A stretch of DNA of 64,000 nucleotides, taken from assembly GCF_000244895.1 (NCBI RefSeq), contig NZ_CM001441.1, positions 3,616,226 to 3,680,225 on the forward strand. Direction: 5' to 3'. Made by a program: the position numbers and the translations under genes. This stretch comes from Desulfosporosinus youngiae DSM 17734. GTDB taxonomy: Bacteria; Bacillota; Desulfitobacteriia; Desulfitobacteriales; Desulfitobacteriaceae. Of this stretch, positions 1 to 64,000 are shown piece by piece (positions within the stretch are counted from its first letter, which is position 1; every line of letters starts with the position of its first letter). The notes beneath the pieces are model-generated. The model made no database searches and was not told the origin of the DNA. It worked only from the letters and a program-made list of their open reading frames with translations.

Positions 1-118
1 TTACCTGACTGCATCATACTTTAAGCTCCTGCCCGCCTCCTGGTGTTTTATTGCGTCTGTCATCCTGGCGGCTGGAATCGGCGCTATTATTATAAAAGAT
101 GAGGTGGTATCCCCATGA
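1..118 (+). CDS. azlC: AzlC-type branched-chain amino acid exporter large subunit (3' end only)
   Basis: Only the last 38 codons are in the window, read in the frame that starts at base 2. They encode a hydrophobic helix and a short polar tail ending KDEVVSP. The TGA overlaps the ATG of the next gene (ATGA), the usual arrangement of azlC and azlD, which together form a membrane exporter for branched-chain amino acids. The identity depends mainly on the neighbour; the visible residues alone would not prove it. Confidence 0.6.
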   Translation, partial: YLTASYFKLLPASWCFIASVILAAGIGAIIIKDEVVSP

Positions 119-417
119 AAAGCTATCTCCTTTTAATTACCGGGATGATGGTTGTCACATATTTGCCCAGGTTACTGCCGCTGCTTATTATGACGGGAAG
201 ACCTCTGCCCCCTGTTCTCAAGCGATTCCTGCAATATATACCCTATACAGCTTTAAGTGCTTTGATTGTACGGGGGATCATGCAATCTGCTCCGGACATG
301 AGACTGGCTACGGTTGCCGGCATTATCGCAGCCGGTATCTGTTCCTGGCTGAAAGGCAGTTTAGTCTTATCCGTCTTGATTTCCATCATTGCAGCATATC
401 TAATTCTGCAAGTATAA
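115..417 (+). CDS. azlD: AzlD-family branched-chain amino acid transport small subunit
   Basis: A 100-residue, very hydrophobic protein with about four predicted membrane segments. It has the TYLPRLLPL stretch near residues 15-23 and a conserved YIPYTALSALI segment in the middle, as in AzlD (COG4392). The length matches the family. It overlaps azlC by four bases, so the two are probably translationally coupled. AzlCD exports isoleucine, leucine or valine and some toxic analogues; which substrate is used here cannot be read from the sequence. Confidence 0.85.
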   Translation: MKSYLLLITGMMVVTYLPRLLPLLIMTGRPLPPVLKRFLQYIPYTALSALIVRGIMQSAPDMRLATVAGIIAAGICSWLKGSLVLSVLISIIAAYLILQV

Positions 418-456
418 CCGTCATTGAGTGAGTCAGGACGATTTTGGTTTATCGTT

Positions 457-2340
457 TTAGTCTGAGAGCAAAGCTTCGACCATCATTTCCCCGTAGGCTT
501 CCACCCCGACCTGAGTCAGATGAACTCCGTCTGCATAAAAATAATCCTTATGGCCGCTGCTGGCTGAATGCCAATCGATCAGTCTGGTCTTGGGGTAAGA
601 CTGGGCTGCTAGTCTCAGGGTCTCATTCACCTCTCCTTCCCAAGGCTTGGGGACCCGGGTATTGACCAGCAGGATCTTCGCACTTCCTTGCAGGGACTCC
701 AGAGTCTCCTGTAGTTGTTTTTCGCTGAACGAACCGTTCGTTCCTAATTGAATAATCACGATTTTCCCCAGCTTACCTTCTTCCCGAAGCCTGGCAATGG
801 CATCCGGGGCCTGATACATCTGTCTGCCGAGCTGGGCGTCGATGACAATCCCAGGCAGGCGTTCCTGGAAAACAGGCTCCACATTGATCATTACGGAATC
901 ACCAATGACCGTAATGTCATCCCCCTTGAGCCCGCTCTGCTGATCTGTCCCGGTAAGTTTTCCCTTGGCGGCACTATCTTCTTTGTCCAACTCTTGATTT
1001 TGAGCTTGAGCTTGAGTTTGAGTCTGTTCTGCCGTCTCATAGCTCTGCGCTATAGCTTTTGCTGAAGTTTGCCTCCCTTCATTCGGCATCACAAACACCA
1101 GCAGAAACATCAATACCATACCCATCATAATTTTAGCACCGTGGGCCAATGGTCTCCGCCTCCGCACCGGTTTGCGCCGTCCGTAGCGGATCGGGTCTTC
1201 GATCAGGTAACGGGACAGGACAGCCAGGATAATGCTTAAGGCAATTTGCCAGAGTGTGCGGGAAAGGTTAAAGCCTTCCGTATTGACAACCGGACTAGTC
1301 AGGATGATGACCGGGTAATGCCACAGGTAAATTCCATAGGAACACCCTCCCAGCCAGCGCAAGGGGCCCCATCCGAAGAACCGCCCCAGATAGCTGGCCG
1401 GGTGAGCCAGAACCGCCACCAGACAAGCTCCCGCCACAGAGAAGAGCAAGAGTCCGCCCTGATAGAGAGAGGTCTGGTATTGGCTGGTTTTCCCGATCAT
1501 CAAAAGGACCACCAATAACCCCAGACTCCCCACCCCATCCAGCGCCAGTCTCTTTTTGCCGGACAAGTCCGGGTTCATCTTACTGCTGGGCCATACCATA
1601 GCCAGAACGGCCCCCGCCAGCAAAGCAAAAGCACGGGTATCCGTTCCATAATAGACCCGGCTGGGATCATGCCCCGGTATATAAAGCAGCGCCATTGCTG
1701 CAGCGGAAGTCAGAGCGACAGCAGTTGTGGCCCCGATCAGCCATTTGCGCTGCCGGAAACAGTGCAGTCCCCATCCCAAAAGCAAGGGCCAGAAGAGATA
1801 AAATTGTTCTTCTACCGCTAAAGACCAGAGATGCCCCAGCGGAGACGGCGGACCGAAACTTTCAAAATAGGATACCTGATGGAAGATCAGATACCAGTTA
1901 CTGGTATAGAATACCGCAGCCAGCGCTTCCTGCTTCAAGGCCGTCAGGCGTTCCGGAGCCCCAAGCATCATCCAGGACATCACGCCTGCCAGCATTAAAA
2001 AAAGGGCCGGCAGCAACCGCCTGGCCCGGCGCAGCCAGAAATCTTTCAAATCAATCGCTCCGGAGTGCTCCCATTGCTTAAGCAGAATATTGGTGATCAA
2101 ATAGCCGGACAGCACAAAGAAAAGGCTTACCCCTAAAAGCCCTCCCGGCGCCCAGCTCAGATTGAGATGATAAGCAATCACGGCAAACACCGCTAAGGCT
2201 CTCAGTCCGTCCAATCCGGGCATATAGCCGCTGGAACCCGCCCGCAATCTCCTTTGGTGTAAATTCGATTGATTCGTTTTCTTGCTGCAATTCATCTTAC
2301 TTTCACTCTCCACTTGTGCCTGGCTTAAGATTCTTCTCAT
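457..2340 (-). CDS. OatA-like acyltransferase with C-terminal SGNH domain
   Basis: About 627 residues. After a basic N-terminus, residues from about 40 to 400 form an acyltransferase-3 membrane domain of about ten helices, with GLDGLRALAVFAVIAYH holding the conserved histidine. A Gln/Ala-rich linker (about 430-465, encoded by a small repeat near 1000-1030) leads to an extracytoplasmic SGNH esterase-like domain with the GDS nucleophile motif (VIGDSVM), a GTNGS block and the C-terminal DGVHL Asp-His pair. This is the architecture of peptidoglycan O-acetyltransferase OatA, so the likely role is O-acetylation of wall or surface glycans. ATG at 2340 follows a GTG at 2343; an internal ATG at 2295 is also possible. 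The exact acceptor is unknown. Confidence 0.85.
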   Translation of the reverse strand: MRRILSQAQVESESKMNCSKKTNQSNLHQRRLRAGSSGYMPGLDGLRALAVFAVIAYHLNLSWAPGGLLGVSLFFVLSGYLITNILLKQWEHSGAIDLKDFWLRRARRLLPALFLMLAGVMSWMMLGAPERLTALKQEALAAVFYTSNWYLIFHQVSYFESFGPPSPLGHLWSLAVEEQFYLFWPLLLGWGLHCFRQRKWLIGATTAVALTSAAAMALLYIPGHDPSRVYYGTDTRAFALLAGAVLAMVWPSSKMNPDLSGKKRLALDGVGSLGLLVVLLMIGKTSQYQTSLYQGGLLLFSVAGACLVAVLAHPASYLGRFFGWGPLRWLGGCSYGIYLWHYPVIILTSPVVNTEGFNLSRTLWQIALSIILAVLSRYLIEDPIRYGRRKPVRRRRPLAHGAKIMMGMVLMFLLVFVMPNEGRQTSAKAIAQSYETAEQTQTQAQAQNQELDKEDSAAKGKLTGTDQQSGLKGDDITVIGDSVMINVEPVFQERLPGIVIDAQLGRQMYQAPDAIARLREEGKLGKIVIIQLGTNGSFSEKQLQETLESLQGSAKILLVNTRVPKPWEGEVNETLRLAAQSYPKTRLIDWHSASSGHKDYFYADGVHLTQVGVEAYGEMMVEALLSD

Positions 2341-2513
2341 CACGCCATAGCCATTCCTTCCTTTTCACCTTACCAAGTTTTGAGTTTCAGTGCTTTACAA
2401 ACTATTTAAAATTCCTTACGAAAAAGTTAAAAATTCACGAATAATGGCAGATCGTGTACAATTAAAGAACAAGAAAACAATGACTTTTTTGAACTCCATA
2501 ACTTTTATTCTTA

Positions 2514-2542
2514 TTGTCATCTTTCTTATTTTACTATATAAT
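2514..2542 (+). promoter_or_regulatory. Sigma-A promoter of katG
   Basis: TTGTCA at 2514-2519, a 17-base spacer and a perfect TATAAT at 2537-2542. It lies about 210 bases upstream of the katG start in an AT-rich gap (2341-2752) that otherwise shows no convincing gene. The predicted transcription start falls near 2549, inside the PerR-like box. Confidence 0.7.
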
Positions 2543-2547
2543 AAAAA

Positions 2548-2562
2548 TTATAATCGTTACAA
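2548..2562 (+). promoter_or_regulatory. PerR-like operator in the katG promoter
   Basis: TTATAATCGTTACAA matches the Bacillus PerR box (TTATAATNATTATAA) at 12 of 14 specified positions. It sits immediately after the -10 element of the promoter at 2514-2542, where a bound repressor would block initiation. PerR controls catalase genes in many Firmicutes, so peroxide-induced katG expression is a reasonable inference. No perR gene is in the window. Confidence 0.6.
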
Positions 2563-2701
2563 TTTTACATACCCATTATTAGATCTCAATATGTTTGACA
2601 GGCAGTCATTAAAAATGTAACAAACTTATGAATTTCCGGCATCGTTGTCAAGGTCGGAGACAGTATTTCCCCTTCGCCGAAAATCTCTGCCCTTCCCTTG
2701 A

Positions 2702-4948
<2,247 letters not shown>

Positions 4949-5007
4949 TCACAGCCCAAATGGCTTTGCACTAAAAGACATTACTATCAGACATATTAAC
5001 CATTGTT

Positions 5008-5042
5008 AAGGCGGAAGCACTTTGAGAACGTGCTTCCGCCTT
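5008..5042. terminator. Terminator between katG and moeA
   Basis: A 13-bp perfect inverted repeat with a 9-base loop and AA/TT flanks. It lies between the convergent ends of katG and moeA and could stop transcription from both sides. Confidence 0.75.
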
Positions 5043-5052
5043 ATATTTGAAA

Positions 5053-6258
5053 TTAAACTAAATGCTCAGGCCCGCATAACAGCTCCGCCTCAACTTCGTC
5101 GCAGACTTGATACTCTGAGACACCTATAGGTGCGATAAAAAGGGCGTTCATTTTCAGCAGGGAGTCGGGCAGGTTCTGATCCCAACCCAAGGGGGTGGCT
5201 TCATAGCTCCCGTCCCGCCTGGCCAGAATCAGCCTGACATAGGTTTCATAATCCGGCCATTTCTGGAGAGGCTTGGTCAAGCTGACTCTGAGCTTCGGGC
5301 GCCGGGGCGCCGGCAGGCCGTAATAATGGTGAACCAGTCCGCATACACACCAGTCCATAGCCAGAAAAGCGGCAAAAGTAGGGCCGGGCAGGTTAATCAC
5401 CGGTTTACCGCCAATCATGGCAATACCCACCGGCCTTCCGGGAACGGCCTTAATACCGTGCTGGAAAAGATCGGCCTTTTTCTCAAGCAGGCCGGTATTA
5501 AAGTCCTCGACGCCTTTGGAGGAGCCGCCGTTGATGAGAACCAGATCGGCTGTCATCAAGGCTTTGTCCAGAGCTTCCGCCAATTCTTCCGGTTTGTCCT
5601 TGATGATCGGATAGCATGCCACCTCCGCTCCCCATTGCTCCAGCAGGGCAGCAACCATCAGACTGTTGCTTTCGATGGTTTGGCCCCGCTCCGGTTTGAT
5701 TCCGGCATGGATCAGCTCGCTTCCCGTAGGTATATAAATGACTTTGGGTTTTCTGATAACTTCCAATTGATAAATTCCGCCCAGGGCCAGCATGGCCAGG
5801 TGCAGGGGAGTCAGCCGGACATGAGCTTCCACAATCAGATCCCCCTGCCGAACCGCAGTCCCCGCCTCTCCCACACAGTCCCCTTTTTTAAAAATAAAGC
5901 CCTCGGCCAGGCCAAGCCGGTTGTTGCTGTCGTAATAGATCTCCTCAACCGGGATGATGGTATCGAACTCATCGGGGAAATCATCCCCGGTATCGGCCTG
6001 AACATAGTCAACACCCTTCACCCAGCGGAGGGTATCCGGCAGTCCGTTGATAAAATCAGCGGAGCGGACGGCGATTCCATCCGCCTGGGAAATGCGGTAA
6101 ACCGGCATAGTATTTCGGGAATAGAGGGGCTTTGCCGTGACCCGTCCCAAAGCCTTTTCCAAGGAAATCCATTCTCCTTCATCTTTCGGGTTCCAAGCTT
6201 TTAACAATAACTCTAAGGCTTCCGCTCTGGTGACGGAAAAATCCGTTCTTTCACTCAT
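5053..6258 (-). CDS. moeA: MoeA-family molybdopterin molybdenumtransferase
   Basis: About 401 residues. MoeA inserts molybdate (or tungstate) into adenylylated molybdopterin, the last step of cofactor synthesis. Family landmarks are the early SQADGIAVR block (the DGYA-type motif with the catalytic Asp), NGGSSKGVEDFN (the GGxSxGxxD motif with a second Asp), PGRPVGIAMIGGKPVINLPG and a C-terminal beta domain. The start at 6258 is preferred to 6279 because GAAGGGAG lies about eight bases before it. It follows the Crp/Fnr gene on the same strand with a gap of about 95 bases, so the two may share the leader RNA at 7210-7320. Some Desulfitobacterium MoeA paralogues may serve particular enzymes. Confidence 0.85.
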   Translation of the reverse strand: MSERTDFSVTRAEALELLLKAWNPKDEGEWISLEKALGRVTAKPLYSRNTMPVYRISQADGIAVRSADFINGLPDTLRWVKGVDYVQADTGDDFPDEFDTIIPVEEIYYDSNNRLGLAEGFIFKKGDCVGEAGTAVRQGDLIVEAHVRLTPLHLAMLALGGIYQLEVIRKPKVIYIPTGSELIHAGIKPERGQTIESNSLMVAALLEQWGAEVACYPIIKDKPEELAEALDKALMTADLVLINGGSSKGVEDFNTGLLEKKADLFQHGIKAVPGRPVGIAMIGGKPVINLPGPTFAAFLAMDWCVCGLVHHYYGLPAPRRPKLRVSLTKPLQKWPDYETYVRLILARRDGSYEATPLGWDQNLPDSLLKMNALFIAPIGVSEYQVCDEVEAELLCGPEHLV

Positions 6259-6353
6259 ATCTGTTTCTCCCTTCGCCATAAATTGCTGCTCTGATCATTT
6301 TTATGTACTCCTTATCTGAGGAAATTTTCTGCGGAGCGTTTCCCTTCCGCCCT

Positions 6354-7049
6354 TTATTTATTAATCGTAAACTGAAAGTGATTGTGATGAAACTTCAGCA
6401 GGCCTTCCTGCCGGAGCTTGCCCAGCTCCGTGGACAAGGAACTTCGTTCTACATACAGAAAATCTGCCATTTCCTGCCGACTGAAGGGAATATAGATAGT
6501 ATCGCTTTGCTGTTTATCCCGCTCCTGGGACAAATAAGTGAGGATTTTCTCCCGCAGGGTTCTGTGAGCCACGATATCCATTTTTTGGAGCATTCGCTGA
6601 TTCTGCTCCGCCAAGATCCGGATCAGATTTAAACTCAGCCGGGACAGACTATCCCAACTCTCACCATTCCCCCTATCCAGCTTTTTCAGATCCAGGTACA
6701 GGCAGATACACTTCTCAGCCGCTACAATACTGCTTATCTGACAGGGCATGCCGGCAAAAGCCTGGCTGCAGCCTAACAGGCTGCCGGAGACTATATACTC
6801 CAAAATCGAGCATTTACCCCGGACGTCGTATTTGATGTGCTGAGCGCAGCCGGCCAGGATACAGCAGGAGCGAACAGAATCATCGCCACGGCTGCCCACA
6901 GTATTGATCGGTGTTCCTGCCTCAATGGTCTCCACTGCCGCTGAAAGATAGTCGAGGAGACCGGGAATCTCTTCCTCCCTCAATCCGCGGAACAGCGGGT
7001 GGTCTTTGATGAGTGCCAGGTATTTCTGATATGGTTTTTCGCTTTTCAT
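6354..7049 (-). CDS. Crp/Fnr-family transcription regulator, cysteine-rich
   Basis: 231 residues: a cyclic-nucleotide-binding-type beta barrel (about 15-120), a dimerisation helix (about 130-165) and a C-terminal winged helix with FSRQEMADFLYVERSSLSTE as helix-turn-helix. The start at 7049 is set by AGGAGG six bases upstream; the frame is open further. Eight cysteines (62, 63, 68, 80, 94, 103, 114, 116) are packed into the effector domain and none lies elsewhere. They do not follow the N-terminal four-cysteine pattern of Fnr. Desulfitobacterium has many Crp/Fnr paralogues, including the halophenol sensor CprK; the ligand here is unknown. Adjacency to moeA suggests control of a molybdenum-related or redox function. 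Confidence 0.85.
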   Translation of the reverse strand: MKSEKPYQKYLALIKDHPLFRGLREEEIPGLLDYLSAAVETIEAGTPINTVGSRGDDSVRSCCILAGCAQHIKYDVRGKCSILEYIVSGSLLGCSQAFAGMPCQISSIVAAEKCICLYLDLKKLDRGNGESWDSLSRLSLNLIRILAEQNQRMLQKMDIVAHRTLREKILTYLSQERDKQQSDTIYIPFSRQEMADFLYVERSSLSTELGKLRQEGLLKFHHNHFQFTINK

Positions 7050-7134
7050 CGGCTCACCTCCTAAGAACCCGCTGTTCCCCTTACCCTTCCGCATCTTATC
7101 TCCGGAGGGGGGCAATTTCTTCCAAAACCAACAA

Positions 7135-7174
7135 TAGAAAAAACCGGCTGGATCAGGAAATAAACCAGCCGGTT
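7135..7174 (-). terminator. Intrinsic terminator in the leader of the crp-moeA unit
   Basis: On the minus strand a perfect 10-bp stem (AACCGGCTGG / CCAGCCGGTT) is followed at once by a T run. It lies between the leader RNA at 7210-7320 and the regulator start at 7049. That position is typical of an attenuator controlled by the upstream RNA, rather than of a terminator ending an earlier gene; the transporter operon already has its own at 7538-7582. Confidence 0.75.
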
Positions 7175-7209
7175 AAAAGGACACGCTTTTTAAAAACAGA
7201 TTTCTCTGT

Positions 7210-7320
7210 TTTTAAGCATCATCCTTCTCACAAGTGAAGGCCAGACCGTTTCCTGTCTAACCCCGTAAACCCTCCGGTTTAGGCTTAGTATTCATGGGCA
7301 GCTTCCTTTAGAATAAAAAG
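7210..7320 (-). ncRNA. Structured leader RNA, candidate riboswitch (copy 1, upstream of crp-moeA)
   Basis: Read on the minus strand, this region shares ordered blocks with 10798-10915: a hairpin whose loop begins TAAA(A)GGA and ends CAT, the block ACGGGGTTA, a GAAA-tetraloop hairpin (GGAAACGGTC) and CCTTCACTTNTGAGAAGG. The first stem has different bases but still pairs in the two copies, so structure rather than sequence is kept. A terminator follows in both. The partner genes are moeA-linked and a metal-type ABC transporter, so a molybdenum-cofactor (Moco-class) riboswitch is the leading guess. I could not confirm the class from memory. Confidence 0.6.
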
Positions 7321-7359
7321 CTCGGATTTAAATATTCAGTTATTAAGAGTTGTTTATCT

Positions 7360-7400
7360 TACACTACACTACACTACACTACACAACATAACATAACACA
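7360..7400 (+). repeat. Short tandem repeat (ACACT)n
   Basis: Four to five tandem copies of the five-base unit ACACT, running into AACAT-type units. It lies in the gap between the transporter operon and the crp leader. Length changes by slippage are expected. The rest of the gap from 7400 to 7537 is AT-rich and shows no gene. Confidence 0.8.
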
Positions 7401-7537
7401 AACTAATAAAAAGATAAATAGCTTGCTTTTTGTTTACATTATATTTTATGTACCATTAGTACCATTATTTGTATCCGGGTAGATGGTCTTATTTTTTCTT
7501 ATGCACAAGCAATAAGCAGATTATAGTTAAGCACTCT

Positions 7538-7582
7538 AAAAAAATATCCTTCTTGCGTTTAATCCGCGCAGAAGGATATTTT
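7538..7582 (-). terminator. Terminator of the ABC transporter operon
   Basis: About 15 paired bases (AAATATCCTTCTGCG and partner) with a short loop. On the minus strand a T run follows. It is placed 38 bases after the stop codon of the binding-protein gene. Confidence 0.8.
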
Positions 7583-7619
7583 CAGCGATTCAACGTTTAC
7601 CGGTTCCTGATCATTATTT

Positions 7620-8750
7620 TCAGGAAAGTCCGTTGCTCTTGGCATGGTTGAAATTGGGAGCCATAATCTTCCAATCCTCCGCGCCGAGATCATAGTTCAT
7701 AAAGGTCTTATAAAACTTTTCCGCCTCTGCTTTAACATCAATATCTTTAAACTGCTCGGGATACATAATCTTGGCCATCTGCAGCACTCCCAGGGCCATT
7801 TCCACATCCCCGTTCCACTGGGTGACCCCCATGGGCATGATATAAACGTCCCCGCTTTGGATTGCCTTAATATTCTGGTAGCGTTTATCCGCCTTCCACT
7901 CGTCATAATAGGCAGCCATTTTTTCATCAAAAGGTGTGGTGACAATGGTCTGGAAAATAAAGTCCGGGTTCCACTGGGTGATATTTTCCGCGCTGGTCGT
8001 GAAGTAACGGTTGCCTGCCTCGGCCGCTACGTTAATACCGCCTGCCGCCTTCACAGCCCAGCCACAGGAAATATTATTGGCAAAAACCTCAAGCATAGTG
8101 GTACGGACGACAAGGGCTGTCTTGCGCTGGGATTCCGGAATCCCGTCCACCCTTTGTTTCACCATCGCCAGGATATCATTGGTATATTTCAGGTATTGCT
8201 CTGCTTTCTCCGTCTCGCCAATCAGATCGGCAACCCCCAGCAATTCCTTGTGCCAGCCTTCAAACACGTCATCGGAGTTGGGCGTCATCATCCCGTCAAT
8301 ATACACAGGCATATTCAGGGACTTCATTTTCTTATTGGCTTCAGCAGCCGAATTAGGGGAGATAATAACATCCGGGTTGGATTTCAGCATTTCTTCAACG
8401 TTCACTTTATCGAAGCTGCCATAATCGGGAATGCTGAGAATCTGGGGAAAGGCATGCCGCATCCAGGCATAACGGCTGGTATCCGCCATGGCAGACACCA
8501 AATCCACTCTTCCCAGCAGGGCAACTGCGCCAAAGGAACCCATCCAGGAGGTGATAGCCACTTTATTCAATTTGGCGGGTAAGGTAACACTGTTTCCGGC
8601 CATATCCACTTTGGTGACAACCTGGGATTCCTGCCCGGCAGCTTTATCTGCCGTTCCATTGGCAGCTTGAGGTGCATTGTTGCAGCCCACTACGGAAAAC
8701 ATCATTAGAAACCCCAAAACGATACTAATTACTTTTATGCTCTTGTTCAT
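7620..8750 (-). CDS. ABC transporter substrate-binding lipoprotein (BtuF/FepB/MolA type)
   Basis: 376 residues. It begins with a lipoprotein signal (basic start, hydrophobic core, lipobox SVVGC with the lipid-modified C23), then the two lobes of a cluster A-II periplasmic-binding-type fold joined by a long helix. It is the last gene of a permease-ATPase-binding protein operon. This class carries iron-siderophores, haem, cobalamin or, in MolBCA systems, molybdate and tungstate. The shared leader RNA with the crp-moeA unit favours an oxyanion or molybdenum-related ligand, but binding residues cannot be assigned from the sequence alone. Confidence 0.85.
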   Translation of the reverse strand: MNKSIKVISIVLGFLMMFSVVGCNNAPQAANGTADKAAGQESQVVTKVDMAGNSVTLPAKLNKVAITSWMGSFGAVALLGRVDLVSAMADTSRYAWMRHAFPQILSIPDYGSFDKVNVEEMLKSNPDVIISPNSAAEANKKMKSLNMPVYIDGMMTPNSDDVFEGWHKELLGVADLIGETEKAEQYLKYTNDILAMVKQRVDGIPESQRKTALVVRTTMLEVFANNISCGWAVKAAGGINVAAEAGNRYFTTSAENITQWNPDFIFQTIVTTPFDEKMAAYYDEWKADKRYQNIKAIQSGDVYIMPMGVTQWNGDVEMALGVLQMAKIMYPEQFKDIDVKAEAEKFYKTFMNYDLGAEDWKIMAPNFNHAKSNGLS

Positions 8751-8855
8751 GACAAATTTCTCCTCTCTTAAATGACCATGGTAAAATTTTATATCCTAGG
8801 CATCTGCCGGTTCACAATTATTTGGCAACTTATTGCTTCCCTCCTCTTTTCCGCC

Positions 8856-9656
8856 CTAGGACAGCGGAACGCATACTTTTATGTCTGTCGAGCCTGTTAC
8901 GGCGGAACGCGGCAGAATACCCGTGTTGATGATTTTCGTCTCAACAGCATAAAGATCCCTCAGGCTATGCTCTGTGATGACCTGATTGGGGCTGCCCGTT
9001 GAATAAATCCCCCCGTCTTTCAGCAGGAGCGCTTTGTGAGAATACAAAAAGGCATGATCGGGAAAATGGGAGGCCATGATGATGCTGAGTCCTTTCTCAG
9101 AAAGCCGGTATATCTGGTTCAGCACCATCTGCTGATTGCCGAAATCCAAAGCTGCCGTCGGCTCATCCATGATCAGGATTTTCGGCAGTTGGGCAAGCGC
9201 CCGGGCAATCAGCACCAATTGCCGTTCTCCTCCGCTCAGTTCCTGATAGCGCTTGTCAATCAATCTGGCAATGTTAAGCTGCTCAACCACACCCTCTGCG
9301 ATCCTTTCATCCTCTTTTTGCGGGGAGGCAAACATTCCCAAATAGGCTGTCCTGCCCATTAAAATCACATCCAACACCGAATAGGAAAAGGGCGGATTAT
9401 TGGCCTGGGGAATATAGCCGATAGTCCGGGCAATTTCAGCTCTGGACCATTGGCTGATGTCCGCCCCGTCAACAGTAACTGATCCGCCTAACATCCGGAT
9501 CAAGCCCAGCATGGATTTGAACAGGGTGGATTTCCCTACGCCGTTTGCGCCTAAAATGCACAGAACTTCCCCCGCCGCAACCTGGAAATTTATGTTTCTT
9601 AAAACCGGCTTGTCCGCCGAATAACCGCAAACCCCATTTTTCAAGGCAAATAGCAT
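8856..9656 (-). CDS. ABC transporter ATP-binding protein, FecE/BtuD/MolC type
   Basis: 266 residues with Walker A GANGVGKST (36-44), a Q-loop, the signature LSGGERQLVLIARAL, Walker B ILIMDEPTAALD and the H-loop ASHFPDH. It powers the permease encoded just upstream, whose TAA overlaps this ATG (TAATG). A gap of 105 bases separates it from the binding-protein gene, but no terminator is evident there. It acts at the inner face of the cytoplasmic membrane. Confidence 0.92.
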   Translation of the reverse strand: MLFALKNGVCGYSADKPVLRNINFQVAAGEVLCILGANGVGKSTLFKSMLGLIRMLGGSVTVDGADISQWSRAEIARTIGYIPQANNPPFSYSVLDVILMGRTAYLGMFASPQKEDERIAEGVVEQLNIARLIDKRYQELSGGERQLVLIARALAQLPKILIMDEPTAALDFGNQQMVLNQIYRLSEKGLSIIMASHFPDHAFLYSHKALLLKDGGIYSTGSPNQVITEHSLRDLYAVETKIINTGILPRSAVTGSTDIKVCVPLS

Positions 9657-10693
9657 TAGGCCGCCTCCTTTCCGCGCAGCATGAGGGAAATAAAGAAGGG
9701 CGCGCCGACAATCGCCGTCAAAACACCTAGAGGAATTTCCACACTGGACAGGGAGCGGGCAAAATTATCCACCAAGAGCAGGAAACTACCGCCGATAATC
9801 AGGGAAGCGGGCAGCAAAAACTTGTTGTTGGGTCCGACAATCATGCGTGCCAAATGAGGGATGACCAAACCAACCCAGCCGATCAAGCCGCCAATGGAAA
9901 TAGACGCGGCAGTCAGTATGGTGGCGCAGACAATAACAACAATCCTCAATTGTTTCGTCTCAACACCCAAGGCCTTAGCTTCATCTTCACCCATGGAAAG
10001 AACATTCAGCCTCCAGCGCAGCAAGATCAGAGGCACCGCTCCTATCACCATGGGGATAAGCGCCCAGCCGATATCGGTTATGGTAATATTGGCCAAGGTG
10101 CCCAACAGCCAGAAAGTGATGGTCGGCAGTTTGTCCAGCGGGTCGGCCAGGAATTTCAGCAAAGACACCAGAGCGCTGGCCAATGAGGATACAAAAATCC
10201 CGGAAAGAATCAGGGCCAGAGCGGGGTCGCGCTTAATCCTGCTGCCGACAAGACAGGAACAGCCCACAGCCAGCAAGCTCATGGCAAAAGCCGAAATCTG
10301 AATCCAGACCGCTCCCAAGCCGTTAAAAATAGCCAAAGCCGCTCCAAAGGACGCCCCTGCGGAAGCTCCCAGGATATCCGGGGAAACCAGAGGGTTTTTA
10401 AAAACGGCCTGATAAGAAGCCCCGGCCAGCGCCAGCAAGCCGCCGATCAAAACTGCCGCAATGATTCTGGGAAATCGTATATAAAAGACAACTGTCTCAA
10501 AAGAATCCGGCCAGGTAGGGCTTATAGGGAACACTTTACTCATAAATATCAAGGTAACTTCGCGAAGGCTGATGCCGCTGTAACGTCCAAAATTAAATGA
10601 GCCGATGAAAATGACTATTAAAACCCCTAACAGGACAAACAGCTTAAGGTTCAGCAGCCTTTTTTGTTCACTGCGGCTTAAACTTTGCTTCAT
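9656..10693 (-). CDS. FecCD-family ABC transporter permease (BtuC/MolB type)
   Basis: 345 residues, with about nine to ten membrane helices and the family blocks GASYQAVFKNPLVSPDILGASAG-type (around residues 90-112) and GWVGLVIPHLAR, where the coupling helix contacts the ATPase. It is the first gene of the operon and follows the leader RNA at 10798-10915 and its terminator. The ATG has GGGAG about seven bases upstream. The substrate class is a metal chelate, cobalamin or oxyanion; see the binding-protein entry. Confidence 0.92.
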   Translation of the reverse strand: MKQSLSRSEQKRLLNLKLFVLLGVLIVIFIGSFNFGRYSGISLREVTLIFMSKVFPISPTWPDSFETVVFYIRFPRIIAAVLIGGLLALAGASYQAVFKNPLVSPDILGASAGASFGAALAIFNGLGAVWIQISAFAMSLLAVGCSCLVGSRIKRDPALALILSGIFVSSLASALVSLLKFLADPLDKLPTITFWLLGTLANITITDIGWALIPMVIGAVPLILLRWRLNVLSMGEDEAKALGVETKQLRIVVIVCATILTAASISIGGLIGWVGLVIPHLARMIVGPNNKFLLPASLIIGGSFLLLVDNFARSLSSVEIPLGVLTAIVGAPFFISLMLRGKEAA

Positions 10694-10714
10694 ATTATTC
10701 TCCCTTCTTATTTA

Positions 10715-10760
10715 TATATAAAAATGCGACCTGCTTTGAGGAATTAAAAGCAAGCCGCAT
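10715..10760 (-). terminator. Intrinsic terminator in the leader of the FecCD transporter operon
   Basis: On the minus strand a 14-pair stem with two G-T pairs (10747-10760 with 10724-10737), a 9-base loop and then TTTTTATATA. It lies between the leader RNA and the permease start, as expected for riboswitch-controlled attenuation. Confidence 0.75.
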
Positions 10761-10797
10761 CAGTATCTTCAGCGGTAAGGCATTCTTCTGCCGCAGC

Positions 10798-10915
10798 TTT
10801 TCCTTCTCAAAAGTGAAGGTTAGACCGTTTCCAATCATAACCCCGTGAGCCCGTAAAGTTCAGACTCAGGTTCTGACAGCATGAGTTATCCTTTTAGCTG
10901 TCAGAACACGGAAAA
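10798..10915 (-). ncRNA. Structured leader RNA, candidate riboswitch (copy 2, upstream of the FecCD operon)
   Basis: Second copy of the leader described at 7210-7320. Here the first hairpin has an 11-bp stem (GTTCTGACAGC and complement) closing a loop with the same TAAAAGGA and CAT ends. The blocks ACGGGGTTA, GGAAACGGTC and CCTTCACTTTTGAGAAGG follow in the same order. No B12-box-like sequence is present, which argues against a cobalamin riboswitch. Confidence 0.6.
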
Positions 10916-10999
10916 GACCTATTATTTGTATTATTTTACGATATAAAGGTGGAAATTGTCTGTTCGATTTATAACCTGTCCTAAAATATTTGATGATCA

Positions 11000-11037
11000 G
11001 CAGGTCAAATTGTGCAACGTTGCATAATTCGACCTGC
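11000..11037. promoter_or_regulatory. Long inverted repeat upstream of the methyltransferase-MoxR operon
   Basis: A 38-base near-perfect inverted repeat with GCAGGTC/GACCTGC outer arms and the perfect 12-base centre TGCAACGTTGCA. No T run follows. It lies about 85 bases before the methyltransferase start, in a place fitting an operator; an RNA hairpin is the alternative. Confidence 0.5.
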
Positions 11038-11121
11038 CAACCCCCTGAAGGAGGATTTAAAAAGCCAAAAGCAGAACCTTACAAATTAAATATAAGAATT
11101 TGAACACGAGGGTGATTGCAA

Positions 11122-11814
11122 ATGAAGGAAGCACTTTTTGACCACGTCGCCGCACATTATGATTCCTGGTATGGTACAGAGCTTGGCTCCGTATCGGACC
11201 AAGTTGAACGTCATCTGGCTCAATCCATGTTTAAGGCACCGGGGCCCCGGGTTCTGGAGATCGGCTGCGGTACCGGACAATATACCGGCTGGCTTGTGCA
11301 GGAGGGATACGAAGTCACTGCTGTGGATATTTCCGCTGAAATGATGGCTCTGGCCCAAACGAAACTAGCGGCCCTTGCGGAAAACACCGCAAACGCTAAG
11401 CCTGTTCACTGGCGTCATGCGGATATTACAGAAATTCTGGATCAACTTGTATTCTATGATGGGATTTTTTCCATGACCGCCTTTGAATTCATACCGGAAC
11501 CGGAAAAGGTCCTGCAAAAACTTTTTAGTCATTTAAAACCCGGGGGCTGTATGGTGATCGGACTCATCGCCGGCAGGAGTGCTTGGAGTGAATACTATGC
11601 GGAGGCAGCCCGCAGCAATCCCGCTTCGGTCTTCGCCCGTGCTGCTCTTTACAGCAAAGAAGAAATAAGCTCCTGGCAAATCGGTGTACCTGCCGAAATC
11701 GGCGAATGTCTCTTCTTCCCGCCCAAGGTTCAAACAACAGCCGAAGCCCTGGCTATGGAGGAGAAAAAAGAAGGCAATCCTGGGTTTGTGGTGGCCAAGT
11801 GGGTAAAGGACTGA
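11122..11814 (+). CDS. Class I SAM-dependent methyltransferase
   Basis: About 231 residues with the SAM-binding motif I VLEIGCGTGQYT, an acidic motif II (VTAVDIS) and the post-motif region LKPGGCMVIG, as in UbiE/COQ5-like small-molecule methyltransferases. The ATG at 11122 has GAGGGTG seven bases upstream; a TTG at 11116 is also in frame. Its stop overlaps the next start by one base (TGATG), tying it to the repeat-protein, MoxR and VWA genes. The substrate is unknown; it may modify a partner protein or a small molecule. Confidence 0.85.
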   Translation: MKEALFDHVAAHYDSWYGTELGSVSDQVERHLAQSMFKAPGPRVLEIGCGTGQYTGWLVQEGYEVTAVDISAEMMALAQTKLAALAENTANAKPVHWRHADITEILDQLVFYDGIFSMTAFEFIPEPEKVLQKLFSHLKPGGCMVIGLIAGRSAWSEYYAEAARSNPASVFARAALYSKEEISSWQIGVPAEIGECLFFPPKVQTTAEALAMEEKKEGNPGFVVAKWVKD

Positions 11815-12617
11815 TGAAAACCTCAAAGCTTATGGAAATGATCAGGACTAACCCCAATGCCATAGCCTACATCCCTAATCCCTCGGATGAGCTAAAGTTA
11901 TTGGCTGTTCAACAAAATGGACTTACCTTAAAATATATAGAAAATCCAACTCCAGAGATGCAGAAATTAGCCCTGGACAATAATAGCCGGGCGATTCAAT
12001 TTATCAATAACCCTACCGAGGATATGATGACCAAAGCAATCAATGACAGCTGGGTTAACTTAGAGTATATTGAAAGCCCAACCGATCCGTTAATCAAATT
12101 GGCCATCAATCAAGCCGGCTGGGCTATCAAATATGTTCAGAATCCAAGTGAGGAATTGCAGTTATTAGCCGTACGAAAAAATTACGATTCCATTAAGTTT
12201 ATCCAGGAGCCTAGTGAGCGTGTCCAGGAAGAGGCTGTAAAAATCAGTTATGATGCCTTAAGATATATTAAGTCTCCAACCCCTCAAGCGGAGCTTCTGG
12301 CCATCAAGAAGAACGAGAGGGCTATTACCTTTATCAATAATTTAGATAAACCTAAAATCTTAGAATTTCTGAAAACCAATAGTTTAGTGATTAACTATGT
12401 TATGCAGAAACTATCTAACTCTGAATTAGAACAAGTTTTAAAGGAAGTCCTAGCCAGGGAAGATGTAGACGAAAACTATGTCCGGGATTTTTTAAATTGC
12501 AGTTATATCCATCAAAACAGCGGCCTTCTGCCCATGGACAAGGTCATGTTTATTTATAAATATGGAAGCAAAAAGGCGAAAAAAATAGCTGTTGATGAAA
12601 AGCTGAAGATGCTGTAG
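11814..12617 (+). CDS. 22-residue-repeat protein of unknown function
   Basis: 267 residues. Residues about 12-190 are eight tandem 22-residue repeats of the form [IL]x[YF]IxxP[TS]xxxxxxA[ILV], for example LKYIENPTPEMQKLALDNNS. This predicts an alpha-helical solenoid like that of DUF4116-type repeats. The C-terminal 75 residues are helical without repeats. No signal peptide or membrane helix. It is coupled to the methyltransferase and followed after 12 bases by a MoxR ATPase, so it may be the substrate-recognition or scaffold part of that system. I do not know a characterised homologue. Confidence 0.8.
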   Translation: MKTSKLMEMIRTNPNAIAYIPNPSDELKLLAVQQNGLTLKYIENPTPEMQKLALDNNSRAIQFINNPTEDMMTKAINDSWVNLEYIESPTDPLIKLAINQAGWAIKYVQNPSEELQLLAVRKNYDSIKFIQEPSERVQEEAVKISYDALRYIKSPTPQAELLAIKKNERAITFINNLDKPKILEFLKTNSLVINYVMQKLSNSELEQVLKEVLAREDVDENYVRDFLNCSYIHQNSGLLPMDKVMFIYKYGSKKAKKIAVDEKLKML

Positions 12618-12629
12618 GAGTGAGACATC

Positions 12630-13757
12630 ATGAATTTTACAGACACCTTAAAAAGTGTTGACTTAGTGCTATCCACAGGAGAAGTTCCTTTAATCGTTGG
12701 GGAAAGCGGCATCGGCAAAACAGCCTTAGCCAGAGAAATTGCTCAGGCAAATCATTGGAGTTTAATTGTTATAAATGGGAATCTCCTTAAAGAAGGGGAA
12801 ATCGGCGGTCTGCCCACCATAGAATCCTATTCAGGGGTTAACGGCAAAGCAGACCCGGTGGAAAAGAAGGCGACAGTCTATGCCGTCCATCATAAGCTGC
12901 GGGAAATCGATGAAGAAATAGCGCGGGGCAAAACCGTTCTTTTATTTATCGACGAAATCAACCGTTGTGAACATACCGTCCAGCAGGAACTGATGAATCT
13001 AATCTTAAATCGAGAAATCAATGGCTATAACCTGCCTGAAGGGGTAAAAATCTTAGCAGCCATGAATCCTTCCAATAAATACGGTTCGGATTTTGATTAC
13101 CAGGTGGTCGATATGGATGCCGCTCAAGAAAATAGATTTGTCTGGTTATTCATGGAGCCTGATTATCATCAGTGGATCACTTGGGCCATTGAGGCCGGAA
13201 TTGAGCAGAAGGTTATCGAGTTTATCTCTGTCTTCCCCGAATATTTGCATAAGATCAACGAAGATGATCTTAGAGCCACGCCCAGAAGCTATGAGCGAAT
13301 TTCCAGCAGTTATAAGGTCTATAAAGAGAACAACGATTCCATACCCAGATCCGTGTTTTTAAATGTTGTCCAAGGAAACGTCGGACGCTTAATAGCCGAA
13401 GAGTTTATGAGCTTTGTGGAATCCGATTATCGCCCGCTTATCTCTTATGAGGATGTTTTTTCAGGACATTTTCTGCCTGAATCCCTCAGAGAAAACGTAA
13501 AAAAGGAAAGTCATACCCGGCTTTATCTAGCCGCCAAAAATATTCTCAAACGCTTAGAAGCAGCTATCTTCAATGATCGTGATGATTCGGGTTTTTACGT
13601 GGACAGACTGATTGAGTTTTTAAACCTCTATCCCGTGGATTTAAAGATAGGAATCATGAAGGATATAAAAAACAGTTATCCTGAGGTTTACAAACCGGCC
13701 ATCGAAAATGAAGGGTTTATCGAATCCTATTTTGAATCTTATGGTTTAATCCGGTGA
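12630..13757 (+). CDS. MoxR-like AAA+ ATPase
   Basis: 375 residues with Walker A GESGIGKT (24-31), Walker B LLFIDEINR (D108, E109), a sensor-1-like ILAAMNPSN and an arginine-containing segment near QENRFVW. MoxR ATPases act as chaperones that remodel or activate a partner carrying a VWA domain; the next gene encodes one six bases downstream. A short SD-like GGAGTGAG precedes the ATG. Specific role unknown. Confidence 0.9.
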   Translation: MNFTDTLKSVDLVLSTGEVPLIVGESGIGKTALAREIAQANHWSLIVINGNLLKEGEIGGLPTIESYSGVNGKADPVEKKATVYAVHHKLREIDEEIARGKTVLLFIDEINRCEHTVQQELMNLILNREINGYNLPEGVKILAAMNPSNKYGSDFDYQVVDMDAAQENRFVWLFMEPDYHQWITWAIEAGIEQKVIEFISVFPEYLHKINEDDLRATPRSYERISSSYKVYKENNDSIPRSVFLNVVQGNVGRLIAEEFMSFVESDYRPLISYEDVFSGHFLPESLRENVKKESHTRLYLAAKNILKRLEAAIFNDRDDSGFYVDRLIEFLNLYPVDLKIGIMKDIKNSYPEVYKPAIENEGFIESYFESYGLIR

Positions 13758-13763
13758 TCAGCC

Positions 13764-15170
13764 ATGGAAACTTTTTTTGATAAGCAGGTTAAAAGGCTTT
13801 ACGAAAAAGCAGATAGTATTATCAATAATTTCTTCAACGCAAAGCGCAAAAATAGTCATGCCAAAATAACTATACCCCAAGAGTTTAAAGACGATTTTTT
13901 CAGCCTTGTTAATAAGGTTAATTTAAGCCTTATGGAAGACAAGGATAATTTCTATGGCTATTTTTTGCTGCAAATGGCCAGAGACATACGCTTTGACATC
14001 AGCAGCCCTACTGCCGTGAATTTTAAAGGGGCTAAATATGTTATCTATTTTAACCCTGTCATTTTTTTAAATCTTAATCTCAAGCAAATGGAAAGTACCA
14101 TTAAACACGAAATACTCCATATCTTATCCCTGCATTTAATCAGAGCCAGAGAATTTAAGGCCGCCTACAGCACCTTAGCCATTAATCTGGCCATGAACAT
14201 CGTCGTCAATACCTATTTAGATCATCTCCCCCCCTATTCGGTTACCTTAGAATGGGTCAATTTAACTTATTCGTTGGACCTCCTGCCCTTTAAACCCTTT
14301 GAATATTATGTGGAAGAGATTCAAGCTGCCCTGGACTTGCTGGAAGCGGATGAGGATGAGGATGCTGCACCTGATCGCGCTCAGGACGAAACAATAGAAA
14401 CGGAGTATCATCCTGAAAAAACTCATGACCTTTGGGCAGACTCCAGGGATATGGATGACAAAACCCTTCAGGAATTTACGGAGAAGTTTATTGCTGATGC
14501 CCAAAAAGGCAGCATTCCCAATTACTTAGCAAGCATGATCTCATCCCTGAAAAACAGCAAAAGTGAATTGCCCTGGAATTTATATCTTAAGCGGCTGATG
14601 GGAACGGTTGAAAGCAATCAAAAGAAGACGATGACCAGACGAAACAGAAGACAGCCCGAGCGATTAGATATAAGAGGTCAACTTAGGAGTCATAAAGCCA
14701 AAATCCTTGTTGCCCTGGATATCAGCGGCAGCATCAGTGATCAGGAGTTTAATCAAGCCGTTAAAGAAGTCCTGGATATCGTTAGAAATTATAATCAGGA
14801 AATTACGCTGATCGAATGTGACAGTGAAATCCGGCGGGTGTATAAGGTCAGATCGGTGAAGGATATTAAAGATCGAATCAATATCAGAGGGGGCACCCGA
14901 TTTACCCCGGTTTTTGAATATGCCAATCAGCATAAGGTTAATTTGTTAATCTATTTTACGGACGGCAAAGGTGAAGAAAAGCTTCTGACAATACCCAAGG
15001 GGTATAAAACCTTATGGGTTATTTCCGGGCAAGGAGATAAGCTTTCCTTGAAAGATGCCTATGGAGCCGTTAAAAGACTCAAGAAGATTGAACTAAAAGA
15101 CGACTCCTTAACGATGAGCGATGTTAAACGAGAGGGATTTTCAATGAATGACCAGGAAAGCCTGAATTGA
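13764..15170 (+). CDS. VWA-domain putative metallopeptidase (DUF2201-like)
   Basis: 468 residues. The N-terminal part holds HEILHILSLH (115-124), a zinc-protease-like HExxH with a further His. An acidic linker (about 195-225) leads to a VWA domain with the MIDAS motif DISGS (319-323), a downstream GGTRF block and FTDGKGE. This is the DUF2201 arrangement, usually encoded beside a MoxR ATPase as here. A likely picture is a cytosolic ATPase-VWA pair in which the repeat protein brings the target. Whether the peptidase site is active is not known. It ends 23 bases from the convergent kinase gene. Confidence 0.85.
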   Translation: METFFDKQVKRLYEKADSIINNFFNAKRKNSHAKITIPQEFKDDFFSLVNKVNLSLMEDKDNFYGYFLLQMARDIRFDISSPTAVNFKGAKYVIYFNPVIFLNLNLKQMESTIKHEILHILSLHLIRAREFKAAYSTLAINLAMNIVVNTYLDHLPPYSVTLEWVNLTYSLDLLPFKPFEYYVEEIQAALDLLEADEDEDAAPDRAQDETIETEYHPEKTHDLWADSRDMDDKTLQEFTEKFIADAQKGSIPNYLASMISSLKNSKSELPWNLYLKRLMGTVESNQKKTMTRRNRRQPERLDIRGQLRSHKAKILVALDISGSISDQEFNQAVKEVLDIVRNYNQEITLIECDSEIRRVYKVRSVKDIKDRINIRGGTRFTPVFEYANQHKVNLLIYFTDGKGEEKLLTIPKGYKTLWVISGQGDKLSLKDAYGAVKRLKKIELKDDSLTMSDVKREGFSMNDQESLN

Positions 15171-15193
15171 AAAACATTAGCGACCTCTCTGGA

Positions 15194-16468
15194 TTACACT
15201 GTGGCCGGCTGTATGTTAAATGTAACACAGACATTCGTACCCCAATGACCGCTTTCAATGGTTAACGACGCATTATGGCGGATCACGATACTGTTGCATA
15301 TTGCCAGCCCTAAGCCAATTCCAGTGTCCTTGGTTGTCAAAAACGGGGTTCCCAATTGGTTGATAATATCCGACTGTATGCCTGATCCATTATCTCTGAT
15401 TATTAATGATAAACTATTAATCCACCGGCAAGTCTCAATAGTGACCTTGCCTCCTTTGTCGAGGGCCTCTAAGGCATTGTTGACGAGGTTCTTTATTAAC
15501 TTTTGTATCTCAAATTCATCTAAACATATCTCCGGGAGCTCTTCCAGTTGGATGTCCAATGTTTTTCCCTGAGACCTTGCTAAAGTTTGCAAGGCTGGAG
15601 ACATTGCCAAGAGAATTTGATTCAAATTCTTTATTTCCAAATTCAGACTTCTGTTTGGATCAACCAAGATCAATTCACTGATAACGAAATCAGCTGAGTT
15701 TAGTTCTTTAAGCATAAAGCCGGCATTTTTCAAAAATCGTTCCGGAGTAATCATGCCATCCGCCGCAAGTTGAAGAAATCCATGCACACCTGTTATGGAG
15801 TTTCTAATTTCATGAGCGAGACCTGCGGCAACCTTGCCGATAACCTTAATGCTTTCATTCTTTAAAGCCTCCCGCTCCCCTTGCCTGCGTCGGGATATAT
15901 CCTGAACAAAACTTAATAATAAGGTTTCAAATCGAAAGGCTCGTACTTCTACGGGAAAACGCTCTCCGTTCTTCCGGAGATGATCCGTTTCGAAGGTAAT
16001 TCCTTTGTGATAAGCTTCATGCATTTGCCGCCTGATTAAATGTCTGCAATCTGCTGCCCTTAAATCATGGACTCTCATGGTATTTAACTCTGCGCGGGTG
16101 TAACCATAGGCTTCTAATGCCGCTTTATTCCCTTCAAGGATATTTCCCTGTAAATCAATTAATAAAAAGATATCCGGTGAATTTTCAAAAAGCAGGCGAT
16201 ACTTTTGGAGCGTATTCCGCCTCCTTGCTCCCTCAAACATAATACAGCCTTGATTGATAGCATTCGGGTACGCCCTGCAGTCTTCCTGGCAGGTTGTCGT
16301 TTTTCTCAGGAAGCTTCTTCTGTTGACATCTGAACTTTTATTGACCTGGATTAACGCTAAACGTGGCTTAGAAAGGCAACATGTACTAAAGGGGATTTCA
16401 TTCTTCCAACCATCGGACATGGTATTTTCCAGAACATTTCCTTTGCATTCTTCTCCCACAATAATCAT
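15194..16468 (-). CDS. PAS-domain sensor histidine kinase with a cysteine-rich N-terminus
   Basis: 424 residues, no membrane segment. The N-terminus has six cysteines before the PAS domain (8, 30, 31, 60, 64, 75; TTTCQEDCRAYPNA), followed by a PAS domain (about 90-195), the H-box GLAHEIRN (H219), the N-box NLVNNALEAL, G1 DNGSGI and G2 TGIGLGLA. It resembles soluble Kin-type kinases of Clostridia. The cysteine cluster could bind a metal or iron-sulphur centre. No response regulator is adjacent. The start is uncertain: the first ATG has little spacing from AAAGGG, and 16420 is an alternative. Confidence 0.85.
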   Translation of the reverse strand: MIIVGEECKGNVLENTMSDGWKNEIPFSTCCLSKPRLALIQVNKSSDVNRRSFLRKTTTCQEDCRAYPNAINQGCIMFEGARRRNTLQKYRLLFENSPDIFLLIDLQGNILEGNKAALEAYGYTRAELNTMRVHDLRAADCRHLIRRQMHEAYHKGITFETDHLRKNGERFPVEVRAFRFETLLLSFVQDISRRRQGEREALKNESIKVIGKVAAGLAHEIRNSITGVHGFLQLAADGMITPERFLKNAGFMLKELNSADFVISELILVDPNRSLNLEIKNLNQILLAMSPALQTLARSQGKTLDIQLEELPEICLDEFEIQKLIKNLVNNALEALDKGGKVTIETCRWINSLSLIIRDNGSGIQSDIINQLGTPFLTTKDTGIGLGLAICNSIVIRHNASLTIESGHWGTNVCVTFNIQPATV

Positions 16469-16643
16469 CCCTTTCTTTACTCGATTGAAAATCCTGTCAT
16501 TTCCTGAATGTTTTTAATGATTGTACTTTTTTGAATTAATTATAAAATTGTCTTGTATATTACTTTCAACATATGATGCAAAATCCCTCTAACTTTTTAC
16601 ATTTTTTTTCTTTTATATCACACTTTGTAATTTTTATATCTAC

Positions 16644-16683
16644 ACCAACTAAAAAGCACCGGCAATTCTCTGCATGCCAGTGC
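16644..16683 (-). terminator. Terminator of the EamA transporter gene
   Basis: Ten-base arms (AGCACTGGCA / TGCCGGTGCT, one mismatch) and, on the minus strand, a following TTTTTAG. It lies 60 bases beyond the transporter stop codon. Confidence 0.65.
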
Positions 16684-16743
16684 TCTCTTTATTCAGATTC
16701 TTCTAAATTGATCCCCTTAATCTGCTCACTTGTTAACTCCATT

Positions 16744-17646
16744 TTAACTGATTGAAGCTTTCCTGATTCTATCTTTTTTACGCAACCCTGCCAAAGACGC
16801 GATAACCAATCCGGCAAAAACTAAAATCATCCCGACCTGGGAAACGAGGGATAACTTTTCTTTCAGCAGAAATAACCCCAGAGCAGCTGCAGTAACCGGT
16901 TCCGCAAGGGTCAACGTAACTGCCTTAGGGAATGATATTTTTGCCAAACCATGAGAAAATAAAACATAAGCAAGGGCAGTAGCAACCAATCCTAAATGTA
17001 GGGCAACGCTGATACCTTGAATGGTCTTCAGCCAATCCAGATTGTAAAATAACAGAACCGGAGAAAGGAATAATGCACCAATGGAAAACACAACCCCGGT
17101 CACAGCTTCAGGGGGGTGAGACTTCAATAGTTCCTTGCTGACGGCGGCATAAAGTGCATAAGAAGCACCGGCCCCCAAGGCAAGAACAACACCAATGGAG
17201 TTCACTTCCAATTTCTTGCCGCCTGTAATCAATAAAACACATCCAATTACAGAGAGCAGGGTGGCTGCAGCCCATTTCAGTCCAGGATTTTCCCGGCGGA
17301 AAATCATAGAAATCAAGCCGGCGAACACCGGCGCGCTGCCGATGGCCACCACCGTTCCCACAGCTACTCCTGTTTTCAAAACCCCGGCAAAAAAGAAAAG
17401 CTGATAGGCAGACATACATCCGGCAGCAAAAAATGTATTCCACTTCTGCCATAGTGTTTTTCCTTTCAAAGCTCCCCGCCGCCAGGCAAAAATTAAAAGA
17501 GCCGCTCCGCCTACCGCCAGGCGTACAGATCCTACGGATAATGGCGAAGCGCCGGGTGGGGCGAAAGACTGGGCTGTGCCTGTTGTTCCCCATAGCATCG
17601 CCGCTGCCAGTACCAGTATCGAAAAAAAAGTCTCATTTTGTTTCAT
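16744..17646 (-). CDS. EamA/DMT-family transporter
   Basis: 300 residues, ten predicted membrane helices in two EamA repeats (about 10-140 and 150-290), with the typical AAMLWGTTGTAQ start and a GLVIASLAGLRKK end. The family exports metabolites such as amino acids; the substrate is unknown. The start at 17646 is chosen because AAGGAG is six bases upstream, not the open-frame ATG at 17673. An AraC-type regulator lies 90 bases upstream on the same strand and probably controls it. Confidence 0.88.
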   Translation of the reverse strand: MKQNETFFSILVLAAAMLWGTTGTAQSFAPPGASPLSVGSVRLAVGGAALLIFAWRRGALKGKTLWQKWNTFFAAGCMSAYQLFFFAGVLKTGVAVGTVVAIGSAPVFAGLISMIFRRENPGLKWAAATLLSVIGCVLLITGGKKLEVNSIGVVLALGAGASYALYAAVSKELLKSHPPEAVTGVVFSIGALFLSPVLLFYNLDWLKTIQGISVALHLGLVATALAYVLFSHGLAKISFPKAVTLTLAEPVTAAALGLFLLKEKLSLVSQVGMILVFAGLVIASLAGLRKKDRIRKASIS

Positions 17647-17737
17647 TTTGTTCTCCTTTAGGGTATTCAGCAATTCTTGTCTGTAACCATAATAAAACCT
17701 AAGGAGATCGTTGTTTTTACCGGAATTAGGATATAAT

Positions 17738-18457
17738 TTAGCTCTTCTTCATATTGTTCCGCCTGAATTCTGCCGGAGTAATGCCTTCGATATCTTTAAA
17801 AATCCTGTTTAGTGAAGATTGATGGGCATATCCCACTTCCCAGGCAATCTGTAAAATATTAAGATTTGTCCCGAGAAGGAGTTGTTTTGACCTCTCAATT
17901 CTCGTTTTTTTCAGGAATTCCATCGGAGTACACTGCATAAGGCCTTTAAACCAGGAACAAAAGTAGCTAACAGTATAATGTTCTAAGGCGGCGAGCTTCT
18001 CCAAGCTTATATCTTCGTTATAGTGCTGCTGAATATATTTGGCCGAATCCGGAATCTTATTCACTGTTAAGATGGGATAAAAATAATGGAAGAGAGAACT
18101 GATCCTTGATGGTTCGAGGGTATTATCAGCTTCACTTAGCAGAAGGAATCTGATTGCTTTCCATTTTTCATCCATTTCATAGTTTCTTCCCCCTGGAAAT
18201 CTGTCCAGTTCCCCCAATTGAAACATAAATTGGGGAATATCTAAGACAAGAAATTTATTACGATCTTTTGCCCAGAAGGTGTGCCGGCAGGAAGGGGGAA
18301 GCAAAAACAGATGAGCTTCATCCAACTTTAATTCCTTTGCGTCGGTCTTGATATTTAATGCCCCATGAAGCGGCATGATTAACTGAACAAATTTGTGATC
18401 ATGGGTTTGCATGGCATCCGCATAAGTCCTGCTTTCACAAATTATTTTATTATCCAC
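17738..18457 (-). CDS. AraC-family transcription regulator
   Basis: 239 residues: an N-terminal cupin-like sensor (about 10-130, with THDHKFVQLIMPLHG) and a C-terminal double helix-turn-helix (about 140-237, SYFCSWFKGLMQCTPMEFLK and HQSSLNRIFKDIEGITPAEF). It presumably binds a small effector and regulates the EamA exporter next to it. Confidence 0.88.
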   Translation of the reverse strand: MDNKIICESRTYADAMQTHDHKFVQLIMPLHGALNIKTDAKELKLDEAHLFLLPPSCRHTFWAKDRNKFLVLDIPQFMFQLGELDRFPGGRNYEMDEKWKAIRFLLLSEADNTLEPSRISSLFHYFYPILTVNKIPDSAKYIQQHYNEDISLEKLAALEHYTVSYFCSWFKGLMQCTPMEFLKKTRIERSKQLLLGTNLNILQIAWEVGYAHQSSLNRIFKDIEGITPAEFRRNNMKKS

Positions 18458-18629
18458 AACTGCCTCACCTTTCTTATAAGTATTGAAGTAACTTACTCAT
18501 ATAATATCAGTTTAACACCATACTTTAACATTCATATAAATAATTTATCCGAGGGGATTTTTATACCAATGTAACAATCAACAGTCTTTCCTTCTCCTCC
18601 ACACAGGAAAGTTAAGGATATTTCTTTTC

Positions 18630-18657
18630 TTGACACTTCGCGCCATTTTGATAATCT
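18630..18657 (+). promoter_or_regulatory. Sigma-A promoter of the diguanylate cyclase gene
   Basis: TTGACA at 18630-18635, a 16-base spacer and TAATCT at 18652-18657, 36 bases before the start codon. Confidence 0.6.
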
Positions 18658-18693
18658 TTAATTATCGAATATGCTGAATTAGGGGAGGCCTTT

Positions 18694-19545
18694 ATGAACA
18701 ACAATTCCATTCCAACTGAGATCGTGGATACTATCCTTGCCGAATTAAATATTGGTTTAACTCTGGTTGACAATACCGGAAAAATTATTTATTTCAATCA
18801 ATTGGCCGGCGAATTGCTTGGGTGGAACTATAACCTCCCTGATAACAACATTCTCTCCTGTCATAAAAAAGAAACTCAGCACAAAGTCCTTGAGAAACTC
18901 AATCAATTTACCAATATGGAATGGCACAGAGTGATTAGAACTCCCCACAAGTTTATCGAAAATACCTATTCCCCCATCAATATTCCGGATAGATTCGCCG
19001 GAGCAATGATTATCACCAAGGATGTCACAGAAAGAGAGCAAAGCCTGGAACGATTAAAGAAAAATTCCGAGACCGATCTCCTCACAGGACTATATAACCG
19101 CAATCTCTTCCAGGATATTATTCAGAGCTATATCAGGGACTCCAAGCCCTACGGACTTATTATGCTTGATGTTAATGGCCTGAAGTATATTAATGACCAT
19201 TTTGGCCATGAAGAAGGTGACCGAATCATCAGGGAAGCTGCAGCCGCGATCCGAGACAGTGTCAGGGACACCGATTTCGTCTTCCGTTTTGGCGGTGATG
19301 AGTTTCTGATTCTCACCTCTTATCAGGAATCCGTTCTAAAAATGATCGAAAACAGAATCAAGGACAAAAATAAGCTTCCCACCAGGAACAGCCCCGCGGT
19401 ATTAAACTTAAGCCTGGGCTATGCTACTTCCTGTGAAGAAAAGAAGATGGAAGCTGTTTTGTCTTTGGCCGACCAACGAATGTACCAAGATAAGCAAGCC
19501 TTCTATTTGGGTGAAGGGAAGTACTTTAAGCAATCCGTATCGTAA
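18694..19545 (+). CDS. PAS-GGDEF diguanylate cyclase
   Basis: 283 residues. Residues 10-115 form a PAS domain of the kind fused to DUF438/PAS_10 proteins (with LSCHKKETQHKVLEK), followed by a GGDEF domain with intact FGGDEF (G200-F204). The inhibitory I-site RDTD (191-194) is exactly five residues before it. The enzyme should therefore make cyclic di-GMP and be product-inhibited. GGGGAGG precedes the ATG. No membrane segment; the PAS ligand is unknown. Confidence 0.92.
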   Translation: MNNNSIPTEIVDTILAELNIGLTLVDNTGKIIYFNQLAGELLGWNYNLPDNNILSCHKKETQHKVLEKLNQFTNMEWHRVIRTPHKFIENTYSPINIPDRFAGAMIITKDVTEREQSLERLKKNSETDLLTGLYNRNLFQDIIQSYIRDSKPYGLIMLDVNGLKYINDHFGHEEGDRIIREAAAAIRDSVRDTDFVFRFGGDEFLILTSYQESVLKMIENRIKDKNKLPTRNSPAVLNLSLGYATSCEEKKMEAVLSLADQRMYQDKQAFYLGEGKYFKQSVS

Positions 19546-19578
19546 AATCAAATTCTTGTGCCGACATTTTGCAAAATA

Positions 19579-19622
19579 ATAAGGGCATGAATCCACTCCC
19601 TGACTTGGATTCATGCCCTTAT
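19579..19622. terminator. Terminator-like hairpin after the GGDEF gene
   Basis: A perfect inverted repeat of about 17 bp (AAGGGCATGAATCCA and complement) with a 10-base loop, 34 bases after the stop. A closely related hairpin occurs at 59373-59415, so this is probably a dispersed element as well as a terminator. The gap from 19700 to 19998 shows only a possible promoter (TTGATC at 19858, TATATC at 19881). Confidence 0.65.
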
Positions 19623-19669
19623 CCCTATTTCGGATGACATTTGCCTTAACTTCATAAATGTTTTGAATC

Positions 19670-19699
19670 AGCCCCGGTGTAAGGATAGCCTCCGGGGCT
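19670..19699. repeat. GC-rich inverted repeat
   Basis: AGCCCCGG and its complement separated by 14 bases, in the gap before the DUF3231 gene. No T run follows, so its role is unclear. Confidence 0.5.
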
Positions 19700-19998
19700 C
19701 CAACTGCTTATTAAGGCCGCCTGCAGCATCTCAATAAATATTTCCAGTTTATTATTTTTTAATTTGGAAAACCTGAACTAAGTTAAGTTTAAACATGAAG
19801 ATCAACAGAGAAATCGGTAAAGTGCAAAACAAAACTTATATATGGATGTTAAGTGGATTGATCGGTACGATCATTATGGATATATCTATGTATTAATTTG
19901 CAAAGAGCAAGTCAATTCTCTTTTTCGCTAAAACGAATAAACAAAAGTATGAAGCTTAAATACTGAAGTAAATAAACTAGATTAAGGAGAAAAACACT

Positions 19999-21045
19999 AT
20001 GGAGCAACAAGTAAATAGGGCTCAATCAGAACAAATGCCTCTAGGAATTCCCTCTTTGGCATTACCCAATTCATCGGAAATCGGCCATCTCTGGACGAGC
20101 TACCAGGCGGAAACAATTTCTGTTTGTATGCTGAAACAATATGTCCAGGAAACAGGAGATCCCGATATTCGGGCATTATTACAGCAGGCACTTGATCTAT
20201 CCAGCCAAAGGGTACATGCCATGGAAACAATATTTAATGCCATTCATCATCCCATTCCTTCGGCTTTTGGAGAGCAGGATGTTAATGTTAGCTCCGAAAA
20301 TTTGTTTAATGATGAATTCAAACTGGCCTATACGCGTTTAATGCATAAATTAGTTCTGATCAATTATAGTCAGTCATTTACGCTTTCCGTTCGCCTTGAT
20401 ATTCGAAACTACTTTAAAGAGTGTATTGATACCTCTCAAGAGCTAATCGAAAAGGCTACAGATCTTCTAATAACTAAAAAAGCATTGATTCATTCTCCTT
20501 ATATTGAGATTCCAAAGAGCATAAAATTTGTAGAAAATACGGATTATGCCGGTTCGTTGCTTTGGGGTAATACGAGACCTATAAACGCCATAGAATTAAG
20601 CCATGTGATTTCACTCTTGGAAGCAAAGATACTCATAAGGCTCCAAACAATCGCTTTTAGTCAAATTGTTAGTTCCAACACGGTAAGAGATCATTTTAAA
20701 AAATCCATCCTTATTTCCGATAAACAAATTGCAAAATTAGAATCTTTTTTAGACAACCAACACTTACCGAAACCCTCAGCAATTGATTATCATGTTACAG
20801 ACTCTGTGAAGTCACCGTATAGTGACCGATTAATGATGAGTCATGCCACAGCATCCATAGCCTATATCATTGCGGGATATGGAATTGCCATACCCAATAG
20901 CCCAAATGTAAAACTCGTTGCTGCTTACCGTAGTTTTGCAACCGAGCTTATAGACCTATCTAAGGATGCTGCAAAACTGATGATAGAAAATAAATGGTTG
21001 GAAAAAATTCCAGAGACAACTGATCGAAAGGAATTGTTGCATTAA
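19999..21045 (+). CDS. DUF3231 family protein (two ferritin-like repeats)
   Basis: 348 residues, all helical, made of two related halves (about 25-170 and 190-335). Each starts with a conserved LW(T/G) block (GHLWTSYQAETIS; SLLWGNTRPINAIE), as in DUF3231 proteins of spore-forming Firmicutes. AAGGAG lies seven bases before the ATG. Some members are spore-associated and resemble coat protein F; function here is unproven. It stands alone and ends in a good terminator. Confidence 0.82.
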   Translation: MEQQVNRAQSEQMPLGIPSLALPNSSEIGHLWTSYQAETISVCMLKQYVQETGDPDIRALLQQALDLSSQRVHAMETIFNAIHHPIPSAFGEQDVNVSSENLFNDEFKLAYTRLMHKLVLINYSQSFTLSVRLDIRNYFKECIDTSQELIEKATDLLITKKALIHSPYIEIPKSIKFVENTDYAGSLLWGNTRPINAIELSHVISLLEAKILIRLQTIAFSQIVSSNTVRDHFKKSILISDKQIAKLESFLDNQHLPKPSAIDYHVTDSVKSPYSDRLMMSHATASIAYIIAGYGIAIPNSPNVKLVAAYRSFATELIDLSKDAAKLMIENKWLEKIPETTDRKELLH

Positions 21046-21069
21046 TACATAGTTCTATTCATCATGAAT

Positions 21070-21099
21070 GAAAAACCTGCCGAAAAAAACGGGCAGGTT
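21070..21099 (+). terminator. Terminator of the DUF3231 gene
   Basis: AAAACCTGCC and GGCAGGTTTT arms around a 10-base loop, 24 bases after the stop codon. Confidence 0.85.
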
Positions 21100-21146
21100 T
21101 TAGATACACAGTCATACAGAGCCATAGTTATCCTGCTTTGTATTCT

Positions 21147-21171
21147 AAACCTATCGAGTTTCGATAGGTTT
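21147..21171. repeat. Perfect inverted repeat (11-bp arms)
   Basis: AAACCTATCGA and its exact complement with a 3-base centre. It lies in the 21100-21522 gap, which contains no intact gene. It could be an operator, perhaps for the decayed XRE-type regulator downstream. Confidence 0.6.
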
Positions 21172-21237
21172 AAATTTGTCTTCAGGATTACTACACCAAT
21201 CGAGTTATATAAGAAAATGAGCCCTCGGGTGTAGTTT

Positions 21238-21263
21238 CAAATGGTGCATCGGTGCACCATTTG
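21238..21263. repeat. Perfect inverted repeat (11-bp arms)
   Basis: CAAATGGTGCA and its exact complement around TCGG. It is the second perfect palindrome within 120 bases. Confidence 0.6.
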
Positions 21264-21369
21264 AACGCTCATTCAGACATCCCCCAGCTGACAATCCGAT
21301 AATACACTCTGGCGTCAGCCCATAGACAATGGCATAAAACAGCGCAAAAACAAGATGGTACCCACTCGT

Positions 21370-21504
21370 GCACCAGGCGAACAAACCCACATTGGTGAGA
21401 TTCAGCACGGCCAGCAATTTGATTATGGGATATCAATGATTGCCTTATACAGGATAGCAAAAGCCCTTGATGTAGATCCCAGCCAGCTTCTTACCTTTAA
21501 CTAA
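21370..21504 (+). pseudogene. Remnant of an XRE-type helix-turn-helix regulator
   Basis: The last 44 codons of an open frame end in ISMIALYRIAKALDVDPSQL and then LTFN and a stop. This is the typical end of an HTH_3 domain (recognition helix region followed by a conserved IAKALDV block). The upstream part does not form a recognisable N-terminus and no start with a ribosome binding site is seen. It appears to be a truncated gene. Confidence 0.5.
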
Positions 21505-21522
21505 TTATTTGCGGAAAAAGAA

Positions 21523-21563
21523 AAGAGCTGTTTCGCCATGGCAATAGTAGCGAAACAGCTCTT
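21523..21563. terminator. Terminator downstream of the MacB-like transporter operon
   Basis: A 13-bp perfect stem (AAGAGCTGTTTCG and complement) with a T-rich stretch on both sides. It lies 62 bases after the permease stop on the minus strand. Confidence 0.7.
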
Positions 21564-21624
21564 CTTACTTCCATCTACGGAAAATCACTCCCTCAAAAGA
21601 CCTGCCTTGATGCCGTTCTCCTGT

Positions 21625-24120
21625 TCATTCGGCCATCCTCAGCCGTTCCACAATGCTTTGGTTAGTGGTTGCATAATAAACGACATAGGGAACGAGGGCT
21701 CCCAGCACAAAGAGCAGGGGCAGAATAATCAGCAAAGGCCAGAAAACGAAACGATAGCTTAAAAACCAGATTTGTTCGCTCAAAGGACGCAGGATAAGCA
21801 GTGAGAAACCTAAGCTCAGCAGGATGGAGCTCACCCCAGTCAAGGCTGCATAATAGCCGCCTTCGCTGCAGAGCATGCCAACCAACTGCCGGCGGGTCAT
21901 TCCGATACTCTGCAGCATGGCCAATTCCCGGCGACGGGTCAAGATGCCGGTCAAGACGGCATTGACAAAGTTGAGTATACCAATCATCCCAATAATCGCC
22001 GCTAAGCTGCCGCCGATCAGAACGGCGGTGTCCCGCAGGCCCTCCAGGGAGGACAGGGCGGTAAATTTCGAGCTATAGTTCATAGTAGGCTCAATTTCCG
22101 CAGTATATCTTTTCAGGAAGTTCTCCAGGCCCTTCTCCCGATCTTCCGTAGCATTGAAGGCGTAGCTCATGGGGAAGGAATTATCGGTCAGCTCCCGGTA
22201 GATATCAGACGGTAAAAAGAAGGCCGAGCCTATCCAGGAACCATTGGTATTGGTCTGGGGATTGGCCACCACATGGCCCAAAACTGTCATTTCCCGTTCT
22301 GTGCCGCCGCAGTTCAAGGTGATCTTATCCCCTACCTGGTGATTAAAACGGCCGGTCTCCACCTTTCCCTGATCATCCGCCTGTACACCTTCCAGGATAT
22401 AATCCCCGGCAGCCAGTTTTTCCTTATCCAGCTCACCGTCCACAAGCTTCAAGCGGGAAAAGGGGAATTCCTCCAGCCCATAAAGGGCAGTGGCCAAGGA
22501 ACCGTCCGGCTGCCGGTTCATGGTTTGAGCTGAAGTCCTGCTCTGATAGCTGGCCCAGGAGCCATAGAGGCGTCCCCCTATTTCAAATCCTTCCTGAGCG
22601 CCGGCAGCAGAGATAAAATTCTCGCTGAGGGCACTGCTTTCACCGTCGTATTGGTTCTTGAACAAATTGGCATGGCCGAGCAGGAAGTCTGAGTCGCTGA
22701 ACTTCTCCAGTCCTTTATTCAGGTCAACGCTTTGCGACATTGTAAATACCGTGTTGGTCAGCACAATGCTGAGACTGAGACTGAGGATAACCAGCACTGT
22801 GCGGCGTTTGTTGCGCCCCAGGTTAGCCACGGCCATCCGCCAGGGTTTAGCGCCATGGCGGGATTTTTTAAGCTTTTTGCTGCCGCTGTGCTCATGATCC
22901 GTATAGCGCACCGCTTCCACGGGGGATATTCTGGCCGCCATTTTTCCCGGTTTATGAGCGCTGATCCAGACCGTAAATAAAGCAAACAGAGCAGCGCCCG
23001 CGAAGATGAGGGGATCAGGAGATACAGAAACCCCGCTGCCGGCGTAGCTGGAGCGCTCCATCAAATAGGGCACCAAGGCCTTCCCCACAAAGAATCCTGC
23101 CAGAAGCCCCAGCGGAATGCCGATCAGGGAGAGCCTCAGGACCTGACGGCGGATGATAGCCCGCAGCTGACGGCCGGTGGTACCGATGGTTTTGAGCAGG
23201 CCATAAAAACGGATATCCCGCAAAACCGAGATCTGAAAGATATTGTAAATAATCAGATAGCCCGTCAGGACAAACAGGAGCAGGGCACTGGCCAGGGCGG
23301 TCATGGTTCCGGCGTCCATCCCCACTCCTGTGGACAGATAAGCCCAGTTGATGCCGGTAGCCAGGTAGTTAGAGGCGCCCTCCTCCATGGAGAAGCCGCT
23401 TTCAGTCACAACCCGCTCCAGATTTTCCGCAATGTTCAGGCTGCCGGCGAATTTGATGTAACCTGTGACGGCACCTGTCAAAGAGTTATCCTCGGCATAG
23501 GTATATTGCAGCTCATCCGAATGGACATCCAGATAAGCATGTGAGGCAAAAATCTGACCGATATTGAATCCAGGATCGCTTTCCCACCAGCCGGCCAGAA
23601 TGAAATCCCGCAAGACCCGCTGGCCATGAACCGTGAGCTCCAAAGTAAGCGGTGCCCCCACTTCCTGAGGAACCCCTAACAGCTCCAGGGTTTTGGTATC
23701 GGCGATCACTTCGTTCCCGGCCTGAGGCTTGCGCCCGCCTGTGGGCTCCGCAAAACCGTACTTCAGCCCCACATCATCATAGTACCAGAATTCTGTATGC
23801 CGCCTGATCAAGGCCTGGTTATCCACGCTATCGCTCAGGGTTTTGCAATAAGCCATTTCCTTAACCAGAGGATGCTGTTTGATCCGTTCATAGTCTTCAT
23901 CCCTGACATATTTAACAGCGGCATGCCCATCTCCGCCGGACATGATCATGGAGGCCCGCTGGATGCTTTCTACCAGGCCGAAGCCCATGGTAAAAACACT
24001 GGTGAAGAGAATGGCCGTCAGGGCGATGGCAATAACGGCAATCACGTTGCGGGTTCCGGCCGCACGGAAGTTGCGGTCAGCCAGAGTGCGGATGGCTTGG
24101 TTGTTTTTCACCTTGATCAT
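21625..24120 (-). CDS. MacB/FtsX-type ABC transporter permease
   Basis: 831 residues. One membrane helix near 25-50, a large outside domain (about 55-260), three helices with an FtsX domain (about 265-390), a second outside domain (about 450-690) and a C-terminal FtsX domain (about 700-825). This doubled layout is typical of Firmicute antibiotic- or peptide-response transporters. Its start overlaps the ATPase stop by four bases. It is the last gene after a response regulator, kinase and ATPase, so export or sensing of a cell-envelope-active compound is likely. Confidence 0.9.
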   Translation of the reverse strand: MIKVKNNQAIRTLADRNFRAAGTRNVIAVIAIALTAILFTSVFTMGFGLVESIQRASMIMSGGDGHAAVKYVRDEDYERIKQHPLVKEMAYCKTLSDSVDNQALIRRHTEFWYYDDVGLKYGFAEPTGGRKPQAGNEVIADTKTLELLGVPQEVGAPLTLELTVHGQRVLRDFILAGWWESDPGFNIGQIFASHAYLDVHSDELQYTYAEDNSLTGAVTGYIKFAGSLNIAENLERVVTESGFSMEEGASNYLATGINWAYLSTGVGMDAGTMTALASALLLFVLTGYLIIYNIFQISVLRDIRFYGLLKTIGTTGRQLRAIIRRQVLRLSLIGIPLGLLAGFFVGKALVPYLMERSSYAGSGVSVSPDPLIFAGAALFALFTVWISAHKPGKMAARISPVEAVRYTDHEHSGSKKLKKSRHGAKPWRMAVANLGRNKRRTVLVILSLSLSIVLTNTVFTMSQSVDLNKGLEKFSDSDFLLGHANLFKNQYDGESSALSENFISAAGAQEGFEIGGRLYGSWASYQSRTSAQTMNRQPDGSLATALYGLEEFPFSRLKLVDGELDKEKLAAGDYILEGVQADDQGKVETGRFNHQVGDKITLNCGGTEREMTVLGHVVANPQTNTNGSWIGSAFFLPSDIYRELTDNSFPMSYAFNATEDREKGLENFLKRYTAEIEPTMNYSSKFTALSSLEGLRDTAVLIGGSLAAIIGMIGILNFVNAVLTGILTRRRELAMLQSIGMTRRQLVGMLCSEGGYYAALTGVSSILLSLGFSLLILRPLSEQIWFLSYRFVFWPLLIILPLLFVLGALVPYVVYYATTNQSIVERLRMAE

Positions 24121-24794
24121 ATTTGTCCACCGCCCGCTAGTTTACCGTCCTCAATCCGAATGATCCGGTCGGCCAGCTGGGCCAGTTCTTCGTTATGGGT
24201 AATCATGACGATGGTCTGCCCGAATTTTTCCCCGGTCACTTTGAGAAGCCCCATCACGTCCTGACTGGTTCTGCTGTCTAGATTCCCGGTGGGTTCGTCG
24301 GCCAGGATAATGGCCGGTTTGGCGGCTATGGCCCTGGCGATGGCGACCCGCTGCTGCTGGCCTCCGGAAAGATGGTTCGGAAGATTCTGCAGCTTGCTTT
24401 CCAAACCCAAGGTTTGAACGATCCGGGTGACATACTCCTCATCCGGCTCGTTGCCATCCAATTGGATGGGCAAAATAATGTTTTCATAGACATTGAGCAC
24501 CGGCACAAGGTTATAGCTCTGGAAGACGAAGCCGATCTTGCGCCGCCGGAAAATCGTCAGCTCCTCATCTTTCAGGGAGAAAATTTCCTTGCCATCCACG
24601 GAAACAGTCCCGCCGCTGGGCCGGTCAAGTCCCCCGAGCAGGTGAAGCAGAGTGGATTTGCCGCTGCCGGAAGTGCCCACCACAGCGACGAATTCCCCCT
24701 TTTCCACCGCCAGGTTCACCCCGTCCAAGGCGCGGACAGCCGTATCACCATCCCCGTAATATTTGCGCAGGTCCGTTGTTTTTAAAATAACCAT
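24117..24794 (-). CDS. MacB/LolD-type ABC transporter ATP-binding protein
   Basis: 225 residues with Walker [10 protein letters not shown], signature [14 protein letters not shown], Walker [13 protein letters not shown] and a following THNEE histidine switch. It is a complete ATPase of the LolD/MacB/BceA group. The start at 24794 is correctly spaced from GGAGG; the ATG at 24800 is too close to it. It pairs with the overlapping permease. Confidence 0.92.
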
Positions 24795-24902
24795 GATCAT
24801 TCCTCCAAAAGAAAAGTCTGTATCACATTCTTCCTTGATACAGACAGGATAACACAACAATCTTTCCTTATTCTTTCTCAGATCTAACAGTTTTGTAAGA
24901 TT

Positions 24903-25828
24903 TCAGCGTTTTTCAGTAGGCAAAAAAACCGAGAATATCGAGCCTCGCCCCAGTTTAGAGGATGCCTTGATATATCCGCCGCCGGCGGCAAGAATTTCCC
25001 TGACCAGAAACAGCCCCAGCCCCACGCCCTCTTGTCCGCTCACTGCCGGAGAACGGTAAAAACGGGCAAAGATTTTGCTTTGTTCTGCCTCTGCTATGCC
25101 CATTCCTTCATCGGAGATATCAATCCGGTAAAAGAGCTCATAGGGAATAGCCCGGATTCGGATCAGGCTTTGCGGGGGAGAATATTTCACCCCATTGTCC
25201 AGGATGTGTATAGAGCCTCGACCGTCCATTTGGGATCGTAGTAGGCCGTACCCACTGCCCTTTCTGCTTCAAGACGGATTCCTTTCTCCTTGGCTTTTAA
25301 TTTGATTTGAGCTATGGCTGCTTCAATCAAGGCCTGCACCTCACCCTGCCGGGGGGATACCGCAATGATTCCGCTTTCGAGACGGGATGCTTTCACCAGG
25401 GCTCCGATCAGAAAATCCAGCTTTTGGGCCTGAGCTGACAGCGCATTGACGCAGAGGGAACATTCCTCCGGCAGCTCATACTCCTCAAGAAGCTGGGAAT
25501 ACAACAGGAGATTGGCAATGGGTGTCTTGGTCTGATGGGAAATGTCCGCGATCAGGCCCTTTATTTTATCCTTTTCCGCAGCCAGATTTCGGGAGGACAC
25601 CGCACACACCGCTAAGAAACGTGCCATTCTGGCCTCTGTAGCCGACAAGAGGGATTCATCGAAAGCGGTTTCGGCGAAGCTGCCCTCGATAGCCTTGTCC
25701 AGCATGGCATTTAAGGAGTCCATGAGCCGCCGCATTTTTCTCCGTTGCCAGAGAATTACAATAGCTGCCAGGGCAGTCACAGTTACAGCAACAGCGACTC
25801 CCCCTGCTGCCCAGATCCACTTATCCAT
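24903..25828 (-). pseudogene. Sensor histidine kinase interrupted by a frameshift
   Basis: Two frames make one kinase. The first part (25828 down to about 25207) has one N-terminal membrane helix (residues 3-27) and the H-box ADISHQTKTPIANLL (H98). The second (to 24903) has the N-box ILDNGVKYSPP, G1 DEGMGI and G2 GVGLGLFLV. They join if one base is restored at about 25206, turning TAC-AC-ATC into TAC-NAC-ATC (EALYNILDNG). The start overlaps the end of the response regulator gene. Either a real recent mutation or a sequencing error; all other catalytic motifs look intact. Confidence 0.85.
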
Positions 25829-25829
25829 A

Positions 25830-26516
25830 TCAGGGCACCGCCCAGGTGTAACCGATACCATAAACGGTCTTGATGAAACGCGGGGAGGATGGCATGTCCT
25901 CCAATTTATTGCGCAGGCGGTTAACGGTTACTGAGAGAGCATTCTCATCCACATATTCGGCACCCTCCGTCCAAATGGCATCCACCAGCTGAGCCCGGGT
26001 CAAGGTGTGCCCGCGGTTTTCCAACAAGATGCGCAGCAGCTTTTGTTCTGTTTTGCTCAGCTCAATGGGAACACCCTTCTTGGCAAACTCCATTTTGGCA
26101 AAGGAAAAGCAAAACCCCTCAATCTCTACCATGTCGCCGGCTGAAGTACTGGTGTTTCTCAGCCTGGCGTTGACCCTGGCCCGCAGGATCATCAGGCTGA
26201 AGGGTTTGGTGATGTAGTCATCCGCTCCCAGTTCCAGACCCCTGACCACGTCGGTTTCCAGGTCATTGGCGGTCAGGATGATGACCGGAAGGGCTGAAGT
26301 TTGGCGCAGCTCCTTAAGAAAATCCAGTCCGTTGCCATCAGGCAGGTTGAGATCCAGAATCACCAGCTGAAAAGGGGTACTCCGAGCTGCTTGTCTCGCT
26401 TCAGCTAAGTTCCGGGTCTGTACAAAGGCAAAATTACTGTCTTTAAAAGCCAGAACTATCCCTTCGCTCAAGGATAGATCATCTTCAACGATCAGGATCT
26501 TATTTATTTTGCTCAC
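25830..26516 (-). CDS. OmpR/PhoB-family response regulator
   Basis: 228 residues: a receiver domain with acidic pocket E11/D12/D13, phosphorylation site D55 (VILDLNLPDG) and conserved ITKPFS lysine, then an OmpR winged helix (about 130-226). It starts with GTG at 26516, preceded closely by GGGAGG. It is the first gene of the two-component/ABC transporter unit and should regulate the transporter genes behind it. With the kinase frameshifted, its phosphorylation may be impaired. Confidence 0.93.
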   Translation of the reverse strand: MSKINKILIVEDDLSLSEGIVLAFKDSNFAFVQTRNLAEARQAARSTPFQLVILDLNLPDGNGLDFLKELRQTSALPVIILTANDLETDVVRGLELGADDYITKPFSLMILRARVNARLRNTSTSAGDMVEIEGFCFSFAKMEFAKKGVPIELSKTEQKLLRILLENRGHTLTRAQLVDAIWTEGAEYVDENALSVTVNRLRNKLEDMPSSPRFIKTVYGIGYTWAVP

Positions 26517-26630
26517 ACCTCCCGGGTGAAATTATGGAAATCAATCCATCAAAATCCAGGTTTTTATCCTATTCTATACGGAACTTGTGTGAAATAACAC
26601 CCTTTTCCCGATAAACTCTGATGGATTAGC

Positions 26631-26810
26631 GTGTCCACTCGCATCATCCAAAACATCGGCGCGACATTCGGCTCCGCCATTTTAGCAACCGTTGTCAGCA
26701 ATTCCATGAGTGGAGAAGCGGCCACAGCCAGCACTATTTCCGGTGCTTATCACGCCGGGTTTATGGTTTGCACCAGGCGTCCACGGGTTTTTCTGCATCT
26801 TTTAGTTTAA
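26631..26810 (+). pseudogene. Fragment of a DHA2-family drug efflux gene
   Basis: About 55 codons reading STRIIQNIGATFGSAILATV and, further on, AYHAGFM match the motif around helix 11 and the following loop of EmrB/QacA-type (DHA2) MFS transporters. No start or flanking domain remains, and the frame runs into unrelated sequence before a stop. The rest of the gap 26517-26898 shows nothing. Confidence 0.6.
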
Positions 26811-26898
26811 AAATTCGGCGGTTTGAGATGACTAATCCAGATTAGTGGAGGGCTTCCTATGAAGTCTTATTAGTTTGCTTAGCCTTTCTCACAATGGT

Positions 26899-27210
26899 TT
26901 AGGGCAGGAGCTGGACTATTATTACACACGGAAAAGCTAAGAATGGAATTAAACAGCCTATGAAACTAATAATAAATCCAATTATATCTGAATGCTTTCC
27001 AAAAGGCTTCCATTGATTTTTCTCACAACTAACTCTCATAAACCAGAGAAAAACCATCAATGGTACTAAATATAATACTAGCAAAGTCCAGGCATTATCA
27101 GAATGCTTTATAAGGTATTGTTGGTATGAAACAAAAAAACTTACTATTATCCAATAGATTACACCCAAAATCAGCCTATGGAAAAGAAACTGTATTTTAT
27201 CAAAAATCAT
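26899..27210 (-). CDS. Small membrane protein of unknown function
   Basis: About 103 residues with three predicted membrane helices (roughly 12-30, 38-58 and 75-100) and a basic loop. The start is uncertain: ATG at 27210 has AAGGAG too far upstream, while GTG at 27231 has it too close. A longer frame to 27285 would overlap the hydrolase gene. Base composition is more AT-rich than its neighbours. I do not recognise a family. Confidence 0.5.
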   Translation of the reverse strand: MIFDKIQFLFHRLILGVIYWIIVSFFVSYQQYLIKHSDNAWTLLVLYLVPLMVFLWFMRVSCEKNQWKPFGKHSDIIGFIISFIGCLIPFLAFPCVIIVQLLP

Positions 27211-27256
27211 TTTATCTTTGATGTTATTCACTCCTTGGCACCCCAATATCTTTTGT

Positions 27257-28009
27257 TCACTTTGTCTTGAAGAACTGCACCGCACAGTTGATTACCTGCT
27301 CTTTTCCGCCTGGATTCATAATGCGGTGATCCGCACCATGAATCTCGGTGAGTCCCGCACCGAACCGCTCGGCAAAGCGCCTTGCCGCCTCCACCGGGGC
27401 GGTCTCATCAGCGTCACCGTGGACCATTGCCAGCTCGGCCATATCCGGCCGGCAGAGTTGGAACAAGTCATGGTCCCCAAGGTCATCGTAGAATTCTCTG
27501 GTGATCTTCAACGGGTGAAGATAGTTAAGATCCAGGATAATGTAGCCCTGCTCTCTTAGCTGAGCATACTGCTCCGGCGAAGTGCCGTTTCTAAACAACC
27601 CCGGCATATCCACTGCCGCACAGCGCAGGAAGGATTTCTTACCCAAATGAGGACGCGTCGCCAAATAGATCAGGTTAATGTAGGCGCCAAAGCTGGAGGA
27701 GAAGTAAGCAATTTCTGCGGCGGGCCTGAGTTTATGTACATGGGCTTCGACGGCGGCCAGGTCGTTGAGACAGTTGGCTATCCTTAACAAATCACCTGTC
27801 ACCGGACTATCACCGTGGGCGGGAAAATCAAAGCTGTAAGTGCCTATGCCATGTTCGGACAGCGCCGCCGAGATGGCTTGAGCTGTGGGACTTTCTTTGC
27901 TGCTGCCAAAACCATGGCTGATAATGACAGCCGTCCGCTCGTCACCTCTTAAATTATTCACACAAGGAATATGATAACCGTTTAATCCGCAGATGGTTTC
28001 TTTTTTCAT
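27257..28009 (-). CDS. Alpha/beta hydrolase
   Basis: 250 residues of an alpha/beta-hydrolase fold. There is an oxyanion-hole region VIISHGFGSSKESP, a nucleophile elbow AYFSSSFGAYIN (a relaxed GxSxG with Ser in place of the first Gly), an acid in VHGDADETAP and the catalytic His in GADHRI near the end. It resembles bacterial peptidase/esterase-like hydrolases of the BAAT/S9 type. No signal peptide. Substrate unknown. Confidence 0.85.
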   Translation of the reverse strand: MKKETICGLNGYHIPCVNNLRGDERTAVIISHGFGSSKESPTAQAISAALSEHGIGTYSFDFPAHGDSPVTGDLLRIANCLNDLAAVEAHVHKLRPAAEIAYFSSSFGAYINLIYLATRPHLGKKSFLRCAAVDMPGLFRNGTSPEQYAQLREQGYIILDLNYLHPLKITREFYDDLGDHDLFQLCRPDMAELAMVHGDADETAPVEAARRFAERFGAGLTEIHGADHRIMNPGGKEQVINCAVQFFKTK

Positions 28010-28119
28010 GCTAACCTCCTGGATGTTTTTTCTAACTCTTCGATTACTGATTGCTTTTTTCCTGCCCCACTGATCACGGGATCTGCAGACTTCTTTCGCT
28101 TAACGGCTTCCCTGCGATT

Positions 28120-29022
28120 TCAATCAGGGGCACGCGATTTTATATTGGGAATAAGAATGCCGCAAAGCACCATAAGCGCGCCGATGTATCCCCTGATTGC
28201 AAGTATTTCCCGCAAAAGGACAAAAGCAAAAAGGGCGGAAAATACTGGTTCCAAAGCATACAGCAATCCGGTATGTTCCGGGGTGGTGTACTTTTGGGCG
28301 ATAGACTGCATCACAAATCCGAAAGCGCTGGAAACAAGGGCCAAGCCCATAATAGCACCCCATTGCGCCGCTCCCACAGGCAGCGATGGCATCTCAAAAA
28401 TAAAACTGGCGATCAATCCATAGAGACCGGCAAAACCGAGCTGGTAAACACCTAAGAGCAGGCCGTCTACCCTCCGGATGAACCGGTCGGTAAGAATGAT
28501 ATGGCAGGCATAGAAAAAAGCACCGGCGATGCAGAGGGCCGCGCCGGTATCGAAGCTGAGAGATTCATGAATTGTCAGTAAAGCAATGCCCATAATGGTG
28601 AAAACCGTCCCCGCCATCACCTTTGGCTGCGTTTTTTTTCTGGTGATAATTATTTGCAGGATCGGGACAAACACCACGGTCGTGCTGCATAAAAAGCCTG
28701 CCGCCGAGGCCGTGGTGGTTTTTAAGCCATACATAATGAAACCGAAAATAGCGAAAATGACCAGCCCCAGAACAGCCCCGTACTGAAGCACAATCCCATC
28801 GGCTTTTCTTACTTTTTTATTAAAGATCAAAGCGGTTGCCGCAAAAGCGATACAACAACGCAAGGCGATCATATTGAGGGGGGCAATCCCTTCGAGCCCT
28901 ACTTTCATCAACAGATAAGACGCGCCCCAAACCATGGCGACCAGAGCGATGGCACCATCGGCTTTCTTTTGCGTCCAGCCTCCTGGCACCATTTTTTCCC
29001 GTATCACGGTATCGGCTTGCAT
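28120..29022 (-). CDS. EamA/DMT-family transporter
   Basis: 300 residues, ten predicted helices in two EamA repeats, with the family start VAMVWGASYLLMKVGL and a second repeat containing HTGLLYALEPVFSALFAFVL. AAGGAGG precedes the ATG. It is about 100 bases from the hydrolase on the same strand. Export of a metabolite or drug is likely; no specific substrate can be named. Confidence 0.88.
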   Translation of the reverse strand: MQADTVIREKMVPGGWTQKKADGAIALVAMVWGASYLLMKVGLEGIAPLNMIALRCCIAFAATALIFNKKVRKADGIVLQYGAVLGLVIFAIFGFIMYGLKTTTASAAGFLCSTTVVFVPILQIIITRKKTQPKVMAGTVFTIMGIALLTIHESLSFDTGAALCIAGAFFYACHIILTDRFIRRVDGLLLGVYQLGFAGLYGLIASFIFEMPSLPVGAAQWGAIMGLALVSSAFGFVMQSIAQKYTTPEHTGLLYALEPVFSALFAFVLLREILAIRGYIGALMVLCGILIPNIKSRAPD

Positions 29023-29117
29023 ATATCTGCCCTCCTTTGTAATCCGTTATAAAATGATCGATCATGTTCAGCAAATACCGATAAACGAAATCAAACCGGA
29101 TTTGAGGGAAATCGGAT

Positions 29118-31184
29118 CTAAACCCTAAATTTCTCGATCAATACTCTTAGTTCTTCCGCGATTCTCGCTAAGCTCTCCCCTGAGTTGGCAATTTCTCCGA
29201 TTGCAGCGGCCTGTTCTTCCATAGCCGCTGACGCCTGCTCCGTGCAAGCCGCATTCTCTTCAGAGATTGCCGACAGATTTTGCGTCAAGTCAATAATTTT
29301 GTTTTTATTCTCTGCCATTAAGCCCGCAGAATAATTCAGTTGATTAATGGTGTTTTTTATAGTATCGATCCCCTCTGCTATCCCTGCAAATTTTCCTTCA
29401 GTTTGTTTAACACTTCCCGCTTGTTCCTCAACAATCTGCTGGGTTTGCCGCATCAAATCAACGGCAGTTTGCGATTTTGTCTTTAACTCATTGATGACCG
29501 TTTTAATGTCATTGGTGAAGCTATCGGATTGCTCGGCAAGCTTTCTGATTTCCTCAGCAACAACCGCAAAACCCCTGCCTGCTTCCCCTGCTCTGGCCGC
29601 TTCTATTGCGGCATTTAAAGCTAAAAGATTGGTCTGGTCTGCAATGCTTTGAATCATGGTGCTGGCGCTTTCAATTTTCTCTGCACTTTCATTGTTGCTC
29701 ATGATAATCTGAAAGGCATTGCTTGCAGCTTCATGATTATTCTGAGTTTTATCAATAAGCTCAGCCAAAATTAAGAAACCTTCTTCTTTTTGCTTTTCAA
29801 TTTTCACGGCCGCTATATTGAATTCTTGCAAATTATTGAAATCTTGTTCCAATAAATTACCCAACTCTTTTATATGACCGGCTGTTGTTTCGGTATCTCT
29901 TGCTTGGTCACCGGCACCGCCGGCGATTTCCCCAATCGTTTTGGTAATTTCATCTGACACTGTAGCTGCTTGCTGGGAAGCAGCCGTTAATTCCTCCGCT
30001 GACGCTGCCAGCTGTTCCGCGGCACCGGCGGTTTTGCGGATAAATTCAGCCACATTACCTCTCATAATTCCCAGCGCCCTCACCATATCCCCAGTTTCAT
30101 CGTTTCGGTTCAAGTACTTTTCGTCATATGCTTTTTCATCTGCGGAAAAATCCAAACCGGCAAAATCTTGTATTTTCCTTGTAACTGCTAAAATAGGTTT
30201 TGTTATACTACCCGAAACAAAATATAACAACATAAAGGTTAGTATGAGGATGGTTGTTGCGGAAAAAATAATGATATTTATAATTTTCCTTGCACTAGAC
30301 TCTAACTCTTTTTCTGTCATAAATGACCCTAATATCCAATCGGTTCCCTCCACTTTAGAGGGACTGACAATATACTTTTCACCATCAATCAAGACATCAA
30401 ATGGTTTTAGTTCTTTAGCCAAAAGCTTATCTAATCCTTCAATCCCAACTTCTTCGATTTTTTTAAAATTGTTATCGGATTTTTGTCCATCGGCCATGAT
30501 AACACCTGTATTATGTACAATCAGAGAATATCCTGTTTCGCCGGTCTTCATTTGCTTTAACATATCGCTAATAGCCGATTGTTGGACATCAATAGCAACG
30601 ACACCGAGGAATTTTCCATTTTCGTCCGTAAATGAACGGGCATTGCTGGTCAGCATTAAAGACTCGTAAGTGTAAGGATCAGTTCGGATAATACTTCCGT
30701 TTTTGTGCTCGGCGTCACGGTACCAAGGCCTTTGGGTAGGGTCATATCCCGCTGTTATACTATCTTCCGGCCATTGTATATATCTACCGTCTTCCGTTCC
30801 CAGATAAACATACATTGTCCCTTCGTGACTATCGGCATATTGCTTGAATACTTCGTAGATTGCCTGTTCAATGCCTCCATTGACCGAAGGCTTCATTTGA
30901 ACAGCCTCCGTTGTATTTTTATAGGTTCTAATACTGTCATCGACCTTCATGACCAAAGGATTTGTCGCCATCATATCGATATTTTTGTCCAGCTGCTCAT
31001 AAAAAATGTTAATTGCCTGAGAAACGGTCTTCATTTGTTCTCTGGAATTACTAATATAACCATCATAAGCCTGTTTATTTACTTGATAAACGACAATACC
31101 GCTGACACTTGCCAACATTAGCAAAAGAACAGCGGTTGTAGATATGAGAATCTTCCCCTTTACTCCAATAACCCTTTTTTTCAT
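29118..31184 (-). CDS. Methyl-accepting chemotaxis protein with dCache sensor
   Basis: 688 residues: a membrane helix (about 8-30), a periplasmic double-Cache domain (about 35-275), a second helix (about 280-305), HAMP, and a cytoplasmic signalling domain with the hairpin tip [20 protein letters not shown]. In the sensor, RPWYRDA and VVAIDV correspond to the R-x-W-Y and Asp positions of amino-acid- or amine-binding dCache_1 domains. It lies directly behind the betaine-type transporter and methyltransferase genes on the same strand, so a quaternary amine or related amino compound is a plausible attractant. ATG at 31184 has AGAGG upstream, unlike the GTG at 31217. Confidence 0.92.
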
Positions 31185-31263
31185 AAAATCAGCCTCTTTT
31201 TTCGGTAAATTTTCCACTTAAAGGGATTTTGTTAACCAAAAAGTTGACCACCCTAAGACAAAA

Positions 31264-31301
31264 CCCGATCTGCTGGTTTTGGTAAAAACCAGCAGATCGG
31301 G
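31264..31301 (-). terminator. Terminator at the end of the methyltransferase operon
   Basis: A 17-bp stem (CCCGATCTGCTGGTTTT and partner) with a minimal loop, followed on the minus strand by TTTTGTC. It lies 35 bases after the BCCT gene, between it and the chemoreceptor gene, which therefore probably has its own promoter. Confidence 0.85.
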
Positions 31302-31335
31302 AGGAAAGATGGTCAAGCTGAGAATCTATCCTCAT

Positions 31336-32853
31336 TTATCTTCTTTCTGCCTTGCCCTGGCCTAAAGCTTTAACCAAGCTCACAACCATGAGGAGCATAA
31401 TAATCATGAAAGGAAAGCTAAACATAAGTGCCACTGTCTGAACTGCGGAAAGCCCACCGGCTACAAGGAGCATAGCGGCTAAAGCTCCTTCCACAACACC
31501 CCAAACAATTTTTAGCCGGGCATCCGGGTTAAGTTCTCCGCCGGAAGTAAACATTCCGACAACGAAGGTCGCGGAGTCAGCAGAAGTGATGAAGAAGATA
31601 GCCAATAAGATCATCGTAAGCAGTGCCAGCAGGCCACTAAAGGGGAAATGACTGAGCATTGCGAAAATACCGCTGGAAACATCTTCAGCAACGGCGGCAC
31701 CAATTCCTCCGCTGCCAAACAGCTCAATGTTAAGAGCACTGCCGCCTACGATGCTAAACCATATTGCGCTTAACAAAGTGGGCGCCACAAGTATGCCTAC
31801 CATGAATTCACGAATGGTTCTGCCTTTAGAAATCCGGGCGATAAAGCTTCCGACAAAGGGAGCCCAGGTGATCCACCAGGCCCAGTAAAAAACTGTCCAG
31901 GAGCCAATCCAGTCATAACCTGTATGTTTGGCAACGGTTCCCTGAGTATCCAGAAAGAAACTCAAAGAAACGATGTGTTGCAGATAATTGCCGAGTGATT
32001 CGGAAAAAAGATTCAGGATATATTTTGTCGGGCCAGCGAATAAAAGGAAAAGCATCAGCAGGAAAGCAATCACCATATTAGTATTGCTGAGAAATTTAAT
32101 ACCTTTATCAATTCCGGTCACAGCTGAGATGGTAAACAAAACCGTGATGATGGCGATTAACACAATCGTTACAGTGGTGGTATTAGGAAGACCGTATTCG
32201 TAGTTCATTCCTGTGGTAAGCTGTTGGGCACCCAATCCGAGGGACGTTGCAACTCCAAAGAGAGTTACGATAACAGCAATGGCATCAATGATTTTGCCTA
32301 CAGGTCCTCTGATGCCCTTCTCTCCAATTAATGGGTAGAGAGTGGAGCTGATCAGGCCAGGAAGACCTTTGCGGAATTGAAAATAAGCCAGAGCCAGGGC
32401 AACAATTGCATATAAAGCCCAGGGATGCAGCCCCCAGTGAAAAAATACCGTACGCATTGCAATGCCGGCAGCCTCCGGGGTCTTGCTGTCCGCGAAAGGG
32501 GACGTGTCAAAATGCATAATCGGCTCAGCTGCACCCCAGAACACCAGGCCGACACCCATGCCTGCGGCAAAGAGCATGGCAAACCAGCTTCCACGACTAT
32601 GCTCGGGTTCTTCATCATCTTTACCGAGCTTGATATTGCCGTATTTGCTTACTGCCAAACCAAGACAAAAAACAACAAACAGAGCCGCAGACAACATATA
32701 GGCCCAACCCAGGTTCTTGGTGAAAAAAGAGAAGATCTCATTAAAAACTTTGGCAACACCCTTTGGAGCCACCAGTGCAGCAACTACAAATGCTGCCGAG
32801 ATGATCAGTGAACTCCATAATATCGGTTTATCTACTTTGCTTACACTTTTCAT
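31336..32853 (-). CDS. BCCT-family betaine/carnitine/choline transporter (canonical type)
   Basis: About 505 residues, twelve membrane helices. It has the glycine-rich motif of helix 3 (AAGMGVGLVFWGAAEPIMHF), HWGLHPWALY and the tryptophan-rich WAWWITWAPFVGSFIARISK signature of helices 8-9. This is the pattern of sodium- or proton-coupled uptake carriers such as BetP and OpuD. It would import the quaternary amine used by the MttB proteins. ATG at 32853 is preferred over GTG at 32859 because of the GGGGGG-rich site five to six bases upstream. Confidence 0.93.
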   Translation of the reverse strand: MKSVSKVDKPILWSSLIISAAFVVAALVAPKGVAKVFNEIFSFFTKNLGWAYMLSAALFVVFCLGLAVSKYGNIKLGKDDEEPEHSRGSWFAMLFAAGMGVGLVFWGAAEPIMHFDTSPFADSKTPEAAGIAMRTVFFHWGLHPWALYAIVALALAYFQFRKGLPGLISSTLYPLIGEKGIRGPVGKIIDAIAVIVTLFGVATSLGLGAQQLTTGMNYEYGLPNTTTVTIVLIAIITVLFTISAVTGIDKGIKFLSNTNMVIAFLLMLFLLFAGPTKYILNLFSESLGNYLQHIVSLSFFLDTQGTVAKHTGYDWIGSWTVFYWAWWITWAPFVGSFIARISKGRTIREFMVGILVAPTLLSAIWFSIVGGSALNIELFGSGGIGAAVAEDVSSGIFAMLSHFPFSGLLALLTMILLAIFFITSADSATFVVGMFTSGGELNPDARLKIVWGVVEGALAAMLLVAGGLSAVQTVALMFSFPFMIIMLLMVVSLVKALGQGKAERR

Positions 32854-32953
32854 AGACACCCCCCATTCTGCAATTTTGGCTTTGATGTTGGGCGCAGAAA
32901 CAATCCTCAGCAGAATTCTTAGATGTTACTATCTAGCCAACTACTTTCTTAGT

Positions 32954-33628
32954 TTAAAAACCAGTGTAGATGCTATCATACATTTTGGGATCATAAACAG
33001 CTTTTCGGTTGGGACATTCTTTGGAACATAACATACAATTCTCGTAGTTATCGCTGGGGAACCAAATACCGGAAACTGACTTCATGGGTAATATCAGAGA
33101 ACTATCGGTCAGCTCAGCACCAATCAGGTCTTTAACATTACCGATAATTGCAAACAACTTTTGTTGTTCCTGAATACTCCAATCCACAACGGAACCCGGA
33201 TTCATCTGGGCAATTGAGTCTATTTTATAGTTCTCTTGCAAATGAATATCCAATGCTTCTTTGGCTAAACGCATGGCCTTTTCACTCAAGGCGTTGGCCC
33301 AAAAGTTTAAGAGCATATCATCAATGGAATCAGCCCAGTCCGCCAATTCCTTACCGCAGGTAACAATAGCCGGAAAGAATTCACTTACCCCATCCAAATT
33401 AACCCTAAGCACACGACTATTTAACTTAACCCCATTAATTACCACATAACTGTCCCCACTTGCTTCCACAACGGCCTTTCTATAGACAGCCTTGGGTCTG
33501 GCGATGGCGGCAGCCTGTTCAACTAATTCTTTAAACTTATTGAGATAAGAATTTTTCACGTGCAGCTCATCCACAAGACTTGGCAGATTTGCCTTGAAGA
33601 AAATATTATCCAGAACCACTGGCTCCAT
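32954..33628 (-). CDS. MetH-activation-domain-like corrinoid activation protein
   Basis: 224 residues related to the C-terminal activation domain of B12-dependent methionine synthase, as found alone in corrinoid methyltransferase clusters. The visible blocks are FFPAIVTCGKELADW, SDKAMRLAKE-like helices, AQMNPGSVVDWSIQEQ and a C-terminal YENCMLCSKECPNRK with three cysteines that could bind a metal or cluster. It likely docks on the corrinoid protein during reductive reactivation of inactive Co(II). It follows the hydantoinase-family gene by 26 bases. ATG at 33628 is spaced eight bases from AAGGAGG. Confidence 0.75.
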   Translation of the reverse strand: MEPVVLDNIFFKANLPSLVDELHVKNSYLNKFKELVEQAAAIARPKAVYRKAVVEASGDSYVVINGVKLNSRVLRVNLDGVSEFFPAIVTCGKELADWADSIDDMLLNFWANALSEKAMRLAKEALDIHLQENYKIDSIAQMNPGSVVDWSIQEQQKLFAIIGNVKDLIGAELTDSSLILPMKSVSGIWFPSDNYENCMLCSKECPNRKAVYDPKMYDSIYTGF

Positions 33629-33654
33629 CTTCAATACCTCCTTGACCTAACCGG

Positions 33655-35607
33655 CTACAACCAGTTCGGACGACCGAGAATCGTTGCCTGAACTTTCGTA
33701 TCCAGGTACAAATCATTTGTCTGACTTGTATTCGTTTTTAAATACTGATCTTGGAAATCCACCGTCAGATCGTAATAAACAACACCTGCTTTCTCAGCCG
33801 AACGTTTCGCTTCTTGTTCGAATTGTTGGCGGGCATATTCTTTGGCTTCCGTCAAGTTTTCAAAGACTTTACGCTCCCAAGGACTATGCAGGATAAATCC
33901 ACCTCCGGCGTTGGGCCGGATAAGAGCATCCATCGTTTCTATCAGCTTGCCTGAAGCAGCCCCAACAGCATTGGCTACTTCGGAATGTTCAGGAATCATT
34001 AACTTACAGCGTAACTTCTCGGCAGCCTTGGGCAAGTAATCCTTGACCGGTGCACCGATAGCGATCAGCGGATAGTTCACTTGTACTGCAAGATTAAACG
34101 GTTCTTCGCTGCAAGGATCAAAAATCTTATCCAAAAAAATTTCTGCTTTTAGATTCTGCTTGATATTCGGAGAGGTTTCATTATGATTCAGCATACTGTC
34201 AAATAAGGCCAGACAGAGATTTTCCGTAACCTGATTCAGGGCAAGTTTGATAAACTCTTCAGAAGACACACCCAGTCTGTGGGCCATAATTTCTATACCC
34301 AGCTTAGAAGCGTTTACATTCCCCGGAGTATAGGACCCTTGGACATGCAGGAGATCCGTCGGGGTAAGAGATGCCTTAACGAGCATACCAAATTCCACGA
34401 GGCGTTGAAGGTTTAAAAAATACGGTTCTATACCTAACTGTTTAGCCAGGGATAAATGAGTATGAGCTCCGGATTTCAAGGTCTTCAGTGCTGATAATTC
34501 CACCTCACTCAAGATTAGAGGAGATTTGTCTTTTAGGAAAATATAACTGTCCGTGGGCTGAGCAAAAGGAACCGTCCAAACAGCTTCCATCTGATCCTGC
34601 AGCTCTTGAATAAGGTAAGGGTACTTGTCCGCGGCAATGGCCAATGGCCATACCCGCTGGGGACCAACCGACAATCTGCCTTTGCTATCTATCTTAATGT
34701 AACTGTCTCCGCCGAGACCGCAAGTAACTATATCTGCGGCCCGTACCCTGGTTAACCATCCCCCTACGGTAGCCCCTTCCGGGTTCACTTTGGGTACACC
34801 GTCTTTTAAAACAGCAATATCTGTGGTAGTTCCGCCCATATCCAGAATGATCGCTTTATCCGCGCCTGTCAAAGAAGTTGCACCGACAATACTGGCAGCA
34901 GGACCGGAAAGAATGGTCTCAATAGGTTTATCCATCGCCCCTTCCTCCGTCATTAAGGTGCCATCGCCTTTAACGATCATTAACCTCGCCTGAATATTAA
35001 ATTCTCTTAAGACTGCTTTTACCGAAGCCATTAATTCTTTGATGACAGGGATAAGTTTGGCGTTTAATACGGCCGTAACCGTACGTTCGCGGAAACCTAA
35101 AGAAGAGGTCAGTTCGTGGGCACAAACAACCGGAACACCTAAAATTTCATCCACAATCTCCCGTACCCGGAGTTCGTGTTCAGGGTTTCTGACACTTAAA
35201 TACCCTGAAATCGCCATAGCATCAACGTTTCCTTGAAATTTAGTCAGCGCTGCGCGAATTTCCCGGATGTCCAGATCAGCCAGAGGATTTCCGGAGATAT
35301 CGTGCCCGCCTTGCAAAACTGCATAGTTCTGAGTGGGGAGCACACCAGGCAACTCATTTCCTATTAATAATAATCCTGCTTCACATCCGCGCCCTTCTAC
35401 CACAGCATTGGTCGCTAAAGTGGTCGATAAAGAAACGAGTCTGATCTGCTGCCAATCACGTTCTTGGAGATTATTAATGCAATTGCGAATACCAATGGCT
35501 AAATCCTGATGAGTGGTTAAAGCTTTAGCTTTGGCAATGACCCGTTGTTTGGAATCTAAGAGTACACCATCGGTATAAGTTCCTCCTGTGTCGATTCCTA
35601 GTATCAA
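33655..35607 (-). CDS. Hydantoinase/oxoprolinase-family ATPase in a corrinoid methyltransferase operon
   Basis: 650 residues of the HyuA/OplA ASKHA fold: phosphate-1 loop GIDTGGTYTDGVLL at the N-terminus, LSTTLATNAV, ILSGPAASIVGA and phosphate-2 loop LDMGGTTTDIAVL. It starts with TTG at 35607 behind AAGGGGGG. Relatives are ATP-dependent N-methylhydantoinase and acetone carboxylase subunits, but no partner subunit B is present. Its steady presence beside corrinoid proteins and the MetH-like protein suggests ATP-driven reactivation of the corrinoid rather than hydantoin cleavage; this is inference. Confidence 0.8.
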   Translation of the reverse strand: MILGIDTGGTYTDGVLLDSKQRVIAKAKALTTHQDLAIGIRNCINNLQERDWQQIRLVSLSTTLATNAVVEGRGCEAGLLLIGNELPGVLPTQNYAVLQGGHDISGNPLADLDIREIRAALTKFQGNVDAMAISGYLSVRNPEHELRVREIVDEILGVPVVCAHELTSSLGFRERTVTAVLNAKLIPVIKELMASVKAVLREFNIQARLMIVKGDGTLMTEEGAMDKPIETILSGPAASIVGATSLTGADKAIILDMGGTTTDIAVLKDGVPKVNPEGATVGGWLTRVRAADIVTCGLGGDSYIKIDSKGRLSVGPQRVWPLAIAADKYPYLIQELQDQMEAVWTVPFAQPTDSYIFLKDKSPLILSEVELSALKTLKSGAHTHLSLAKQLGIEPYFLNLQRLVEFGMLVKASLTPTDLLHVQGSYTPGNVNASKLGIEIMAHRLGVSSEEFIKLALNQVTENLCLALFDSMLNHNETSPNIKQNLKAEIFLDKIFDPCSEEPFNLAVQVNYPLIAIGAPVKDYLPKAAEKLRCKLMIPEHSEVANAVGAASGKLIETMDALIRPNAGGGFILHSPWERKVFENLTEAKEYARQQFEQEAKRSAEKAGVVYYDLTVDFQDQYLKTNTSQTNDLYLDTKVQATILGRPNWL

Positions 35608-35649
35608 ATAACCCGCCCCCCTTACCGGATGGTCTGAGCACTATCTTTG

Positions 35650-35790
35650 TCAATATATTTCATAGATATCCTCTGTCGATAAGTTCTCTATACGGGAAAT
35701 CACACCGGCACCCACTGTTCTTTGGGGATTACCCAAAGAACAAATGGCTAAACTCCTGCCGGAAATTCCTATATCAAAAGCCACCTCTAC
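35650..35790 (-). pseudogene. Remnant of a RamA-type (DUF4445) corrinoid activase gene
   Basis: Immediately after and in frame with the double stop of the MtgA-like gene, about 45 codons begin GTG and read VAFDIGISGRS, then ACSLGNPQRTVGAGVISRI (first residue read here as I). DIG followed by NPQxxxGADVISRI is the start of the ASKHA domain in RamA/DUF4445 corrinoid-activating ferredoxin proteins. The segment between the two blocks is shortened, the Fe-S domain and the rest are gone, and a TGA follows. It seems to be what is left of a deleted activase. Confidence 0.55.
35716..35742. repeat. Hairpin inside the activase remnant
   Basis: TGTTCTTTGGG and its exact complement around a 5-base loop. 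No T run follows on either strand, so it may be an mRNA-stability element or a by-product of the deletion. Confidence 0.5.
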
Positions 35791-35793
35791 TTA

Positions 35794-36594
35794 TTAAACT
35801 TCGTATAAGCCTTTACGATGAGCCGTCAAATAATTCATACAATAGGAGTCCTGGCCCAATAATGCCAGCGAAGCATAAATAACTCCCATCATCTCTTTAT
35901 CCGTAGGATTAAGAATATAACCATCCATCCCCACAGTCATGGTCTGCACAACAAACAGCCTGTTCAATACCTTGCGGTTGGGCAGTCCAAAGGAAACATT
36001 GCTGAGACCACAGGTAAAATGCACCTTAGGGAATAATTGTTTAATGAGTTTTATGGACTCCAATACTTCAACACCCGCTTTTTCTACCGCACTAATCGGT
36101 TTAACCAGGGGGTCAAAGTAAATATTTTCGTCGGGAACACCGGCTTCCGTAAGTTTTTGATAAAGGCTTTGGGCTACTCGTACACGATCTTCGCCGGTTT
36201 CCGGCATTCCCGTATCATCCATGCATAAGGCCACAACTTTAGCATTGTATTTAACGGCTAAGGGCAAGATGCTATCAAAACGTTCCTTCTCATCAGAAAT
36301 GGAATTAATCATGGGTTGGCCATACTTAACAAGTCTTAAACCGGCCTCAATGACTTTGGGATCCGGGCTGTCAATACTGAGGGGCGCCTCAACCGCTTCC
36401 TGTACCGTATTAACCAGCCATTCCATGACCTCAGCCTCATTATTAACCATGGTTCCGCAGTTGACATCAATATAATTGGCTCCGGCTTCCAGCTGATCTT
36501 TAGCCACCTGTTTAATATAATCGGCATCTTTCGTTTCTACTGCTGCTTTAATGGCTTTTCTGCTCGTATTGATAAGTTCTCCGATAATTAACAT
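35794..36594 (-). CDS. mtgA: MtgA-like methylcorrinoid:tetrahydrofolate methyltransferase
   Basis: 266 residues of the pterin-binding TIM-barrel family (AcsE/MtrH-like/DHPS fold). The pterin-site blocks are GELINTSRKAI, YIDVNCGT, PLSIDSPDP, PMINSIS and CGLSNVSFGLPNRKVLN. In the glycine betaine pathway described for Desulfitobacterium hafniense, MtgA moves the methyl group from the methylated corrinoid protein to tetrahydrofolate. It sits between the corrinoid protein gene and the activation genes. The symbol is given by family resemblance and context. Confidence 0.8.
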   Translation of the reverse strand: MLIIGELINTSRKAIKAAVETKDADYIKQVAKDQLEAGANYIDVNCGTMVNNEAEVMEWLVNTVQEAVEAPLSIDSPDPKVIEAGLRLVKYGQPMINSISDEKERFDSILPLAVKYNAKVVALCMDDTGMPETGEDRVRVAQSLYQKLTEAGVPDENIYFDPLVKPISAVEKAGVEVLESIKLIKQLFPKVHFTCGLSNVSFGLPNRKVLNRLFVVQTMTVGMDGYILNPTDKEMMGVIYASLALLGQDSYCMNYLTAHRKGLYEV

Positions 36595-36649
36595 CTTCTA
36601 ACCCACTTTCTAATAGTTTTTAGTTTCCGGTCAGTAAGTTTAAGGAAAA

Positions 36650-36679
36650 GGTTCAGGCAGTTGCATTACTGCCTGAACC
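36650..36679 (-). terminator. Hairpin between corrinoid protein and mtgA-like gene
   Basis: A perfect 12-bp stem (GGTTCAGGCAGT and complement) with a 6-base loop, then TTTTCC on the minus strand. It is a moderate terminator or RNA-processing hairpin inside the operon and could lower expression of the downstream genes relative to the abundant corrinoid protein. Confidence 0.55.
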
Positions 36680-36692
36680 CTATTCAGATCGA

Positions 36693-37325
36693 TTAAACCG
36701 CCAGCTTCTCGCACAGCTCCTTGGCGGCCATAGCATCCGCCGCATAACCGTCCGCACCGATTTGGCCGGCAAATTCCTGGGACAAAGGCGCTCCGCCCAC
36801 AATAATTTTTAAGTTCTTGCGTAAACCAGCTTCCGTAAGGGCATCTATCGTATCCTTCATGGCAACCATGGTTGTGGTTAACAGAGCAGACATGCCAATG
36901 ACCTGGGGATTGTATTGCTTGGCCGCCTCCACGAATTTTTCCACCGAGACATCGACACCTATATCGATAACCTTAAAGCCGCCGCTTTCCAGGATCATGG
37001 CTACTAAATTTTTACCGATGTCGTGGAGATCCCCGGCCACAGTGCCGATGATGACGGTTCCCTTGGAAGGAATATCAACATCATTAATCAAAGGTTTAAC
37101 CAATTCCATACCCGTTGCCATAGCTCTGGCCGCCATCATGACTTCCGGCACGAACATTTCCCCGGCTTTAAACTTAGGGGCTACGATATCCATACCGGCG
37201 ATTAATCCCTGGTTGATGATGGCTAAGGGCTCCGCACCGCTGTCAATAAGTTCCTTGGTGATTTGTGCCGCACCACCAAAGTCTCCCCGGAAGACGGTAT
37301 CCGCCAATTTATTGAAATCACTCAT
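36693..37325 (-). CDS. Corrinoid protein (MtbC/MtgC type), copy 2
   Basis: 210 residues: an N-terminal helical cap (about 1-88) and a B12-binding Rossmann domain with GDLHDIGKNLVA, whose His is the lower cobalt ligand, followed by SALLTTTM and GGAPLSQEF. It accepts the methyl group from an MttB-family enzyme. From about codon 62 to the end it is almost identical, also in DNA, to the gene at 40382-41014; the first third differs. AAGGAGG-like site before the ATG. Confidence 0.92.
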   Translation of the reverse strand: MSDFNKLADTVFRGDFGGAAQITKELIDSGAEPLAIINQGLIAGMDIVAPKFKAGEMFVPEVMMAARAMATGMELVKPLINDVDIPSKGTVIIGTVAGDLHDIGKNLVAMILESGGFKVIDIGVDVSVEKFVEAAKQYNPQVIGMSALLTTTMVAMKDTIDALTEAGLRKNLKIIVGGAPLSQEFAGQIGADGYAADAMAAKELCEKLAV

Positions 37326-37382
37326 TGTTTTTCCTCCTTGTTAAGATAAATGATAGTTTATATCTTCTCAGATACGCCTGGC

Positions 37383-38909
37383 TTACTGTTTGTCAGATTT
37401 TTCTCCCCAGGATTTCCCCGCAGTTTTGAAAAACCCGATCAATATGATGGCCATAATGATCATCGTCGGCAGAGAACCAGCTGTTGCCGCCGTTTGCAGA
37501 GGTGTCAATCCTCCCAGGAACATTAAGGTCAGAGAAAGACCGCCAATGATTATGGCCCAAGACAAGCGATTCCATTTCGCCGGATTTTGCCCTTTTTCCA
37601 ATTTGGTCGATGAAACCATGGCAAGGGTATAAGCAATGCTATTGATGGAAGTAGCCGTGGAAATAAACACGAGTATCAAAATAGCTACCAGAAAAACACT
37701 GCTGAAGGGCAACGTACTCCATATTTCTACGGCGGCTCTAAAACCACCTGATTCCTCAACAATTCTGCCAATGTCAACTTTGTTATTCACGAAAACGTTG
37801 ATGCTGTAGTTGCCCAGGACAGCGAAATACAAGAAGGCACAGAGGACTCCCGAGAATGTTGCACCTAAAGTAAATTCTCTTACCGTTCTTCCTTTGGAAA
37901 TCCTGGCCAAGTAAATTCCTGTGCTGAGCGCAAAAGCTAAAAACCAGGCAAAGAAGAAAATCGGCCAATTTTGAGGGAATCCCGTTCCCAAATGGGCGTC
38001 AGTATAAAAACTCATCCTCAAAAAATCGTTCAAGTAAACTCCAAGGGCGTCGAAGGTATTGTTAAACATAAAGGACGTCGGGCCTAAAATGACCACCAAA
38101 GCCAAGATAGCATATCCTAAATAAATCCGGAAATTACTTAAGCGGGCGATCCCCTTTTCAAGGCCACCATAAACGGATATGGCAATAATAACTGTCCAGA
38201 TCAGGATGATAACAGCATCCACTGCGAGAGTACGCGGTTGTCCGGATAATTTAGTGAAGATTTCACTGATGATCGGGGTACCTAAACCAATGGAGGTAGC
38301 AACACCGGCGATGATCCCGATCATGTAGAAAATATCGATAACTTTTCCTAAAGGACCGTGGACGCGTTTGCCTAAAAGACCCTCGCAGGCAGTGCTTGGT
38401 CTAAAGACGTCTTTTTTGAGAACGTAGAAAAAGTATCCAAAAACCACACCGACAGCTACATACAAACCGTAAGCGCTTATTCCCCAATCGAAGAAGCTAA
38501 AGGCCAAAGAATACTTCCAAGCCTCCGCCGAGAGTGGGTCCGCCCCAAAAGGCGGAGCAGTGAGGAAAAAGTAAAATTCCATGCTGCTCCAATATAAAAT
38601 CGTCCCGGTGGTTCCGGCACTAAAGAGCATGCCTAACCAGGTCAGGGTACTAAATTCCGGTTTTTCATCTCCCAATCGTTTATTGGCGAATTTGCCAAAG
38701 ATAAAATAGAGAATAATCCCTAAGTTGGCAAAGACGAATAGCTCGTAAGCCCATCCCAAGTCCCCGGTAACGAAAGCAAACACTTTGTTGATTGTAGCGG
38801 TTCCGGCTTCAGGATATTTAATAATATAGGCACATATTAATGTAACTAAAACTAACGGGGGAAAGAATATTCTTTTATCTATTTTGGCGGAACCTTGCGC
38901 CTCGTTCAT
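37383..38909 (-). CDS. BCCT-family transporter, divergent (possible exchanger)
   Basis: 508 residues, twelve predicted helices, with the signature FFAWFLAFALSTGIYLARIS and ISKGRTVREF after helix 8. The helix-3 motif differs strongly from the canonical carrier at 31336: FSAGTTGTILYWSSMEFYFF replaces GMGVG...WGAAEP. Similar changes mark BCCT members that do not couple to sodium, such as the carnitine/butyrobetaine exchanger CaiT. A substrate/product antiporter (for example methylated against demethylated amine) would suit a catabolic operon; this is inference. Confidence 0.88.
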   Translation of the reverse strand: MNEAQGSAKIDKRIFFPPLVLVTLICAYIIKYPEAGTATINKVFAFVTGDLGWAYELFVFANLGIILYFIFGKFANKRLGDEKPEFSTLTWLGMLFSAGTTGTILYWSSMEFYFFLTAPPFGADPLSAEAWKYSLAFSFFDWGISAYGLYVAVGVVFGYFFYVLKKDVFRPSTACEGLLGKRVHGPLGKVIDIFYMIGIIAGVATSIGLGTPIISEIFTKLSGQPRTLAVDAVIILIWTVIIAISVYGGLEKGIARLSNFRIYLGYAILALVVILGPTSFMFNNTFDALGVYLNDFLRMSFYTDAHLGTGFPQNWPIFFFAWFLAFALSTGIYLARISKGRTVREFTLGATFSGVLCAFLYFAVLGNYSINVFVNNKVDIGRIVEESGGFRAAVEIWSTLPFSSVFLVAILILVFISTATSINSIAYTLAMVSSTKLEKGQNPAKWNRLSWAIIIGGLSLTLMFLGGLTPLQTAATAGSLPTMIIMAIILIGFFKTAGKSWGEKSDKQ

Positions 38910-38937
38910 AAATTCCCTCCTCGTATCAATGAGATAC

Positions 38938-40368
38938 TTATTCCTGAAGTTCCTTGATCAGTTGTTCATTAAATCCGCAGCCAAGGACATAGTCTGTTAA
39001 CTTATTCTTTATATCCGCCGGCATTTCGGGTTTACAGTAACTTTCAAGCATTTTGTTTTCTTTATGCTTGACATTATTGAGAAGACTTTCACCAGGATCA
39101 CCTGTAACTGAACCTCTTAAGCTAACGTCGGGCAGGAAAGGTTCCTTACGGCAATGTTTCATAGTATGCTCCGAACTTAAAAACTCTCCGGCTACCCCCA
39201 CCTTCTGTACAAGATCTACCGCCAGTGTTTCTTCATTGACCGCTAAGCCGGCAATATAACGTTTAACCATCCCGATAATTTCCAGGTCAACGATAAACTT
39301 CTCATAACTCATGGCGTTATAACTGTCCATAATCCCGGCGCTGTGGATAATGATATTCATTTTCGCGGAATAGGTTGCCAAAAATGTCAGCATACTTTCA
39401 TACCCAGCCTGCACCGACAAGGCCTTTGCATCACTAACAGTACCGCCGCCCCGGCAAGGCAGACCATAGGCCTTCGCTAAACGGGCAGCATACTGATAAC
39501 ACAACGCTCCTTCCGGAGAGCCGCAGGCAATACTTCCTGTTTTCATATCGGAAGTCGTTGATTGGGAACCGTAAATCACCGGGGTGCCCGGATTAATCAT
39601 TTGGGCAACGGCAATACCCGCTAATACTTCTGCATTAGTAATAGCTACCGTTGAAGCAAGAGTCACCGGCGTAGTCGTTCCAGCCATTGCACAAGCGGCA
39701 ATAATTATGGGCTGTTTATATTTGTTGAACACCATCATGGTGTCCAGCATATTGGTATCCAACTGGAGGGGGGAATTTGTATTAACTATCGTCAGACATC
39801 TTGGTTTCTCTAATAAAGCTTCTTTACCTCCAAATACAATGGCGAGCATATCCATCAGTTTCTCGACATCTTCCGCGCTGCCCGAGCCCGAAACAAGGAC
39901 CTTGTCCGAGTGCATTAGCGCGGCATAAAGCATTGCCACAATCTGAGACTTTGAGATATCGGTAGGTTGAACCAATACTCCGCCATTGCCCTTATGATGA
40001 TCCGATTGATGGAAAAGCTTAAGGAATTTAACATAGTCGCTCATTAAAGCATCGCGTCTTTTTCCATCTGCATTGCAAATGAAGGGAGAACCATATCCGG
40101 GTAAAAGTTCTACATGGTCGCCGCCAACTTCAAAATCATACTTGGAATTTCTGGCATACATTTTAAATTGACTTGGGGCTTTGCCGACCCATTCCATTAG
40201 TTGTGTACGGGTAAAGAAAGCAGTTGAACCTTCAACTTTGACTCCGTTTTCTTTTAAAATTTCCACCACTTTAGGATGGTTGAACCTCATACCTGTTTGC
40301 TCCAAAATAAGCATCGATGCCCTGTGAATTTGTTTTAAATCATTATCCATCGCTTCAAGTGCCATCAT
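38938..40368 (-). CDS. MttB-family methyltransferase without pyrrolysine (second copy)
   Basis: 476 residues of the trimethylamine methyltransferase superfamily, with RASMLILEQTGMRFNHPKVV at the start and conserved segments GYGSPFICNADGKRR, ITNAEVLAGIAVAQMINPGT and SAGIMDSYNAMSYEKFI. There is no in-frame amber codon, so it belongs to the non-pyrrolysine group that includes MtgB (glycine betaine methyltransferase). The start at 40368 has GGGAGGG about six bases upstream; the open frame extends falsely into the corrinoid gene. It would demethylate a quaternary amine; the exact one is unknown. Confidence 0.88.
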   Translation of the reverse strand: MMALEAMDNDLKQIHRASMLILEQTGMRFNHPKVVEILKENGVKVEGSTAFFTRTQLMEWVGKAPSQFKMYARNSKYDFEVGGDHVELLPGYGSPFICNADGKRRDALMSDYVKFLKLFHQSDHHKGNGGVLVQPTDISKSQIVAMLYAALMHSDKVLVSGSGSAEDVEKLMDMLAIVFGGKEALLEKPRCLTIVNTNSPLQLDTNMLDTMMVFNKYKQPIIIAACAMAGTTTPVTLASTVAITNAEVLAGIAVAQMINPGTPVIYGSQSTTSDMKTGSIACGSPEGALCYQYAARLAKAYGLPCRGGGTVSDAKALSVQAGYESMLTFLATYSAKMNIIIHSAGIMDSYNAMSYEKFIVDLEIIGMVKRYIAGLAVNEETLAVDLVQKVGVAGEFLSSEHTMKHCRKEPFLPDVSLRGSVTGDPGESLLNNVKHKENKMLESYCKPEMPADIKNKLTDYVLGCGFNEQLIKELQE

Positions 40369-40381
40369 AGAAAACCCTCCC

Positions 40382-41014
40382 TTAAACCGCCAGCTTCTCG
40401 CACAGCTCCTTGGCGGCCATAGCATCCGCCGCATAACCGTCCGCACCGATTTGGCCGGCAAATTCCTGGGACAAAGGCGCTCCGCCCACAATAATTTTTA
40501 AGTTCTGGCGTAAACCAGCTTCCGTAAGGGCATCAATGGTATCTTTCATGGCAACCATGGTCGTGGTTAACAGAGCAGACATGCCAATGACCTGGGGATT
40601 GTATTGCTTGGCCGCCTCCACGAATTTTTCCACCGAGACATCGACACCTATATCGATGACCTTAAAGCCGCCGCTTTCCAGGATCATGGCTACTAAATTT
40701 TTACCGATGTCGTGGAGATCCCCGGCCACAGTGCCGATGATGACGGTTCCCTTGGAAGGAATATCAACATCATTAATCAAAGGTTTAACCAATTCCATAC
40801 CCGTTGCCATAGCTCTGGCCGCCATCATGACTTCAGGCACAAACATTTCCCCGGCTTTGAACTTAGGTGCTACGATATCCATACCTGCGATTAAGCCTTG
40901 GTTAATGATGGCTAAAGGATCCGCACCATTATCAATGAACTCTTTTGTGATTTGACCGGCACCGCCAAAATCTCCCTTGAAAACTGCATCAGCTAATTTA
41001 GCGAAATCACTCAT
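40382..41014 (-). CDS. Corrinoid protein (MtbC/MtgC type), copy 1
   Basis: 210 residues with the same cap plus B12-binding layout as its paralogue, including GDLHDIGKN with the cobalt-ligand His. It lies between the two MttB genes, 30 bases after the first and 13 before the second. The C-terminal 148 residues differ from copy 2 at only one position (Gln for Lys near residue 171), while the N-terminal 40 residues carry most differences. Confidence 0.92.
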   Translation of the reverse strand: MSDFAKLADAVFKGDFGGAGQITKEFIDNGADPLAIINQGLIAGMDIVAPKFKAGEMFVPEVMMAARAMATGMELVKPLINDVDIPSKGTVIIGTVAGDLHDIGKNLVAMILESGGFKVIDIGVDVSVEKFVEAAKQYNPQVIGMSALLTTTMVAMKDTIDALTEAGLRQNLKIIVGGAPLSQEFAGQIGADGYAADAMAAKELCEKLAV

Positions 41015-41044
41015 TATTACTTCCTCCAGCTTCTGTAAATTGAC

Positions 41045-42451
41045 CTAACTTTCTTTATATTTTCTTAAAGCGGCATCAACATCTTTATCCAAAACAGGCT
41101 CTACGTATTCAGCAAGTAATTTCTTCCACCGGGCATTAGCTCTCTTTTCTGCAGTGAGAGAACCTTCAGCTTGCCACTGGGTAGGATTATTGCGATCACT
41201 CAGGATTGGACGGTAGAATTCTTTGCGGAAATGGGTGAAGGTATGGACATGAGTGAGGAATTGACCCTGAGGACCGACCTCCTTGGTGACATCGAAGGCC
41301 AGGGTTTCTTCATTGACGACAACGCCCTGATTAATACGGCGAATCATACCAATAATTTCATCATCAAACATCATTTTTTCCAGCGAAACCGTGTTATAGG
41401 TGTCAATGATGCCGGCACTATGCAGAATGAAATTGCCGCCGGCCATTTGAGCCATACTCAAGGTAAGCATCGATTCATAGGCCGCCTGGGCATCCGCACA
41501 TTTGCTGTCGGAAAGAGCGCCGCTGATCCGGCAAGGAAGATTATAGAATTTGGCTAACTGACCATTGACAAGTGAAAATACCGCGTCTTCCGGAGTGCCA
41601 ATCGCCAGAGAACCGTTGCTCATTTCGGCATTGGAAGACGATGCGGAATAAATAACAGGCGTTCCTTCACTGACCAGCTGAGCAAGAACGATACCTGCCA
41701 GAACTTCTGCGTTCTGGAGGGCTACAGTGCCGGCCACAGTGACAGGAGTCGTTGCCCCGGCGATACAGAGGGAATTCACTAACTGGGGCTGCCGGTATTC
41801 GGCATAGGCCATAATAGCCCCTGCCATTTTGTCATCGTAGCTCAGGGGGGTTAAGGTACAGGGAATGCCTACGGCAACGGGTTTTTCCTTGATTGCCTCC
41901 AAGCCGCCAAAAACAATGGCCGCCATTTCCAGGTTCCTTTTGGTCATCTCATAACCTAAAACAGTGGCCATCAAAGGTTTGTCACTGTGTTTCAATGTCT
42001 GATAAACCATCTCCAGGCTGCGCAGCTCCGCATCCACGTCCTGAGGCTCACAGGGAATGTGACTCATGATGTCGATATTGTCCATCTTGTGTTCCAGCTT
42101 GCAGATGTTAACAAAATCCTCCAGCTTAGCTAAACGCCGGCCCTTATCCATATCCATGACAAAGGGTGAACCATAAGGACCCACATAGGCTGTTTTCTCA
42201 GTATTAATCAGAACATTCTTTTCCGGATTCCTGGCGTAAAGAGTAAAGGAAGAGGGAGCTTTTTTTATTTCCCGTTCCACCATGGCTTTGGGAAAATAAA
42301 CTTTTTGTCCGTCAACCTTGGCCCCTCCTTTGGCCAGGATTTCCCGGGCGGGGGCATAGCTGAAAATCACGCCTACTTCTTCCATGATCCGCAGGCTTGT
42401 CTCGTGAATTTGTTCAATTTCATTTTGAGACAAAATCTGATACCTTTGCAT
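41045..42451 (-). CDS. MttB-family methyltransferase without pyrrolysine (first copy, MtgB-like)
   Basis: 468 residues of the trimethylamine methyltransferase superfamily, with SLRIMEEVGVIFSYAPAREI, GPYGSPFVMDMDKGRR, LQNAEVLAGIVLAQLVSEGT and SAGIIDTYNTVSLEKMM. No amber codon interrupts it. It is the first gene of the operon and has AAGGAGG upstream. Its setting (corrinoid protein, MtgA-like enzyme, BCCT carriers) matches glycine betaine demethylation by MtgB of Desulfitobacterium hafniense. The copy at 38938 is only distantly similar, so the two probably use different methylated amines. Confidence 0.88.
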   Translation of the reverse strand: MQRYQILSQNEIEQIHETSLRIMEEVGVIFSYAPAREILAKGGAKVDGQKVYFPKAMVEREIKKAPSSFTLYARNPEKNVLINTEKTAYVGPYGSPFVMDMDKGRRLAKLEDFVNICKLEHKMDNIDIMSHIPCEPQDVDAELRSLEMVYQTLKHSDKPLMATVLGYEMTKRNLEMAAIVFGGLEAIKEKPVAVGIPCTLTPLSYDDKMAGAIMAYAEYRQPQLVNSLCIAGATTPVTVAGTVALQNAEVLAGIVLAQLVSEGTPVIYSASSSNAEMSNGSLAIGTPEDAVFSLVNGQLAKFYNLPCRISGALSDSKCADAQAAYESMLTLSMAQMAGGNFILHSAGIIDTYNTVSLEKMMFDDEIIGMIRRINQGVVVNEETLAFDVTKEVGPQGQFLTHVHTFTHFRKEFYRPILSDRNNPTQWQAEGSLTAEKRANARWKKLLAEYVEPVLDKDVDAALRKYKES

Positions 42452-42496
42452 GACTGCAACCTCCTTAAATTGTTATGACTACAACCATTAATACAC

Positions 42497-42511
42497 GCAA
42501 TATTCATGCCA
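42497..42511 (-). promoter_or_regulatory. Sigma-54 promoter of the methyltransferase operon
   Basis: On the minus strand TGGCATGAATATTGC has the invariant GG (-24) and GC (-12) at the correct 10-base spacing and nearly full consensus (TGGCACN5TTGC). Transcription would start near 42485, 34 bases before the MttB start. Two sigma-54 activator genes lie just upstream on the same strand. Confidence 0.8.
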
Positions 42512-42549
42512 TCAGAAAAATTGTGAATTATACTATGATTTCACGCCTA

Positions 42550-42567
42550 AGTCAAAATATTTTGACT
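42550..42567. promoter_or_regulatory. Candidate activator-binding palindrome (upstream activating site)
   Basis: AGTCAAAATATTTTGACT is a perfect 18-bp palindrome about 70 bases upstream of the expected transcription start, a usual distance for an enhancer-like site bound by a sigma-54 activator with a Fis-type helix-turn-helix. Confidence 0.6.
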
Positions 42568-42649
42568 ACAACCGTTTATATTTCAACATTATTGTCTAAA
42601 ATTGTATAGGTCTTTCTGTGTAGAGGAATTGTTAGAGAATAAATCCTCA

Positions 42650-42682
42650 GAAAAAAAACAAGCCCGCCAAAGAGGCAGGCTT
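42650..42682 (-). terminator. Terminator of the sigma-54 activator genes
   Basis: On the minus strand a 9-bp stem (AAGCCTGCC / GGCGGGCTT, one G-T pair) and then a run of eight T. It separates the activator genes from the methyltransferase operon. Confidence 0.85.
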
Positions 42683-42728
42683 ATTTGTACAGGCAGTTTG
42701 TAATTAATCCAGGGATCTATCTTTGTAT

Positions 42729-44171
42729 TTATGTTATATTATATTTTTTAATCCTATAAATAAGAGACTGACGATGCATTCCCAATTGTTTGGCGGTTTT
42801 AGAGACATTCCCTTTATTCTCCACTAAAGCTTGGATAATCTCTTCTTTTTCCTTCTCAAAAATTGTTGAAAATACACCGGTACTTTCCGGCTCAGGATGT
42901 TTGTTTTTATCAAGAGACTTTTTAAGAAGATACCCACCCGTGGCAAAATTATTTCCGGAAAGCAGGTAAGCGGGTAAATGCTTCATTTTGATTTTCAGAT
43001 CGTCACCGCTAACTAAGTTCATGGCCGCTTCCAAACAATGCTTCAGCTGGCGGACATTGCCGGGCCAGGAGAAATCTAAAAAGAATTTTAAAACTTCGTC
43101 ATCCGGACCAACGATGTGTTTTTGAAAGCTCTCATTATACAGCTTGATAAAATGTTTGGTTAATAAAAGAATATCGCTTTTGCGGCTGGCCAAACTGGGG
43201 ATCATAATGTTCACCACGGCCAAACGATAAAAAAGGTCTTCCCGAATCTGCTCTTTACTGATGGCCTCCTCTGGAAAAACGTTGCTGCTGCTGATAATAC
43301 GGACATTGATCTTGATTCGCTCTTTACTGCCAAGATGTTGAATTTCTTTTTCCTCCAAAACCCGCAGTAGTTTTGACTGGGAAAAGAGGGGCATGGAATT
43401 GATTTCGTCCAAAAACACGGTACCTCCTTCAGCCTCTTCAAAAAGGCCTTTCCGTTCCACTGCCCCGGTATAAATACCCTTAGAAGTACCAAAAAGAATG
43501 CTCTCCAGCAAAGTTTCCGGAATAGCTGCGCAATTTATTGCCAGAAACGGACCATCTTTCCGCTTGCTGTTGCGATGGATACAGCGCGCAAAGAGTTCTT
43601 TCCCGCTGCCCGTTTCCCCGACGAGAAGAACTGGGGAATCGCTTCTAGCCGCCCTTATTGCCATTTCCTTGCATTCCCTGAAAACAGGGTGCTCGCCGAG
43701 GAGACGGTCTGCGCCAACAATATCCTGGCGGGATTCCGCGAGATCATCCTCCTTTGGCGAGAAAACTTTCTTTTGCAGACTGATATTTTGTTCTATAACC
43801 TCCATCAACTGAGTCACATCTTTTTGGATAGTATAGGCACCCACTTTTTCCCCTTCGAAAAAGACAGGACGGGCATTACAAATCTGATAAACCTCCCGGC
43901 CATTAACAATATAGCGGTAAGCTTTATCCACCACGGGTTTTTCCGTAGTCAATGCCATTAACATCGGGGTTTCCCCATCTATGCCATAGGCCTCCTTCAC
44001 AGTGCGGCCATAAAGCTCTTCGTTGGTATACCCATCCAATCGCTCTGCCACTTTATTAACATAAAGCATACGGCCATTAACATCACAAAAGTATATAGCT
44101 GAACCAATGATTTCTAAAAAGTCACAAAAAAAAGGATATTGATTCATGAACTCCTCAAACCTAGTCTCCAT
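42729..44171 (-). CDS. PAS-domain sigma-54-dependent activator (tandem copy 2)
   Basis: 480 residues: a PAS domain (about 12-123), an AAA+ domain (about 155-385) with Walker A GETGSGKE (185-192), Walker B FLDEINS and arginine finger region, and a C-terminal Fis-type helix-turn-helix (NVSKTAKQLGMHRQSLIYRI). It is of the RocR-like group (LFGTSKG... and LDEINSMP). The sigma-54 contact loop reads GIYTGA (232-237) instead of GAFTGA. It likely activates the promoter at 42497 in response to a ligand of the PAS domain. It is 57 bases behind a near-identical gene. Confidence 0.92.
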   Translation of the reverse strand: METRFEEFMNQYPFFCDFLEIIGSAIYFCDVNGRMLYVNKVAERLDGYTNEELYGRTVKEAYGIDGETPMLMALTTEKPVVDKAYRYIVNGREVYQICNARPVFFEGEKVGAYTIQKDVTQLMEVIEQNISLQKKVFSPKEDDLAESRQDIVGADRLLGEHPVFRECKEMAIRAARSDSPVLLVGETGSGKELFARCIHRNSKRKDGPFLAINCAAIPETLLESILFGTSKGIYTGAVERKGLFEEAEGGTVFLDEINSMPLFSQSKLLRVLEEKEIQHLGSKERIKINVRIISSSNVFPEEAISKEQIREDLFYRLAVVNIMIPSLASRKSDILLLTKHFIKLYNESFQKHIVGPDDEVLKFFLDFSWPGNVRQLKHCLEAAMNLVSGDDLKIKMKHLPAYLLSGNNFATGGYLLKKSLDKNKHPEPESTGVFSTIFEKEKEEIIQALVENKGNVSKTAKQLGMHRQSLIYRIKKYNIT

Positions 44172-44228
44172 GCTTTCACCTCAATCCTATTGCGCTACCT
44201 TTCAGAAAGGATTTAGTATCTTCGTTAT

Positions 44229-45683
44229 CTATGTTATATTATATTTTTTAATCCTATAAATAAGAGACTGGCGATGCATTCCTAATTGTTTGGCGGTTTT
44301 GGAAACATTCCCTTTATTCTCCAGCAAAGCCTGGATAATCTCTTCTTTTTCTTTCTCAAAAATTGTTGAAAATACACCGGTACTTTCCGGCTCGGGATAT
44401 TTAAGATGTTTAGTTTCATCAACCGGCTTTTTTTGGATGTAACCACCAGTGGCAGCATTATTTCCGGAAAGCAGATAAGCGGGTAAATGCTTCATTTTGA
44501 TTTTCAGATCGTCATCGGTAACTAAGTTCATGGCCGCTTCCAAACAATGCTTCAACTGGCGGACATTACCGGGCCAGGAGAAATCCAAAAAGAATCGTAA
44601 AACTTCGTCCTCCAGGCCAATGATATGTTTTTGGAATCTCTCATTATACAGCTTAATAAAATGTTTGGTTAATAAACGAATATCGCTTTTACGGCTGGCC
44701 AAACTGGGGATCATAATGTTCACCACAGCCAAACGATAAAAAAGGTCTTCCCGAATCTGCTCTTTACTGATTGCCTCCTCCGGAAAAACGTTGCTGCTGC
44801 TGATGATACGAACATTGATCTTAATTCGCTCTTTACTGCCAAGATGTTGAATTTCTTTTTCCTCCAAAACCCGAAGCAGTTTTGACTGGGAAAAGAGAGG
44901 CATGGAATTGATTTCGTCCAAAAACAAGGTACCTCCTTCAGCCTCTTCAAAAAGACCTTTCCGTTCCACTGCCCCAGTATAAATACCCTTAGAAGTACCA
45001 AAAAGAATGCTCTCCAGCAAGGTTTCCGGAATAGCTGCGCAATTTATTGCCAGAAACGGGCCGTCTTTCCGCTTGCTGTTGCGATGGATACAGCGCGCAA
45101 AAAGTTCTTTCCCGCTGCCCGTTTCCCCGACGAGAAGAACTGGGGAATCGCTTCTAGCCGCCCTTATTGCCATTTCCTTGCATTCCCTGAAAACAGGGTG
45201 CTCTCCGAGGAGACGGTCTGCGCCAACAATATCCTGGCGGGATTCCGCGAGATCATCCTCCTTTGGCGAGAAAACTTTCTTTTGCAGACTGATATTTTGT
45301 TCTATAACTTCCATTAACTGAGTCACATCTTTTTGGATAGTATAGGCGCCCACTTTTTCCCCTTCGAAAAAGACAGGACGGGCATTACAAATCTGATAAA
45401 CCTCCCGGCCATTAACAACATAGCGAAACGCTTTATCTACCACGGGTTTTTCCGTAGTCAATGCCATTAACATCGGACTGGTTCTCTCATCTAAGCCATA
45501 GGCCTCTCCTACAGTGCGGCCATAAATTTCTTCGTTGGCATACCCATCCAGTCCCTCTGCCACTTTATTGATATAAAGCAGACGGCCATTAACATCACAA
45601 AAGTATACAGCTGAGTCAAGGATTTCTAAAAGGTCACAAAAAAAAGGATATTGATTTATGAACTCTTTGAGCCTGGTCTCCAT
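44229..45683 (-). CDS. PAS-domain sigma-54-dependent activator (tandem copy 1)
   Basis: 484 residues, the same layout as the following gene: PAS (about 12-124), AAA+ with GETGSGKE, GIYTGA loop and LFLDEINSMP, and C-terminal Fis helix-turn-helix. The AAA+ domains of the two copies are nearly identical, whereas the PAS domain and the linker before the helix-turn-helix differ more. This fits a recent duplication with change in ligand recognition. A sigma-54 promoter lies about 150 bases upstream, so the activators may control themselves. Confidence 0.92.
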   Translation of the reverse strand: METRLKEFINQYPFFCDLLEILDSAVYFCDVNGRLLYINKVAEGLDGYANEEIYGRTVGEAYGLDERTSPMLMALTTEKPVVDKAFRYVVNGREVYQICNARPVFFEGEKVGAYTIQKDVTQLMEVIEQNISLQKKVFSPKEDDLAESRQDIVGADRLLGEHPVFRECKEMAIRAARSDSPVLLVGETGSGKELFARCIHRNSKRKDGPFLAINCAAIPETLLESILFGTSKGIYTGAVERKGLFEEAEGGTLFLDEINSMPLFSQSKLLRVLEEKEIQHLGSKERIKINVRIISSSNVFPEEAISKEQIREDLFYRLAVVNIMIPSLASRKSDIRLLTKHFIKLYNERFQKHIIGLEDEVLRFFLDFSWPGNVRQLKHCLEAAMNLVTDDDLKIKMKHLPAYLLSGNNAATGGYIQKKPVDETKHLKYPEPESTGVFSTIFEKEKEEIIQALLENKGNVSKTAKQLGMHRQSLIYRIKKYNIT

Positions 45684-45830
45684 GCTTTCACCTCAATCAT
45701 ATTGCATTACCTTTCGAAAGGGGATTTAGTAGCTTAATTCGTCTTCTAAATGTACAGCCTAAGTCAAAGGATGTAAAGCTTTCCACATCCTTCACCTTAT
45801 ATAATTTTGAATTCTCACATAAATCTAAAT

Positions 45831-45845
45831 GCAAGTTTTGTGCCA
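45831..45845 (-). promoter_or_regulatory. Sigma-54 promoter of the activator genes
   Basis: On the minus strand TGGCACAAAACTTGC is a full match to the -24/-12 consensus. It is 148 bases before the first activator gene. An inverted repeat AAGGATGT/ACATCCTT (about 45763-45790) and a CCTTTCGAAAGG palindrome (about 45710) lie between promoter and gene. Confidence 0.8.
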
Positions 45846-45856
45846 TTCTAGTCAAA

Positions 45857-46096
45857 TTATTTTATTATGGTGCCGCGGTGAAATTTAAACTGGGATTTGG
45901 CCCATCTGGTAAAATTACAAGAAAAAGGTGCCGATTTCTCAACACCTTGCCAAGTACCCGTTACGCTCATACTGCCGCCGATAAGTGGTAATTTATTTTT
46001 TTCAACTTCCCGTTTGACTCCTCCGCTTTATCATGAGTCATATTCAATGAAAAGTAAAGAGTTCCCTGTTTCCCGGCAGGAATTTCACGGCCCCGC
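45857..46096 (-). pseudogene. Frameshifted remnant of an unknown exported-type protein
   Basis: Two overlapping frames read GREIPAGKQGTLYFSLNMTH and, after a one-base shift at an A-rich run, LPLIGGSMSVTGTWQGVEKS, ending in TAA at 45857. They look like beta-rich extracytoplasmic sequence and start right after the anti-sigma gene. The family is not recognised. No start codon with a binding site. Confidence 0.4.
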
Positions 46097-46099
46097 CTC

Positions 46100-47512
46100 T
46101 TACTTCAATTCAATTGTAAACTGACAATTCCCCAGGAACTCCTCATATTCAAACCTGCTTGTGCAGGCATAATACCCTTTGCTGAGGTCAAGAAGGGGGA
46201 ATACTTTCGTAAATTCCTCCGGGTGCGCCGCGTCCCTTCGAATGTCATAATTTTTGGCTGCCACATTTTCTCCTGCAGCATCTTTAATGTATAAGGCTTT
46301 ACCCTGATGATACGGCGCTTTACCTACGGCCGTGTACCGGATGATCGTTTCTCCCTTCTCGTTGGCAATGTCCCTGATAATCAGTTTGCCCAGCTTTCCC
46401 TGGGGAAGCTCCAGTGGGAATTTGCCATCTAAAACTCTGCTTTCGCTGGGAATTTCTATGACTTGGGCTACCTGAGTCTTCTGGGCCTTAGGCTCCAAGC
46501 TAACCTTAACATCTTTGGGCAAACTATGAAGGTAAGGAATGACGGTCAGATAGCGCGAGAGGCCATTGGTTTTTTCAAACTGCATCGATCCTGTAAAGGG
46601 GCCAATGCCCCCCTGGCTCGCGCTTTTCGGCGCAAGCTCCGCTCCCTGGTCATCAAAAGCAATCCATGAGTAATGAGATCCCCTGTTGTTTATATCTTGA
46701 TCCTTATAGACCCCGCTGTAAAATATCGTCGTATCAATGGGGGATAAAACCACTTTGTCGATGGTGAGCACCTGGTCCGGCAGATCAACCTTAACCTTTG
46801 GATTAAAAACCGTGCTGTTTTTGATCAGCTCATCTTTGGACACAGTAAAGGCAAAATCCCAATTGCCCGTTACCCCCAATATTTCTTTGACATTGATATC
46901 AACCTTCAGCTTATTAAAGAATGCGGAAGGAGCATAATCAAACTCACTGCTTCCGACGTAGGTAAAATCATCGATAAACTCCCCTCTGGCACCGCCCCCC
47001 CCTAAATTACTGCCGTTAACCTTCGTAGCCTCAAACAAATCTGCCAACCATAAATCTTTAGCCTCAATTTTGACGCCGCTTTTAATGGTATAACCTAAAG
47101 TAATCTTTGTGTCGTCAGCCAGGGCCTCATTGATGGTCACCGTGATGCCCTGATCGGTCACACTTTTGTCCACCAGCTGGGAATAGGCCGCATAGTCTCC
47201 CTGATAGCCGAATTTATCGTTAAACATCTGAAGAACGGAATTAACCAGAGGAAGGTTCCTGGCCCAAACGGGAGATGTTGTTTCCAGGGCAATGACTGCT
47301 GCCAGCAAGATAACGGCCGCTATGGAACCGAGGCGCAGGATTTTCCAAGACCGGATGCTTCTGATTTTTCCCTTGAGCTTTTTCTTGATTCTTTCTCTTT
47401 GCCATTCCGGCACTTCATATCCTGCGGAATCCAACTCTTCCTCATCCAGCCGGAAATAATTTAACAGCTTTAAAATATCTTTTTCTTCCAGCGGCAGATC
47501 CTTATCAGACAT
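46100..47512 (-). CDS. DUF4179-domain membrane anti-sigma factor
   Basis: 470 residues: a cytoplasmic N-terminal segment (about 1-55), one membrane helix (about 57-78, LGSIAAVILLAAVIALETTS) and a large outside part with a DUF4179 domain (about 85-220) and a C-terminal beta domain. Proteins of this form hold the cognate ECF sigma factor until a surface signal arrives. The start overlaps the sigma gene stop (TGATG), so they are coupled. Confidence 0.85.
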   Translation of the reverse strand: MSDKDLPLEEKDILKLLNYFRLDEEELDSAGYEVPEWQRERIKKKLKGKIRSIRSWKILRLGSIAAVILLAAVIALETTSPVWARNLPLVNSVLQMFNDKFGYQGDYAAYSQLVDKSVTDQGITVTINEALADDTKITLGYTIKSGVKIEAKDLWLADLFEATKVNGSNLGGGGARGEFIDDFTYVGSSEFDYAPSAFFNKLKVDINVKEILGVTGNWDFAFTVSKDELIKNSTVFNPKVKVDLPDQVLTIDKVVLSPIDTTIFYSGVYKDQDINNRGSHYSWIAFDDQGAELAPKSASQGGIGPFTGSMQFEKTNGLSRYLTVIPYLHSLPKDVKVSLEPKAQKTQVAQVIEIPSESRVLDGKFPLELPQGKLGKLIIRDIANEKGETIIRYTAVGKAPYHQGKALYIKDAAGENVAAKNYDIRRDAAHPEEFTKVFPLLDLSKGYYACTSRFEYEEFLGNCQFTIELK

Positions 47513-48069
47513 CAGAGCATTTCTCCTTTCCCAAATACCAGCTTTTCCTTCAAATACTGACGGCCCCTGGAAAGCCGTTTATCCACCACATTCCTGTCCA
47601 CGGAAAAAGCCCTTGCTATATTCTCTATTCCTTCACCCAGAAAGTAACGCCGGATAAAAATTTCCCTGTCTTCATCCTTCATGTCATTGATGGCATTCAT
47701 AAGTTCTTTTCTGTTTTCCTTTGTCACAACGATTTCTTCCGTTGAGATCTCTTTATACATAGTTCCATCGCTGAAACTTACCCATTGACTCTGTTTGTAC
47801 AGCTTTCTCCTGCAATCAATCGCCTTATACTTTGCAATGGCTGCGATCCATGATTTAAAATCCCCTTTTGTTTCATCAAAACTATCGATATTACACCACA
47901 CCAGCCAAAAGACATCGTTCATACACTCTTCGCTTATTGCTTCACAGTCACTGGCCGGAAGCACGCCGCGTATCACTTTGTAAACCAGGCTGCTGTAATG
48001 ATCCACTACAAATTCCAGTGCCCGTTTATTTTTCCTTTTTATATTCGCTATAAAATTCAGGTTATCCAT
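47512..48069 (-). CDS. ECF-type RNA polymerase sigma factor
   Basis: 185 residues with region 2 (DHYSSLVYKVIRGVL ... NDVFWLVW ... FKSWIAAIAKYKAID) and region 4 (DREIFIRRYFLGEGIENIAR ... DKRLSRGRQYL). It directs RNA polymerase to stress or envelope promoters and is controlled by the overlapping anti-sigma gene. The ATG at 48069 is chosen over a TTG at 48093. The regulon cannot be inferred from this window. Confidence 0.9.
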   Translation of the reverse strand: MDNLNFIANIKRKNKRALEFVVDHYSSLVYKVIRGVLPASDCEAISEECMNDVFWLVWCNIDSFDETKGDFKSWIAAIAKYKAIDCRRKLYKQSQWVSFSDGTMYKEISTEEIVVTKENRKELMNAINDMKDEDREIFIRRYFLGEGIENIARAFSVDRNVVDKRLSRGRQYLKEKLVFGKGEML

Positions 48070-48177
48070 TCTTTGTTCCGCCACCCTCTTCAATCCCCCA
48101 AAAACTCTTCATAAATTAATACGAGCAAAGACTGCTTTTCTGACAAGATTTTAGCCCTAATGAAAAATAAAGGAGTC

Positions 48178-48372
48178 CTACCATACTTTAGCAAAAGCAA
48201 TCTTTCTGTCATTGGCTTGGATGGAGAACTCCCCTATGCTCTGCTCGATAATCTCGATCAGATTAGCATCGTTTTTCCGGAGAGGGATTCCCCCGCTTTC
48301 CGGCTTACTTGACTTTGCCCTGGCGATTTTTACGTACTTTCCCTCTCCGGCAGTGAGGTTTTCAGATGGCCA
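48178..48372 (-). pseudogene. Unidentified open-frame remnant
   Basis: About 64 codons without a start codon, bounded by stops, reading in part KSSKPESGGIPLRKNDANLI. Codon use and composition look protein-like, but I do not recognise the family. It fills most of the gap between the ECF gene and the CPCC gene. Confidence 0.25.
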
Positions 48373-48533
48373 TTATGTTTAGTCTGGTTGCAGGGAAAAA
48401 GGGCTCCTAAGGAGAAGAGCTGAGGAAGGAGTTTATCTAATGGTATAATTCAGTTAGCTCTTGTGATTTAAATTCCAATTTGTTGTACAGCATAGGTTTC
48501 AGATTATTTATAAAAAAAGGAGCATACGATAAA

Positions 48534-48854
48534 ATGAAAAAACGCCGTAAATTATATCTTCCTGACAACAATTGCTCCAATCTATCCGAAGAAACAGAAG
48601 TCGTAGGAAATGCACCTTGCCCATGCTGCGAATTTTTCACGATTCCGAACGATGGGGATGCTCTCGCTTACATCTGCCCTGTCTGCTTTTGGGAAATTGA
48701 TTTTTTTATTCAGTCGGAAAAGGAGACAAGCGACCAAAATCATGGATTGTCTTTATCCGGGGCAAGAAATAACTATATAAAATACGGTGCTGTAATGCCT
48801 GAACTAAAGATTTATTGCAGAAGCCCCAAAGAGTCTGAATTCCCAAGAAAATGA
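48534..48854 (+). CDS. CPCC-family cysteine-rich protein
   Basis: 106 residues with the paired zinc-knuckle motif of the Cys_rich_CPCC family: APCPCCEFFTI, then ICPVCFWEIDF, SLSGARNNYIKYGA and a final YCRSPKESEFP. Function unknown; members are small cytosolic proteins often found near toxins or mobile genes. ATG at 48534 with AAAGGAG 11 bases upstream; the frame extends upstream only through a TTG. Confidence 0.8.
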   Translation: MKKRRKLYLPDNNCSNLSEETEVVGNAPCPCCEFFTIPNDGDALAYICPVCFWEIDFFIQSEKETSDQNHGLSLSGARNNYIKYGAVMPELKIYCRSPKESEFPRK

Positions 48855-48898
48855 GATTTACACACTGACTATTATTCAATAGTTAACTCGACTTAGAC

Positions 48899-48936
48899 AA
48901 AACAAAAACCCATGAAATATCGTTGGTTTTTGTTTT
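48899..48936 (+). terminator. Terminator of the CPCC gene
   Basis: AAAACAAAAACC and GGTTTTTGTTTT arms around a 14-base loop, 45 bases after the stop codon. Confidence 0.7.
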
Positions 48937-48969
48937 TAGAGTCGGAAGGCATATGGAGCAATCCTAAGA

Positions 48970-49134
48970 ATCCGTTAGAAAAGCTAACTCCGGAGGGTGC
49001 GTTTTATCAAGAAAAGGTCAGTCTCAATGGTTTTGATTTTAACTGACAGGACATGAAAGCGGTTTGTGACCTGTGCCGCTCTTTCCCAAGCTTGTTGGAA
49101 AGAAAAATTTCCGCGTCGGCGGGTACATAACGAT
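48970..49134 (+). ncRNA. Possible structured leader segment upstream of the Mg2+ ATPase gene
   Basis: About 165 bases closed by ATCCGTTA/TAACGAT. Inside are GTCAGT/ACTGAC, a GAAAGCGG/CCGCTCTTTC stem and GGAAA/TTTCC. It lies before a terminator (49189) and the mgtA leader. The size suggests a Mg2+ M-box riboswitch, but its core motifs are not convincingly present and GTTAG/CTAAC competes with the closing stem. Reported only as a possibility. Confidence 0.25.
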
Positions 49135-49188
49135 AGCTCAAAAGCCAACAATCAGGTATTGACTTTTTATCCTTCATCAGGTAGCCTT

Positions 49189-49226
49189 AATAAGCTGGAT
49201 ATTAATAACTATCCAGCTTATTTTTA
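49189..49226 (+). terminator. First terminator upstream of mgtA
   Basis: AATAAGCTGGATA and its complement around 8 bases, followed by TTTTT. It ends 20 bases before the leader ORF. It may end transcription from upstream or act as an attenuator for mgtA. Confidence 0.75.
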
Positions 49227-49245
49227 TCATTAAGGAAGTGAGACA

Positions 49246-49359
49246 ATGGACGGCGATCCCCGAAGTCCGCTAAGAGGCTTCAAACCCCAATGTGATGACA
49301 TAGACCAAGTAGTCGGCTGCGTTTTTCGCGGGCTGTTGTTCACTGTGCATTTGTACTGA
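49246..49359 (+). CDS. Leader peptide ORF upstream of mgtA (MgtL-like)
   Basis: A 37-codon ORF beginning MDGDPRSPLRGFKP, with AAGGAAGTG as a good binding site six bases before the ATG, and ending 26 bases before an intrinsic terminator. Asp and Pro alternate in the first codons. In enterobacteria the mgtA leader peptide MgtL also starts with an acidic/proline run (EPDPTP), which destabilises ribosomes at low Mg2+ and lets transcription continue into mgtA. The sequence is unrelated otherwise, so any similarity is functional convergence. Too short for standard gene calls. Confidence 0.55.
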   Translation: MDGDPRSPLRGFKPQCDDIDQVVGCVFRGLLFTVHLY

Positions 49360-49385
49360 TGGGTTAATTTGCCTGCGCATATACT

Positions 49386-49410
49386 GCCGTCTATCTGGAC
49401 GGCTTTTTTT
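49386..49410 (+). terminator. Attenuator-type terminator immediately before mgtA
   Basis: GCCGTC/GACGGC stem, 6-base loop and seven T. It lies between the leader ORF and the mgtA start with no other gene in between, so it must be read through for mgtA to be expressed from an upstream promoter. CGGCTGCG near 49314 could pair with CGCA and GCCG at 49377-49389 and weaken it. Confidence 0.8.
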
Positions 49411-49466
49411 GTTGGCTTTTTGTGTTTTCACTGGGGAATATTTCAAGAAAGAAAGGAATGATTCCA

Positions 49467-52112
49467 GTGAACTTCATGAACGGAAAAAGCCTGGGCAGGC
49501 AGATTCAAAAAAACAAGCATGACACCGAAGTAAAGCTCCACTCCTATGCTTTCCTGACGGCAGAGGAACTTTTTTCACACCTGTCTACCACACAGGCGGG
49601 TCTCACAAGTGAAGAAGCCGAAAACAGGCAGGCTGAATTTGGGAAAAACGTAATCACTGTAGGAAATAAAAATACGCTGCTGCATAGATTGAGGGAAGCA
49701 GTCGTCAACCCTTTTAACCTCATTTTGCTTCTTATTGCCATTATCACGTATTTTACGGATGTCGTCGCGTCGTCAAGACCCGACTATCTCACCGTTATCA
49801 TCATTTTATCCCTGGTCCTTTTGTCCAGCTTGGTTGCCTTCATACAGAGCCAGCGCTCCAACGCCGCCGCTGAAAAGCTGTCAAAAATGATTTCCAACAA
49901 AGCAGATGCCTGGCGGGATGGAAAGCTGACTGAAATTCCCATGGATGAGATCGTTCCCGGGGATATTGTCCGTCTTTCGGCAGGCGACATGCTCCCGGCG
50001 GACGTACGTTTTCTGACAACCAAGGACACCTTTGTCGCCCAGGCGGCTTTGACCGGCGAATCCAATCCCGTAGAGAAATTCAGCGACATACGCAACAACC
50101 AGTATGACGGACTGACGGATTTAGGAAACATCGGTTTCATGGGGTCCAATATTGTGAGCGGCAGCGCGACGGCCATGGTGCTGGCGACCGGCAACAGCAC
50201 GTATTTCGGATCAATGGCAAAATCCCTGTCCGGCGACAGGGCCAAAACCAGTTTTGAGCGCGGTGTAGATTCAGTCAGCGGCCTTCTGGTCCGAATGATG
50301 CTAGTCATGGTTCCCATCGTATTTTTGATTAACGGATTGGCTAAAAGTGACTGGGCGGGTGCGCTGCTTTTTGCCATCAGTATTGCAGTGGGGCTTACAC
50401 CGGAAATGCTGCCCGTCATTATGACCTCAACACTGGCCAAAGGCGCGGTCTCCATGTCAAAGCATAAGGTTATTGTCCGCACCCTCGGCGCAATCCAAAC
50501 CTTTGGCGAAATGGATGTGCTTTGCACCGATAAAACCGGAACGCTGACTGAGGATAAGATCGTACTGGAAAAGTACATGAACCTCCACGGCGAGGATGAT
50601 ACCCGCATACTCCGCCACGCTTACCTCAACAGCTATTTCCAAACAGGCCTCAAAAATCTCATTGACCTGGCCATTATCAACCGGGCTGTGCAGAACGGGC
50701 TGCAAACTATGCCGGCCGCTTATAACCTGGTGGATGAAATCCCCTTTGATTTTTCCCGGCGCAGGATGAGCGTGGTTTTAACGGACAAAAGCGGGAAACG
50801 GCAGCTTATTACCAAAGGCGCGGTGGAAGAGATCATCGCCATCTCCTCCTTTGTGGAAATGAGCGGACGCGTTATGCCAATGGATGAAGAAAGCAGACGC
50901 CTGGCCTTGGCAACCTACGAAAAGTACAATGCCGACGGACTGCGGATGATTGCCGTAGCGCAGAAAAATGAAGTTCCCGGCAGCGGGGCTTTTAGTGTGG
51001 CCGATGAACGGGATATGGTTTTAATCGGCTTTGTAGGCTTTCTTGACCCGCCTAAAGAGAGCGCCAGGGCAGCGATAACAGCACTCCGTGAACACGGCAT
51101 GCGAACGGTTGTACTCACCGGAGACAGCGAAGGCGTAGCCGTGAAGGTTTGCGGTAAGGTAGGTGTGAATACTTCCCGTCTGTTGACAGGCCGCGACATA
51201 GAGCAGATGGATGACGCCGCATTACTGGATGCGATAACCAGCTGCGACTTGTTTGCGAAGTTGTCGCCATCTCAAAAAGAACGGGTGGTGAGAGCTTTTC
51301 AAACGGCAGGTCATACGGTTGGCTATATGGGTGACGGCATCAACGACGCACCTCCGCTGCGCCAGGCGGATGTGGGAATTTCGGTGGACAGCGCCGTGGA
51401 TATTGCCAAAGAGACCGCCGACATCATCCTGCTGAAAAAAGATTTGATGGTGCTTGAAGAGGGCGTCATCGAAGGCCGCCGCACCTTCGGGAATATCATC
51501 AAATATATCAAGATGGCGGCAAGCGGCAATTTTGGCAACATGATCTCGGTTATTGCGGCCAGCATCTTCCTGCCCTTTTTACCAATGCTGCCGGTGCAGA
51601 TATTGACGCAAAACCTGCTGTGCGATTTATCTCAAATGGGCATACCCTTTGACAGCGTGGATAAGGAATACATCAGAAAGCCGCGCAAATGGGAAACACA
51701 GTCCATTAAGTCGTTTATGGCGTTTTTGGGGCCGCTAAGCTCCGTTTTTGATATCGTCTGCTTTGCTGTTATGTGGTGGGCTATCGGTGCCAATACGGTA
51801 GAGCTGTCGCCGTTGTTTCAATGCGGATGGTTTGTCTTCGGGACGGTATCTCAGGTGCTGGTTATCCACATGATTCGCACGGCTAAATTGCCGTTCCTGC
51901 AAAGCACGCCATCCATACCGCTTTTCTTGTCCACCTTTGTTGTAGCAGTGGTCGCGCTTGCAACCGGTTTTACAGACTTTGCAATCGGTCTTGATATGCA
52001 TCGCCTGCCGCTCGTGTTAATCCCGTGGCTGGCTATTATTCTGGCCGGATATCTTCTGTGCGTACAGCTTGCCAAAAAGGTGTATGTGCGTCGGTATGGG
52101 GAATGGATGTAA
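49467..52112 (+). CDS. mgtA: Magnesium-translocating P-type ATPase (MgtA/MgtB type)
   Basis: About 881 residues, the usual length. It has an N-terminal cation-ATPase domain, the actuator motif LTGESNPVE, the phosphorylation motif CTDKTGTLTEDK, the hinge GDGINDAPPLRQADVGISVD, and ten membrane helices including VGLTPEMLPVIM in M4. The VGLTPEMLP and FGNMISV motifs and the overall pattern match MgtA/MgtB Mg2+ importers. GTG at 49467 has AAAGGA nine bases upstream; ATG at 49476 is an alternative. It is probably induced by low Mg2+ through the leader upstream. Confidence 0.92.
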   Translation: MNFMNGKSLGRQIQKNKHDTEVKLHSYAFLTAEELFSHLSTTQAGLTSEEAENRQAEFGKNVITVGNKNTLLHRLREAVVNPFNLILLLIAIITYFTDVVASSRPDYLTVIIILSLVLLSSLVAFIQSQRSNAAAEKLSKMISNKADAWRDGKLTEIPMDEIVPGDIVRLSAGDMLPADVRFLTTKDTFVAQAALTGESNPVEKFSDIRNNQYDGLTDLGNIGFMGSNIVSGSATAMVLATGNSTYFGSMAKSLSGDRAKTSFERGVDSVSGLLVRMMLVMVPIVFLINGLAKSDWAGALLFAISIAVGLTPEMLPVIMTSTLAKGAVSMSKHKVIVRTLGAIQTFGEMDVLCTDKTGTLTEDKIVLEKYMNLHGEDDTRILRHAYLNSYFQTGLKNLIDLAIINRAVQNGLQTMPAAYNLVDEIPFDFSRRRMSVVLTDKSGKRQLITKGAVEEIIAISSFVEMSGRVMPMDEESRRLALATYEKYNADGLRMIAVAQKNEVPGSGAFSVADERDMVLIGFVGFLDPPKESARAAITALREHGMRTVVLTGDSEGVAVKVCGKVGVNTSRLLTGRDIEQMDDAALLDAITSCDLFAKLSPSQKERVVRAFQTAGHTVGYMGDGINDAPPLRQADVGISVDSAVDIAKETADIILLKKDLMVLEEGVIEGRRTFGNIIKYIKMAASGNFGNMISVIAASIFLPFLPMLPVQILTQNLLCDLSQMGIPFDSVDKEYIRKPRKWETQSIKSFMAFLGPLSSVFDIVCFAVMWWAIGANTVELSPLFQCGWFVFGTVSQVLVIHMIRTAKLPFLQSTPSIPLFLSTFVVAVVALATGFTDFAIGLDMHRLPLVLIPWLAIILAGYLLCVQLAKKVYVRRYGEWM

Positions 52113-52228
52113 TACAAAATACAAACGTCATGAAGGTCATGGAAAGTCAGGTCAAAAAGATGCCAATATTCAACTTTCTATCATGCTCATAACCAGTGTT
52201 TGCTCAACAACAACGAGATCCTTCTCCC

Positions 52229-52276
52229 AGGCTCGTACCAAGAATCTTACGCGCGTAAGATTCTTGGTACGAGCCT
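52229..52276. repeat. 48-bp perfect palindrome
   Basis: AGGCTCGTACCAAGAATCTT and the next four bases are followed directly by their exact reverse complement, with no spacer. It lies 117 bases after mgtA. The transcript would form a very strong hairpin without a clear T run. It could be a terminator, a recombination or transposition scar, or a protein site. Confidence 0.8.
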
Positions 52277-52398
52277 ATTTGGTGAATCCCCTCCTTATCA
52301 TTGACAATATCCACGCCGCCGTGGGTTCGAAGAAGGTCACAAGAGAGCAGCCTTTGACACCGATAAGTACAGAAAAATAGCCTCTGCAGAAGCAAAGA

Positions 52399-53175
52399 CT
52401 ATTTATTCAACAGGAAGAGGATCTTCTCAAACTTTTTTTCTGACAATATCTCATTTGTTAGAAATTCACCCTTGTAAAACAGACTATACGTGGTAAACGG
52501 AGCCGGCGCATTTTGTGCTTGCTCTGCTGTTTCAATATGGATACTTTTGAACTCTACCCCTTTTTGCTTTGCCTCTTTTTCAATAAGCGGAACATATTTA
52601 GCAGTAAAAGGACATTGATTCGTATAGTACAAAACGAAGCCTTGCTCACTGATTTTTGGTGTTTTCACATGGTCTTTAAATCCTGGCTTTGGTGCATTTC
52701 CCTCAAAGGGCAAATATAAAAGCTCATAAGAAGGCTCCGCTGTGTCAGCTAATACAAACCCTTTGTATCTTAAAAACTTAGGATCAGAAAGAAAAGGCAA
52801 TTTCTTTTTTGATGATAATGCAACCAATCCTTTTTTACCCTTTTCCTTGCTGTCCCTGATGCATTCATCTAAAAGCAAACCGGCGTTCCCTTGCCCCTTA
52901 AACTGTCCGGACACCCAAAGACAGTTAATATACATATACCCATCAGCTTCAATGGGTGACCACGCTTTTTCTGCAGGGATATATTCTATAAAACATTTAC
53001 CACGCACGTCACACTTTTTGAAAACCAGTCCATCGGCAAATCTTTTAGAAAGCCACTGCTTTTTCGATGCGACTTGACAGTCTTTGTTATTTGAAATTGC
53101 ACAACAGATATGCTCTTTCTCAAGATTATCCTTTGTTAAAGTTATAATTTTAATGTTGCAATGGGTTAATTCCAC
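52399..53175 (-). CDS. GNAT acetyltransferase with YoaP-like C-terminal domain
   Basis: 258 residues: a GNAT domain (about 1-150, acetyl-CoA loop near VSGQFKGQGNAGLLL) and a C-terminal YoaP-type domain with a thioredoxin-like segment (VLYYTNQCPFTAKYVPLIEK). The substrate is unknown. It starts with GTG at 53175, preceded by AAAAGGAAG, and overlaps the end of the efflux-pump gene by 26 bases, so the two are in one operon. Confidence 0.85.
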   Translation of the reverse strand: MELTHCNIKIITLTKDNLEKEHICCAISNNKDCQVASKKQWLSKRFADGLVFKKCDVRGKCFIEYIPAEKAWSPIEADGYMYINCLWVSGQFKGQGNAGLLLDECIRDSKEKGKKGLVALSSKKKLPFLSDPKFLRYKGFVLADTAEPSYELLYLPFEGNAPKPGFKDHVKTPKISEQGFVLYYTNQCPFTAKYVPLIEKEAKQKGVEFKSIHIETAEQAQNAPAPFTTYSLFYKGEFLTNEILSEKKFEKILFLLNK

Positions 53176-54631
53176 AATTAGCTTCCTTTTCCTTCCTGCC
53201 GGGCATTGCCATGGACAGAATCAAGGATAAGCCGGAGATGATGACAAAGGCAATAAACAGAACATGCATAGAACTATTCAAGGCTAAGCTTATCTGTTCG
53301 GAAGTAAGGGCAAGATCAGACGGCGAAGGCTGATAAAGGTTGCTTGAGTTGACTCCCTCAATCCCTTGGTTGATAAAATAGCCGGTGATATGGGAGTTGA
53401 AGATATTTCCGAAAACACTGATGCCAATGGTCTGTCCCAGGGTTCTGAGCAATGAATTGGCGCCAACCGCACTTCCTCTTTGGTGGTAATCGACAGAATC
53501 CTGGATAATGATGGTTAAAACTGTCGACGCTCCGCCAAAACCTATACCCAGGACGAAGCAATAGATTAATACTAATAGGATCGGAGAAGCGGTTCCCAGT
53601 GTGGTCAGCAATAATGCGCCTATGAGTATAACGACATTAGCCGTCACTGTTACAGCTTTTCCGCCATACTTAACCAGCAATTTCCCAAGGATGATCGAAA
53701 CGATCAGCCAGGAAACCGACATCGGCAGCATTGCCAGTCCTGATATTGTCGGACGGTATCCCAAAACATTCTGTAAGTATAAGGGTATATAAACATCAAT
53801 ACCCATCAATACGGCGAAAATCAGGAAGGATAACAGATTCACGATGGTACTTGTTTTGGTAAAAATGCCAAAAGGTAAAATCGGTTCTTTTGCCTTTTTT
53901 TCAATTTTGTAAAATAGCAGCATCATCAGAATAGCGATTGTGACTGCAGTTCCGGCAAAGAGGGGATAAGCCTGGGAATTCGAGTTTTGATCAAATATAA
54001 AAATACTCAAAAGTGCAATTACCGCCAAGGATAAAGTAATAATTCCCCCATAATCAATGCTCTGTTTTTTCTTTTCAAAGGTTTCCTGCAGGGATCTTTG
54101 CAGTAGAACAACCGCTACCAGTCCAAAAGGAATATTGATGAAAAATATCCAGTGCCAGGAAAGCAAGTCAATTAAAAATCCTCCCAGGAACGGGCCCACA
54201 AGAGTCGCGACTCCCCACACCGTGCTTAACCCGCCTTGGATCTTTGAGCGTTCCTCCAGCGGGAATTCATCTCCGATGATAGTGTAGGAGACTGTGAATA
54301 TACCGCCGGCGCCCAGCCCTTGAACAGCGCGAAAAGCGATCAGCATAACCATACTCTGAGATAAACCGCATAAAAAGCTGCCGGCTAAAAACAGCAGGAT
54401 ACTGATCGAAAGCACATATTTCCTGCCATATAAGTCTGCCAGCTTACCGTAAATAGGAGTCGATATGGCTGAGGTCAATAGATAAACCGAAAAAACCAGG
54501 CTGATCAGTTCAAATCCCTGCAATTCCTTGGCAATGGTAGGCATTGCCATAGTAATAATTGTTCCTTCAACTGCTGCTAAAAACATGACCAACATGATTG
54601 CTGTAACTAAATTTGTTCTTTTCCAATTCAT
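53150..54631 (-). CDS. DHA2-family (EmrB/QacA) MFS multidrug efflux protein
   Basis: 493 residues with 14 predicted membrane helices. It has the DHA2 motifs AAVEGTIITMAMPTIAKEL in helix 1, GKLADLYGRKYVLS (motif A), RAVQGLGAGGIFTVSYTIIG (motif B/C) and GPFLGGFLIDLLSWHWIFFI. It likely exports lipophilic compounds by proton antiport. The start at 54631 has GGGGAG about 13 bases upstream. The gap 54719-54920 upstream is AT-rich with no gene seen. Confidence 0.92.
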   Translation of the reverse strand: MNWKRTNLVTAIMLVMFLAAVEGTIITMAMPTIAKELQGFELISLVFSVYLLTSAISTPIYGKLADLYGRKYVLSISILLFLAGSFLCGLSQSMVMLIAFRAVQGLGAGGIFTVSYTIIGDEFPLEERSKIQGGLSTVWGVATLVGPFLGGFLIDLLSWHWIFFINIPFGLVAVVLLQRSLQETFEKKKQSIDYGGIITLSLAVIALLSIFIFDQNSNSQAYPLFAGTAVTIAILMMLLFYKIEKKAKEPILPFGIFTKTSTIVNLLSFLIFAVLMGIDVYIPLYLQNVLGYRPTISGLAMLPMSVSWLIVSIILGKLLVKYGGKAVTVTANVVILIGALLLTTLGTASPILLVLIYCFVLGIGFGGASTVLTIIIQDSVDYHQRGSAVGANSLLRTLGQTIGISVFGNIFNSHITGYFINQGIEGVNSSNLYQPSPSDLALTSEQISLALNSSMHVLFIAFVIISGLSLILSMAMPGRKEKEANCGINPLQH

Positions 54632-54920
54632 ATTATTAAGGTACTCCCCTTTCTTGTAAAAAGAAGTTCCGCCAAACCATCCTGAACGTAAAAATGCCGA
54701 ACAAAATACCGGGCGCACCCGACATCTTATCCAGCATTGTAATTACGATTACAAGCCCTCCGATGACCTCTCTCAAGTTAGCATGCTTCTTGAGTTCGAC
54801 TCATTATAGCATTAAATTTTTAAAAAAGTCAATTTACAAATTTTATTAATTAATATTTGTATCATCTTGAGCTCTCCATAATCTTTCATCCATTATTCTC
54901 TCAGGCTGAACCATTAACTT

Positions 54921-55661
54921 TTATTCTGTAAAAGCACTTTCTGGTGCATTATCAAAATAATCAAAGACGGTTTTTCCGTTTTCATCCTCAGCGTACACAA
55001 TGAGTGGCTTTGACACTTTAATATATTCCTGCACGCTCTGCTCAAAACCCATGATCTTCTCCCTGTTTCCAGCACGATCCTTCTCGCCGGCAACGAAGCT
55101 GACCTTATTTTCATCGAAAATAACCGGTTTCCCTTTTTCAGAAAAATAATATAAGCTGTAGCTATAGTGGGAAGAACCTCCCATGGTATATGGATTGAAA
55201 TTCAATAAATAAGCCCTGTTATAGTTGGCGTTATCTTTATATAAATAGATTTGTCCCCAATTGCTATGCTGAGAAGCAATATAGGTTTTCGATAATTCAC
55301 TTATCCGGTTATCAGGTTTTGCCCGTAAAACTATGAGTTCAGCGGCCTTAAAGTCTTCAGCAGTAACGGCAGGATCGCGAATGTTTTTAGGCGTTGAGTC
55401 TTCCTCCAGCATTTGCAGTATAATCATTTCGTCATTGCCATCATGGGTTAAGTCAGAGAATATTACGGAGCAGCTATTATCCTGGTAATGATTATAGAAG
55501 TAATCTTTGTATATTGCATGAGAATCAACTGGATTTTGTCTTTCAGCATGGACATTAACAGCAAGTAATCTCATGCTTGAGAAAATTAGAACCAACGCAA
55601 TAAAACAAATCATGCCATTTCTGAACATTGCACTTTTCAAAACAGTTATCAAACGATTCAA
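54921..55661 (-). CDS. Exported protein of unknown function
   Basis: About 246 residues. TTG at 55661 is the likely start because AAGGAGGTG lies six bases upstream. A signal peptide follows (hydrophobic run about 15-35). The mature part contains SDLTHDGNDEMIIL, similar to calcium-binding or VCBS-like loops, then mixed beta sequence. No domain is firmly recognised. It precedes ligD's 3' end on the same strand but seems independent. Confidence 0.7.
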   Translation of the reverse strand: MNRLITVLKSAMFRNGMICFIALVLIFSSMRLLAVNVHAERQNPVDSHAIYKDYFYNHYQDNSCSVIFSDLTHDGNDEMIILQMLEEDSTPKNIRDPAVTAEDFKAAELIVLRAKPDNRISELSKTYIASQHSNWGQIYLYKDNANYNRAYLLNFNPYTMGGSSHYSYSLYYFSEKGKPVIFDENKVSFVAGEKDRAGNREKIMGFEQSVQEYIKVSKPLIVYAEDENGKTVFDYFDNAPESAFTE

Positions 55662-55791
55662 TCGATTCACCTCCTTATTATAAGGCAACTTCTAAATTAT
55701 AAGGTAACTACGAACAGCCTAGAAAATTTGTATAAAAACCCTAAGCAGAAAAAGCCTTTTGAGAGTCAATAAACCGTAAGGACGAACCTGC

Positions 55792-58224
55792 TCATTTAAG
55801 CTGCTGATGATTCCGGAAAAACCCTTGCCAAGGATCATTGCCGCCGATCCTCCGGAACGCTTCTGCCATATTGACGCCGTCGGGTGCCACTGTGTCCAAT
55901 TCATCCCACCCAATGGGCATGGACACCCCGGCCCCTTTTCGCGCTCTGACAGAATAAGGGGCAATGCTGGTAGCGCCTCTGCCGTTGCGAATCCAGTCGA
56001 TAAAGATCTTATTGGTGCGCTTGGCCTTTCTTACATTGCTTGTGTAGCGGTCAGGCCACTTCTGCTCCATCACTTGGGCAACGCGCTTGGCAAAATCGTA
56101 AAACCCATCCCATGAGACAGCCGGTTTTAAAGGGACGACCACATGGTACCCTTTACCGCCGCTGGTTTTGAGATAGGAATTCAGGGAAAGTTCGCTGAGA
56201 ATATTCTTCATATCCCGCACACCCTGGCGCACCCTGCTCAGATCCATTCCCTCATCCGGGTCCAGATCAAAGACCATCAGATCAGGCTTTTCCAGCTCAT
56301 CTACCCGGCTTCCCCAGATATGAAATTCCAGGGTGCCCATTTGCGCTTCGGCAATCAGACCGGTTGAGTTCTCAATATAGAAGTAGTCATCCGTTTCTCC
56401 GTTACTGGAGGAAACAGGAATTGTGACAATTCCCTGGCTGCCCGGACCGGGATGTTTCTTATAGAAACAGGTCTGGGAGATGCCTTTGGGACAGCGCACA
56501 ATGCTGAGGACCCTGTGGCTCACATAGGGCAGCATGCGCTCCGCTACCTGAGCGTAATACCGGATCACATCCCCCTTGGTGACTTCAGGGTCGGCAAAGA
56601 TCACCTTGTCCGGGTTGCTGATCTTGATTCCTTCGATAATGAGGCTGTTGGCGTCGGCTTTCATAGGTCTCCCCGCTTCTTTAGCGGACGATATTTCATC
56701 GTCCGCTTTTTCCCTTTTTATATCCTTAGGATTTTTATCCCTCCGCAGGCCTTTGAAGCTCGCCTGCCTTAGCAGATTATCTTCGGTCCACTCAGCAAAT
56801 TTAATTTCCGCCACTAATTCAGGTTCAAGCCAGGTGATCTTTTCATTGGACCTGGGCTTGGGCGCGAGTTGGAAAGGGGGCTCCGTTCTCTTTAAACCCG
56901 CAAATTTTTTCTCCAGCTCTTTCATGTCGGCTTCCTTCAGGCCGGTACCGGCCCGGCCGGCATAGACTAATTCCCCGCTTTCATAGACACCCAGGAGCAG
57001 GGAACTTACTCCGCCGGTCTTTTTATGGGAAAGGGTATAGCCTCCGATCACAAATTCCTGCCTTTGATCGCATTTAAGTTTGATCCAGTCGGCGTTTCTT
57101 GTTCCGCTGTAGACGGAATCGGCTTTTTTACCAATGATCCCTTCCAGGCCCGCCTTGCAGGCCGCAACGAAACTTTCCTTGCCTTTTCCTCTGATATGCC
57201 GGCTGTAATGGAGATTTTTGGGAGCATCCTGCATCAAGGCTGCCAGGGTCTCTTTCCTGTCAATCAGACGGTGTCCCCGGAGGTCCGCTCCATCCAGGGC
57301 CAGAAGATCAAAGAGGATATAAGTCAGGTTTTGAGCCTGGGGGTTTCTCATATAGTTCTGGAGAGCCTGAAAATCCGTCTTGCCCGCTGGGTTCGTGATG
57401 GCCATTTCGCCGTCCAGAATCATCGCCCTTCCCTCAGCCCAATCCCTGAGGGAAGAGGCCACATCCGGAAACCGCGTTGTATAATCATGGCCGTTCCTGG
57501 TAACCAGCCGGACGCTGTTGCCTTCAAGATACGCCAGTATCCTGTAGCCGTCGTATTTCAGCTCATAGAGCCAATCCTCACCCACAGGAACCCTATGGAC
57601 TAGTTTAGCCAGCTGCACAAGCGTACTGCTGAAGGGGTTCCGCACGATCTTTTCGTCTTCCCCTTCTTCAATTTCCCTCATAGTGCGTCCGGTTCTGATG
57701 CTGGTGTTAAACCCGGAAATCCCATCGTCAGTTTTAGTATACTCATCTTTTTCTTTAAGCAACAGCCAGTTTTCCTGCTTCTCCCCCGCTTTTCTTTTCA
57801 AGCGCACCAGAGCCCACTTTCCCTTAAGCCGTCCTCCTTTCAGAACAAACTTCAGCATCCCTGCACGGAGTCCCTCAGCCACATCCCCAGAGGGTTCCCA
57901 GCAGCCTTCATCCCAGAGCATGACCACACCGCCGCCGTATTCCCCTTTGGGAATCGTCCCCTCAAAGTTCCTGTATTCCAGGGGATGCTCTTCTACCTGT
58001 ATGGCGAGCCTCTTGTCCCGGGTATTATAGGAAGGGCCCTTGGGCACTGCCCAGCTCAAGAGAGCCCCATCCCATTCCAGGCGGAAATCGTAGTGATCTC
58101 TGCGGGCTATATGGTGCTGGACGACAAACCTTAGATCCGCTTCGGCTATTTCTGTTATGCCTTCCGGTTCTAAGGTTCTGGCAAAGTTTCTTTTCTGGTT
58201 GTACTCGTTGAGTTTTGCGGTCAT
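55792..58224 (-). CDS. ligD: Multifunctional DNA ligase D
   Basis: 810 residues in the order phosphoesterase (about 1-170; H38, H44, D46 and H80), ATP-dependent ligase (about 195-500; YELKYDGYRI with adenylated Lys223) and primase/polymerase (about 540-800; MVFDLDPDEG). This phosphoesterase-ligase-polymerase order is common in Firmicutes. LigD processes and seals double-strand breaks with Ku in non-homologous end joining. Only the tail of a ku gene survives directly upstream, so classical end joining may be lost unless ku is elsewhere. Confidence 0.95.
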   Translation of the reverse strand: MTAKLNEYNQKRNFARTLEPEGITEIAEADLRFVVQHHIARRDHYDFRLEWDGALLSWAVPKGPSYNTRDKRLAIQVEEHPLEYRNFEGTIPKGEYGGGVVMLWDEGCWEPSGDVAEGLRAGMLKFVLKGGRLKGKWALVRLKRKAGEKQENWLLLKEKDEYTKTDDGISGFNTSIRTGRTMREIEEGEDEKIVRNPFSSTLVQLAKLVHRVPVGEDWLYELKYDGYRILAYLEGNSVRLVTRNGHDYTTRFPDVASSLRDWAEGRAMILDGEMAITNPAGKTDFQALQNYMRNPQAQNLTYILFDLLALDGADLRGHRLIDRKETLAALMQDAPKNLHYSRHIRGKGKESFVAACKAGLEGIIGKKADSVYSGTRNADWIKLKCDQRQEFVIGGYTLSHKKTGGVSSLLLGVYESGELVYAGRAGTGLKEADMKELEKKFAGLKRTEPPFQLAPKPRSNEKITWLEPELVAEIKFAEWTEDNLLRQASFKGLRRDKNPKDIKREKADDEISSAKEAGRPMKADANSLIIEGIKISNPDKVIFADPEVTKGDVIRYYAQVAERMLPYVSHRVLSIVRCPKGISQTCFYKKHPGPGSQGIVTIPVSSSNGETDDYFYIENSTGLIAEAQMGTLEFHIWGSRVDELEKPDLMVFDLDPDEGMDLSRVRQGVRDMKNILSELSLNSYLKTSGGKGYHVVVPLKPAVSWDGFYDFAKRVAQVMEQKWPDRYTSNVRKAKRTNKIFIDWIRNGRGATSIAPYSVRARKGAGVSMPIGWDELDTVAPDGVNMAEAFRRIGGNDPWQGFFRNHQQLK

Positions 58225-58228
58225 AAAA

Positions 58229-58305
58229 TTACTCCGGTTCTTTCTCTTTTTTGGCCTTTTCGATGCCGGCTTTGAGGGCCTCCATGAGACCGGTCACTTT
58301 GACTT
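58229..58305 (-). pseudogene. ku: 3' remnant of a ku gene
   Basis: The last 25 codons read KVKVTGLMEALKAGIEKAKK, then EKEPE and TAA four bases before the ligD start. This is the typical lysine-rich C-terminal tail of bacterial Ku (a short LMEALKASL-type helix). Upstream the sequence turns AT-rich and unrelated, without the Ku core, so most of the gene has been deleted or replaced. A ku-ligD operon was presumably ancestral. Confidence 0.7.
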
Positions 58306-58521
58306 TAGTAAAAACAATTCTGGGCTTATTGTTTCCAATTGAATTATATGTATCCGATATCCGCTTTTCAAAATTACATATCTGTAGTTAGACTATCTTT
58401 AGCAGCAAGGCGGAAAAGCTCACCTTTTGCGGAATGTCTTGCCAATAATTAATATTTCCATGTTATGAAGGATTTTCCTCTCTTCTGTCGAAAATTAAGT
58501 TGGTGGAATGGGGGAGTTATC

Positions 58522-58902
58522 TTGGATGAAGAAAAACTCATTGAAGTTGGAGTGTTTTATCAAGAGTTAAATAATATAATAGGATCAAATATCCCATTGA
58601 AAAAGATATATCGTTCAAAAGGTTTACTAGCACATTTAATAAGGAGAAGTCACTTTAATTGCTTAAAACATATAGATGATATTCCTGCTATTATTAATAA
58701 TCCTGATTATATTGGAATTAATCCTAATGAGCAGGGCTTTACCATTGAATTAATAAAAGTGTTCAATAAAAATATATTGATAGGAATAAAATTAGACCCT
58801 GATAAAAATTATTTATATGTTTCTACAATGCATGAAATTCAAAAATCCAAACTCAACAGAAGACTATATAGTGGAAGAATTATAAAAATCACTGACTACT
58901 AA
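58522..58902 (+). CDS. PBECR-like nuclease domain protein (putative toxin)
   Basis: About 126 residues starting at TTG 58522, which has GGGGGAG six bases upstream; an ATG at 58465 lacks a site. The C-terminal part (LIRRSHFNCLKHIDDIPAII, NPDYIGIN, YLYVSTMHEI and SGRI) follows the pattern of PBECR nuclease domains (phage-Barnase-EndoU-ColicinE5-RelE-like), which occur in phage and toxin proteins. AT-rich compared with ligD, suggesting transfer. It sits where most of ku has been lost. Confidence 0.6.
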   Translation: MDEEKLIEVGVFYQELNNIIGSNIPLKKIYRSKGLLAHLIRRSHFNCLKHIDDIPAIINNPDYIGINPNEQGFTIELIKVFNKNILIGIKLDPDKNYLYVSTMHEIQKSKLNRRLYSGRIIKITDY

Positions 58903-58911
58903 ATATCAATA

Positions 58912-58940
58912 TTGACGATATACATCAACTGATGTATTAT
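58912..58940 (+). promoter_or_regulatory. Sigma-A promoter of the structured RNA
   Basis: TTGACG at 58912-58917, a 17-base spacer and TATTAT at 58935-58940. A start codon with a good binding site follows but is stopped after three codons, so the transcript seems to be non-coding. Confidence 0.65.
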
Positions 58941-58971
58941 AATTATAGGAAGTGAATACAATGATTGTATA

Positions 58972-59052
58972 GGATTATCGAGGTCGGAAATGGTTCCCGA
59001 CACACTCGAAAGAGTACCTGAGATGATGGATACACCGCCCATCCGATAATCC
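58972..59052 (+). ncRNA. Candidate small structured RNA (four-way junction)
   Basis: A perfect 9-bp closing stem (GGATTATCG at 58972-58980, CGATAATCC at 59044-59052) encloses three hairpins: GTCGG/CCGAC (58983-59001), ACTC-GAAA-GAGT (59004-59015, a GNRA tetraloop) and GATGG/CCATC (59025-59043). It has its own promoter and terminator. It is not a tRNA and I could not match it to a known riboswitch or ribozyme. It follows the PBECR-like gene by 70 bases, so an RNA antitoxin is one possibility. Confidence 0.55.
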
Positions 59053-59065
59053 TTAGCATGTTTTT

Positions 59066-59092
59066 AAAAGACCTCTCTTGAAGGGGTCTTTT
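59066..59092 (+). terminator. Terminator of the structured RNA
   Basis: AAAAGACC/GGTCTTTT stem with an 11-base loop and T-rich end, 13 bases after the closing stem. Confidence 0.75.
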
Positions 59093-59207
59093 CTCATTCC
59101 CAAAATTAACACGAAGAACAAAACAGACCTACATATCTATATCCAAACCGTTATTAAAACAAGATTAGAGTACGTGAGCATCTTCAGAAACTACGATTAT
59201 GCCCTTT

Positions 59208-59362
59208 GGACTCTTCAGCATCCCTGCACGGAGTCCTTCAGCCACATCTCCGGAGGGTTCCCAGCGGCCTTCATCCCAGAGCATGACCACACCACCGCCG
59301 TATTCCCCTTTGGGAATCGTCCCCTCAAAGTTCCTGTATTCCAGGGGATGCTCCTCTACCCT
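59208..59362 (-). pseudogene. Duplicated internal fragment of ligD
   Basis: About 155 bases match ligD codons for residues about 77-124 (VEEHPLEYRNFEGTIPKGEY onward) at more than 90 percent, with Arg replacing Cys in DEGCWEP. The same strand as ligD, no start, both ends cut abruptly. It is either a copy made when the ku-nuclease region was rearranged or a relic of a second ligD. Confidence 0.8.
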
Positions 59363-59372
59363 CCACAAAGCC

Positions 59373-59415
59373 ATAGGACATGAATCCCCTCCCCTGGCTT
59401 GGATTCATGCCCTAT
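59373..59415. repeat. Hairpin related to the one at 19579
   Basis: ATAGGACATGAATCC and GGATTCATGCCCTAT arms (one mismatch) around 13 bases. The arm and part of the loop repeat those at 19579-19622. It covers the stop codon of the NTPase gene. No T run, so dispersed-repeat character is as likely as termination. Confidence 0.6.
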
Positions 59416-59951
59416 AATTCAGAACGCTCTATAAAATTACTGAGCGAATCAGCCAACAGCCGGGGCAGCCGATCTCTGTTTTCCCGGGTTACGGTAAGCA
59501 GAGCCACCTTGGCGTGCTCTCTGATTTGGTCCGTCCAGCCGCTGCTGGCCAGCTTAATGACACCGAGTATGGGCTTGGCACCATCCAGGGCAGCCAAAAT
59601 CTCCTGCTGAAATACCAGAGCTCTGCTCTCCAGACTGCCGCATTCATCCATTAAAATCAAGGGCGAATCCAAGTCAGCCCTGGCCCCACGAATCAGCTGG
59701 GCCCCATACCTGTCGAACCTTTCGATTATAACCTCCGGCGGACGCCCTGCCCGAAAACGCACAACAGCCTTTGCTTCATTAAACGTCTGGGGCTGAGCTG
59801 CAGAATTCAGGTAAAGCAGCCTATCCGAATTAGCCCGGTCAGGTCCGAAGTAAGTCCGAAAACCCTGAGGGGTAATCTTTAATAAATCCAAGGTCTTGTT
59901 AATGACTGTGCTTTTGCCGATCTGGATTTCGCCGGTCAGAAAAATATGCAC
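59412..59951 (-). CDS. THEP1-like nucleoside-triphosphatase
   Basis: 179 residues with Walker A GEIQIGKST (near residues 7-15), a Walker B-like LILMDECGSLE and the KGRVTE-type C-terminal region of the THEP1/NTPase_1 family. Probably starts with GTG at 59951, three bases after the methyltransferase stop. It is the last gene of the five-gene operon starting at 63313. Its job there is unknown; related NTPases accompany other metal-transport genes. Confidence 0.8.
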   Translation of the reverse strand: MHIFLTGEIQIGKSTVINKTLDLLKITPQGFRTYFGPDRANSDRLLYLNSAAQPQTFNEAKAVVRFRAGRPPEVIIERFDRYGAQLIRGARADLDSPLILMDECGSLESRALVFQQEILAALDGAKPILGVIKLASSGWTDQIREHAKVALLTVTRENRDRLPRLLADSLSNFIERSEL

Positions 59952-59954
59952 TCC

Positions 59955-60653
59955 TCACAGACCCCCTTTAATCTCGAACACCCCAAAGGATTTCAAGCGG
60001 GGAATGACCCAGGGTAACTGAGAGTCCCCGGTTGCTTTGAGGGACTCCTCCAGAAAACTGCTCAAGTCCTCGGGACTGATTGCCGGGCAATGGGTCCTGA
60101 CAAAATCTTCAGCATCAGCCTGGGAATGAAAGGGCTGACCAAATTCAAAGGCGGCTTCCCTGAGAACATAGTCCATCCCTTTCTCCTTGAGAACCTCCTC
60201 AACCTTTTCAGCGGTATTCTTAGAAAATTTCCGGTATTTTTCCGGGTACAGCTCTGATTGCTGCTGTTTCCCCACCACAGCAATCAGCTCACGGCAGTAT
60301 GGGAGGAAATTTTCAATCTCTCTGCTGCCGAAAAAACTAATACAGATGACATCCCACTCCCCCTCCAAGTCCCGGCAGTCCATAAGGCGAGGCTCAAGGT
60401 TGCCAATCTGCCTGGCCTCTATATTTTTCTGTAAAGCCGCCAGCGCATTCGGGTTAATATCCAGACAGGTGATGCTGCCGATGCTTGAGCTGAGCTCCAG
60501 ATCCAAGAGACCCAGGCCGCAGCCGATGTCGCAGAGAGTGGAATAACCTTGCAGCATAGGAGCAATCAGTCCCGCCACCTTCCCGAAAAACCCTGAATAG
60601 GCGTTGGCCTCCTCATACCAGCGGATGGTTTGGGAATTCCATTCAAAATTCAT
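59955..60653 (-). CDS. Class I SAM-dependent methyltransferase
   Basis: 232 residues with SAM motif I LCDIGCGLGLLDLE, acidic CLDINPNAL and the post region EGEWDVICISFFG. Similar to the small methyltransferases seen with DUF364 and FecCD genes. The start overlaps the DUF364 gene by 11 bases. It may modify a metal chelator; this is inference from context. Confidence 0.82.
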   Translation of the reverse strand: MNFEWNSQTIRWYEEANAYSGFFGKVAGLIAPMLQGYSTLCDIGCGLGLLDLELSSSIGSITCLDINPNALAALQKNIEARQIGNLEPRLMDCRDLEGEWDVICISFFGSREIENFLPYCRELIAVVGKQQQSELYPEKYRKFSKNTAEKVEEVLKEKGMDYVLREAAFEFGQPFHSQADAEDFVRTHCPAISPEDLSSFLEESLKATGDSQLPWVIPRLKSFGVFEIKGGL

Positions 60654-61422
60654 GATCCTGCTGCCTTTCCGCTTTGAAAGCCACCTTTTGCCCCGCCCTG
60701 AAGATCTTCACCTGTTCTGCCCCGGCGGCCACTCTGAAGGCTTGAGCATTGTCTTTAATGATAAATCCGGACAGCTCATCAATCCCATAATCAAACAGCT
60801 CCGAGGCTAAAGGGGTCCCAGGCCCCACCAGGCTGACCCGGGCAGCCTTTCTCGTCAGTTCCAGAAGCCGGGGCAGAGTCTTGTCTACCAGGGCTGTGCA
60901 GGTAAGGTAGGCATAATCCGCTTCGGGAAGCAGGTATTCACAGGCCGGCATCGGGTAGTCCCCGGCTAAGGGCTCCCATTCAATGATGGAAAAGTCGCAG
61001 ACCGGTTCAAGAAGATTCTCCAGGTAAGGAAAATGGCCAACCACCACAACCCTTTTTCCTTTGACTTCATTCTGAGACATGATAAAGGGATCATAGCGCC
61101 GGTCTTCCACGCGTCTGGCATCGGAAAATTCCACACCCTTGGCTCTGGCCACCTGAGGATTGTTATAGTAAGCGTTCAGGGCTGCAGCACCCAGAGCGGC
61201 CTCCATCAGGTTCCATGATTTTACACAGGCCGCCACCTCACGCAGGGGCGATCCCAAGAGATTTTTGTTGAACATGGGCATCCGCTGATCATAAGGCCGT
61301 CCCGCAGCCACCCCGGAACCTTCTCCGCTGCGGACATAGGTATAGTGGTACCCGCAAACCAGCTCATCCACCCGATAATCTTCGGGTATCCCTCGGATTA
61401 AGGCGTCATATAACTCCCACAT
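60643..61422 (-). CDS. DUF364/DUF4213 protein, putative heavy-metal-chelation type
   Basis: 259 residues: an N-terminal enolase-like DUF4213 region (about 1-85) and a C-terminal Rossmann-like DUF364 region with KRVVVVGHFPYLENL, YLLPEADYAYLTCTALVDKT and SLVGPGTPLASELFDYGI. The family is linked to metal uptake clusters. ATG at 61422 is spaced seven bases from AAAGGAGG. A 167-base gap to the ABC ATPase gene upstream shows no gene and may hold another promoter. Confidence 0.85.
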   Translation of the reverse strand: MWELYDALIRGIPEDYRVDELVCGYHYTYVRSGEGSGVAAGRPYDQRMPMFNKNLLGSPLREVAACVKSWNLMEAALGAAALNAYYNNPQVARAKGVEFSDARRVEDRRYDPFIMSQNEVKGKRVVVVGHFPYLENLLEPVCDFSIIEWEPLAGDYPMPACEYLLPEADYAYLTCTALVDKTLPRLLELTRKAARVSLVGPGTPLASELFDYGIDELSGFIIKDNAQAFRVAAGAEQVKIFRAGQKVAFKAERQQDHEF

Positions 61423-61589
61423 CTGTTTACCTCCTTTATCAATATTTTTCATCCTCTGGTGCTGCGTCAGCGGCATGGGACGGCTACTATATAATGGCGT
61501 CTCTCTGAAAGTTCCTCTATATAGCTTTGTAAATGCGGTTTAAGTCATTATGAAATTGATTCAGCCACTTACTAAGTTACTCAGAAAAA

Positions 61590-62624
61590 TCACGCCCCAG
61601 GTGACTCGCTGAGATCCTTCTTATAGATTACTTCCCCGGCCCGCAGAGCATTGCGCAGCTTTTGCATGGTATTATCGAGATTTTCAATGATTCCCAAACT
61701 CTCCTTTTCCTCATCGGAAATCTCGATGACCTTGGCGATCCCCCCGTTTTTAATAATGATCCGCTTATGAGCGCTCAGGGCCAAAAGCGGGTCATGGGTG
61801 GAAACAAAAATGATCTTTTCCCGTTTGGCCAGCAGAGCAATGGCCTGCCGCCGGTTGATTCCGGCATTTTCAATCTCGTCGATCAAGATAATGGGAGAGT
61901 CACTCATATAAGCGGTGTCCGCGATCATCAGGGCCCGGGATTGGCCTCCGCTGAGCTGGGTTACCAACGTATCTTCGGAGAATTTTTCCCCGGCCAGCTG
62001 ATTGGCACACTGAAAACAGATTTCCACCACTTCCCTGACATTGGGAGTAAGCCGGCATTTGGCATGCATTTCCAGAAATTCACGAACCGTCAGGTCCATG
62101 ACGAAATTCATATTCTGGGAAAGCTGGGCCACCAGCTTCCCTTCCATCTCGAAGCGCTGAAGATCCTCCAGTTCGGCCCCATTGACCAGGATTCTCCGGC
62201 CGGTGAGGGTATCTCCCTGGGCCAGGCACTCGATGTCATTAAGCAGCCGGCTTTTCCCTGAGCCGGTGGGCCCCACAATGCTGATGATTTCCCCGGCTGA
62301 GATGGTAAGACTGACCGTTTCCGGTGCCTTGGCTTTATTCCAGCCGCCGATGATTGTCAGGGACTTTACCCCTTCCAGCACATTCTCTTTGGGGGTAAAC
62401 TGCTCAAGAAATACACAAAAATCCTGTAAGGCCCCAAACCGGTCCAAGCCGAATTCAGCCAGGACTTCGTCGTCCACCTCCAGCAAGGCCTGGGAGAAAG
62501 TCAGCTCTTTCGCTAAATTATTCAGCCGGAAATTCGCCAGGAAGTCCCGGCCGATGGGGTATTCCTGCAAAACCTCCTGCAGGGATTTACTGTCGAGGAG
62601 GGTCATAAAATCTTGTGCCGTCAT
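61590..62624 (-). CDS. ABC-type ATPase with an extra N-terminal domain
   Basis: 344 residues. Residues 1-75 form a small helical domain (SLQEVLQEYPIGRDFLANFR), then an ATPase with Walker A GPTGSGKS, signature TQLSGGQSRALMIADT, Walker B IILIDEIENAG and an H-loop STHDP. The N-terminal domain and the IENAG variant differ from standard transporter ATPases and suggest a regulatory or metal-sensing role. It overlaps the GTPase gene by four bases (ATGA). Confidence 0.85.
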   Translation of the reverse strand: MTAQDFMTLLDSKSLQEVLQEYPIGRDFLANFRLNNLAKELTFSQALLEVDDEVLAEFGLDRFGALQDFCVFLEQFTPKENVLEGVKSLTIIGGWNKAKAPETVSLTISAGEIISIVGPTGSGKSRLLNDIECLAQGDTLTGRRILVNGAELEDLQRFEMEGKLVAQLSQNMNFVMDLTVREFLEMHAKCRLTPNVREVVEICFQCANQLAGEKFSEDTLVTQLSGGQSRALMIADTAYMSDSPIILIDEIENAGINRRQAIALLAKREKIIFVSTHDPLLALSAHKRIIIKNGGIAKVIEISDEEKESLGIIENLDNTMQKLRNALRAGEVIYKKDLSESPGA

Positions 62625-63313
62625 ACTTCTTTAAACTCCATCTTCTTCATCATTCCCATCTGATAAGGGGTTCCGATTTTAATTTCCCCGGTGCAATAAG
62701 AGCAGATGGCGGCAGGGGTGGTGAAGCGCAGCTTCATATCCCTGAGACTCCGGATCTCTCCGGCCTCCTGCAGATATTTCGCCAGAATAAAGGCCCCCTG
62801 CCCGGTTATCCCATTGACAAAAATCACCTTAGCCCCTGAATTCACCTGCCGGATATTGAAGGCAAAGACCTCCCGTTCTGCCTGAGAAACAATATCCCCT
62901 TTGGTCACAACCACAATATCCGCATATTTGAGCATTGGACCGATTTTGCGGGGAGTATTGACTCCGGACAAATTATCAATCACACAGACCGCCGGAATCC
63001 TTTGAATATAAGGGGAACAGCGGTTGCAAAGACCTGCGCTCTCCGTAATGAGAAGCTCAAAACCAGACTGGACTCCCCATTGTACCGCATCTTCAATATT
63101 GCTTACGAAATAATGATCCGGACATACCTTTCCGGAAAACCCGGTTTGCACAGGGACTCCTGCCTCTTCATAGCTGAGATTGTCAAAGGAAGTCAGGCAG
63201 TCAAATTTCACCACCCCGATGCTGCCTCGGGCACGGTTCATACATTGGATCAGCTTAAGTATGACGGATGTCTTGCCTGAAGAAGGCGGACCCGCAACTG
63301 TGATCAGCTTCAT
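62621..63313 (-). CDS. HypB/UreG-like GTPase
   Basis: 230 residues with P-loop GPPSSGKT (8-15), an ESAGLCNRCSPY block in place of the usual switch II, the guanine-specificity motif TKGD and a C-terminal CSYC (C204, C207). SIMIBI-class GTPases of this type insert nickel or other metals into enzymes. The two Cys pairs could bind the metal. It is the first gene of a minus-strand operon and diverges from a FecCD permease gene. Confidence 0.82.
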   Translation of the reverse strand: MKLITVAGPPSSGKTSVILKLIQCMNRARGSIGVVKFDCLTSFDNLSYEEAGVPVQTGFSGKVCPDHYFVSNIEDAVQWGVQSGFELLITESAGLCNRCSPYIQRIPAVCVIDNLSGVNTPRKIGPMLKYADIVVVTKGDIVSQAEREVFAFNIRQVNSGAKVIFVNGITGQGAFILAKYLQEAGEIRSLRDMKLRFTTPAAICSYCTGEIKIGTPYQMGMMKKMEFKEV

Positions 63314-63339
63314 AACAACCTCCTGCCGTTTCCGTCAAT

Positions 63340-63460
63340 TTAGTTATGTTTGTTTTTATTATGTCGTTATTCATTATATTTAATTTATACATTTATCAGC
63401 CCCATGTCCAGTTTATTTATATTTGTTTTTATTTGTTTATTTTTGTTTATATTTACTTAT
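63340..63460 (+). repeat. T/G-rich repeats in the divergent control region
   Basis: The sequence has repeated TTTGTTTnTATTT and TTTATTTGTTT units almost free of C and A-rich on the other strand. It lies between the divergent GTPase operon and the FecCD gene, just upstream of a consensus promoter. It may bend DNA or bind a repressor in tandem. Confidence 0.55.
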
Positions 63461-63465
63461 GTTGG

Positions 63466-63494
63466 TTGACAAAGTTTTCCTCCCCTTGTATAAT
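63466..63494 (+). promoter_or_regulatory. Consensus sigma-A promoter of the FecCD gene
   Basis: TTGACA at 63466-63471, exactly 17 bases and TATAAT at 63489-63494: a perfect match to the consensus. About 115 bases of leader follow before the start codon. Such a strong promoter usually needs a repressor. Confidence 0.85.
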
Positions 63495-63613
63495 TTTTAA
63501 CAAATCAGACGATCCCTTATCTTCAGCCGTCTTTCTTCTATAAGGACCCAATCCCTGCATGTTACTTTTGCATGTGCATTTTTAGAACAGATTTTTGAGA
63601 AGGCGGTAAACAT

Positions 63614-64000
63614 ATGGGGAAACTAAATCGGAATAACGTAGTGGTCTTGAGTCTGGGCATTCTGCTTATTTTCTCAATCATCATCTCCATTCGGCTTGGC
63701 CGCTACCCTATCCCTGTCCAGGAACTCCTGGGAATCCTGCTTTCGAAATTTTACCCCATAGAGAAATTTTGGCCCGAACAAGTTGAAATTGTTTTGCTCA
63801 ACATCAGGCTGCCGCGCATCCTTTTAGCCTGCCTGGTAGGCTGCTGTCTGTCCGCTGCGGGCGCAGCCTATCAAGGGGTTTTTCAAAACCCTATGGCGGC
63901 TCCGGATGTCTTGGGCGCCTCTCAGGGAGCTGCCTTTGGAGCTGCTTTGGCGATCCTCTGTTACGGCAACAGCACCCTTATTACCCTTAGCGCCTTTTTC
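63614..64000 (+). CDS. FecCD-family ABC transporter permease (5' part)
   Basis: 129 codons are visible before the window ends. There is an N-terminal helix, LNIRLPRILLACLVGCCLSA, and GAAYQGVFQNPMAAPDVLGA, the BtuC/FecCD signature. Start at 63614 has AAGGCGG upstream. Together with the divergent GTPase, ATPase and DUF364 genes it probably takes up a metal chelate or metal. Confidence 0.92.
   Translation, partial: MGKLNRNNVVVLSLGILLIFSIIISIRLGRYPIPVQELLGILLSKFYPIEKFWPEQVEIVLLNIRLPRILLACLVGCCLSAAGAAYQGVFQNPMAAPDVLGASQGAAFGAALAILCYGNSTLITLSAFF

Follow-up and report, generated by a model that had tools for sequence, protein, structure and literature searches.

The mgtA gene of Desulfosporosinus youngiae DSM 17734 is preceded by a short upstream open reading frame (uORF) and an intrinsic terminator. 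Comparison with related leaders suggests that these elements probably belong to a family of leader-peptide attenuators of Mg2+-transporter genes in Clostridia and their relatives, in which an early hold-up of the ribosome, probably at low Mg2+, would turn mgtA on. In the 64,000-nucleotide stretch analyzed here (the window), the uORF spans 49246–49359 on the plus strand (ATG to TGA, 37 codons) and encodes MDGDPRSPLRGFKPQCDDIDQVVGCVFRGLLFTVHLY. An extended Shine–Dalgarno (SD) sequence, aaggaagtga, is read at 49232–49241 (+) and is kept in the alignment of related leaders, A1. Codons 2 to 7 (49249–49266, +; D-G-D-P-R-S) contain the conserved core, namely, an acidic residue at codon 2 (acid-2), Pro-5, and a CGA-AGT pair at 49261–49266. 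The intrinsic terminator lies at 49386–49410 (+), with the stem GCCGTCTATCTGGACGGC at 49386–49403 followed by TTTTTTT, and 56 nt separate the T-run from the proposed GTG start of mgtA at 49467. The mgtA product (49467–52112, +) scored 1112 bits against TIGR01524 (cutoff, 611), which identifies it as an MgtA-type Mg2+ P-type ATPase. The elements described by the first-pass annotation, a 37-codon frame with a ribosome site and a seven-T terminator before mgtA, were thus all found in place. The terminator site alone is weak evidence because the scanned 1.8 kb contained four terminator-like sites against a shuffle mean of 2.1.

The best σ70-like promoter pair within 110 nt upstream scored at least 10 in 20 of 28 rows, a count made without a shuffled control, and in these 20 rows the −10 element ends 27 to 80 nt before the uORF start codon; the window's own promoter is unclear. 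Just 5′ of the uORF SD, at 49189–49222, the window has a 13-bp AT-rich hairpin followed by T residues, which is a candidate for a terminator-like element or for part of a promoter; similar hairpins were seen by eye in L005 and, in weaker form, in L006. Elsewhere in the window, two Moco riboswitches (Rfam RF01055; 7208–7339 and 10784–10925, both −) and a Skipping-rope RNA (RF02924; 58973–59051, +) were detected above the gathering scores. Two adjoining and very similar frames (42729–44171 and 44229–45683, both −), which resemble σ54-type activators by eye, probably arose by recent tandem duplication.

A uORF of the same class was present in 34 of 80 mgtA loci, and a related class (Group B) was present in 8 more; two of the 80 loci (L042 and L060) had almost no upstream DNA. 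The earlier proposal of a uORF with attenuator-like RNA before a Firmicute mgtA is supported, and the uORF is conserved. Within the first 31 loci (L005–L035), 26 had the leader uORF, and a search of the remaining five, L007, L008, L024, L026, and L029, found none, although their mgtA genes are close (85% and 84% identity for L007 and L008). In L007 and L008, the region upstream of mgtA has a c-di-AMP riboswitch on the opposite strand (2692–2826). The 80 loci included members of Lachnospiraceae, Oscillospiraceae, and Desulfitobacteriaceae, metagenome-assembled genomes (MAGs) assigned to Anaerolineaceae, Synergistaceae, Coriobacteriia, and Erysipelothrix, and others; single odd taxonomic placements are uncertain because many loci are MAGs. 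A search of 198 genomes of relatives, including its own, located the leader DNA in a single further genome, of the same family, and strong matches to a covariance model of the leader were confined to these two genomes in the 60 that were scanned. The host genome is a single contig of 5,660,978 bases, in which we found no second copy of the leader, the covariance model giving one match above noise. The leader and mgtA probably arrived together by transfer because the nearest mgtA proteins among the 80 loci belong to Ruminiclostridium (90%) and Kineothrix (86%), which are other clostridial lineages.

We also examined more distant mgtA genes, and 8 of 14 upstream stretches had a candidate uORF. 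L113 and L114 have the CGA-AGT pair, L110 has CGC-AGC, L108 is without the Arg, and L116 to L119 have Gly/Ser-rich starts that keep acid-2. No uORF passed the filter in L107, L111, L112, L115, and L120, and only an unrelated frame was found in L109. In three further distant loci, the uORF of L121 has CGA-GAT, that of L123 has a Gly/Ser-rich start, and that of L122 (MDGKPRS) was missed by the filter and recovered by the covariance model. For L117 and L118, two uORFs with a strong SD and acid-2 (MDAGHPDN... and MDAEGSSS...) lie before one mgtA, at approximately −556 and −263.

The start of the uORF was compared over 39 rows of the window's class (the 34 loci, the window, L090, L093, L096, and L104), which hold 36 distinct starts and hence include a few near-duplicates. 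The SD is strong, and the start codon is ATG in 33 rows, GTG in 3, and TTG in 3. Codon 2 is acidic in all 39 rows, and the codon before the Arg position encodes Pro in 33 of them (CCT, 25; CCC, 4; CCA, 2; CCG, 2). At the Arg position, CGA occurs in 35 of 39 rows, so that every Arg is CGA, and the other rows have CAA (2), GGA (1), or CCA (1). The following codon is AGT in 34 of 39 rows, which again accounts for every Ser. By contrast, CGA makes up 6.1% of the Arg codons and AGT 12.1% of the Ser codons across the mgtA genes belonging to the 34 loci. The third position of the Pro codon is free, since all four Pro codons occur, whereas CGA and AGT are fixed. The Arg-Ser pair stands in frame at codon 4, 6, or 8, depending on the lineage (CGA-AGT at codons 8–9 in L075, L113, and L114). 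Conservation of the peptide start, the check on which the first-pass annotation had staked its reading, was therefore observed. The likeness to the acidic and Pro-rich start of MgtL stood only in part; acid-2 and Pro-5 are kept, whereas the alternation of acidic residues and Pro is absent, with an acidic codon 4 in 7 of 39 rows and Pro never at codon 3.

A stop codon lies within the aligned stretch in 23 of the 24 A1 rows, including the window (L121 reads on), at a single alignment column in 15 of these 23 and at columns 151 to 166 in the other 8, and the uORFs of A1 rows with a stop have 33 to 46 codons. Differences in the uORF body are distributed over the three codon positions as 16/15/11 (L006–L090), 5/3/5 (L010–L012), and 3/6/5 (L018–L021). 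Only the start of the uORF looks constrained as codons because the body changes almost evenly over the codon positions. From these features, the uORF is presumably translated. We considered a GAAGTC/GRCTTC hairpin just 3′ of Pro-5, possible in many rows, as the reason for the CGA-AGT pair; it does not explain the pair because, by eye, it is absent in L012, L013, L014, and L020, which retain CGA-AGT.

Two alternative RNA folds can be formed by the leader. The OFF fold consists of P1, which pairs the uORF start with the uORF end, and the terminator; the ON fold consists of P2, which pairs the uORF end with the region after the stop codon, and an antiterminator (AT) in the middle of the uORF. In the window, the 5′ strand of P1 (49238–49259, +) runs from the SD end to codon 5, and its partner is the uORF end (49330–49350, +), a strand common to P2. 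The 5′ strand of the AT (49304–49318, +; codons 20–25) forms a duplex of −16.2 kcal/mol with 49385–49399 (+), which is the terminator 5′ arm plus loop; the energy of this duplex and covariation support both strands. P2 has an outer helix of 49327–49333 (+) with 49371–49377 (+) and an inner helix of 49339–49345 (+) with 49357–49363 (+), the latter starting at the uORF stop codon and containing one mismatch in the window. The two folds are mutually exclusive because P1 and P2 share the uORF-end strand and the AT and terminator share the terminator 5′ arm.

Both folds were evaluated on A1, which comprises 24 rows picked for a recognizable terminator. For OFF, 84.9% of cells were paired versus 37.1 to 53.9% in slid controls, and two-sided changes occurred in 11 of 25 pairs versus 4 to 9 (0 of 500 shuffles). 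For ON, 80.1% were paired versus 27.9 to 48.7% (0 of 500 shuffles), and 40 cells were changed on both sides versus 12 to 20 (0 of 500 shuffles); pair 106–212, for example, changes from A-U to G-C in six rows. The number of ON pairs with a two-sided change, 13, was equalled by 16 of 500 shuffles and by the −1 slide, and the ON structure had been spotted by eye in part of the sequences later used to count it. RNAalifold, unaided, returned the terminator together with seven pairs forming the core of P1. Among the matches listed by the terminator script, none fell in L025, L040, L046, L052, L053, L061, or L104.

By energy, the AT duplex had a mean z of −2.2 over the 24 rows and was absent in L015 and L032; few ON pairs were retained in L014 (9 of 21) and L020 (11 of 21). 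P1 stood out from shuffles (z ≤ −2) in 17 of 23 tested A1 rows and, outside A1, in 8 of 23 leaders. Its advantage was modest in the window (z −1.2; 13 of 100 shuffles), and it did not stand out in L006, L016, L019, L021, and L023 or in the remaining 15 leaders outside A1. In the window, the enforced OFF and ON folds had energies of −50.6 and −32.2, respectively, versus a minimum free energy (MFE) of −51.7, and across the 24 rows, OFF coincided with the MFE fold in 7. The default state is not OFF in every leader, because enforcing ON gave a lower energy than enforcing OFF in L018, L021, L090, and L096 and, by about 1 kcal/mol, in L121. Truncated folds had suggested a different antiterminator, in which the uORF start (GGACGGC) pairs with the terminator 5′ arm. 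Since this pairing is lost where the arm differs (e.g., L030), the mid-uORF strand is preferred.

Around the start of mgtA itself, 49429–49439 pairs with 49461–49469 (hairpin 49429–49469, +), so that the mgtA SD falls within the loop and the GTG start becomes part of the stem. This hairpin was counted on 18 rows (17 distinct) after the A1 rows L013, L014, L015, L016, L020, and L023 had been excluded beforehand; 87.8% of cells were paired versus 22.6 to 43.0% when slid, with two-sided changes in six of nine pairs. The eight Group B loci have CGA in six cases, followed by AGT in five, two codons closer to the start, and acid-2 in one. In these leaders, a strand near the uORF start is able to pair with a segment whose alternative role is to close a hairpin beside the mgtA ribosome site. 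The inner seven pairs of this long-range pairing were 96.4% paired and hardly varied, the outer seven were 69.1% paired, and covariation was not beyond shuffles (116 of 500). The competing hairpins had modest support (covariation, 13 of 500), and the helix of the ribosome-binding-site hairpin was 70% paired over the eight loci. A possible ribosome-site hairpin was also seen by eye in L052, L053, and L061.

A pattern comprising SD, start, acid-2, CC, and CGAAG, with one mismatch allowed, matched in 10 of 392 and 9 of 394 genomes; among the matches listed, the reversed pattern had none in the former search and one in the latter. The 19 matches were 12 mgtA leaders (9 tested for mgtA, with L091, L092, and L100 being the same places as L006, L018, and L019), one leader before mgtE, two before CNNM genes, and four others without a link to a Mg2+ gene (L088, judged by eye; L089, L097, and L098, tested for mgtA alone). 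The mgtE leader (842–1003 in L106), which has its own terminator-like hairpin, precedes a gene above the TIGR00400 cutoff. The covariance model, built from mgtA leaders only, gave it 50.5 bits (E = 2.1e-8), the best score of 66 sources outside the model, and P1 is present (z −2.7). On the basis of sequence, the same leader is present before a second Mg2+-transporter family, at one mgtE locus.

The next-ranking matches to the model were L037, L035, and L025. Plain terminators score 24 to 27 bits, and of 14 window-class loci on which the model had not been built, these three alone exceeded that level; the others scored within noise or gave no score. Weak matches in G047, G023, and G027 (L133–L135) were rejected as leaders because they are plain terminators, and another weak match was found in G017. 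L099 and L102 precede proteins above the Pfam CNNM cutoff, which may export rather than import Mg2+. The model did not support these leaders (12.2 bits for L099; L102 not listed), and their membership in the family is tentative. Searches for relatives of the mgtE and CNNM leaders (18, 45, and 21 genomes), using a changed pattern that missed the L102 leader, yielded only known mgtA leaders and one further match (L127) besides the mgtE and one CNNM leader.

We propose the following working model. With no ribosome on the leader, or with a ribosome that has finished, P1 and the terminator would form and mgtA would be off. If a ribosome pauses within codons 1 to 7 (acid-2 to Pro-Arg(CGA)-Ser(AGT)), or if ribosomes are repeatedly lost there and replaced, most likely owing to low cytosolic Mg2+, the P1 5′ strand would be masked, and the central and terminal parts of the uORF would stay exposed. 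P2 and the antiterminator could then form, the latter taking up the terminator 5′ arm, and RNA polymerase would read into mgtA. A ribosome traversing the second half of the uORF would disrupt the antiterminator or P2. We infer the direction of the switch and the role of the ribosome from the anatomy, that is, from which strands a parked, moving, or absent ribosome would cover. The tie to Mg2+ as the signal comes from the identity of the regulated genes and from the MgtL and MgtQ precedents, as they appear in the portions of PMC11282234, PMC8092293, and PMC6335274 available to us.

The sensing step fits three versions, namely, destabilization by acidic residues and Pro, methylation of tRNA-Pro, and the CGA-AGT pair itself, the last of which matches the most constrained feature of the sequence. 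CGA is decoded by an inosine tRNA. It is conceivable, if only tentatively so, that ribosomes stall or are shed at low Mg2+ while decoding CGA and then AGT in the first four to nine codons. About equally tentative is a version of the model, the mechanism put forward in the first-pass annotation, in which, as for MgtL, an acidic and Pro-containing start destabilizes the ribosome at low Mg2+, so that it drops off and the antiterminator forms. The invariant acid-2 and the prevalent Pro-5, both found even where P1 is weak (L033, L053, and L061), are consistent with this version, and excerpts of PMC8092293 report that MgtQ of Salmonella (Asp-2, Pro-4, and Glu-5) depends on its acidic codons for an increase in MgtB. 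However, MgtL begins with MEPDP, whereas acid-4 is rare and Pro-3 absent here, and all but one of the Group B leaders lack acid-2; moreover, P1 would be free to form again if no new ribosome followed the one that drops off.

The version based on tRNA-Pro is less likely. It supposes that low Mg2+ reduces the TrmD-made m1G37 on tRNA-Pro; ribosomes would then stall when the Pro-5 codon occupies the A site, and the leader would adopt the ON fold. The use of all CCN codons at Pro-5 is compatible with it, since all are read by m1G37 tRNAs in Escherichia coli according to the consulted part of PMC8384417, and such a mechanism is reported for Salmonella mgtL in the accessible text of PMC6335274. However, Pro is missing at this position in 6 of the 39 rows and in all eight Group B leaders, there is one Pro codon here versus several in mgtL, and CGA is not among the codons that the same part of PMC8384417 gives as stalling upon m1G37 loss.

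It is improbable that the RNA itself senses Mg2+ or a metabolite as a new riboswitch, with the uORF as a passenger. The fixation of CGA-AGT at the nucleotide level, a uORF body that is unconstrained as protein, and two covarying folds would agree with such an RNA. Against this, a strong SD is retained with alternative start codons, the Arg-Ser pair keeps its reading frame despite three different spacings, and an in-frame stop is kept in nearly all A1 rows, mostly at one column. Furthermore, no Rfam family matched the window leader at the gathering score, matches below it being at chance level only. The M-box Mg2+ riboswitch, which we take to be RF00380, was found neither in the window nor in a scan of 31 loci, of which 30 carry mgtA and one carries mgtE, in agreement with the earlier suggestion that this Firmicute mgtA departs from M-box control. 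An attenuator that reads charged tRNA-Arg, or some other general cue of translation, instead of Mg2+ is very unlikely. The use of the rare CGA for every Arg at the conserved site would be compatible with it; against it, only one Arg codon is conserved, and the downstream genes are those of Mg2+ transporters or their relatives (MgtA, MgtE, and CNNM), not arginine genes.

Control of Mg2+ transporters through 5′ leaders is known in Firmicutes from the M-box, the usual explanation there, and Mg2+ sensing via leader translation is known from enterobacteria. The attenuator proposed here resembles MgtL of Escherichia and Salmonella mgtA in having a short uORF with a ribosome site before mgtA, an acidic codon 2, Pro-5, and alternative RNA folds involving the uORF, which are exclusive and covarying here. 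Incomplete translation of MgtL switches mgtA on, as stated in the available sections of PMC11282234 and PMC6335274. Unlike MgtL, which has 17 codons, the present uORFs are about twice as long or more; they lack the EPDP(TP) motif (acidic residues at 2 and 4; Pro at 3, 5, and 7) and contain the CGA-AGT pair. Termination also appears to differ, being Rho-dependent for MgtL and apparently intrinsic here, with a terminator that covaries in the 24 A1 rows picked for having one, and the start-to-end pairing of P1 should hold an untranslated leader off. Because EPDP is absent and termination looks intrinsic, the leader does not appear to be a member of MgtL, although it would work like MgtL and MgtQ.

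MgtQ of Salmonella mgtCBR likewise combines a strong-SD uORF with acid-2 (Asp-2) and a nearby Pro, and its stem-loop switch, which hides or frees the ribosome site of a Mg2+ transporter (according to the part of PMC8092293 consulted), is comparable to the Group B hairpins. In contrast, MgtQ is an enterobacterial uORF of 8 codons between two genes, whereas the window has a transcription terminator. Of the acidic residues that MgtQ has at codons 2 and 5, acid-2 is conserved here, with no conserved second acid. The logic of uORF, antiterminator, and terminator is that of amino-acid attenuators of the trp and ilvB type, but there is no conserved run of codons, only one conserved Arg, and no adjacent biosynthesis gene. 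Among the matches listed for open-access titles and abstracts (no preprints and few subscription papers), none described a leader peptide of a Firmicute mgtA, and the mgtE motif of Thioalkalivibrio in the portion of PMC11109978 consulted is distinct from the present leader.

Since the folds and the conserved codons have been mapped, a Mg2+-sensing event in early elongation is testable through a few codon changes. If the CGA-AGT pair is the sensor, it would be a codon-level Mg2+ sensor distinct from both acidic-peptide destabilization and TrmD, used before at least two unrelated families of Mg2+ transporters in Firmicutes. Together, these leaders would be evidence that regulation of Mg2+ uptake by the ribosome originated in, or was dispersed to, bacteria far outside enterobacteria, with exchangeable outputs, intrinsic terminators or ribosome-site hairpins, placed before different transporter genes.
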